Virus record (IMG/VR): IMGVR_UViG_3300007734_000558 | Coordinates: 1 to 30,506 of that record | Direction: 5' to 3' (one strand) | DNA: 30,506 nt | DNA from: a virus | Part shown: positions 1-30,506 of the stretch, piece by piece | How the letters are laid out: the number at the start of each line of letters is the position of its first letter | Numbering within the stretch: position 1 is the first letter of the stretch | Position numbers and translations under genes: made by a program | Notes under the pieces: model-generated | Seen by the model: only the letters and a program-made list of their open reading frames with translations | Told to the model about the DNA's origin: nothing | Database searches by the model: none

Positions 1-154
1 TTGACCGCTTTGGGTATCTTGCCGGTGCCGATGATATGCAGACCGCTGCCACTGGGTGAAACTTCGATGTAAGAGCGCGTCATGGCAATGAGGTGTTTTG
101 CATACTTCGCGGTCGTGCCTTCGCCGTCGCCGATACAGTTGTCGAGGTCGATGC
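1..154. repeat. Terminal overlap, left copy (identical to 30353-30506)
   Basis: The first 154 bases are identical, in the same orientation, to the last 154 bases of the window. The primase reading frame runs through the join without a break. The simplest reading is a circular or circularly permuted genome of 30,352 bp whose assembly was not trimmed. A real short direct terminal repeat is possible but less likely, because it would fall in the middle of a gene. Confidence 0.9.
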
Positions 155-350
155 CGACGAGATCGTCGCCGGTAAACACGATTCCTACACCGTCAAGGTT
201 CATGCGCTTCGCTGTTGCCTCAGCGGTGGCGAAGGTGCCCCACGTCGTCGGATCCGTTGACGAGCCAGCTTTGCCGGTGCGGGCGTTGATTGGGCGCTTC
301 GATTTATGGCAGAGCCACCGCGCCTCGGCTTTGAGTTCAGCGAGGTTCAT
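1..350 (-). CDS. Primase/helicase, N-terminal part (continues at the other end of the window)
   Basis: This is the 5' end of the gene whose bulk lies at 28324-30506. Translating upstream of 83 stays open to an ATG at 348-350 and adds 116 codons within 1-350. Of these, 89 lie upstream of the internal ATG at 83. The complete protein is 792 aa. The added segment begins MNLAELKAEARWL and includes WGTFATAEA and GIDLDN. That pattern fits the N-terminal primase-polymerase (Prim-Pol) domain of phage and plasmid P4-type primases, where the acidic pair binds metal. The start overlaps the end of the upstream RHH gene (337-525) by 14 bp, consistent with translational coupling. The internal Met at 83 is not the true start because the Prim-Pol motif lies before it. 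Confidence is high for the start and the join, because the sequence overlap is exact. Confidence 0.9.
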   Translation of the reverse strand, partial: MNLAELKAEARWLCHKSKRPINARTGKAGSSTDPTTWGTFATAEATAKRMNLDGVGIVFTGDDLVGIDLDNCIGDGEGTTAKYAKHLIAMTRSYIEVSPSGSGLHIIGTGKIPKAV

Positions 351-525
351 TGCTCTTCACTTTCGGCGTCGTCGCCTTGGCCAACAACGTCACGATGACT
401 TGGTTTCGACTTTGTTTCTTCTTATCCGCTGTCTTGCCCAGCACGTCGAGGATAGACAGCGGGATGCGTAGGTGGATGTCTTGGGTCGGCGGTGTTGGGG
501 CTGAGCCCTTGCGTGGTCGTGCCAT
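337..525 (-). CDS. Small ribbon-helix-helix-like DNA-binding protein
   Basis: A 62-residue basic protein starting MARPRKGSAPTPP. A short beta-strand-like segment (DIHLRIP) is followed by two helix-like segments (SILDVLGKTADKKK and SRNQVIVTLLAKA), the usual order of an RHH (Arc/MetJ/CopG-type) fold. Such proteins usually bind operator DNA as dimers. The start at 525 is chosen over a longer upstream extension to 582 because a purine-rich AAGAAGAGA lies just before it and the -10 promoter element at 556-561 lies inside the extension. The gene is promoter-proximal and its end overlaps the primase start, so it may regulate the replication operon. RHH fold is inferred from pattern only. Confidence 0.65.
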   Translation of the reverse strand: MARPRKGSAPTPPTQDIHLRIPLSILDVLGKTADKKKQSRNQVIVTLLAKATTPKVKSNEPR

Positions 526-555
526 GGTTCTCTTCTTTCTTACGGTAGGAACATT

Positions 556-564
556 ATTATACCA
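556..564 (-). promoter_or_regulatory. Extended -10 promoter for the RHH/primase operon
   Basis: The minus strand reads TGGTATAAT, a perfect extended -10 (TGnTATAAT), about 30 bp before the RHH start codon at 525. No good -35 hexamer is seen at the usual distance, which is normal for extended -10 promoters. The same 9-mer occurs on the plus strand at 7063 and 7184. Confidence 0.65.
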
Positions 565-586
565 CGTAAAAATGCAAATCATACGG

Positions 587-1180
587 TCAGTTTTGTACGG
601 ATAATTCCCCTCGTTTAATCCGTCGCCGCACGTCGTGGACGTAGCTAGCGGTGCATTGCCATTTCCGAGCGACCTCGGTGGCTGAGTATATTGTGGTGAC
701 GTCGTGGAGAAACTCCGGTTTCTTAATCAGTACTGTGTCTTTGTTTGTCATCACTCCGAGCCGGCGCCGATGTTTAATAACGACGGATGCGCCGAGTCGA
801 TACAGTGCCATGACGTCTTTTGCTTTCATCGTTTTGACGGCGTGGCGGAAGTCTCGACTGCGTACAATCTGCGGTTTACTGACTCCGATTTGTTTGCGCA
901 TTGCCATAATTGAGCTTTCGCCTATGCCGTGTTTTTGTGCGACCTCTTTGCATCTCAATGTTTTGACGTCGTGAAGTAGCGCAGCGCTTTGCATCCATTT
1001 GCCTTCACTGATATAGCCATGAGCTACACGGTGATCGCATGGCGCGCCGTAGCGTTTGCGCATGGCTCGGCAGTGTGACAGACTGATGCCGAAGGTAGCG
1101 GCGATTTCCGCAGACTTGCGGCGCTTGTCTGCGATGGCAACGCGAAACTTCATATCCTGAGAAATGTCTGAGCGTGGCAT
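587..1180 (-). CDS. Protein with four tandem helix-turn-helix-like modules
   Basis: A 197-aa basic protein built from about four similar modules of 35-45 residues, at roughly 10-44, 62-100, 110-143 and 154-190. Each module has a short basic helix, an HTH-like core (for example KSAEIAATFGIS, CKEVAQKHGIG, AKDVMALYRLGA, SATEVARKWQCT) and an ending rich in Arg such as RKRYGA, RKQIGV, RRRLGV or RRRIKRG. No catalytic domain is visible. It is probably a DNA-binding regulator or a protein that organises repeated sites. The start at 1180 follows AGGAGAG. Repeated HTH segments also occur beside homing endonucleases, but no nuclease motif is present. A degenerate copy of its N-terminus lies at 2200-2301, ahead of the methyltransferase. 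Confidence 0.7.
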   Translation of the reverse strand: MPRSDISQDMKFRVAIADKRRKSAEIAATFGISLSHCRAMRKRYGAPCDHRVAHGYISEGKWMQSAALLHDVKTLRCKEVAQKHGIGESSIMAMRKQIGVSKPQIVRSRDFRHAVKTMKAKDVMALYRLGASVVIKHRRRLGVMTNKDTVLIKKPEFLHDVTTIYSATEVARKWQCTASYVHDVRRRIKRGELSVQN

Positions 1181-1195
1181 GGTTTCTCTCCTATG

Positions 1196-2242
1196 CTATA
1201 TAAGTTTCGGCTGAATTGCGCTTAATCGTTTGTGCGAAATTTCGACATATTCCGGATTTAATTCCGTGCCGATATAATCGCGATTATTCGACATGGCAAC
1301 TAATCCAGTTGTGCCAGAACCACTAAACGGATCAAAGACTGTGCCTAATTCCGGACATCCGGCCAGTATACAAGGTTCTATCAGTTTGACCGGATAGGTG
1401 GCAAAATGCGCTTCGGCATATGGTTTTGTGCTGACTGTCCAAACACTGCGTTTGTTGCGTGTTTCTTTCGGAATATAAACACGTCCGTTATCATTCAGCA
1501 TTGTGCCATCACTGTGTTCTTTGGCATCTCTGAATTTTCTAGGATTGCCCATATTGACAACTGATTCTTTGATGGCTTCGGCATCATAGTAGTAATGTTC
1601 ATTTTTGCTGAGCAAGAAAATATACTCATGCGATTTAGTGCAACGGTCAGTCACTGATTCCGGCATTGGGTTTGGTTTGTGCCAGATGATATCTTGACGC
1701 AAATACCAGCCATCGGCTTGCAGTGCAAACGCCACTCGCCAAGGGATTCCAATTAAATCTTTAGACTTTAACCCTTCAGAGATGCGAGTAACAATTCCCT
1801 CACGAGGATTACCATAGCCAGCCCGTCCGTTGTTGCTAGCACGAGAATTATGACCAGCGTAGCTGTCCCCAAGGTTTAGCCATAATGTTCCGTCGTCGCG
1901 AAGTATGCGATGCACTGCGCGAAATACTTCTACCAGTTTGTCAACGTATGCTTGTGGCAATTCTTCTAGACCGATTTGCTGGTCGATGCGCATTGCTCCA
2001 CATTTGCCACAAACATCTTTAAATAATTTCTTGTAACCCTCCTGATTTCGGTCGGCACGTTCGCCACGATGATTATTAAGAGATTCAACGTGATTGCATT
2101 CATCATTACCCCCTTGCCATGATCCCGTGCCATAATCTCTCAATCCGTAGTATGGTGGCGATGTGACCACGCAATGCACTGATTGCGCAGGCATTGTATT
2201 CATTCCTTCGATACAATCGCCTTGAATGATTTCATATTGCAT
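1196..2242 (-). CDS. DNA methyltransferase (N6-adenine or N4-cytosine, beta-type motif order)
   Basis: A 348-aa site-specific DNA methylase. Catalytic motif IV is TSPPY (about residues 27-31) and the AdoMet-binding motif I is DPFSGSGTT (from about 304). Catalytic motif first and AdoMet motif last is the beta-class order. An insert after motif IV carries C49, H51, C78 and C81 and may bind zinc. The ATG at 2242 is chosen because AGGAG stands 8 bases before it; a longer TTG start to 2260 would cover that site. The gene is clearly more AT-rich than the structural genes (one hand-counted 60-base line is 35% GC, against 65% in the capsid gene), which suggests acquisition. It probably protects phage DNA from host restriction. 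Target sequence unknown. Confidence 0.88.
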   Translation of the reverse strand: MQYEIIQGDCIEGMNTMPAQSVHCVVTSPPYYGLRDYGTGSWQGGNDECNHVESLNNHRGERADRNQEGYKKLFKDVCGKCGAMRIDQQIGLEELPQAYVDKLVEVFRAVHRILRDDGTLWLNLGDSYAGHNSRASNNGRAGYGNPREGIVTRISEGLKSKDLIGIPWRVAFALQADGWYLRQDIIWHKPNPMPESVTDRCTKSHEYIFLLSKNEHYYYDAEAIKESVVNMGNPRKFRDAKEHSDGTMLNDNGRVYIPKETRNKRSVWTVSTKPYAEAHFATYPVKLIEPCILAGCPELGTVFDPFSGSGTTGLVAMSNNRDYIGTELNPEYVEISHKRLSAIQPKLI

Positions 2243-2301
2243 AATTTGTCTCCTATACAAATGCGGAAGCCGGGGTTATTGAGAATGTTACTTCGTGGCA
2301 T
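2200..2301 (-). pseudogene. 33-codon leader ORF resembling the start of the four-HTH gene
   Basis: An ATG at 2299-2301 follows GGAGAGG and opens a 33-residue frame that overlaps the methyltransferase start and stops at 2200. Its first residues, MPRSNI...FRICIGDK, match the N-terminus of the 587-1180 product, MPRSDI...FRVAIADK, at most aligned positions. I read it as the degenerate N-terminal remnant of a second copy of that gene, with the methyltransferase occupying the rest. It could also act as a leader cistron coupling translation to the methyltransferase. Confidence 0.45.
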
Positions 2302-2303
2302 GA

Positions 2304-2756
2304 CTAATAATCCTCTCCGTATAACTCCACGGTCGGCATCGCTTCCAGCGTGGCTAGAATGCTGTCTAAGTGGCAGGTAATGCTAAGCTCATACCACTCA
2401 TGCATAAAGGGGAAGTCAAAGCGGTACACGAGCGGTATCGTAGTGGGGTGCACAAGTAGCACTCTGCGGTCTTGGTCTGGGAATATCATCGGACGGATTA
2501 ATTGCGTGCGGAGTGAGGCCTGTAAATGAAGCGGTAACGTGCGGTGGATTCGGTACGGCTTAAGCATCCCACGCTGTGCATAGATGGCGTGGAGCGCACG
2601 TTCGACGGTGTAAATCTCTGACTCAATGGCGTTGATTTTTTCGCTGACGGTGACGGGCATCGCCTCCCATCCGTAGGTATAGCGATATGCTAATCCGCCG
2701 ACGCGGCCTTGCAATGCCGTGCGCGTCGCCAACAATGTATCAATCTCGTTTTGCAT
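2304..2756 (-). CDS. Hypothetical protein, 150 aa, coiled-coil N-terminus
   Basis: Not recognised. The first 65 or so residues are predicted-looking helix with heptad character (MQNEIDTLLATRTALQ, EKINAIESEIYTVERALHAIY). The rest is a mixed region with several aromatic residues and an acidic end (ELYGEDY). The start at 2756 has AGGAGA at ideal distance; an upstream in-frame extension to 2864 would run over the end of the SSB-like gene and is rejected. It lies between the SSB-like gene and the methyltransferase leader, so a role in early DNA metabolism is possible but not shown. Confidence 0.7.
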   Translation of the reverse strand: MQNEIDTLLATRTALQGRVGGLAYRYTYGWEAMPVTVSEKINAIESEIYTVERALHAIYAQRGMLKPYRIHRTLPLHLQASLRTQLIRPMIFPDQDRRVLLVHPTTIPLVYRFDFPFMHEWYELSITCHLDSILATLEAMPTVELYGEDY

Positions 2757-2773
2757 GGTTTCTCCTATGCTAA

Positions 2774-2804
2774 CGCCCCGCCGGTCAAAGTGATCGGCGA
2801 GGCG
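2774..2804. promoter_or_regulatory. Intergenic GC-rich imperfect hairpin
   Basis: An imperfect inverted repeat (CGCC..GCCG.TCA against TGA.CGGC..GGCG) lies between the stop of the SSB-like gene and the ribosome binding site of the next gene. It belongs to a set of hairpins seen after several genes here. No T-run follows, so it is not a classic terminator. Confidence 0.4.
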
Positions 2805-2814
2805 CTGGCGATGT

Positions 2815-3621
2815 CTAGAATATTCCACCGTCGTCTTCGATGGGCTTCGGTGCGTTGCGCTCAATCACTACGTTCGACATGTCGATCGCTTCGGTTGCGT
2901 CGTTGGTGTGCGTTGACTTTGCCCAGTCGGCTGAGTCAGCGTATGCCGTCGCCGCTTTGGCCAACATCGCTTTGCCCACGTATAGGTCTATGCAGGTCTT
3001 GCGGTTGATGGTGTTGACGTCGATGTCGTACTGGGGCAGTACCACGTCGGAGCCGTAGCCCGTCGCCGTGGTGACTATTTTGCCCTTGGCGATTGGAGCA
3101 CTGATTGGAATCCAAAATGCAAACTCAGGGATAGCGCCGGTCGCCGTCTTTTTCGCCTCGGTCAGCACTGCCCGCGCATCGCTAAACACTGAGCCAGTCT
3201 TGGCACTGACGGCGCGCCCGACCAAGCCCTTGACTGGCCAGACCACGAGTTCGTCGTAGCCCTCGACGTAGCATAGCAGTTCGGTGTATATGCGCATCCC
3301 TGCGCCGGCTTTGTAGTGTGTCTCCCACGTCTTGGAGCGTATGCCGTTGGTGGTGACTTCGGTGTAGGCTTGGCTGCGCTTGCGGATCGGGATAATTTTG
3401 AGTCGTGACGTCTCGAAGCCCTGCTCATCGTCGAAGCGTTCAACGGCTTCCCATGGTGTCGACATAGTGCCGACGGCTTCGGCTTTGGCATAAAACTTGC
3501 CGACGATGCCGGTGGTCTTGGTCGTGCTGAGCCAGATGATGCGGGCATAACCGTCGCTGGGATCGGCGTCGCCGTGGTCTGGGGTGAATCCGAGTGCGTT
3601 GATGTCTTGGTCAAAGCTCAT
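2815..3621 (-). CDS. Possible single-stranded-DNA-binding or annealing protein
   Basis: A 268-aa protein of mixed alpha/beta character. Its last residues are IEDDGGIF, an acidic tail ending in a hydrophobic pair with terminal Phe. Bacterial SSB (DDDIPF) and several phage ssDNA-binding proteins end in this way to recruit partners. No OB-fold can be proved by eye, so SSB function is an inference from the tail and from its place among early genes. The start at 3621 overlaps the end of the RHH gene by 11 bp. It is preceded by GAAAGCGAGAC, the same unusual leader motif found before the genes at 4157, 6490 and 6935, and a hairpin follows the gene. These hints suggest an abundant early protein. Alternative: an unrelated conserved phage protein. 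Confidence 0.45.
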   Translation of the reverse strand: MSFDQDINALGFTPDHGDADPSDGYARIIWLSTTKTTGIVGKFYAKAEAVGTMSTPWEAVERFDDEQGFETSRLKIIPIRKRSQAYTEVTTNGIRSKTWETHYKAGAGMRIYTELLCYVEGYDELVVWPVKGLVGRAVSAKTGSVFSDARAVLTEAKKTATGAIPEFAFWIPISAPIAKGKIVTTATGYGSDVVLPQYDIDVNTINRKTCIDLYVGKAMLAKAATAYADSADWAKSTHTNDATEAIDMSNVVIERNAPKPIEDDGGIF

Positions 3622-3853
3622 GATGCGTCTCGCTTTCTACTTTGTATTGTTCTTTGCTTGGGCGTGTGTGAAATTCCATGTACATGATGGCGCGGCGAAT
3701 GACTTCGGACGTCGACACGACATAGCCCCGATTGTCCGCGGTGAGTCTCGCTTTGAGTTCCTCGAGGCGGTCGCTGGCTTCCGGTGTCATGATGTGACAG
3801 ACTTGCGTGGTCCCCGTGCTAGTGTTGCGTAATTGGCGACTGATGGGTGGCAT
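3611..3853 (-). CDS. Small RHH-like regulator
   Basis: An 80-aa protein whose C-terminal half reads VSTSEVIRRAIMYMEFHT, typical of the second part of a CopG/RHH fold (short strand, then STSEVIRRA helix). An N-terminal helix, DRLEELKARLTADN, precedes it. The start at 3853 has AGGAGA at a good distance. Its end overlaps the SSB-like gene start, so the two are translated together. As a likely DNA-binding dimer it could control the repeated promoters near 4200 and 6990; that link is inference. Confidence 0.65.
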   Translation of the reverse strand: MPPISRQLRNTSTGTTQVCHIMTPEASDRLEELKARLTADNRGYVVSTSEVIRRAIMYMEFHTRPSKEQYKVESETHHEL

Positions 3854-3873
3854 TGTGTCTTCTCCTGTGTCTT

Positions 3874-3894
3874 GGCGCCCCGATGTGAGGCGCC
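3874..3894. repeat. GGCGCC hairpin, copy 1 of 3
   Basis: Two GGCGCC palindromes enclose a 9-base spacer (CCGATGTGA). The same element, with about 10 more shared bases on one side, recurs at 5737-5757 and 6519-6539. Each copy sits just after the 3' end of a gene or gene remnant and before the next ribosome binding site. Possibly an mRNA 3'-end or processing element. Confidence 0.6.
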
Positions 3895-3911
3895 GTGGTG
3901 ACCGGTGGACG

Positions 3912-4157
3912 TTACTTAGCGGCGAGCATTGCCCGCGCTTCTTGCATCATGCGTGCGTAGTTTACCCAGCGCCCATTACGGTCGAACCATCCTTGGCGGT
4001 TGGCGATGGCTTCGACCGTCTCGTCGTAGCTCAGCACTTGCCCGTCGGCACCGTATGCGACGGCGATGACAGTGTTGATGACGGCGGTCTGAGCGGCGGT
4101 GTTCTTGGCGGTCATGTTGATGGTCTTGATGATTTCGGCGGCGTACTTGGTGGTCAT
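3912..4157 (-). CDS. Hypothetical early protein, 81 aa (parent of a duplicated module)
   Basis: Not recognised. It begins MTTKYAAEIIKTIN, is Ala- and Thr-rich and looks helical, and ends GWFDRNGRWVNYARMMQEARAMLAAK. The start at 4157 is set by the promoter at 4198-4226: a longer frame to 4214 would begin upstream of the predicted transcription start. It is the first gene after a near-consensus promoter, so it is likely strongly expressed early. Its last 41 codons and the following hairpin are repeated at about 96% identity at 5737-5902, and its promoter-leader is repeated ahead of the 6558-6935 gene. Confidence 0.7.
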   Translation of the reverse strand: MTTKYAAEIIKTINMTAKNTAAQTAVINTVIAVAYGADGQVLSYDETVEAIANRQGWFDRNGRWVNYARMMQEARAMLAAK

Positions 4158-4197
4158 GGTGTGTCTCGCTTTCGTGTATTGCTTCCTAACTGACACC

Positions 4198-4226
4198 AGT
4201 ATATACCTTGTCAATTACTTTGTCAA
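4198..4226 (-). promoter_or_regulatory. Near-consensus sigma-70-type promoter, copy A
   Basis: On the minus strand: -35 TTGACA (4221-4226), exactly 17 bases, -10 TATACT (4198-4203). Transcription would start near 4191, leaving a 5' leader of about 34 bases. A second TTGACA lies 12 bases after the first, inside the spacer, and could be part of an operator. About 88 bp from the start codon through this promoter are repeated with two mismatches at 6933-7020. Confidence 0.85.
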
Positions 4227-4259
4227 GTAGGAATATACATGATTTAGATTACAGTTACA

Positions 4260-4475
4260 TTACAGCGTCTCACCCTGCTGTCGTCGCAATTCACGGCTGA
4301 TTGCGTCGCTCACGACGTCGTAGGCGTGGTCGAGCGTGGTCACGGCGGTGACCTTCTCGGTCTTGTCGATGTGGTCATAGATAACCACTTCCATCGCCCA
4401 CGTCGAGATGCGATGCACCCAGATTTCGGTTTTTCCCACTTGGCGGTACATGATTTGATTGCGTGGTGGTGTCAT
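4260..4475 (-). CDS. Hypothetical protein, 71 aa
   Basis: Not recognised. A small protein beginning MTPPRNQIMYRQVGKTEIW, with an alternating pattern that looks like beta strands (EIWVHRISTWAMEVVIY) and then a helix (LDHAYDVVSDAISRELRRQ). The ATG at 4475 has AAAGGAGA 9 bases upstream and is preferred over the longer frame to 4526, which would run into the hairpin at 4523. It is the last gene before the promoter at 4198-4226. Confidence 0.7.
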   Translation of the reverse strand: MTPPRNQIMYRQVGKTEIWVHRISTWAMEVVIYDHIDKTEKVTAVTTLDHAYDVVSDAISRELRRQQGETL

Positions 4476-4522
4476 GGTATACTCTCCTTTAATTGGCGAT
4501 TTGCCAAGACTCAAAACGTAAT

Positions 4523-4564
4523 GCACGAAGCCCGCACGGTGTCACAACCATGCGGGCTTTGTGC
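4523..4564. terminator. Strong intergenic hairpin, terminator-like
   Basis: Inverted repeat with 14-base arms (GCACGAAGCCCGCA / TGCGGGCTTTGTGC; one position not Watson-Crick) and a 14-base loop. It lies between the membrane-protein gene (4567-4743) and the 71-aa gene. The T-richer side follows the plus-strand reading (GGGCTTTGTGCGTTTATT). It could therefore stop antisense transcripts better than the sense ones, or act as an attenuator. A related stem occurs at 23662-23700. Confidence 0.5.
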
Positions 4565-4566
4565 GT

Positions 4567-4743
4567 TTATTCCTCATCCATCATATACAGCGCGGCATCC
4601 CATCCGTCCGCGAAGGCGTCGCCGAGTTTGCGATGGTACCACTCGGCGAATTGACGTTCGTACCATGACCAGCACCACGTCACGGTCACCGACACGACGC
4701 AGATAAGCGCCGTGATGATGAGGGCAGCGAAGACCGTGCTCAT
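4567..4743 (-). CDS. Small single-span membrane protein, 58 aa
   Basis: Starts MSTVFAALIITALICVVSV, a clear N-terminal transmembrane segment, followed by an aromatic and charged stretch (WCWSWYERQFAEWYHRK) and an acidic end (MMDEE). The ATG overlaps the stop of the upstream 51-aa gene (ATGA), so the two are coupled. Earlier in-frame starts, to 5013, would overlap two other good genes and are rejected. Function unknown; with its neighbour it forms a pair of small membrane proteins within an early gene block, perhaps acting at the host membrane. It is distant from the lysis cassette. Confidence 0.65.
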   Translation of the reverse strand: MSTVFAALIITALICVVSVTVTWCWSWYERQFAEWYHRKLGDAFADGWDAALYMMDEE

Positions 4744-4895
4744 ACTTGCACCGCCCACAGCACAATCACAATCAGCCAAGCGGCGCCGACCATGATGTAG
4801 ACATCGCGCTTTGTACCGTAGAACAGCACATTCATCACGCCCCAAAAAGCGCAGATTACAGCGAGCCCAATTCCTAGCATCAAAAACACTGGCAT
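4740..4895 (-). CDS. Small two-span membrane protein, 51 aa
   Basis: Read directly from the minus strand: it starts MPVFLMLGIGLAVICAFWG, has a short polar loop around FYGTKRD, then a second hydrophobic segment (MVGAAWLIVIVLWAV), and stops at 4740. The ATG at 4893-4895 overlaps the stop of the 119-aa gene (TGATG) and has GGGAG upstream. The stop overlaps the next ATG. Two membrane spans within 51 aa would suit a holin-like or superinfection-exclusion protein, but nothing specific identifies it. Confidence 0.7.
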   Translation of the reverse strand: MPVFLMLGIGLAVICAFWGVMNVLFYGTKRDVYIMVGAAWLIVIVLWAVQV

Positions 4896-5254
4896 CACTT
4901 CGCTCCCGTGATGCGGAGCGCTGCTTTGCGCGTTGTTTCTTTGCGTGCTTCAGCCAATGCTTTGGCGGTGTGGACGTCGCCGTCTTGTAGTGCCTTGGCA
5001 ATGACGGCGTCAATCATCTTCGCATCATATGAGTGCGACGTTGACGCCGGCGTGATGATGGCGGTGCCGACGTGGTCGAGCTTGAAGCTACCGCCCAGCG
5101 ACTCGACGAGGATTTGGAGGTCACGGCGCAGGTCGTCGCTTTTGGCTTCGTACGCTTCGAGCTCCGACTTCATTGCGAAGTAGTCACGGAGCAGGGTTGC
5201 GGCGTACTCGGTGTCCCGCTCTTGGCGGTGTTGGTCGAAGTTGAACTCAGTCAT
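4895..5254 (-). CDS. Hypothetical protein, 119 aa, coiled coil
   Basis: Not recognised. The N-terminal half is strongly charged and helical (RDYFAMKSELEAYEAKSDDLRRDLQ), consistent with a coiled coil. It is followed by a short beta-like stretch (GSFKLDHVGTAIITPA) and a second helical region rich in Ala, Lys and Glu. The start at 5254 overlaps the upstream gene's stop by 8 bases and follows AAGGGG. It belongs to a run of small coupled genes (5716 down to 4567), probably one translation unit. Confidence 0.7.
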   Translation of the reverse strand: MTEFNFDQHRQERDTEYAATLLRDYFAMKSELEAYEAKSDDLRRDLQILVESLGGSFKLDHVGTAIITPASTSHSYDAKMIDAVIAKALQDGDVHTAKALAEARKETTRKAALRITGAK

Positions 5255-5507
5255 TGCAATGCCCCTTCGGTTTCAATGCGGTCGCCCAGCTGGCGAGTAT
5301 GTCGGCGACGTGGTTACGGTGGGTGGCAATGAGTGCCTCGAGTGACTCGGGATTATCATCGGTTGCGGTATAAATTTGAAATCCAGTATTTTGGCATTCC
5401 ATAAGAGTGCGGACTTTCCAGCGATTGCCGTTGAGCTTCGTATAAAAAAACTCGAAGGTCACGCCGTGAATGGTGAAGACGTCGGTGAAATATGCGGTGT
5501 GTTGCAT
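5247..5507 (-). CDS. Hypothetical protein, 86 aa
   Basis: Not recognised. Begins MQHTAYFTDVFTIHGVTFEFFYTKLNGNRW, likely several beta strands, then an acidic loop (TATDDNPES) and a C-terminal helix (LEALIATHRNHVADILASW). GGAGAA stands before the ATG at 5507. Only two bases separate the start from the preceding stop. Confidence 0.7.
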   Translation of the reverse strand: MQHTAYFTDVFTIHGVTFEFFYTKLNGNRWKVRTLMECQNTGFQIYTATDDNPESLEALIATHRNHVADILASWATALKPKGHCND

Positions 5508-5509
5508 GG

Positions 5510-5716
5510 CTATTTTTCTCCGTTTCGGTGTTGGTCGAGGTAGCGAGCGACGGCGTCTTCGATGCGGTCGATTTGCTCACGGAGGCGGATGACCTGCGCA
5601 TCGTTTCCGCGGGCGATGGCTCGGGTGATCAGGAACTCGGTCTGGGCGATGCTAGTGGCGGCGGTTTCCAGCGGTGCGTTGAATTGGTTGAGGTCGAGGC
5701 GGTCGTTGTGTTGCAT
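5510..5716 (-). CDS. Hypothetical helical protein, 68 aa
   Basis: Not recognised. Almost wholly helical-looking (TAATSIAQTEFLITRAIARG, QVIRLREQIDRIEDAVARYLDQHR), probably a small coiled-coil protein. AGGAGAAGA precedes the ATG at 5716. It is the first of the coupled small genes after the Mom-like module. Confidence 0.7.
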   Translation of the reverse strand: MQHNDRLDLNQFNAPLETAATSIAQTEFLITRAIARGNDAQVIRLREQIDRIEDAVARYLDQHRNGEK

Positions 5717-5736
5717 GGTCTTCTCCTGTTGTCTTT

Positions 5737-5757
5737 GGCGCCCCGATGTGAGGCGCC
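5737..5757. repeat. GGCGCC hairpin, copy 2 of 3
   Basis: Same GGCGCC-spacer-GGCGCC element as at 3874 and 6519. Here it follows the truncated copy of the 81-aa gene, as it follows the intact gene in the parent module. Confidence 0.6.
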
Positions 5758-5774
5758 GTGGTGATCGGTGGACG

Positions 5775-5900
5775 TTACTTAGCGGCGAGCATTGCCCGCG
5801 CTTCTTGCATCATGCGTGCGTAGTTTACCCAGCGCCCTTCGCGGTCGAACCATCCTTGGCGGTTGGCAATGGCGTCGACCGTCTTGTCGTAGCTCAGCAC
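5775..5900 (-). pseudogene. 3' fragment of a duplicated 81-aa gene
   Basis: The 41 codons directly after the Mom-like stop read VLSYDKTVDAIANRQGWF..., matching the C-terminal half of the 3912-4157 product with only a few changes. The fragment is in the same frame as the Mom-like gene, separated only by its TAA. It begins with GTG, which could serve as a restart codon. It is best read as the leftover of a duplicated gene into which the Mom-like gene was placed. Confidence 0.75.
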
Positions 5901-6461
5901 TTAATTACTGACGACTGCATTTTTTAATTCGTAAACCCAACGGTTTTTGTCGGCTTTACTTTGCACCGCAGAATTACGTGCACGAGTTTCCGTGTTCCAC
6001 GGTCTGTACTTTGTAGTGCTTTCCAGCTTCCAATTGCCGGCAGCGTAGATTGTACCGGTATGCACCTCGGTATCTTGGTATGAAACTAGTTTTACGATGT
6101 CGGTTAAATTCTTGCGTATGTTTTTTATCATCTTTCCAAGCATCCAAGTCGCCGTATATTTTGGCGCATCCGGTGCAATGGCAAGGCGCCGAAGTTCAAG
6201 CATTTGAAACCCGTTGGTCATGCGATTTGCCACCACTGGCGTCGTCCACATAGCGACGGCGTATATATTTAACTCATACACAGCGGCATAAAATACCGAG
6301 TGCTTATTACGCAACAAGTTCCCCATGTTTGTTTTTGGCAGGCGTGAATGCCATAACTCGTTGTAATACATTGCTGTATTAACATTGCTTTCGAGACAAA
6401 TCATAATTCTACAAGACTTTGGTGGGGTTCGAATAAACATATAATCCATTGACTCGCTCAT
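5901..6461 (-). CDS. mom: Mom-like GNAT-fold DNA adenine modification protein
   Basis: A 186-aa protein resembling phage Mu Mom and related GNAT-fold proteins. Key segments are WHSRLPKTNMG (about 37-47), LELRRLAIAPDAP (88-100), a helix WMLGKMIKNIRKN, SYQD (127-130) and HTGTIYAAGNWK (134-145), which occur in this order in the family. Mu Mom adds a carbamoylmethyl group to adenines and shields DNA from many restriction enzymes. The start at 6461 has GAGGTGG upstream; a GTG at 6470 is less likely. It is AT-rich (one hand-counted line is 28% GC), unlike its neighbours. It lies between the start and the 3' fragment of a duplicated resident gene, behind a 9-codon leader. Family call from motifs; the exact chemistry is unproven. 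Confidence 0.75.
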   Translation of the reverse strand: MSESMDYMFIRTPPKSCRIMICLESNVNTAMYYNELWHSRLPKTNMGNLLRNKHSVFYAAVYELNIYAVAMWTTPVVANRMTNGFQMLELRRLAIAPDAPKYTATWMLGKMIKNIRKNLTDIVKLVSYQDTEVHTGTIYAAGNWKLESTTKYRPWNTETRARNSAVQSKADKNRWVYELKNAVVSN

Positions 6462-6490
6462 CAAACCCACCTCAAGTCAAAATCGGGCAT
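6461..6490 (-). promoter_or_regulatory. Nine-codon leader ORF coupled to the Mom-like gene
   Basis: ATG at 6488-6490 opens MPDFDLRWV and stops with a TGA that overlaps the Mom-like ATG (TGATG). Upstream is the same GAAAGCGAGACACACC leader that precedes the genes at 4157 and 6935. Ribosomes would finish the short peptide and restart at the Mom-like gene. Its Shine-Dalgarno sequence GAGGTGG lies inside the leader ORF. Confidence 0.55.
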
Positions 6491-6518
6491 GGTGTGTCTC
6501 GCTTTCGTGTATTGTCTC

Positions 6519-6539
6519 GGCGCCCCGATGTGAGGCGCC
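6519..6539. repeat. GGCGCC hairpin, copy 3 of 3
   Basis: Same element as at 3874 and 5737. It lies between the stop of the 125-aa gene and the leader of the Mom-like gene. Confidence 0.6.
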
Positions 6540-6557
6540 GTGGTGACCGTGGTGAGC

Positions 6558-6935
6558 TTAGCGATTGGCGAGTTCCTGTGCCGCTGCTTCGGTGATGCGT
6601 TGGTCGACCTTGGTGTTGCGGAGGCTGTGCGTGGTCACGATGTCGATCAGCTTGGCGTCGGTGTAGGTCATCATGATCCCGAAGACGTTTTCCTCGGTGA
6701 CCACTTCGGCGATGACGTCGGGAGCGACTTCGGTGACCATGAAGTGGTTGCGGTGAATGTGACCCTCCCAGCCTTTGCTGAATACCGGTGCGCCGTACTT
6801 GGCGGTGAGGCTGGCGCACTTGGCGATGGTTGCCATGTTGCCGCTGATTTTCTTCATTGCGGCGTATGCGCTTTTGGCTTCGACGATCCGTGGTGCTTCG
6901 TTCTGGTAGGTGAGTTTTTTGATTTGGAACTTCAT
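6558..6935 (-). CDS. Hypothetical early protein, 125 aa
   Basis: Not recognised. Begins MKFQIKKLTYQNEAPRIVEAKSAYAAMKKISGN and continues with a middle beta-rich part (GHIHRNHFMVTEVAPDV) and an acidic helical end. It is the first gene behind the second copy of the strong promoter, so it is likely expressed early and highly. The start at 6935 is chosen because the in-frame extension to 6992 begins upstream of the predicted transcription start. It has the repeated GAAAGCGAGAC leader in place of a good AGGAG site. Confidence 0.7.
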   Translation of the reverse strand: MKFQIKKLTYQNEAPRIVEAKSAYAAMKKISGNMATIAKCASLTAKYGAPVFSKGWEGHIHRNHFMVTEVAPDVIAEVVTEENVFGIMMTYTDAKLIDIVTTHSLRNTKVDQRITEAAAQELANR

Positions 6936-6975
6936 GGTGTGTCTCGCTTTCGTGTATTGCTTCCTAACTGACACC

Positions 6976-7004
6976 AGTATATACCTTGTCAATTACCTTG
7001 TCAA
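6976..7004 (-). promoter_or_regulatory. Near-consensus sigma-70-type promoter, copy B
   Basis: Minus strand: -35 TTGACA (6999-7004), 17-base spacer, -10 TATACT (6976-6981). It is almost identical to copy A at 4198-4226, including a second TTGACA in the spacer. It should drive the 125-aa gene, the Mom-like gene and the small genes below it. Confidence 0.85.
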
Positions 7005-7062
7005 GTAGTAATATACATGAGTTTCATTACAATTAGATGACAGGAATATGATACGCAAATCG

Positions 7063-7071
7063 TGGTATAAT
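7063..7071 (+). promoter_or_regulatory. Plus-strand extended -10 promoter P1
   Basis: TGGTATAAT on the plus strand, opposite to every gene in the genome. A transcript would start near 7078 and meet the 24-bp hairpin at 7130-7184 after about 50 bases. No convincing -35. No long plus-strand reading frame follows, so a short RNA is the likely product if the site is used. Confidence 0.45.
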
Positions 7072-7129
7072 GCAGTCAAGCCAACCGGTTTCACTGTTAT
7101 CGCTTTGCGGAGAAACTGGGGAATCGCTT

Positions 7130-7184
7130 ATAACTGCATCAATCCCCGCTACGACTTAAACGTAGCGGGGATTGATGCAGTTAT
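7130..7184. repeat. Perfect 24-bp inverted repeat (hairpin 1)
   Basis: Arms at 7130-7153 and 7161-7184 are perfectly complementary, with a 7-base loop (ACTTAAA). The inner stem CCCCGCTACG/CGTAGCGGGG is shared with the hairpin at 7260-7300. It lies in the roughly 280-bp gap between the tail operon and the early promoter. Possible late-operon terminator, end of a plus-strand RNA, or recognition structure. Confidence 0.85.
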
Positions 7185-7192
7185 GGTATAAT
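7184..7192 (+). promoter_or_regulatory. Plus-strand extended -10 promoter P2
   Basis: A second TGGTATAAT on the plus strand, whose first base is the last base of hairpin 1. The sequence after it (CAAGCCA) also follows P1 closely. The expected start point, near 7199, falls on the ATG of a 29-codon plus-strand ORF (7199-7288, MQQRGSSDFLGRDPWF...) that runs into hairpin 2. A short non-coding RNA or a leaderless peptide are both possible. Confidence 0.4.
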
Positions 7193-7259
7193 CAAGCCAT
7201 GCAACAACGGGGGTCTAGTGATTTTTTAGGTCGAGATCCTTGGTTTCAAGTAGTTGCCA

Positions 7260-7300
7260 CACCCAGCCCCGCTACGTTCAAGTCGTAGCGGGGCTGGGTG
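7260..7300. repeat. Perfect 17-bp inverted repeat (hairpin 2)
   Basis: Arms at 7260-7276 and 7284-7300 are perfectly complementary, with a 7-base loop (TTCAAGT). Its core stem is the same as in hairpin 1. It lies 23 bases beyond the stop of the last tail gene, so on the minus strand it is well placed to end the late transcript, although no T-run follows. Confidence 0.8.
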
Positions 7301-7322
7301 CGTCGTTGTATTGACTTCGGGA

Positions 7323-7646
7323 TTATGCGGGCGGGATTGGCCAATTGACCGCACCGAGCCAGCCCTGCGCTTGCACTGCTTCCGGCGTGTCACGTAGTGA
7401 CTGACGATATACCCGCCACCGTTGCACCGATGCCGGACTGAGTGGTACGTCGGGAAGTTGCGTCCAATCGCACGCAGTCAGGCGACGATCACGCTCATCT
7501 CGTAGCGCCGTCATGGCTTCGGGCTCGGTGTATGGTTTGTCTATAACCTCGTCGCCCTCCGGTGGCTGCGGATATTCCACGCCGTAGTCGTCATAGTACG
7601 CAATCCGGATTAACTCGGGGTTGTATATGCGGTTTATAGTGGTCAT
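7323..7646 (-). CDS. Phage tail assembly chaperone-like protein (Phage_tail_APC type)
   Basis: A 107-aa protein. Its C-terminal half, LRDERDRRLTACDWTQLPDVPLS...WRVYRQSLRDTP, carries the signature of the short phage tail-assembly-chaperone or fibre-end family: a helix ending in CDWTQ, then an RxYRQxLRD helix and an ending in NWP. In other phages this domain follows tail-fibre genes. Here it is likewise the last gene of the tail operon, overlapping the fibre gene by ATGA (7643-7646). Confidence 0.75.
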   Translation of the reverse strand: MTTINRIYNPELIRIAYYDDYGVEYPQPPEGDEVIDKPYTEPEAMTALRDERDRRLTACDWTQLPDVPLSPASVQRWRVYRQSLRDTPEAVQAQGWLGAVNWPIPPA

Positions 7647-8122
7647 GCGATTACTCCGGTCAATTGTACAATGTGAAATATTGGCGACTCGGAAGTAGCG
7701 TTTTCGGCATTGACGTTCATGGTGTGATTTGTCACCGTGTCGACGGTGATGGTCACAACGTCTGCCGTTGTGTAGTATCGTGTAAATGTCACCGCTTGGC
7801 GTGTTCGGTTGCCCGGCGCGGCCGGCATGTCCAACAAAAACACGCCGCCCACGTTGATACGAATGTATGTGACAACGCTTGCACTGGCGACGTAATTAAA
7901 CGCAATCAAGTAATAGCCCGTTGTTGGTATCGTGATATTAGTGCCTGACCACGTGAAACCGTTGTTGCGAATCTCAGTTTGCCACGTGATGAGCGTTGCC
8001 GCGGTCGTAATTGCCAGCGTTGCCGAGCGGGTCAACGTGAGCGCTGCGCCGGGTTGCTCTTGGCGGGCAAGGTCTTGAGTCACCGCCCGAAGGTCGGCAC
8101 TAGTTTGATATAAGTCCGACAT
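7643..8122 (-). CDS. Tail fibre/receptor-binding-type protein with C1q-like jelly roll
   Basis: A 159-aa protein. A short N-terminal helical part (SADLRAVTQDLARQ) precedes a beta-rich domain containing NITIPTTGYYLIAFNYV and later FTRYYTTADVVTITV. The GYYLI...Y pattern is typical of the trimeric C1q/TNF-like jelly roll at the tips of phage fibres. It probably contacts the host surface. The start at 8122 has GGAG upstream and overlaps the preceding gene by 23 bases. The longer frame to 8203 is rejected because it covers more of that gene. It shares the jelly-roll signature with the C-terminal domain of the 9192-10109 product. Confidence 0.65.
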   Translation of the reverse strand: MSDLYQTSADLRAVTQDLARQEQPGAALTLTRSATLAITTAATLITWQTEIRNNGFTWSGTNITIPTTGYYLIAFNYVASASVVTYIRINVGGVFLLDMPAAPGNRTRQAVTFTRYYTTADVVTITVDTVTNHTMNVNAENATSESPIFHIVQLTGVIA

Positions 8123-9188
8123 TGACGCTCTCCGCTCCTGCCGCGCTGATTGACAGCGCGACGCTTTGCACCTTCTGAGTAATATTGCCGGCGGCGTATG
8201 CATAGACCGTCACGAGGTCGCCAAGGAAGTACTCGCGCCCGTAGCGTAGCGCCGCATTTTGCAAAACTTCGGTCTGTAGCGTGACCTGACTGCGGGTGGC
8301 GTTGCGTAGTGCGATGTCGCCTAGTTGCGTATATTCCGCGGCGGTCTTTTGGTTGCGCGCATCCACCCACGTCTCACGCAGGTTGAGCCCGGTCGGTAGC
8401 GCTGCCGGTCGCGTCGTGATGACCCGAGCTGACCCTTCGCCCTGCCCAGCCACGACGGCGGCGGTTGTATCGGTGATCCGATTTGTCCGTATAGTCAGCT
8501 TCGCTAGCGTCCCCGTTTCGACGGATAATATAACGCTTGCACTGCGGTCGGTTCCCAGTTGCCCGGTGTACCATGTAAATGTCCACGTTGCCGGCACGGT
8601 GTAGACCAGTGCAAAGTCGCCGCCTCCGGTGAGTTGTACTTCCTGTAGTGCGCTGAGCAGGTTCTTGCCACTGCATGATATCGACGTTGCCGTGCCCAGT
8701 CCGCCCGACGTTGCCACCGCTGCGCCGGTCAATACACCGCTGAGCATACGACCGTTGGCGACCGTTGCCGATGCGCCGAGGTTGAAATTGTACAACGTTT
8801 TCATAATGGTCTCGGCGACGACTGCGCTGAACTGTGACCGATTGGCGACGCCCGATTTATACGCCACGATACGATCGGACAGGATGGCATTGGTGCCCAC
8901 CGCCTGCGCCGTGACGACCGTCGTCTGTCCGTATGTGGTCGATATCCCGCGTATAGTGCCGGCGAATTCCCGAGTGGAGGCGATGCTGGCTTCAATGTCT
9001 TGGCGATACACTTCGATGATTGCGCCATAGACGACGAACGGCGCAGTGGTTGACGTCGCATTGACGTCGAATTGTGCAACGTCAACCGAGTTGACCGTCT
9101 TATTGACGGCAACGCTCAGGAAGTCGGTACAGATTGCCGACAATACCCCGCCCGCGGTGTAGACAAATATTGAGTACTGTGGAGCCAT
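8100..9188 (-). CDS. Tail hub protein, Gp37-like (siphovirus ReqiPepy6 type)
   Basis: A 362-aa protein. The end, YGREYFLGDLVTVYAYAAG followed by VQSVALSISAAGAESVNVGLI, matches the conserved C-terminus of the siphovirus Gp37-like tail proteins, and RGISTTYGQTTVVTAQAV fits its early beta domain. These proteins sit below Dit at the tail tip and carry fibres. The position directly downstream of Dit and one fibre gene agrees. Initiation at ATG 9188 is supported by the 3-base gap to the upstream stop. Confidence 0.7.
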   Translation of the reverse strand: MAPQYSIFVYTAGGVLSAICTDFLSVAVNKTVNSVDVAQFDVNATSTTAPFVVYGAIIEVYRQDIEASIASTREFAGTIRGISTTYGQTTVVTAQAVGTNAILSDRIVAYKSGVANRSQFSAVVAETIMKTLYNFNLGASATVANGRMLSGVLTGAAVATSGGLGTATSISCSGKNLLSALQEVQLTGGGDFALVYTVPATWTFTWYTGQLGTDRSASVILSVETGTLAKLTIRTNRITDTTAAVVAGQGEGSARVITTRPAALPTGLNLRETWVDARNQKTAAEYTQLGDIALRNATRSQVTLQTEVLQNAALRYGREYFLGDLVTVYAYAAGNITQKVQSVALSISAAGAESVNVGLISN

Positions 9189-9191
9189 TGA

Positions 9192-10109
9192 CTACACTCG
9201 TTTCACACTGATTGTGCATGAGGTAACGCTTTGTCCGGTCACGGTTGACGCGGCGGTGATTGCGATTGGCGCGGTCAGTCCCGGGGTCACGGCGATATAC
9301 GCCGCGTGAGTCAGATACACCAGCGATGACGTGGCGAAGTTGGTCGGTGAGATTGCGTAGGAGTTGAGTAGATTGGTTATGGCCAATTTGCGCACTCCGG
9401 TCGTGCCGGCGTTGAACTGTACTTGCACCGATATCAAGTAGTAGCCACTGGTCAAAAACGTCACGGTTCCGGTGGTTGTGTCGAGGGCGATGGTGCCGTC
9501 TGCGTTTGCCGTGGATGAGGTGAAGGTACCGATTTGATAGTCGGTGTTTGCCACCAAGAGCGTCGCCACGCCGCCCGCCATGATTGCATAATTTGCCACG
9601 TTGAGTTGACGAGTGGTCGCATAGTTATAGTACGGTGTGATGGTTGAGATTGTCCCTGCCGACGTCGTGACGGTGCCGAGCGTGACAATGTTTGTTGCCG
9701 TGATTGACGTGGTGATTGTGGTCAGTTGCCCAGCGGTCACCAAGGCGATCCGAGTGGTGGCGGCGACTACGGTGCCGGTGGCTGCGCCGTTGGCGGTGAT
9801 GGTCTGCGCTCCGGCGGCGGTGTTGGCGATGAGTACGACGCTAAACGTTGCCGAGCCCAGTGTTGACGTCGATATCGTCACGCTGCCGTTCGACTCGTAG
9901 AAATAGCCGCCAACGATTGCGCTGCCGTCGGCGATGGTCAGCGTCGTGGTGGTTGCGCCCGTCATGGCGAGGTATGAGCCGGTGAGTAGTATGCCGGTGC
10001 CAAGCCCAGCCCGCTCGAATGCGCTCATTCTGTCCGATGCGTAGGTTGTTGCGCCGTCGGTCGCTGCGACGCCCGTCGCCCATCCAATAGACCGTTCTGT
10101 CGATGCCAT
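9192..10109 (-). CDS. Ala/Thr-rich tail structural protein with C1q-like C-terminus
   Basis: A 305-aa protein, very rich in Ala, Thr, Ile and Val. The first 100 or so residues (SAFERAGLGTGILLTGSYLAMT, ADGSAIVGGYFYESNGS) resemble N-terminal attachment parts of phage baseplate or fibre proteins. The C-terminal 110 residues include GTVTFLTSGYYLISVQVQFNA, a C1q-like jelly-roll signature similar to the 7643-8122 protein. Probably a minor tail or upper fibre protein. AAGGAG precedes the ATG at 10109. Confidence 0.6.
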   Translation of the reverse strand: MASTERSIGWATGVAATDGATTYASDRMSAFERAGLGTGILLTGSYLAMTGATTTTLTIADGSAIVGGYFYESNGSVTISTSTLGSATFSVVLIANTAAGAQTITANGAATGTVVAATTRIALVTAGQLTTITTSITATNIVTLGTVTTSAGTISTITPYYNYATTRQLNVANYAIMAGGVATLLVANTDYQIGTFTSSTANADGTIALDTTTGTVTFLTSGYYLISVQVQFNAGTTGVRKLAITNLLNSYAISPTNFATSSLVYLTHAAYIAVTPGLTAPIAITAASTVTGQSVTSCTISVKRV

Positions 10110-10118
10110 GGTGACTCC

Positions 10119-10997
10119 TTATATTCCGATATATCGGGTATAGTACGTGATTGCCACCGATGCCGGCGACGCGGACGCACTGGCGGCGATGCTTATAGAA
10201 TTAGTGCCGGTGACGATAGCCCATGTCGCCAGTGTTGACGACGCCGACACGGTGGCGATTTGGTTGTTGCCAAGGTCATCATAGACCGTCTTTTTTCCGT
10301 AGCGTAAATCATAGGTGTAAGTGCGCCCGGCGGCGATGACTCCGGTCGTTGTGATGATTTGCCCCGTCGTGTTGTTGGTGACGACTAAACCCGTAATTGG
10401 GCCCAGCGCCGTGATGACAGGGTATGATTGCCACGTTCCATTATATGCGAGCGTCGTGGTGGCGTTGATGTTTGCCGTGCCGTAGGTGCGCGGATAAATG
10501 ACAGGGTATGCCGTCGCCGTGCCTGCGATGCCGGCCGAGCCAAGCACGGTCAGCGGCGTCGCATCGTACCATGTTGGATCGTCGGCGCGTAGTTGGATGA
10601 CGGCGCGTAGTTCATAGCCAATCTTCGGGTCGTTGTCGAAGCTCATCCCACCCAACGTTTTGACGGCGATACTTCGCGTAAATGTATCGGTCGTCACGGT
10701 CAACACACCCGACACGTTGGACGGCGAGAATACGCTGAGAAGTCGACCGCGTGCGGTGTAGTAGTCCGTGATTGACGTGGTCGGCACAAAGACGGGTATT
10801 TGCATGATACGCGGATCGAGGCGGAAGTCGACATCGCTGTCGCCCTGTTGCATCGGCCCACGCTGAGTTATGCGGTGCATCGGTGCCATGCCGAAACCTT
10901 GGTCGCCCATGTAGCCGAAGGTGAAGCCCGTTGTCGCGTCGTAGCCGTTCAGGTTGAACGTGGTTGCGCCGATGGTGTAGGTGATTGCGTAGCTCAT
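10119..10997 (-). CDS. dit: Distal tail protein (Dit)
   Basis: A 292-aa protein located directly after the tape measure gene, where siphoviruses encode Dit. It begins MSYAITYTIGATTFNLNGYD, has a typical early segment with MAPMHRITQRGPMQQGD and FRLDPRIMQIPVFV, and contains YTARGRLLSVFSP, followed by a galectin-like beta-rich half with LRADDPTWYDATP. The DPTWYD motif is common in Dit/ORF46-type tail proteins. It would form the hexameric ring joining tube and tip. The ATG overlaps the tape measure stop (ATGA). Confidence 0.78.
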   Translation of the reverse strand: MSYAITYTIGATTFNLNGYDATTGFTFGYMGDQGFGMAPMHRITQRGPMQQGDSDVDFRLDPRIMQIPVFVPTTSITDYYTARGRLLSVFSPSNVSGVLTVTTDTFTRSIAVKTLGGMSFDNDPKIGYELRAVIQLRADDPTWYDATPLTVLGSAGIAGTATAYPVIYPRTYGTANINATTTLAYNGTWQSYPVITALGPITGLVVTNNTTGQIITTTGVIAAGRTYTYDLRYGKKTVYDDLGNNQIATVSASSTLATWAIVTGTNSISIAASASASPASVAITYYTRYIGI

Positions 10998-12850
10998 GCC
11001 ATGCCTCCGGCGAGTAATTGCATCGCCCGCAAGTCTTGACTGATTGACGACTCAGACTGTGCAGTTTGATACGATGCGCTGAGGTAGTAATTCTGCGTGG
11101 TTTGATTGACGGCGCCGACACCTGCGCCGCTGACCGCACCAATGGCACTGGTGACGTCGGGGATTCCTTTGACGATACCCGCTGCCATGCCTGCGCTCAT
11201 CTGGTAGCCAATTTGGTCGGCGAAGAGTGACGACGGCGACGCAATGCCCAATAGTTTTTTAGCGGCGGCGATGGCGTCGTTACAGGCTCCAGTAATCGCG
11301 TTGATGACTGATTGCTTCGCGTCGCTGATGCCCTTGGCGATGCCCTTGATTATATTCGTGCCGATCTCTTTTGCTTTGTCGTCAATGGCAATTAAGAGGG
11401 TGCCCAATTTGATGAGCATGTCGGTGATAAATGTTGCCGTTGCCGTGCCGACGTCGGTGAAGAATGTCATCACTGCGCTTTTAAGCGTGTTCCAAGCGCC
11501 CAAGAAATCACCCTTAAGCAATAAACTGATTGAGCTCAGCGCGCCGACCACGAGGTCGACCCATGGTTGTATGATGGTCATCATGCCATTAATAAATATT
11601 TGTATGTACGGCCAGACAATGAGTAGTAAATCATAAAACGCTTTGAACTGCGCGGTCATCCCACTGATCGCAAGAGCGACGACGCCCACGAAGATGTCGG
11701 CGAGTAATGTGAAGACCGTCGTTAGTGTACTAAGCGCGCCTTGTACTTCCGGCGATGCCACTCCGCTGATAATGTTGTCGTATAGCTCGGTCAGGATTGG
11801 CGCCGCGGTAGCGTATAGTCCACTGAGTGCGGTCGTGATTGGTTCTATGAAGCTCATAAATGTATCGAAGCCAGCGCCGATATTGTCGAGTCCGCCTTGC
11901 CAGTCAGTGCCGTATATGAAGTCATACAACGCGTCGGCGATGCCCCCTACGTAGTTAATTACGCCATCCCAGTCAACCCCGTCAATCCATGTAATAAACA
12001 CGTTGACCAAGTCTTGCACCGCGGGTACCAATGTTTCTTGCGCAAACGACCCGAAACGCATGAGTACTGGTAAGAGCGCATCGCCCAAACTTTGTTGTAC
12101 GTTTTTGAACTGCTCAGCAAGGACGATTTGTTGCCCGGCGAAGGTGTCGACAGCGGCAGCGGCTGAGCCACCGAACTCTTTGCCTAGTTCCGCGAGTATC
12201 ATTTGCTGAGCGCCGGCGACGTCGCCCGATTCTACCATGCTTTTTATCATGGCTTTTTGGTCTTCAGTAAACGACACGCCGACCCGGCTCAGTGCGGATA
12301 TGCCGGCGATGGGGTCGTTCAGTGCTTTGCCGACTTGCACCGCTGAGCTTTGCAGGTCGGTGCCCATGGCTTGGCTAATGTCGAGGATTGCTTGCGTTGC
12401 GCCGGTGAATGTTGTGCCTTTGATTTCGGTGAACGTGGCTAGCACGTTTTCACTGCCGAGAATCGCATCGTCCGAAAAAATGCTCATCCCCGAAGCGGCG
12501 CTCATATTCTGCGCCATGTCGCCGAGTTGCTTCGCACTGAACCCCGCTGCTTGCCCTGTTGACTTGACCACGGCGGCGGTCTGCGCAGTGAGTCGGTTCC
12601 AGTCTGATGATTCTTTGATTGACCCGGTGACGAAGTCGCCAATCTTACTCAGCGCGCCGCCTGCGAGGTTTATTGCCGCCTCGCCAATCCGCATCATGGC
12701 TCCGGTCGCGATGCTTTGCAGGGCATTGAATCCGCCACCACTGGTCGAGGCTTTTTGTCCAACGTTTGCGACAGCGTCGCCCGCGGCTTCGGCGACCTTG
12801 GTGACTTGGTCGTCGCCTATAAACTTAATAACGACGGTTTCTTCGGCCAT
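10994..12850 (-). CDS. Tail tape measure protein
   Basis: A 618-aa protein. Residues 1-250 contain the conserved phage tape-measure region (SSDWNRLTAQTAAVVKSTGQ, SVLATFTEIKG-like spacing and MAQAMGTDLQSSAVQVGKAL with FTEDQKAMIKSMVESG). Several long hydrophobic helices follow (IFVGVVALAISGM, YDLLLIVWPYIQIFING), then a C-terminal IIKGIAKGISDAKQSVINA segment and ASPSSLF. Tape measures set tail length at roughly 0.15 nm per residue, which would predict a tail near 90 nm. The ATG at 12850 (MAEETVVIKF) has AAGGAAG upstream. It follows the tail chaperone frameshift pair directly, the classic order. Confidence 0.9.
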   Translation of the reverse strand: MAEETVVIKFIGDDQVTKVAEAAGDAVANVGQKASTSGGGFNALQSIATGAMMRIGEAAINLAGGALSKIGDFVTGSIKESSDWNRLTAQTAAVVKSTGQAAGFSAKQLGDMAQNMSAASGMSIFSDDAILGSENVLATFTEIKGTTFTGATQAILDISQAMGTDLQSSAVQVGKALNDPIAGISALSRVGVSFTEDQKAMIKSMVESGDVAGAQQMILAELGKEFGGSAAAAVDTFAGQQIVLAEQFKNVQQSLGDALLPVLMRFGSFAQETLVPAVQDLVNVFITWIDGVDWDGVINYVGGIADALYDFIYGTDWQGGLDNIGAGFDTFMSFIEPITTALSGLYATAAPILTELYDNIISGVASPEVQGALSTLTTVFTLLADIFVGVVALAISGMTAQFKAFYDLLLIVWPYIQIFINGMMTIIQPWVDLVVGALSSISLLLKGDFLGAWNTLKSAVMTFFTDVGTATATFITDMLIKLGTLLIAIDDKAKEIGTNIIKGIAKGISDAKQSVINAITGACNDAIAAAKKLLGIASPSSLFADQIGYQMSAGMAAGIVKGIPDVTSAIGAVSGAGVGAVNQTTQNYYLSASYQTAQSESSISQDLRAMQLLAGGMA

Positions 12851-12851
12851 G

Positions 12852-13255
12852 CTATTTCTTCCTTTTGCTGACTTCGGACTCAATGCCAATCATCTCGAGA
12901 TGCAGTTGGATGATATGCCATGGCGGAAGCTGGCTCGGTGGGCAGTGGTATATATCACGACAGCAAACGAGTTCGATGTATTCCAGCGGCGCGGATCCCT
13001 GCGTCCATAAATGGGCAAGTAGCGCCGCCCTTAGTTTCCCGAGTCGTTGCCGCTGAGTTTCTCGGTCAGTGCTTTGACAATAGCCTTGAGGTGCGTCGCG
13101 GGCAGTTCCTCGACTTTGCGCCCGTCGGTGGTGATAACACATTTTTCTAGGATGGGCAGAATGTGATCGAGATCGCCGGAGGCTCCGGCCTTGCTGAGTG
13201 TCATCATATCGCGAATAGTCAATCGGTCGGCGTCAATGGTATACATGGAGGACAT
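12852..13255 (-). CDS. Tail assembly chaperone, frameshift (G-T-like) fusion
   Basis: The 74-aa frame (13255 to 13031) and the following frame (down to 12852) can be joined by -1 slippage on GGGAAAC at 13034-13040, giving a 134-aa product. The second part reads LRAALLAHLWTQG...PPWHIIQLHLEMIGIE and ends two bases before the tape measure ATG. In lambda and many siphoviruses a minority of ribosomes shift to make this longer chaperone, which holds the tape measure while the tube assembles. There is no good independent start for the second frame at the boundary. Confidence 0.82.
13031..13255 (-). CDS. Tail assembly chaperone, short form (G-like)
   Basis: A 74-aa unshifted product beginning MSSMYTIDADRLTIRDMMTLSKAG and ending SGNDSGN at a TAA directly after the slippery site. 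Small acidic or neutral proteins between the major tail protein and the tape measure are typical tail chaperones. GGAGGA precedes the ATG at 13255. The ratio of this form to the fusion is normally critical for tail assembly. Confidence 0.82.
   Translation of the reverse strand: MSSMYTIDADRLTIRDMMTLSKAGASGDLDHILPILEKCVITTDGRKVEELPATHLKAIVKALTEKLSGNDSGN
13034..13040 (-). promoter_or_regulatory. -1 ribosomal frameshift site GGGAAAC
   Basis: In-frame codons TCG GGA AAC TAA give the X XXY YYZ heptamer G GGA AAC immediately before the zero-frame stop. Lambda uses GGGAAAG at the equivalent gene junction. The stop next to the site would add pausing. Confidence 0.82.
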
Positions 13256-13286
13256 CTCCTATAATCGGACATCGTAAATTGTGGCT

Positions 13287-13313
13287 AGGCGTGCGGATGT
13301 CCGACGCACGCCT
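13287..13313. promoter_or_regulatory. Intergenic hairpin after the major tail protein gene
   Basis: Perfect 9-bp arms AGGCGTGCG / CGCACGCCT with a 9-base loop, located between the major tail protein stop (13325) and the tail chaperone start (13255). No T-run. It may stabilise the 3' end of the abundant tail-protein message or reduce downstream expression. Confidence 0.55.
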
Positions 13314-13324
13314 CGCCCGCTGAT

Positions 13325-13774
13325 TTAGGTGTTGGCGGTATATAAGATACCGGGTGCCCGCACCGTGAAACTGACCATGACTGGGCCGGCGCTGCTGGCG
13401 TCGATTGGCGGGTAGTCCATTGCGGTCACGTAGCCGACTGTCTTTGTTTCGTATTGGTCTGAGCCAGACGTCGCGCCACCCGGCAGCCACTTGAGTTGTG
13501 TCGCCGTGCGGTTTTCGAATAACGCGCGCACTGACTGAAATGCTTCGGCGGCGGTCTCGGTGTACAGGATGTTAACCTTGACTTCGACCGGTTCGTACTT
13601 GCCGACCGTGGTGAGGGCGAAGTTACCGTCGAAGGTGTATGCGTCGCCGGTCACGACGGTCGCCGTGGTGACGTCGATTGACTGGGATGATCCCGAGATG
13701 TCAACGTATGCGGCGCTCACATAAATCGACACGGTGGCGGCGGATCCCGTATATGCGCCCGTTGTTTGTGCCAT
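13325..13774 (-). CDS. Major tail (tube) protein
   Basis: A 149-aa, Thr/Ser/Ala-rich, beta-strand-type protein (MAQTTGAYTGSAATVSIYV, DVTTATVVTGDAYTFDGN, FALTTVGKYEPVEVKVNILYTE, ending with PVMVSFTVRAPGI). The size, composition and position just before the tail chaperone frameshift pair are those of a siphovirus tail tube protein. AGGAGA precedes the ATG at 13774. A perfect hairpin follows the gene, consistent with high expression. Confidence 0.75.
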   Translation of the reverse strand: MAQTTGAYTGSAATVSIYVSAAYVDISGSSQSIDVTTATVVTGDAYTFDGNFALTTVGKYEPVEVKVNILYTETAAEAFQSVRALFENRTATQLKWLPGGATSGSDQYETKTVGYVTAMDYPPIDASSAGPVMVSFTVRAPGILYTANT

Positions 13775-13783
13775 GATTGTCTC

Positions 13784-14233
13784 CTATTGGATTATTTCGG
13801 TGATGGTGAGTGTCGCGGTCACGGCGTCGTAGTACCTGCCGGATGCCTGTGGCCACTCCAGTATCGTCGCCCGTAGCGAGGCGTTGCTTAACACCCAGCC
13901 CGGCGCGATGAGTTGCCGTAGTGAATCATGGTAGGCGGCGAGGTATCCTTCGACGGTCAGCGCGATGTCTTTAATCCCTTGACCCAGCCCAGCCGAGCGT
14001 AGCAATGCGACATCTTGCACTGTCCACTCCGCTTGCATGACGTGACCGGCACCGCCAAGCGTTGCCGTCCGTGTCCGCGACGAGTTGACTCCGATGGCGT
14101 TGACGATGCGAGTCGGTGCGTCGGCGTCGTCGACCTGATTCTTAAGCGTTGACCCGCGTAGCACTGGCATCGAATAACCGGTGATGGTCAGTGCAGCGAC
14201 GGCGCTTATTATCCCGCTGAGTTGTGACGCCAT
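13784..14233 (-). CDS. Head-tail joining or tail terminator-type protein
   Basis: A 149-aa protein located between the connector and the major tail protein, where siphoviruses encode the tail terminator or tail completion protein. It contains a likely helix (VQDVALLRSAGLGQGIKDIALTVEGYLAAYHDSLRQ) and a beta-rich end (GRYYDAVTATLTITEIIQ), a profile compatible with the gpU/terminator fold. Assignment depends mainly on position. AAGGA lies before the ATG at 14233. Confidence 0.6.
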   Translation of the reverse strand: MASQLSGIISAVAALTITGYSMPVLRGSTLKNQVDDADAPTRIVNAIGVNSSRTRTATLGGAGHVMQAEWTVQDVALLRSAGLGQGIKDIALTVEGYLAAYHDSLRQLIAPGWVLSNASLRATILEWPQASGRYYDAVTATLTITEIIQ

Positions 14234-14234
14234 G

Positions 14235-14846
14235 CTATATCCTTCGTCGGTACGGGTTGAGCAACGCTTTCACGTCGCTTCGCATCGCACCGCTGACGAT
14301 AGCCGAGCCGTCGGCGCTGATAATGGAGTCGCTTAGGTCTGGCGAGCCGTCGCGCTGTCGATACATCTGTGACGCAAGGCGCAACGTTGCCTGTTGGATG
14401 TTCGCCGGTGCCGTCAATGAATAACCCCAGCGCCCGACGATTGAAACGCTTGCTTCAGGGCTTCCCGTGTATGACCAGAAGTAGCCCGAGCCCTGTTTGA
14501 TGCGCACTGCCCACGCTGGCGTGAAGTTGAGTGGCATCGTCACAACGTTGGCGGTCGGGATGTTCGTCGTGTCGCCGTTGGTGATTGACGTTATGGATAT
14601 GAGGTCGTATTGGGTGTCGATGGTGTAGTCATCAATCAGATCGCCGTTGAAACCCATGCCCGAGCCGATGCGGTCAATGATTGGCGTGTACTTTCGCGTG
14701 GTGTCGCTGCCTGCCTCGAATACGCGGTTCGTGTAGCTTTCTATTGCGCTTTGCGCCCGGTCGATACAAAGCGACAGCAAGCTATCATCGCCCGACGCGG
14801 TGATGCCCATGTAAGTTTTGAGTTGTGCTGTCGTAATGTATGCCAC
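14235..14846 (-). CDS. Head-tail connector protein (HK97 gp6-like)
   Basis: A 203-aa protein that begins MAYITTAQLKTYMGI...DDSLLSLCIDRAQSAIESYTNRVFEA. This is the typical N-terminal helical part of gp6-type adaptor proteins (LxxYLGI...DxxLxxlIxxAsxxIExYtgR). The C-terminal helices include ATLRLASQMYRQRDGSPD. It forms a ring under the portal. The start codon is GTG at 14846, directly after the upstream TAA, with GGGTGG upstream. Confidence 0.8.
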   Translation of the reverse strand: MAYITTAQLKTYMGITASGDDSLLSLCIDRAQSAIESYTNRVFEAGSDTTRKYTPIIDRIGSGMGFNGDLIDDYTIDTQYDLISITSITNGDTTNIPTANVVTMPLNFTPAWAVRIKQGSGYFWSYTGSPEASVSIVGRWGYSLTAPANIQQATLRLASQMYRQRDGSPDLSDSIISADGSAIVSGAMRSDVKALLNPYRRRI

Positions 14847-15029
14847 TTAGACCACCCGCTTTTTCTTTGGCGCTTCGATTTCGGATTCCACCGCGACGGC
14901 GATGCCTGCGGCGATGAGACGCGCTGCCCACTCCGGGCTTATGTCGATGATGTCGCCGGTCGAGGCGTACAGCGGAGTGCGCTCATCCTCATACGTGCCG
15001 GACAGTCCGTCTAGCATTTGAACTTGCAT
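14847..15029 (-). CDS. Small conserved-type head operon protein, 60 aa
   Basis: A short protein, MQVQMLDGLSGTYEDERTPLYASTGDIIDISPEWAARLIAAGIAVAVESEIEAP, ending in a Lys/Arg run (KKKRVV). Similar small proteins lie between capsid and connector genes in many phages, with the pattern GDIIxIxxxxAxxLIxAGxA. Function unknown. AAGGA stands before the ATG at 15029. Confidence 0.65.
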   Translation of the reverse strand: MQVQMLDGLSGTYEDERTPLYASTGDIIDISPEWAARLIAAGIAVAVESEIEAPKKKRVV

Positions 15030-15043
15030 TGTATATCCTTAGT

Positions 15044-15071
15044 CCCCGACGCCGTGGCCACGACGCCGGGG
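15044..15071. promoter_or_regulatory. Intergenic palindrome after the capsid gene
   Basis: Arms CCCCGACGCCGTGG and CCACGACGCCGGGG (two mismatches) meet without a spacer, giving a GC-rich hairpin 12 bases after the capsid stop. Like the other post-gene hairpins it has no T-run. It may protect or trim the capsid message. Confidence 0.5.
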
Positions 15072-15082
15072 TGTAGTCTTGG

Positions 15083-16681
15083 TTATGCCTGTTGAATGTA
15101 TGCGAATGCTTCGCCTTGGTTGACGTCGCCGCCAGCGCGGAAGTAACAGAAGTACCCAATTTCGTCGGTGGCCATGTACAGCGAATCGTTGCGCTTGATT
15201 TCGAGTTGACCGTTTTCAACGAAGTTGTAATAGTTCATGTTACCGAAGATGATTGACTTCAAACCCGTGGTCATGGCTGGGGTGTACTCAGACGTGAACG
15301 CAGGGTAGCCGTCGAGGTCGCGAAGGTTGCCCGTCTTGCCACTGATTGCGTTGGTTGACAGTGGCATGAACTGAGGATAGTTGCCGGTCAATGTCCGGAT
15401 TTTCCCCAGCGTCGAATTCTTCATAATCCACCCAACGTCGTTGCCGCCGGTCATGTATGCGCCGGTGACTTGGTACTCAAGTCCGCTTACTTCGGCGAAG
15501 GTGACAGCGGTGGCACTGGCTGCGGTTGTGCTGTTTGTTGCCCGTGCGAGGATGCCGTATGGTTGCGACGACCCAGTCCCATTGATAATGAAATTATTCA
15601 CCGCTTGGGCGTAGGCGCGTGAGATTTCCTCGGTGAGGAAGCTTTGCAAATTGCTTTGCTCGTCGGTCAGAAGTTCGCTCGTGATTTTCATCGCCAAGCT
15701 ATATTTGTACAACGTCACGGTCTGCGAATTGGCAAAGTTGGGCTCTGAGAAATTGGCGGATCCGGATTCCGACACGATGGCAAATGAGCCTTTTGTGCTT
15801 TGTCCGGGGATGACGATTTGCTTTTCTTTGGTGACGATGCGGCGGAAGTTGAATGCACCGAGCAAGCTTTGTTCGTCACGGCGTGCGATGATTTGGTCGT
15901 AGAGGTCGACGGGTACCAAGTAGCCGCCGGTGTTGCTGGAACCTTCGGCAAGTGTCGTCTTGGCGGCGATGCGGTCGCCGGTGCGGAGGTAGTGCTTGAG
16001 TGCTTCGACGGGCTCGTTGCTGAATCCGCGAGTGGTCAAGGTCTTGACAGCAGGTGCGGCGATGACGCCACCGTCGACCGGAGTGCCGGCGACGTTTTTA
16101 AGCGCTGCCACGACGGCGTCTTGTACGATTTGGTTGATGTTTTCCACGGTGTAGTTTCCTTTGATAATTAAGAGTGATGGGGTTGTATCGCTTGGGCTCA
16201 ACGGCTCCGTCGCAATGCGCACGGTGTCGTCCTGAGTTGCCTTCACTTCGGTCAGTGTCCGAGGTTCTGCCGGCGTCGGGGTGAGTGAGATTTCGCCGAC
16301 GACCCAGCGCTTGAGTTCGCCGTTTTGGCGTACCACGAGGTGACTGAGTGCGCCCGTGCTTAAGCCCAGCGCTCCGCTCTTGACCAGTGCCATCACGTCG
16401 CCCACGTAGTCGAGGCGCTTGTCGAGTTCAATCTGAACGTCGATGCCGTCGTCGGTCGGTGTCCACATTTTGACCGTGCCAATTTGGCCACGGATTGAAC
16501 TCAGCCCGTGGTCGTAATAGACCGGCGTGCCGACGAAACTGCGCGTGTCGCCGAGGTCGGTTTCTTTGGTGAACTGGTCGCCGGTGAGATCGCGCCCACC
16601 GTATATGATGCCTCGACCCTGTAGGGTGAAGTCGCCCACGGCTTTCACGCCGCTACCATATGATTTGACAAAGTCGTTCAT
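15083..16681 (-). CDS. Fused prohead protease and major capsid protein (HK97 type)
   Basis: A 532-aa protein. Residues 1-150 are an HK97-family prohead protease: YYDHGL (H58) and GALGLSTGA (S108) are the likely catalytic His and Ser, followed by VVGEISLTPTPAEP. From about 179 to the end is an HK97-fold capsid protein, with a helical scaffold-like delta segment (NINQIVQDAVVAALKNV), then TLAEGSSNTGGYLVPVDLYDQII, SEPNFANSQTV and a C-terminal GNMNYYNFVENGQLEIKRND region. Proteases usually come from separate genes, so this is a natural fusion. An internal GTG with Shine-Dalgarno at 16147 could yield capsid alone (354 aa). The start ATG overlaps the 42-aa gene's stop. Confidence 0.9.
   Translation of the reverse strand: MNDFVKSYGSGVKAVGDFTLQGRGIIYGGRDLTGDQFTKETDLGDTRSFVGTPVYYDHGLSSIRGQIGTVKMWTPTDDGIDVQIELDKRLDYVGDVMALVKSGALGLSTGALSHLVVRQNGELKRWVVGEISLTPTPAEPRTLTEVKATQDDTVRIATEPLSPSDTTPSLLIIKGNYTVENINQIVQDAVVAALKNVAGTPVDGGVIAAPAVKTLTTRGFSNEPVEALKHYLRTGDRIAAKTTLAEGSSNTGGYLVPVDLYDQIIARRDEQSLLGAFNFRRIVTKEKQIVIPGQSTKGSFAIVSESGSANFSEPNFANSQTVTLYKYSLAMKITSELLTDEQSNLQSFLTEEISRAYAQAVNNFIINGTGSSQPYGILARATNSTTAASATAVTFAEVSGLEYQVTGAYMTGGNDVGWIMKNSTLGKIRTLTGNYPQFMPLSTNAISGKTGNLRDLDGYPAFTSEYTPAMTTGLKSIIFGNMNYYNFVENGQLEIKRNDSLYMATDEIGYFCYFRAGGDVNQGEAFAYIQQA
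16145..16162 (-). promoter_or_regulatory. Internal translation start for capsid-only product
   Basis: In the minus strand AAAGGAAA is followed after about 8 bases by an in-frame GTG (16145-16147, V179). Initiation there would give a 354-aa protein beginning with the segment NINQIVQDAVVAALKN, where a free-standing capsid protein would be expected to start. Confidence 0.5.
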
Positions 16682-16806
16682 GACAGTACTCCGAGTAATC
16701 GGCGGGCGAGGTTTCTGACATCGTCCCCTACTTCTATTGTCAGGGGGCTGTCAATAGCGATATTGTCGGGCTCGGTTTTCATTGCCATGCCCTCCATGCC
16801 GATCAT
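16678..16806 (-). CDS. Small ORF upstream of the protease-capsid gene, 42 aa
   Basis: An ATG at 16804-16806 overlaps the stop of the Cys4 protein gene (ATGA). The frame reads MIGMEGMAMKTEPDNIAIDSPLTIEVGDDVRNLARRLLGVLS and its TGA overlaps the protease-capsid ATG. It is thus seamlessly coupled on both sides. Function unknown; the C-terminal half looks helical. It contains the 34-bp repeat also found at 23625-23658. Confidence 0.6.
   Translation of the reverse strand: MIGMEGMAMKTEPDNIAIDSPLTIEVGDDVRNLARRLLGVLS
16726..16759. repeat. 34-bp direct repeat with internal dyad, copy 1
   Basis: A 34-bp sequence identical to 23625-23658. Inside, CTATTGTCAG and CTGTCAATAG (one mismatch to a perfect palindrome) flank GGGG. 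In the minus-strand RNA this gives a hairpin followed by AGUAGGGG. Here it lies within the 42-aa gene, 45-80 bases before the protease-capsid start. Confidence 0.75.
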
Positions 16807-17597
16807 GTCCTGGCCATGTCCTCGGCTGATGATTCGTAGGCTTCCATTGCGTCTTCAATGACCACCGGTTCCAACGCTGCCCGCACTAATGTTTGTTCCG
16901 GGATGACCCAGTACTTACACATCCCCTCGGGGTCGATGGCGCCCTCGACGATTTGACACGCGCCGCCCTGATAAAATACGCAGTTGGCGCACATAATTCC
17001 GGCGTCGTCATACGGTGATTCGACGCAGTAATGAGCGCCGCTTTCGCTGATGCCCTGACTAAACTTGCCGGCGGTTTCGACAATGCCACCAAGGGCAAGA
17101 ACAACGGCGTCCTGTCGTGGACTCAGTCCCTCCGGCGTCAACACTTTGACCGCCTTGGTGGGGTCGGGGTCCGGTCCTGCGTACCCAAGTTGCACCATCG
17201 TTTCCATCATGCCTTTAGCATAATCGTGCGCCGTGGCAATGAGTTGTTGATCGGCGGCGCTATGCCGTGACCCTGCTTTAATTTCCATCTTCGTCTCCTT
17301 CATAATCTGATTGACCCAGGTGCGACCCTCGTCTCCACCCCAGCCGTGCCACGCCTGCCAGCCCTTGCCCTGCTCGTCCCACGTCGACCCCTGCTTGTCC
17401 ACTTCGTGCCGTGCGAAGTACGACGCCATGCGCTGGATGGTGTTGAGTGATACCGGCGACCGGTTCGCCAATTGCGTCGCTCGGGCGATGCCGACCGGAG
17501 TCATGCCCCGCTGGCTCGGTGGCTTTTCTTTGCGGACGTCGAGCGCTTGGCGGGCATTACGAGCGACGGCAACCGGTGGCGTGTAGGTTTCTGCCAT
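16803..17597 (-). CDS. Head-operon protein with HiPIP-like four-cysteine motif
   Basis: A 264-aa protein. Residues 1-100 carry a pattern seen in phage head operons (ARQALDVRKE...GVARATQLANRSPVSLNTIQRMASYFARHEVDK..GWGGDEGRTWV). Near the C-terminus are C203, C206, C214 and C227 in CANCVFY...CQIVEGAIDPEGMCKYW. This closely follows the cluster-binding end of high-potential iron-sulphur proteins (C-x6-I-x3-G-[YW]-C-x2-W, here with Met for the aromatic). A zinc site is the alternative. Role unknown; its place between minor head genes and the capsid suggests a head component or assembly factor. AGGAGA precedes the ATG at 17597. Confidence 0.65.
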   Translation of the reverse strand: MAETYTPPVAVARNARQALDVRKEKPPSQRGMTPVGIARATQLANRSPVSLNTIQRMASYFARHEVDKQGSTWDEQGKGWQAWHGWGGDEGRTWVNQIMKETKMEIKAGSRHSAADQQLIATAHDYAKGMMETMVQLGYAGPDPDPTKAVKVLTPEGLSPRQDAVVLALGGIVETAGKFSQGISESGAHYCVESPYDDAGIMCANCVFYQGGACQIVEGAIDPEGMCKYWVIPEQTLVRAALEPVVIEDAMEAYESSAEDMART

Positions 17598-17605
17598 GGC
17601 ATCTC

Positions 17606-18070
17606 CTAGGGATTAAACTTGTCGAAAATTCGGTCGGCGATGTATTGCAAGTCACCGCTCTGGTGTACTTCGCTTGCCGCCATGAGCGCGGTCTTCCATC
17701 GTCCCTTGTGTATCTCCGCTTGCTGATCGCCGACCACGTATGGCGCATAGGATGCCTTGGACATGAGCACCGCTGAGTCACCTTGCAAGTCGACGCGGTA
17801 GCTTCGATTCAACGTCTGCGACACGTTGAGTCCGTTGCCCGTGCCACGCACGTAGGGTATTTTAAGCTTGCCCTGCGAATACATCGCCATCACGAAGCGG
17901 CGTTGCTTTTCCGACTTCCACTTCATTGAGCCTCGCGCCGGTGGGCGTGGTTTGTCCTCGTTGAGCTTGGCTTGCACCATGACCGCATAGCCCAGCGTAA
18001 TTTGTCGAGTGGCTTCGAGGATTGCGCCGGTCGATATGCGGTTGATGATTTCGACCTCGGTTTTTATCAT
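17606..18070 (-). CDS. Minor head or neck-type protein, 154 aa
   Basis: Begins MIKTEVEIINRISTGAILEATRQITLGYAVMVQA. The middle, MKWKSEKQRRFVMAMYSQGKLKIPYVRGTGNGLNVSQTLNRSYRV, resembles phage gp10-like or virion-associated proteins, in which a KSxKQRRFVMAM helix is frequent. The ending has VVGDQQAEIHKGRWKT. Its position between portal-MuF and the Cys4 protein supports a structural role. The ATG at 18070 overlaps the previous stop (ATGA); the longer frame to 18097 is not needed. Confidence 0.6.
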   Translation of the reverse strand: MIKTEVEIINRISTGAILEATRQITLGYAVMVQAKLNEDKPRPPARGSMKWKSEKQRRFVMAMYSQGKLKIPYVRGTGNGLNVSQTLNRSYRVDLQGDSAVLMSKASYAPYVVGDQQAEIHKGRWKTALMAASEVHQSGDLQYIADRIFDKFNP

Positions 18071-18279
18071 TGTATGAAACCTTCGGGAAGTTCCCAATCA
18101 TCGGCCTCGACAGTGTATCCAAGTAGGCCAAAGTCCAAGCGCACAGCATATGGCAGGTCAATCATAGTTGTTGTTGACCGCATATACCCATTGAGTAAGC
18201 TGGCAAGTTTCGACGTACCAACAAAGAGTCCGTCTTCGTTGAGTTCGGCGTTCTCGGTGTCGTTGTACACTCTTATCAT
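18067..18279 (-). CDS. Hypothetical protein, 70 aa
   Basis: Not recognised. A small acidic protein (MIRVYNDTENAELNEDGLFVGTSKLASLLNGYM...DWELPEGFIQ). Both ends overlap neighbouring genes by ATGA, so it is coupled between the portal-MuF fusion and the minor head protein. Given its place directly after a possible effector domain, an antidote or inhibitor role can be considered, but this is only positional. Confidence 0.65.
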   Translation of the reverse strand: MIRVYNDTENAELNEDGLFVGTSKLASLLNGYMRSTTTMIDLPYAVRLDFGLLGYTVEADDWELPEGFIQ

Positions 18280-21188
18280 TTGCCGTCATCCTTTGCGATT
18301 TGCAAAAACAGCCGCAGCAAGTCAGGGTCTCGTCCGTTGGTTGACTGAGTTAACGATGTAAGCGGCATGGTCAGCACCTCGGGGAACTTAAAACCACCTA
18401 ATCGGCGCTCATTAGACCGAAGGGTTTGTATGTCATCAACAGCATCTCTATATGCCATCATGTCATTACCGGCGTTACCGTAACGATCCGGATCAAGTGT
18501 TGCCATACGTCCTAATGATTCGCCTGCCGTTCGCGCTTGCGCCCATTCGTTAGTTGCTCTAATTCCGTAGTTATAGTTATATTGCAGTGCGTGCAATGTT
18601 TCGTGGATTACGTATATATCTGGTGCGTCACTGGCTGAAAGTTGCATTTTGCCTGTACTTCCGCTTCCTCCCCACGCCGCGCCAGCGCCGTTTAATGAGA
18701 GTTTTGTAATATTAACTTGCAGTGGTGATCCTGAGTCTGGTGCTATTCCTGCGGTCAATCTAATCAGCTCCGATATACGTGCTTGCTCAGATTTGCTAAA
18801 TCCATTAGCAGTGAATGAAATCTGCACAGTTTGCGGATTTTCGTGCTGGATGATTTGCAGTAATTGACGGGCGGCGTTTCCGTCGTCTGCAAACTTTCTT
18901 CCTGACGCCATGTTGAATCTAACAAAGGCCAGACTAAGTTCGTTTTGTTTTTTATTTGCTAATGGTGATTGTACCGTGTTGAGTTGTTTTAATTCCTTTC
19001 TTAATGCTGCAATTTCACTTAGTGCAGCATTCAATTCTTGGTCATTTTGCTGTGCATTGTCAGGTAGTAGCGATTTTGCATAGTCGTACAATACGTCAAC
19101 GCTGCTTTGTCGACTGATGGCTTCGGGTTGTTGCACGGCTTCGGGTTGTTGCACGGCTTCGGGTTGAACTTGCTCACCTTCCCTGATCAAGCGCAACGAC
19201 GTGTCGCAACGACAATTGACGTGAGCCGGTGGGCCGCTGCCGATCTCGGTCGGCCACTCGTCTTCAGTCATGCCGTCGAGGTCAACGCCGTACGCTTCGC
19301 CGGTGCATATCGGGCAAACACGCTCGTCGGCATCGGTGTTCCATACGCGAATCATGGTGATACCCGCTTTACCTAAGTATTGCTGATATTCAACCGTCGC
19401 CTGAGCGGCGGCGCGCGTCGTCTCGGTGACTGCTATCATGCGGGCCCGTACGGCGTCCGACAGTGGCATAAGCATCGCAGTAAGGTCGTCGATGGTCATG
19501 CCCGGCGTAGTGCGGTATGTTTCAACTATGGGCTTAATACGGTCTGCCGTCGTCTGGTCGATGCGTGCCGTGGTTATTGGCACGTAATCGCCCAGCCAAT
19601 CGGTGACCCGCTGCGACTCTTCGCCGGTGTCCATGGGGATGTCGAATTGTGTGCCCAGCGTGTCGATACGCTTGCCCATTTGACGACTCAGTTCCGCATT
19701 GAGCACCGGCGCAATGACGTCTTTTAACGTCGGATCCACTTCTTTGTTCTGTGTGATTTGCCGAGCCCAGACCTTGCCACGCTTCGCCAATTCCGGAGCG
19801 ATGGCGTTGTATATCCGGCGCTCGTCTGGAGTTAAGTCGTCGACCGCTTTGACCTGAGCCACGATGGCGACGACGTCCGACACGGTCGAGTCAGGGCTGA
19901 GCCGAGCCATCACGGATTTGACTTCGTCGTCCGTAATAACCTCGGATGTAAATGAGCACCGCGGGTCTCGCCCTGATTTGATGCGGCGCTCAATTTTTTT
20001 TGTGAGTAATCCAAATTCCACGGATCGCACCGCTTGCCCCGTCGGCTCGACATTGTCAGCGACTTCGGTCGGCAGTGCCACCACTTCGGGCACCACGGTG
20101 TCCGGTGCGGTCATGGCGAGGGTTTCTTCGATGTTCTTATAGCCAAGCGTTTGCATTGCTCCGCGTAGTGGCATCCCCGCTTCGACGAGTAATTTCAGCG
20201 ATCCGGCGCGTGACGCTTCGTCCGCCTGCATAACGTCGAGTTCGTCCGGATGATATTCCAACGTGTAGCCAATCGGCGTGAATAATTGCGTATTGATAAT
20301 ATGCTCGTACAGACTTAGCCGCGGTACAATGGTTTCGCGCCAGAAACTTTGCCGGTCGCTGTCTGCCGTCGCATAGTTGGCGGCGCTGGCTTCAAGCATC
20401 GTCCGCGGAACGCCTAGCGTCATAGCGATTGTAGTAATAACCCGTTCTTGCAACTCCGGGAGCATAAGGTCTTTAATTGGTGGCGTGATGACCGTCGCTT
20501 TAATTTCGGGTGATCGCACGAAGGCGGTGCGGAAGGCGTTGAGCACTCCACTAAACTTGCCCCACTCGCCCTTGAAACGTTGGAACTCCGCCTCGTCCAT
20601 GTTTTCTGGAAGATTCATGATGGTCACGGGTTGCGCACCGCCCTCGAAGAAATGTGAGGCGAAGCGCTCCAAGTAATGCGCCAGTTGTGCACTTTGCAAA
20701 GCAACACGCGCCGGCGCCAAGCCCGGGCCAATCTCGTCGGTCATCGACGGCTCGCGGAAGTACACCACGTCGTCTTTCGTCCACGGCCCAAATGTCACGC
20801 CGCGGAACTGTTGACTAAACGTCACGCCGGCGAAGGGGTTGCCCGGCGCCGCTTTGCTAGCGTCGAATTTGACTGTGACCGTCTGCGGATTGAGTGCTTG
20901 AAACCCAGTCAGCACGTTGCCCTTTTTTATCTTGAGCCAAAACGCCGACCCAGTCAACAGCAAAGCCCGCTCGGTCTCTTTGATGAGTTGCGTGAAACTT
21001 TGCGCCCATGGCCACATGACTTCGACATCGTCGCGGATGATATGGTACGGCACTGAGCTGATCGCGTCGCAGCGCAAATTGACGGCGCGGTATAACATCG
21101 GTACCGAATTATAACCGTCGATAGTGCTAGTCAGTTGCTCGCCGTTGCGCAGGGCGTCGACCCAGCCCGGATATCCTACTATAGCCAT
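18276..21188 (-). CDS. Portal protein fused to MuF domain and HExxH metallopeptidase-like domain
   Basis: A 970-aa protein with three parts. Residues about 1-380 are an HK97-type portal (SVPMLYRAVNLRCDAISSVPY, later VPRTMLEASAANYATADSDRQSFWRETIVP). Residues about 385-670 are an SPP1 gp7/Mu gpF-like head morphogenesis domain with CPIC...GSGPPAHVNCRC near 620-665. A Pro/Gln/Glu linker made of PEAVQQ repeats then leads to a C-terminal domain (about 690-970) with IHETLHALQ; H862, E863 and H866 form an HExxH zinc site, and E881 is a candidate third ligand. MuF proteins with toxin C-termini are known and are packaged in heads. The last part is AT-richer than the portal. The ATG at 21188 overlaps the terminase stop. 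Confidence 0.85.
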   Translation of the reverse strand: MAIVGYPGWVDALRNGEQLTSTIDGYNSVPMLYRAVNLRCDAISSVPYHIIRDDVEVMWPWAQSFTQLIKETERALLLTGSAFWLKIKKGNVLTGFQALNPQTVTVKFDASKAAPGNPFAGVTFSQQFRGVTFGPWTKDDVVYFREPSMTDEIGPGLAPARVALQSAQLAHYLERFASHFFEGGAQPVTIMNLPENMDEAEFQRFKGEWGKFSGVLNAFRTAFVRSPEIKATVITPPIKDLMLPELQERVITTIAMTLGVPRTMLEASAANYATADSDRQSFWRETIVPRLSLYEHIINTQLFTPIGYTLEYHPDELDVMQADEASRAGSLKLLVEAGMPLRGAMQTLGYKNIEETLAMTAPDTVVPEVVALPTEVADNVEPTGQAVRSVEFGLLTKKIERRIKSGRDPRCSFTSEVITDDEVKSVMARLSPDSTVSDVVAIVAQVKAVDDLTPDERRIYNAIAPELAKRGKVWARQITQNKEVDPTLKDVIAPVLNAELSRQMGKRIDTLGTQFDIPMDTGEESQRVTDWLGDYVPITTARIDQTTADRIKPIVETYRTTPGMTIDDLTAMLMPLSDAVRARMIAVTETTRAAAQATVEYQQYLGKAGITMIRVWNTDADERVCPICTGEAYGVDLDGMTEDEWPTEIGSGPPAHVNCRCDTSLRLIREGEQVQPEAVQQPEAVQQPEAISRQSSVDVLYDYAKSLLPDNAQQNDQELNAALSEIAALRKELKQLNTVQSPLANKKQNELSLAFVRFNMASGRKFADDGNAARQLLQIIQHENPQTVQISFTANGFSKSEQARISELIRLTAGIAPDSGSPLQVNITKLSLNGAGAAWGGSGSTGKMQLSASDAPDIYVIHETLHALQYNYNYGIRATNEWAQARTAGESLGRMATLDPDRYGNAGNDMMAYRDAVDDIQTLRSNERRLGGFKFPEVLTMPLTSLTQSTNGRDPDLLRLFLQIAKDDGK
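19119..19166 (-). repeat. Tandem 18-bp repeats encoding the PEAVQQ linker
   Basis: Two exact 18-bp units (19119-19136, 19137-19154) and a 12-bp partial third unit encode a Pro/Glu/Gln linker between the MuF and HExxH domains. Such slippage-prone repeats mark a flexible joint and a likely site of domain exchange. Confidence 0.8.
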
Positions 21189-22408
21189 TATGCAAACCCC
21201 CATGATACTCTCGGCTTTGCCATCATTGCGACGGCACCGCTTGCGGCGTCCACATAGTCATCGTGAGGCGACGACGGGAAGCCGACGACCTCGTCTATAA
21301 ACTGACGATTCCAAGCGCCGGCGACGAGGCGCACTTTGCCACCCTCAGCCCTCGCCGCCCATGGCATCGCCCTGCTTTGTTTGTCTTTGTCCACGCGAAT
21401 CCCCTTCAGTGTGACGCCGGAGATTTCCGGCATTCGGCGCAGTTCCTGAATAGCCGCCAAGCCGTGTATCGCCTCTTCGATGCCGACCTGCGTCCCCGCC
21501 TCGCTGTGCATAGTCGATACAATGACCCTGCGCACGTCTGGCCACTCCGCTTTAATATGGATGCCGGCGTCCAAGTAGACCACGCCGTCGTCGCCAAGTG
21601 CCGCACGAATTGACGCCGTGTAGTCCGCGGATGTCTTGGTGGATGCAGCGAGATCCCAATAGCGAAACCACTTCAATCCGTCAGGTGCACGTGGTACCAC
21701 TTCGAGCCAGTGCCGTTGAAACATAGCGCCGACGGGGTCAATGAACTGACCGTCGACCTCTTGGCGATACATTTCACTGGTCATCGAATCCCGAAGCGTG
21801 GCGACGAAATGCGGAGGCAAAAACGGGTTGTCCGTCGTTTTACTATTGGTCACCGTGTAGTCAATGCCACCATTTCGCCAGATGTTGTACAGCCAATTCT
21901 TACCCCGTGGTGTCGTGGTCACCCAAGCCCGACCCGGCGCCCTTCGTAGCGTGGCAATGGATGTCGGCCACGTGTCATCGGTCATCATTGCCGCCTCATC
22001 CAGCCATAACCACGACGCGTTTGCACCGCGCAACGCGTCGGGATTGTCAGCGCTGCGGAAGATGATTGTGCGATCACCAAGCAAGCGTAGTTCTTTGTCT
22101 GACTTATTCCACGACGTGGCGATGCCTGCCGATGCCACAAGGCTTAGAATCGTCTCCATGGCACCAAGCTTCAACATGGGGTATGTCGGTGCAATGATAA
22201 GGCCCAGCGAGCCCTCGGGCTGTCTGAGTGACTCCACTGCACCAGCCCTTGTCTTGCCACTGCCACGCCCACCAATAAACATTCGAAACCGGGCGGGGTC
22301 AGACCAGAAGCGCTGCTGAGCTCGTGTCTGCGTCGAGTGGCGTATTGTCACCGGTGGGCAAGCTGAGGTCGATGGTGTAGTTTGTAGGGGTGTTCTGATT
22401 GACGACAT
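21188..22408 (-). CDS. terL: Terminase large subunit
   Basis: A 406-aa DNA packaging motor. Walker A is GGRGSGKT (46-53), Walker B is SWLWLDEAA (about 131-139), and the motif III region has TTTPRGKNWL. The RNase H-like nuclease has YWDLA (about 250) and ends in SPHDDYVDAASGA. It cuts and pumps DNA into the head through the adjacent portal. The ATG at 22408 has AGGGA upstream and overlaps the small subunit by 110 bases; a GTG near 22350 is a weaker alternative. The family subtype, and thus headful or cohesive-end packaging, cannot be decided by eye. Confidence 0.93.
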   Translation of the reverse strand: MSSIRTPLQTTPSTSACPPVTIRHSTQTRAQQRFWSDPARFRMFIGGRGSGKTRAGAVESLRQPEGSLGLIIAPTYPMLKLGAMETILSLVASAGIATSWNKSDKELRLLGDRTIIFRSADNPDALRGANASWLWLDEAAMMTDDTWPTSIATLRRAPGRAWVTTTPRGKNWLYNIWRNGGIDYTVTNSKTTDNPFLPPHFVATLRDSMTSEMYRQEVDGQFIDPVGAMFQRHWLEVVPRAPDGLKWFRYWDLAASTKTSADYTASIRAALGDDGVVYLDAGIHIKAEWPDVRRVIVSTMHSEAGTQVGIEEAIHGLAAIQELRRMPEISGVTLKGIRVDKDKQSRAMPWAARAEGGKVRLVAGAWNRQFIDEVVGFPSSPHDDYVDAASGAVAMMAKPRVSWGFA

Positions 22409-22721
22409 AATGATTATCCCTATACTTCTCCGGTCTGAGCCCTTTCAGTAAAAACATAAGTAGCACGTCGCTGCCCGCTTTGGCTCGTTGCTTAGCAACG
22501 CCCTCCAATTCGTCGGCGCCTTCCTCCACCGCCTGACTTACTGCCGTCTGAAATGCCTCGTCGCTTTTACGCAGTCGGTATATAGATTGGCGTGACACTC
22601 CGGCGAGTCTGCAAGCCTCGGTCATGTTGCCCGTCTTTGCAAACGCCCGAAGAAACGGCACTGCCCACAACGCGTGATTGGGTAGCTCGTACTCGGTCTC
22701 TTTATTTCTGAGTGTCGGCAT
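22299..22721 (-). CDS. terS: Terminase small subunit
   Basis: A 140-aa protein with an N-terminal HTH (MTEACRLAGVSRQSIYRLRKSDEAFQTAV, about 34-62), a helical middle (EEGADELEGVAKQRAKAGSDVLLMFLLKGLRPEKYRD) typical of terminase small subunits, and a variable tail. It recognises the packaging site and recruits the large subunit, encoded directly downstream in an overlapping frame. GAGG stands 9 bases before the ATG at 22721, inside the previous gene. Confidence 0.88.
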   Translation of the reverse strand: MPTLRNKETEYELPNHALWAVPFLRAFAKTGNMTEACRLAGVSRQSIYRLRKSDEAFQTAVSQAVEEGADELEGVAKQRAKAGSDVLLMFLLKGLRPEKYRDNHYVVNQNTPTNYTIDLSLPTGDNTPLDADTSSAALLV

Positions 22722-22896
22722 TACTGATTGCCTCGAAGGTCACAAAGCGCAACAAAAGATTCACGATGGCCAGCGCAGTCGTGAACTGCGGGCCGTATTG
22801 TGCCAACTCCGGCCACTGTGTCATCGTGCCAATCACGACGCCGATCAGGGCGATGATGTTCACCCAAAGTGTCTTCGATTCATACCATGGTTTCAT
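22702..22896 (-). CDS. Holin-like two-span membrane protein, 64 aa
   Basis: Begins MKPWYESKTLWVNIIALIGVVIGTM (first span), with a short loop and a second span FTTALAIVNLLLRFVTF, then a polar tail. The KxWYxSKTLWVNI start is common among small phage membrane proteins encoded beside endolysins. With the XhlA-like and amidase genes it makes up a lysis cassette. Holin function is inferred from topology and place. Confidence 0.6.
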   Translation of the reverse strand: MKPWYESKTLWVNIIALIGVVIGTMTQWPELAQYGPQFTTALAIVNLLLRFVTFEAISNADTQK

Positions 22897-22898
22897 CG

Positions 22899-23111
22899 TT
22901 ATCTCTCCATAAATCTGAGTACAATTGGCACTAGTATGCTGGCCAAAACTAAACCACCGTATAACCGATTGACGTGGTCTTCCAACTTAGCAACGCGCGC
23001 CTCAATCATATCGAAGCGTAGTGCGCCGTCGTCTAGTCGCTTAGCGATGTATTTTATATCACGGCTTATCTCAGCGATTGACACGTCGACGCTTTGATTT
23101 GGTATAGTCAT
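22899..23111 (-). CDS. XhlA-like coiled-coil membrane lysis protein
   Basis: A 70-aa protein with an N-terminal coiled coil (VDVSIAEISRDIKYIAKRLDDG...MIEARVAKLEDHVNRLY) and one C-terminal membrane span (GGLVLASILVPIVLRF) ending in a charged tail (MER). This is the layout of haemolysin XhlA-type proteins, which act with holins. The ATG overlaps the amidase stop (ATGA). Confidence 0.7.
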   Translation of the reverse strand: MTIPNQSVDVSIAEISRDIKYIAKRLDDGALRFDMIEARVAKLEDHVNRLYGGLVLASILVPIVLRFMER

Positions 23112-23611
23112 CCGGCGACCCCCATATGCAAACTAAGTAATTTCCAAAACACATCCCACGGGAACTGGTACGGATCGTACTTGCCCTGCGTGTCAATCCC
23201 GGCGTGCGGCGTAATCATTTGGATACTGGGGTATTTTTTAAGCCATTCGCTGACCTGCTCGGCGACGCTGTCGACCTGAGCGTGCGTGTAGGGATCGGGC
23301 ACGGTCTTCGACCCGCTGTTCATAATCTCAATACCGAGACTCATGTCGTTGGGTTTGCGATTGCCCAAACTGCCAACGACGCTATAGCCGCAATGATACG
23401 CGATGCGCTCATCGTCGACCATGCGAGTCCGTCGCCCGTCCTTGGCAATGATGCAGTGAATCGATACGCCGCGGTCGTTTTTGCGCAGGTAGTCTATTTG
23501 GTTTTGTGCCGACGCTGCCGATCCGGTATGGTGTAGTACGATGACTTGTGGTGGCATCGGTCGCGAGCCACCTTGGCTCGATGCGGGCACGAAATCGACG
23601 GGGTATGGCAT
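23108..23611 (-). CDS. Endolysin: N-acetylmuramoyl-L-alanine amidase (Amidase_2)
   Basis: A 167-aa single-domain zinc amidase. VIVLHHTGS gives the first zinc ligand (H27), H136 in ITPHAG and D146 in GKYDP the others; E95 in SLGIEIMN and K144 are likely catalytic. It cuts between muramic acid and L-alanine in peptidoglycan at lysis. No separate cell-wall-binding domain or signal peptide is visible, so a holin is needed for release, and the two following genes supply candidates. AGGGAGGA before the ATG at 23611 is part of the segment following the 34-bp repeat. Confidence 0.9.
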   Translation of the reverse strand: MPYPVDFVPASSQGGSRPMPPQVIVLHHTGSAASAQNQIDYLRKNDRGVSIHCIIAKDGRRTRMVDDERIAYHCGYSVVGSLGNRKPNDMSLGIEIMNSGSKTVPDPYTHAQVDSVAEQVSEWLKKYPSIQMITPHAGIDTQGKYDPYQFPWDVFWKLLSLHMGVAG

Positions 23612-23624
23612 AGGTGATATTCCT

Positions 23625-23658
23625 CCCTACTTCTATTGTCAGGGGGCTGTCAATAGCG
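23625..23658. repeat. 34-bp direct repeat with internal dyad, copy 2
   Basis: Identical to 16726-16759. Here it is non-coding, 14 bases before the endolysin ATG. Its last bases abut the strong Shine-Dalgarno (AGTAGGGAGGA). The dyad could fold in the RNA next to the ribosome site or bind a protein in DNA. Confidence 0.75.
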
Positions 23659-23661
23659 CAC

Positions 23662-23700
23662 GACGAAGCCCCCACGTGTCTCCCCCGTGAGGGCTTTGTC
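23662..23700. promoter_or_regulatory. Leader hairpin upstream of the endolysin gene (attenuator-like)
   Basis: Arms of 15 bases (GACGAAGCCCCCACG / CGTGAGGGCTTTGTC, two non-Watson-Crick positions) with a 9-base loop. It sits between the extended -10 promoter at 23730-23738 and the endolysin gene. The AAGCCC/GGGCTT core matches the hairpin at 4523-4564. No T-run follows, so attenuation or RNA stability is as likely as termination. Confidence 0.5.
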
Positions 23701-23729
23701 ATGTATGGGATGAAGAACCATGCCCGCTT

Positions 23730-23738
23730 ATTATAGCA
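23730..23738 (-). promoter_or_regulatory. Extended -10 promoter for the late (lysis/structural) operon
   Basis: The minus strand reads TGCTATAAT (TGnTATAAT), overlapping the stop codon of the methyltransferase gene. Transcription would begin near 23723 and run through the leader hairpin and 34-bp repeat into lysis, packaging and structural genes. No clear -35. Confidence 0.55.
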
Positions 23739-25341
23739 TGCCCTCCAGCGGAGATTCGACGGCGTAGTGGGCGATGCGCTTCTGTGCAATCGCTACGTAT
23801 TCCGGCGTGATATCAATGCCCACAAAGTCGAATCCCTCGCGGACGGCGGCGCATCCCGTCGAACCTGAGCCCATAAACGGGTCGAGTACTTTGCCACCCT
23901 TGGGTGTCACGAGGCGGACTAAGTAGCGCATGAGGGCGAGGGGTTTGACGGTGGGGTGATGGTTGGCACGGAGGGGGTGATTCGTTGGGCGGTCTTCCCG
24001 ATATTCCGCCCCACTCATCGCCCCTGCCTTGACCCACTCCTCGTAGTACAACCCCGCCTCCCGCTCCGCTTTCGACGCTTTAGCGACGTAGAAAAAGCGT
24101 GAGGCACCACCGGAGCCTGGATGGTTTAATACAAGTTTTTCTCGTAGTTCCCCAACTTTGTTCCACCCCTTAAAATCCCTTGTCTTAAATATCCCGCCAT
24201 GATAATTTCGCTCTCCACTCTGCTCATCCAAGACCTGCGCCGCTTCTTCGTCGAAGATGACGTTGGCGGGCCAGCGTCCGGCGGTGGGCTTGTTTGCACT
24301 GATGTCTACTGCGTGCGTACCGCCTACCGATGATTTGCCGGTACCAAACGATGCGCTCCCTTTGCTGATGTTTGTGCGCACCGGTGCATCCCACGCTTTT
24401 TCGTAGCCATCAAACGCCGCAATCCTCGTCCCGTCGATGTTTAACGCACCGACACCCCACGCTATCACGTTGTCTGCCACCGTGCCACAAAGCGGCTTCC
24501 GTGCGAGGACGGCGGGCTCGTGAGCTGGTTTGAGCGCTGTGCCCCAGCCCTGCCATTGTTTTGCGATGTCGGTGGCGGGGGCGGTGATGGTGACTTGATG
24601 CTTTGCGGATATTTGCAGAGGGATGCCGATGCGTGCTTTCTTTGTGTCTTGCATCGTCCGCACGTCGTCCACCTCATACTCGCCAAACATATCCTCACGC
24701 TTCTCGGTGACGAAGGTGCGCTCTCCCCACGCCTTGCCCGGCTTGCCTTTGTTTCCGTTCAATGTCCAAATCAGCGTCCGCACGTCGTCGGGCACGTCGT
24801 CCAGCGTCAAGCCGAAGAGGTCGAGTAGTACGGGTATCTGGTCAAGCGTTGGCACCGATGGCTGTGACGCTTGCGACGTCCAATGCCCTGCCATGCCGTT
24901 CATACCGAAGGCGTCGTCTATCGTGGCGTTACTCAGTCCGGCATTGTCACGGGCTTGGCGAATCCACGCCGTGACCTCCAGCGTCTGATCACGGTCGTCG
25001 CGTTGCTTATCCATCGCTTTCGATACGTCTAAACTTTTCGGGAATCCGTTGGCATAAATCCATTGTATCTGGTCTCGTATCTCGAAGCCTGCATCTTCGA
25101 TAGCCACGGCTAAACGGTGGTATGTCCGTGAGCCACCGAATGCAATGAGATGCCCACCTGGCTTCAGCACCCGCAGGCACTGTTGCCATACCGTCACGTC
25201 GTAGGCGATACCGGAGTTATCCCACGCTTTGCCCATGAAGCCGAGTTCATACGGCGGATCGCACACGATGCTGTCAATGCTTGCATCGTCAAGCGTTGAT
25301 AGGACGGTGCGACAATCGCCGAGGTGTAGGGTGTGTGTCAT
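23731..25341 (-). CDS. DNA methyltransferase with inserted HTH-like domain (paralogue 1)
   Basis: A 536-aa methylase with catalytic DPPY (CDPPYELGFMGKAWD, about 28-42) and C-terminal AdoMet motif DPFMGSGSTG. Between them, at about 120-230, is an insert with WIRQARDNAGLSNATIDDAFGMNGMAGHWTS...LTLDDVPDDV, an HTH-like module seen in some phage methylases, which may help choose the target. It is nearly identical to the next gene upstream at both ends but differs in the centre. Probable role: masking restriction sites. GGTGGAG stands before the ATG. The stop overlaps the late promoter. Confidence 0.87.
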   Translation of the reverse strand: MTHTLHLGDCRTVLSTLDDASIDSIVCDPPYELGFMGKAWDNSGIAYDVTVWQQCLRVLKPGGHLIAFGGSRTYHRLAVAIEDAGFEIRDQIQWIYANGFPKSLDVSKAMDKQRDDRDQTLEVTAWIRQARDNAGLSNATIDDAFGMNGMAGHWTSQASQPSVPTLDQIPVLLDLFGLTLDDVPDDVRTLIWTLNGNKGKPGKAWGERTFVTEKREDMFGEYEVDDVRTMQDTKKARIGIPLQISAKHQVTITAPATDIAKQWQGWGTALKPAHEPAVLARKPLCGTVADNVIAWGVGALNIDGTRIAAFDGYEKAWDAPVRTNISKGSASFGTGKSSVGGTHAVDISANKPTAGRWPANVIFDEEAAQVLDEQSGERNYHGGIFKTRDFKGWNKVGELREKLVLNHPGSGGASRFFYVAKASKAEREAGLYYEEWVKAGAMSGAEYREDRPTNHPLRANHHPTVKPLALMRYLVRLVTPKGGKVLDPFMGSGSTGCAAVREGFDFVGIDITPEYVAIAQKRIAHYAVESPLEGML

Positions 25342-25359
25342 CGCTCCACCTTGTTTCTG

Positions 25360-26565
25360 CTATAATTCACTTTGCGTGTCCTCTTCTTGAAATACCATTC
25401 CCTCCAGCGGAGATTCGACGGCGTAGTGGGCTATGCGCTTCTGTGCAATGGCGACGTACTCCGGCGTAATATCAATACCGACAAAGTCGCACCCCTCAAG
25501 AACTGCGGCGCATCCGGTGGAGCCGGAGCCCATAAACAGGTCTAACACTTTGCCACCCTTGGGTGTCACGAGGCGGACAAGGTAGCGCATGAGGGCGAGG
25601 GGTTTGACAGTGGGGTGATGGTTGGCCCGGGGTTTGTTGCTTCGGTTCCTCGGATTGTCTCCGCCAGCGCCGTCGTCTTTGATGCGGTCTGCGCTTCGCA
25701 TTGGTTCCACCCAATCCAACCCCGCCTCCCGCTCCGCCTTCGACGCTTTGGCGACGAAGAAAAAGCGTGACGGCTCACCAAGTAGTAGCGACGCCTCCTC
25801 GTCGAAGATGACGTTGGCGGGCCAGCGTCCGGGCGAATTAAGTTTTTCACCAATTTTAGGGTACTGAATCCCCGTTTTCCCAAATTGATTGCCATGTGCT
25901 TCCGATAAGTCTTTGATAGTCGTCGTGGTCTGATGCGTCCCCACCCTCGTCCCGTCGATGTTTAACGCACCGACACCCCACGCTGTCACGTTGTCTGCCA
26001 CTGTGCCCCGCAGTGGCTTCCGTGCCAATACCGCAGGCTCGTGCGCAGGCTTCAGCGCAGTGCCCCAACCCTGCCATTGTTTTGCGAGGTCGGTGGCGGG
26101 GGTTTCATTATCCACAAAAATCCCGCCATCACGCTGTGCTTTATCAATCCACGGACGATGCTCTAATGCGCCGGTGGTTCGGTGCGGAGTAATAGGCTTC
26201 CACCGCTTTTCCCGCACCGCTCCTGCCTGCTTATCCATCGCCTTGCTCACGTCTAAACTTTTCGGGAATCCGCTTCCATAAATCCACTGTATCTGGTCAC
26301 GTATCTCGAAGCCCGCATCTTCGATAGCCACGGCTAAACGGTGGTACGTTCGTGAGCCACCAAACGCTACGAGGTGCCCGCCGGGCTTCAGCACACGCAG
26401 GCACTGCCGCCACACCGTCACGTCGTAGGCAATACCACTGTTATCCCACGCTTTGCCCATGAAACCAAGCTCATACGGCGGATCGCATACAATGGCGTCT
26501 ATGCTGGCATCGTCAAGCGTGGCCAGCACGGTGCGACAATCGCCGAGGTGTAGGGTGTGTGTCAT
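25360..26565 (-). CDS. DNA methyltransferase (paralogue 2)
   Basis: A 401-aa methylase sharing the first 110 or so residues and the last 80 or so almost exactly with paralogue 1, including DPPYELGFMGKAWD. It has a shorter, different central region (GGIFVDNETPATD, GTHQTTTTIKDLSEAHGNQ) and lacks the HTH insert. Motif I reads DLFMGSGSTG where DPF is expected; the Pro-to-Leu change could weaken AdoMet binding. The different centres suggest different target sequences after a tandem duplication. The ATG overlaps the dCTP deaminase stop. Confidence 0.85.
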   Translation of the reverse strand: MTHTLHLGDCRTVLATLDDASIDAIVCDPPYELGFMGKAWDNSGIAYDVTVWRQCLRVLKPGGHLVAFGGSRTYHRLAVAIEDAGFEIRDQIQWIYGSGFPKSLDVSKAMDKQAGAVREKRWKPITPHRTTGALEHRPWIDKAQRDGGIFVDNETPATDLAKQWQGWGTALKPAHEPAVLARKPLRGTVADNVTAWGVGALNIDGTRVGTHQTTTTIKDLSEAHGNQFGKTGIQYPKIGEKLNSPGRWPANVIFDEEASLLLGEPSRFFFVAKASKAEREAGLDWVEPMRSADRIKDDGAGGDNPRNRSNKPRANHHPTVKPLALMRYLVRLVTPKGGKVLDLFMGSGSTGCAAVLEGCDFVGIDITPEYVAIAQKRIAHYAVESPLEGMVFQEEDTQSEL

Positions 26566-27116
26566 CGCTCCACCTTTGGCAACGTAATCCCTCGTTGCCC
26601 TTGGTACTTGCCCAGCTTATCCGCGTAGCTCTTGGCAGCGGGTCGACCACGAAAAAACAAGACTTGGGCGATGCCCTCATTTGCATAGACGCGGATCGGC
26701 AGCGGTGCGGTGTTGCTCAGCTCAATGGTGACGTGACCCTCCCAGCCGGGCTCGAGGGGCGTCGTGTTGACGATGAGCCCGCAGCGTGCATACGTCGACT
26801 TGCCGACGACGATGCAAAGCATATCCGACGGGATGCGGAAGTACTCGAGGCTCCGGCATAGCACGAACTCATTCTGCGGTATCTTGAAATGCGGTGCCGT
26901 CGTCGCGGTCATCATTTCATGGAGGTTGCTCCGCTTCGGGTCGATGACGCGGGCGCTGTCGTGGTTGAAATATTGCCACTCGTCGGCGCATCGCATATCG
27001 TAGCCATACGACGTCACCCCGTAGCTGATGACGCCGGTGCGGACTTGGCTCAGCTCCGCACCTTCAATCATTCCGGCGTCAATCAACGCTTTGATTTCGC
27101 TGTCGTTTTGTATCAT
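26562..27116 (-). CDS. dcd: dCTP deaminase
   Basis: A 184-aa enzyme of the dCTP deaminase/dUTPase fold. SYGYDMR (early), GKSTYARCGL (Ser and Arg of the active site), TPLEPGWEGHVTIELSN (with the catalytic Glu in TIEL) and the C-terminal KYQGQRGITLPK are diagnostic. It converts dCTP to dUTP, feeding thymidylate synthesis, or in some phages changes the dCTP pool for modified DNA. The ATG overlaps the preceding stop, and its stop overlaps the methylase start. Confidence 0.93.
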   Translation of the reverse strand: MIQNDSEIKALIDAGMIEGAELSQVRTGVISYGVTSYGYDMRCADEWQYFNHDSARVIDPKRSNLHEMMTATTAPHFKIPQNEFVLCRSLEYFRIPSDMLCIVVGKSTYARCGLIVNTTPLEPGWEGHVTIELSNTAPLPIRVYANEGIAQVLFFRGRPAAKSYADKLGKYQGQRGITLPKVER

Positions 27117-27475
27117 CGCAGTACTGCCTTATCTTCGCTATTAATTACTAGCCACTTATCCCAACACAACTTCGACGGTGACCAGTGTCGCCAGCCGGCG
27201 CCGTCGTCCCATAGGTACACGAAGGTATCATACTGATTCTGCGGCGTGTCGAGCTCAGCGTGGTCGTAGCCATTGAGCCACACGTAGGTCGCATCGTTGA
27301 ACTGCCATGCGCCACCGTCGCGCGTGTGACTTCGTGCGGTCATGGAGTGCGATCCGAGGTCGACGCGGTTCCCTGATTCGCACGTAGCCACGGCGACGGC
27401 TGCCGGGGTCACCATAAGCGACACCACTTTGCACTCGCCGAAGGTGCAGGCAAGGTATACCATTAGTTCAATCAT
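27113..27475 (-). CDS. Transglycosylase-like (Rpf/lysozyme-fold) protein
   Basis: A 120-aa protein with a hydrophobic N-terminus that could be a signal or anchor (about 4-30), then ATCESGNR (E33 probable catalytic acid), GGAWQFNDATYVWLNG and a final GWRHWSPSKLCW. This order (CESG, GxxQFxxxTY, GxxxW, Cys) is that of the resuscitation-promoting-factor/transglycosylase-like domain, with C32 and C104 able to form a disulphide. It would cut glycan strands. It lies among DNA-metabolism genes, far from the amidase. The start overlaps the nuclease stop. Confidence 0.68.
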   Translation of the reverse strand: MIELMVYLACTFGECKVVSLMVTPAAVAVATCESGNRVDLGSHSMTARSHTRDGGAWQFNDATYVWLNGYDHAELDTPQNQYDTFVYLWDDGAGWRHWSPSKLCWDKWLVINSEDKAVLR

Positions 27476-27750
27476 ACCCCCTCCATTGTCAACACGGTCA
27501 AGGCGTCGTCAAAACTTCGCACGACGGCGATGTGGCCACCGTTCCAATTGGTAAAAAACTCTTCCTGTGTCTGGCGGATGTATCCCTTAGCGGTCTTGAT
27601 TTCCATGAGAAACGTTTTACCACGGAACCCCACCAATAGATCGGGACATCCTTTGCCCACCTTCGCCAAGTCGACGACAGTCGCGCCGCACTGGCGAAGC
27701 TTGGCGACAATCTCGGTGTGGTTTGCGTCAAGACTTGCTCGGTGTCGCAT
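27472..27750 (-). CDS. VRR-NUC/PD-(D/E)XK-type nuclease
   Basis: A 92-aa protein: MRHRASLDANHTEIVAKLRQCGATVVDLAKVGKGCPDLLVGFRGKTFLMEIKTAKGYIRQTQEEFF. The PDLLVG...MEIKT pair gives the metal-binding D and E-x-K of a PD-(D/E)XK fold, and TxxQxxF is typical of the VRR-NUC group. It may resolve DNA branches or process replication ends. The start at 27750 has a strong AGGAGGA; the longer frame to 27888 is rejected because it overlaps the previous gene widely. Confidence 0.82.
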   Translation of the reverse strand: MRHRASLDANHTEIVAKLRQCGATVVDLAKVGKGCPDLLVGFRGKTFLMEIKTAKGYIRQTQEEFFTNWNGGHIAVVRSFDDALTVLTMEGV

Positions 27751-28171
27751 CGCTTCCTCCTGTCTGTATCTTGGCCCACGCCAGTTGTAATTCAATCGCA
27801 CGAAGGTCGTCTTTGCGGATGCGGTGCAGCCACCACGCTTTGACCAAGCCCGCGAAGTCGTCGCCGTGTTCAATCGTCTTGACGACACGGTGAGCGAATT
27901 TCTCCATTGCTTCGCTGCGCTGATGCGGTGTCATCGGATAGGTTAGCTCAGTCGCCGCTTCAATCATCTTGACAAAGCGTGGTTCTAGATCAGGCGTGAC
28001 CATGGCGCCCCACGTTTTGGCCATGCGGTCAATACTCGCCCTAAGCGCCGCCAATTCCAGTGGCGGATTCCGTCGACAGCGGGCGCATAGTTGCGGGTAC
28101 GGTGCCAATACGGCGACGTCGGCACGGCAAACTAAGCATTGTAGTGCGGTCGGAGCGGTTAGAAACTCCAT
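27728..28171 (-). CDS. Zinc-ribbon hypothetical protein, 147 aa
   Basis: Near the N-terminus two CxxC pairs (CLVC and CARC, about 14 residues apart) form a likely zinc ribbon. The rest is helical (LAALRASIDRMAKTWGAMV, PHQRSEAMEKFAHRVVKTIEHG, DDLRAIELQLAWAKIQ). AAGGAG precedes the ATG at 28171. It is the first gene after the palindromic candidate origin and overlaps the nuclease gene by 23 bases. DNA binding is plausible; function unknown. Confidence 0.65.
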   Translation of the reverse strand: MEFLTAPTALQCLVCRADVAVLAPYPQLCARCRRNPPLELAALRASIDRMAKTWGAMVTPDLEPRFVKMIEAATELTYPMTPHQRSEAMEKFAHRVVKTIEHGDDFAGLVKAWWLHRIRKDDLRAIELQLAWAKIQTGGSDATPSKS

Positions 28172-28229
28172 GCGAGACTCCTTTTTTAAGCGTAACGTAT
28201 GCAAGATTGGTTGGCTCAGTGGCTTAAAA

Positions 28230-28317
28230 TAGTGCACTAATAGTGCACTTTCGGGAAATTTCCCGCGTAAGAAAAAAAATAGGAATAGTTTCCCGAAAGT
28301 GCACTATTAGTGCACTA
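28230..28317. other. 29-bp inverted repeat with AGTGCACT boxes: candidate replication origin or operator
   Basis: Perfectly complementary 29-base arms (28230-28258 and 28289-28317) flank a 30-base A-rich spacer. Each arm contains two copies of the self-complementary 8-mer AGTGCACT (28231, 28242, 28298, 28309) and TTTCGGGAAA or its complement. A fifth AGTGCACT follows at 28317, touching the primase stop codon. CGGGAAATTTCCCG (28252-28265) is itself a palindrome, so two foldings compete. It lies between the primase/helicase and the next gene, a usual place for a phage origin. Confidence 0.6.
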
Positions 28318-28323
28318 GTGCAC

Positions 28324-30506
28324 TTATTGCATCGGCATTTCCCGAATGATTTGGCGATCCGTCTTAGTCGGCGCGAAGTACTCGTCTGCATCGGCATGGT
28401 CTGGGCGTAGTGCCAATCCAATCACCGACAGTCCTTGGCTTCCGCCCTTGGTACAATCCCAGCGGGCGCTTAGTTGGCGGAGAAGCCACCGCTGAGATTT
28501 GGCCAATGCGGATTTGTCGCCCTCGTCCTCCGTCCACTCTCGCCACGCCGCGTAAAGTAACGCTTTGCTGACTGACTTCGTAGTACCAAGGTCGCACCGC
28601 TCAGCGATGAACCGAGCCACTGCGTCCTCCTCGCCACGATATTCAGCGGTCGCCTCGTCGACGGCACGGCATGAGCCCAGTCCAATCTTGTACCACATCT
28701 TAGCGCCTTCAATTATCCAGCGCAGTATGCCGGCGCGATTAACATAGAACTCGGCTTCGATGTCCCTGCTGTCGCGTCGTTGGTGATCCGGTATAGCGAC
28801 GATAAACGGCAGGATGCGAAGCCGTCGCCAGATGCCGTCATCGGTGCCGGCGATGCGGGGTTTGTGGTTCCCCGATATCCATAGCGAGTGTGTCGGCTTA
28901 AATTCGAAGACGTCTTTGTATAGTCCGCGGGTTGCAATGCGGTCGCCTCCGGTGATTGACTTGACCAATGATTCATTCATGCGCCGACCCTCGGGCATCT
29001 CCTGAGCCATGGCGATCCGCTTGCCGGGCAAACGTGCCATGTACGGCGAAGCGCCCTCGCCCTTGGCGGCGATGTCGAGCAGCGCTTCGACGCTGGTCGT
29101 GGTTGCATAGTCGCCCATGACCATGCTTAGCATATTCATAAAGGTAGACTTGCCGTTCTTGCCGTTGCCGTATGCGAAGAACAGGCAATGCTCATCCGTG
29201 CGACCGGTGGCGGAGTAGCCCACGGCGCGCTTAATGTACTGTTCTAGCTCAATGTCGCCGTCGGTGATAATTGCCATAAACGACTCAACCACGGCGCGGT
29301 CGGCGTTGGTATCGTAGGGGATGTCTAGACACTTGGTAAAATACCAAGACTTATCATGGTCAATCACGGTGCCGGTGCGCAGGTCGACAATGCCGTTGTC
29401 GGCGTTGAGGTGATCGGGGTGCGCATCGAAGCGGGCGACGTCGACGACGAGGTAGGGTTGCGCCGACTCAATCATAGAATTAATGCGGGCGGCGGTTTCC
29501 GACTTCAGTGCCCACTTCGCCAGTTCATTGTCGAGGACGTTGTTTTTGACAGCGGCCTTATACATCTCGAGTACAACGGCGTGGGCGACTTTGCGGATGA
29601 CGATATCGTCCGACGGTTCCCAGTACTTACCATTCCAGACGAGCCATTGCATCCACGCCGACACATAGCATACGCGGTCTTTGCACGCCTCGACAAAGCG
29701 TAGCCCGTTGCCCAGGTCGGTGAGGTGGATTGTCGGTTCCTCGGCAGTACTGGGCACAACGTCGACGGGGTCTTGGCTGACCTCGGTCACGGCGTCGGTC
29801 GTTGTCTCGGCGATGGCACTGCCGAAGATTTTGTCGAGTGATTCGAGCGCTTCCATGGGCGGATCGGGCGGGGCGGGGATTTCCAAGGGTGCGGTCAGTC
29901 CGTGCGCAAATCCCCAACGGATCGCGTCCATTTCTTTTTGCTCCTCGCCGGCATCCGGTGCAAGTGCATCGTATAACAGCGTGACGGCGTCGGCGTCGCT
30001 CATGGGGTCGAATCCCACGGCGCGGACTGCGGCGAGGGCGCCGGCGATGAGTCTGCCCATCTTCACCCGGGTGTTGTGACGTTCGCCTTCAACCGCAGCG
30101 CTGAGCTTGGCGACCGCTTGGTCTCGCCACCGTAGCCATAATGCACTGATATACCCCTCGTCGTCATTCGATGCGTTGTGGGGCGTTGTGGGGGCTCTGC
30201 TGGGCTTGCTGTATGCGATGTCATCGAAGATATCGTTGATTACATCCTGTATTGTGTCAATGTCCTCGTGTTCGCCTGCGATGACCTCGCCCGTCCACGT
30301 GAAGTACCGTCCGACGTTGTACACTTCGACGCCGATGCCGTGGAGTTTCTCTTTGACCGCTTTGGGTATCTTGCCGGTGCCGATGATATGCAGACCGCTG
30401 CCACTGGGTGAAACTTCGATGTAAGAGCGCGTCATGGCAATGAGGTGTTTTGCATACTTCGCGGTCGTGCCTTCGCCGTCGCCGATACAGTTGTCGAGGT
30501 CGATGC
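28324..30506 (-). CDS. P4-type primase/superfamily 3 helicase (start lies at 350 across the join)
   Basis: The C-terminal 703 residues from M30435, plus the N-terminus described at 1-350, make a 792-aa protein. After the Prim-Pol domain and a linker, a D5-type region (SAWMQWLVWNGKYWEP, VARFDAHPDHLNADNGIVDL) leads to an SF3 helicase. Its Walker A is GNGKNGKST (about residue 512 of the full protein) and its B region is KRIAMAQEM, followed by TRGLYKDVFEFKPTHSLWISGN and GIWRRLRILPF. It should open the origin, unwind DNA and make primers, so the phage carries its own initiation machine. No DNA polymerase gene was recognised. The last codons touch the AGTGCACT repeat region. Confidence 0.93.
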   Translation of the reverse strand, partial: IDLDNCIGDGEGTTAKYAKHLIAMTRSYIEVSPSGSGLHIIGTGKIPKAVKEKLHGIGVEVYNVGRYFTWTGEVIAGEHEDIDTIQDVINDIFDDIAYSKPSRAPTTPHNASNDDEGYISALWLRWRDQAVAKLSAAVEGERHNTRVKMGRLIAGALAAVRAVGFDPMSDADAVTLLYDALAPDAGEEQKEMDAIRWGFAHGLTAPLEIPAPPDPPMEALESLDKIFGSAIAETTTDAVTEVSQDPVDVVPSTAEEPTIHLTDLGNGLRFVEACKDRVCYVSAWMQWLVWNGKYWEPSDDIVIRKVAHAVVLEMYKAAVKNNVLDNELAKWALKSETAARINSMIESAQPYLVVDVARFDAHPDHLNADNGIVDLRTGTVIDHDKSWYFTKCLDIPYDTNADRAVVESFMAIITDGDIELEQYIKRAVGYSATGRTDEHCLFFAYGNGKNGKSTFMNMLSMVMGDYATTTSVEALLDIAAKGEGASPYMARLPGKRIAMAQEMPEGRRMNESLVKSITGGDRIATRGLYKDVFEFKPTHSLWISGNHKPRIAGTDDGIWRRLRILPFIVAIPDHQRRDSRDIEAEFYVNRAGILRWIIEGAKMWYKIGLGSCRAVDEATAEYRGEEDAVARFIAERCDLGTTKSVSKALLYAAWREWTEDEGDKSALAKSQRWLLRQLSARWDCTKGGSQGLSVIGLALRPDHADADEYFAPTKTDRQIIREMPMQ
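30353..30506. repeat. Terminal overlap, right copy (identical to 1-154)
   Basis: Exact repeat of the first 154 bases. Removing one copy gives a circle of 30,352 bp in which the primase gene is whole. Confidence 0.9.

Follow-up and report, generated by a model that had tools for sequence, protein, structure and literature searches.

A conserved promoter–hairpin unit antisense to the genes at a late/early operon border as a probable small-RNA gene of an uncultured phage lineage

Do two neighboring promoter–hairpin units, which lie on the plus strand between two blocks of phage genes, encode small RNAs, or do their hairpins serve the genes around them? All likely genes surrounding the units in the window (the whole stretch of DNA analyzed, 30,506 nucleotides) are located on the minus strand, so that the units indeed oppose their neighbors, as claimed in the original prediction. 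The gene order on this strand is primase, methyltransferases, endolysin, terminase, portal, capsid, tail, and the tail-fibre assembly chaperone ending at 7323, which shares 72–84% identity with its counterparts in related contigs. The units are situated beyond the chaperone and are followed by small genes of the early type, a Mom-like gene, and a methyltransferase; the labels "early" and "late" are derived from gene content. Searches for relatives of the gene next to the units and of the Mom-like gene found none. The same was true for a host search via prophage relatives of the terminase in two scans of bacterial and archaeal genomes. The Mom-like DNA modification protein (window 5901–6470) is encoded in a 30-kb genome together with three DNA methyltransferases (phrog_67; minus strand, window 1196–2260, 23731–25341, and 25360–26565). 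The features of the gene border are compiled in Table 1.

Table 1. Positions of the promoter–hairpin units and of neighboring or related features in the window
Feature	Positions	Strand	Details
Tail-fibre assembly chaperone (final gene in the late tail operon)	7323..7646	-	phrog_4912, E 2e-12; convergent with the units
Unit 2 SL2	7258..7302	+	17 perfect pairs (19 allowing one mismatch), 7-nt loop TTCAAGT; without U-tract
Unit 2 predicted small RNA	7199..7312	+	from the fold; includes possible closing stem P1 7199-7205 / 7305-7311
Unit 2 extended -10 TGGTATAAT	7184..7192	+	from sequence and motif count
Unit 1 SL2	7130..7184	+	24-bp perfect stem, 7-nt loop ACTTAAA; without U-tract
Unit 1 SL1	7085..7119	+	loop includes UCGCUUU (7100-7106); from fold and covariation of the homologous helix
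Unit 1 predicted small RNA	7078..7184	+	predicted to start about 7 nt past the -10 and to end at the hairpin; from structure and homology
Unit 1 extended -10 TGGTATAAT	7063..7071	+	from sequence; TGNTATAAT invariant in 16 aligned units
Divergent promoter TTGACA-17-TATACT of the next (early-type) operon	6976..7004	-	near copy at 4198-4226
First gene of the early-type operon	6558..6935	-	leader carries AAAGCGA (6944-6950), complementary to the SL1 loop
Related, weaker promoter–hairpin unit	4455..4571	+	TTGATT-17-TATACT, extended -10 TGGTATACT, short stem-loop TTGGCGATTTGCCAA, hairpin 4528-4559

Two extended −10 elements of the sequence TGGTATAAT had been predicted on the plus strand at 7063 and 7184, and both were found there. 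The second one starts with the final base of hairpin 1 (7184), which bears out the proposed junction of the two units. The motif TGNTATAAT occurs five times in the 30.5-kb window compared with an expected 0.44 occurrences, a count reached by none of 100 shuffled sequences. It did not vary in any of the 16 aligned units, and the −10 motif of the units is readable as a promoter on the plus strand only. In the related contigs, the antisense promoter also has a TTGACA box, but the spacing to the −10 element is short (14–15 nt), which suggests that the extended −10 element is probably the part that matters. The antisense promoter of the related contig L027 and the promoter of its next operon (TTGACA ... 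TGGTATACT) point away from each other, with repeats in between.

Each −10 element is followed by a long perfect hairpin with a 7-base loop, as the original prediction had it (7130–7184 and 7258–7302). Both hairpins have the core CCCCGCTACG/CGTAGCGGGG in common and are the two longest of the window. They are 83% alike as inverted copies and 71% alike as direct copies; the inverted likeness is higher because the loops are inverted (ACTTAAA and TTCAAGT). On both strands inspected, a U-tract was absent after either hairpin. A terminator scan of the window listed neither of them, and the combination of a GC-rich hairpin and a U-tract that characterizes intrinsic (Rho-independent) terminators was not found. 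Termination at these hairpins is therefore uncertain.

The conservation of the locus was analyzed in related contigs. A scan with the minor tail protein yielded 17 loci and a scan with the chaperone 16, which overlapped the first set and added one contig. One promoter–hairpin unit was present at the same place and in the same orientation, antisense to the genes, in all 14 related contigs whose sequence continues beyond the chaperone; at the two chaperone loci without a unit, the contig breaks off only a few bases from the chaperone match. Two units in tandem were seen in the window alone, and each of the 14 relatives carries a single unit. Two further scans for distant relatives outside this lineage returned the same contigs only. 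The part preceding the hairpin resembles that of L027 in unit 1 (z 11.7) and, to a lesser degree, in unit 2 (z 6.6), but the 3′ flank of unit 2, GGTGCGTCGTTGT / GGTGCGTTGGTGT, is common with the relatives. The simplest reading of these similarities is that the pair arose by a tandem duplication with subsequent divergence. In contrast to the invariant TGNTATAAT, four-fold synonymous sites of a nearby tail gene share only 45–58% identity when the window is set against four relatives, and 48–53% when L027 is set against L040/L041. A candidate unit in L049, which was found by the promoter pattern, was rejected, as it looks like a gene start.

The predicted RNA folds into a stem-loop (SL1) and, at its 3′ side, the long hairpin (SL2); a closing stem (P1) may be present in addition. 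Compared with shuffled sequences, the folding z-scores were −10.7 for the RNA of unit 1 and −8.0 for that of unit 2, and in 15 of the 16 units, the SL1 region was more stable as the plus strand than as the complementary strand. An RNA model built without unit 2 (R1) matched unit 2 with 49 bits (E 1e-8), partly via the shared hairpin. Unit 1 scored 77 bits with the RNA model, but it belongs to the model's own alignment. Unit 2 has kept the promoter and the 3′ hairpin, without the conserved SL1 loop.

Covariation was analyzed in an alignment of 14 units with 39 pairs in three helices, which were 96.5% paired; units 1 and 2 of the window are referred to as w1 and w2. Changes on both sides were found in 11 of the 39 pairs compared with 3.8 in shuffled alignments, and none of 500 shuffles gave a value as high. 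SL1 alone contains four pairs with double changes, a number reached in two of 500 shuffles. In P1, no pair showed a double change and the stem is broken in L032, L040, and w1, for which reason it is regarded as a possible stem. The SL2 loop is inverted in w1 relative to w2 and in L038 relative to the remaining GCTACG units; the inner stem of SL2 is inverted in L030 relative to L031/L036. Such inversions, affecting either the loop or the inner stem of a given hairpin, were seen among close relatives (L030/L036, L037/L038, w1/w2). Template switching during replication leaves loop inversions and homogenized arms (PMC8794818, PMC8604942), and the SL2 loop inversions suggest that it has acted here. 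Since this process can give rise to paired changes in SL2 even when selection is absent, the covariation of SL2 was discounted in part, which leaves SL1 and the promoter as the safer evidence. The covariation of the stems anticipated in the original prediction was thus detected for SL1, whereas signs of template switching confound it in the long hairpins. As the relatives represent one lineage, the number of independent changes is small. These observations suggest that perfectly paired hairpins in phages may be maintained by template switching and that their covariation should be read with care.

Taken together, the locus is probably a small-RNA gene of this phage lineage, tandemly duplicated in the window genome, with the RNA as the functional product. 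The promoter, its orientation, the SL1 structure, and purifying selection are well supported; transcription and the 3′ end of the RNA are what we infer from the sequence. The plus-strand extended −10 promoter, which points away from that of the following minus-strand operon, would give rise to a structured non-coding RNA of approximately 105–120 nt. This RNA would consist of a 5′ segment, SL1 with its conserved loop, the linker GCUAAAUAACUGCAC, and SL2, which would end or protect the RNA. The core of the original proposal, an RNA of about 100–120 nt running from a plus-strand promoter to the hairpin, is well supported by the single unit of every relative reaching this far, by the covariation of SL1, and by its higher stability on the plus strand; the twin arrangement is a trait of the window only.

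SL1 is most constant in its loop, UCGCUUU, which unit 1 and most of the relatives possess. The loop is exactly complementary to AAAGCGA, a heptamer that is more frequent than any other 7-mer in 157 distinct gene leaders and, in the window, lies shortly before the start codons of four genes in the early region (6944–6950, 6499–6505, 4166–4172, and 3630–3636); the early-gene leader sequence is GAAAGCGAGACACACCATG. The same four genes have the leader motif GAAAGCGAGAC in front of the ATG, where it replaces a ribosome site of the AGGAG type. Only 0.4% of the antisense-strand windows match as many leaders of the window as the SL1 loop does. In the relatives, this value is 0.6–3.3% (L027, L028, L037, and L038) or 21–24%, at which level the complementarity is not unusual (L041 and L056). 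In L032, the loop heptamer carries a point change and matches no leader, and L040 has lost the SL1 loop but kept the leader motif. Duplex energies calculated for the whole loop did not separate the leaders from the background. Given the complementarity of the loop to the most frequent ribosome-site 7-mer, the leading mechanism, albeit a weakly supported one, is repression of early translation in trans: SL1 would pair with AAAGCGA beside the start codons and might thereby lower translation of the early genes. In view of the mixed leader matches among the relatives and the energies that do not single out the leaders, this tentative mechanism is treated as a lead rather than an established result. 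A broader and more speculative picture is that of a new small-RNA family with a loop mirroring the ribosome-site motif of the early genes, in which one RNA or a tandem pair could switch off the early-gene set and similar antisense units could be placed at other operon ends.

The main rival to a trans-acting RNA, although rather unlikely, is a role in cis, in which the units insulate the late/early border and no distant RNA target exists. The convergent promoter and the bidirectional hairpins would block read-through from the late operon, or the antisense RNA would pair with the 3′ end of the late mRNA and direct it to RNase III. This reading accounts for the position of the units, which immediately follow the last tail gene and precede a divergent promoter, as well as for the second plus-strand unit at another gene junction (4455–4571). 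SL2 is symmetric and able to work on both strands, and there are precedents for antisense transcripts in STnc6030 (PMC7067206) and OOP (PMC5869508). However, neither the conserved loop nor the covariation of SL1 is required for a role in cis, and the predicted RNA ends short of the chaperone coding region. A reduced form of this idea, with hairpins that are only minus-strand terminators or 3′ stabilizers of the late operon and plus-strand promoters that occur by chance, also fits the location directly behind the last tail gene (7323), and hairpins of the GC-rich type are found at other gene ends in these phages. It is nevertheless very improbable in view of the invariant antisense −10 element, the conserved SL1 region, and the strand bias of SL1; the minus strand lacks a U-tract, too.

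A function at the DNA level, as a replication origin or a packaging or recombination site formed by cruciform hairpins, would be in line with the long perfect palindromes and with the loop inversions between relatives, which are expected upon strand switching. It appears very improbable, since promoter conservation and the SL1 strand bias would be left unexplained and comparable hairpins exist elsewhere in these genomes. The idea that a small peptide is produced from a short plus-strand reading frame, with its ATG inside TATAATG, is largely refuted and hardly credible. Several units do contain open frames of 20–41 codons, but the frame is shifted by single-base indels from one relative to another, and L031, L040, L056, and w2 lack the ATG. 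An ATG within the −10 element would, moreover, precede the transcript start. A peptide-coding unit was consequently rejected, and the small-RNA gene is the preferred reading.

Phage small RNAs are known from few model phages. A search of the window against Rfam 15 gave no match at the gathering level; at E-values of up to 1, sub-threshold chance matches to microRNAs or snoRNAs appeared in L027, L029, L040, and L056; the window and L036 showed no such matches. Similar DNA was not found in the deposited phage collection, and a search of IMG/VR for the exact hairpin core enclosing a 7-nt loop was negative. Within this genome, the query matched only its own place and the two hairpins, unlike interspersed repeats of the REPIN/BIME type, which have many copies spread over the genome. 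The OOP RNA of phage lambda comprises 77 nt, has its own promoter, and overlaps cII in antisense orientation (PMC12197685, PMC5869508). The RNA predicted here on the basis of sequence and conservation resembles OOP as a short phage RNA with its own promoter opposite to the neighboring genes, but no sequence relation was found and its hairpin lacks a U-tract. If the RNA ends at SL2, its end (about 7312) lies before the chaperone stop at 7323, and in L027, the stop (7866) and the start of SL2 (7926) are likewise separated. In contrast to OOP, the predicted RNA thus overlaps no coding gene and was therefore not classified as an OOP-type cis-antisense RNA. The antisense RNA STnc6030 of prophage BTP1 mediates superinfection exclusion (PMC7067206) and is similar in being transcribed against late tail genes, but it is long (786 nt) and antisense to coding regions, whereas the predicted RNA is short and structured. 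The sar RNA of P22 (68/69 nt) pairs with phage mRNA and inhibits protein synthesis (PMC12197685). A mode of action of the same type is proposed here; while the target of sar, ant, is known by experiment, the putative target here is a 7-base match only. With OOP, sar, and STnc6030 as the nearest known kinds, the unit is best described as a putative new RNA family of a known kind. The comparative data make a case for a conserved small RNA in a lineage of uncultured phages, for which a promoter and a structure are defined and a target motif can be put to the test.

The weaker unit at 4455–4571 is conserved in L027, L028, L030, L036, L037, and L038. Its stem-loop TTGGCGATTTGCCAA is invariant, and the hairpin is replaced or inverted between relatives. 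Units of this type (e.g., L027 9447–9540, L037 7006–7108, and L038 9517–9600) contain the constant element AATTGGCGATTTGCCAAGACTCAAA, are antisense, and overlap the start of the following gene. A sense-strand extended −10 element was detected at the end of a methyltransferase gene (window 23650–23738, minus strand), with a hairpin 28–33 nt later, before the endolysin and late genes. The arrangement resembles a late promoter with an immediate terminator-like hairpin; it has counterparts in L006 (6867), L007 (7872), L009 (336), and L010 (7362), in which GCATGGT is conserved. A 15-bp hairpin, perfect or with one mismatch, is located directly 5′ of a sense-strand TGNTATAAT promoter in L006 (592–649), L007 (2374–2431), and L010 (571–628).
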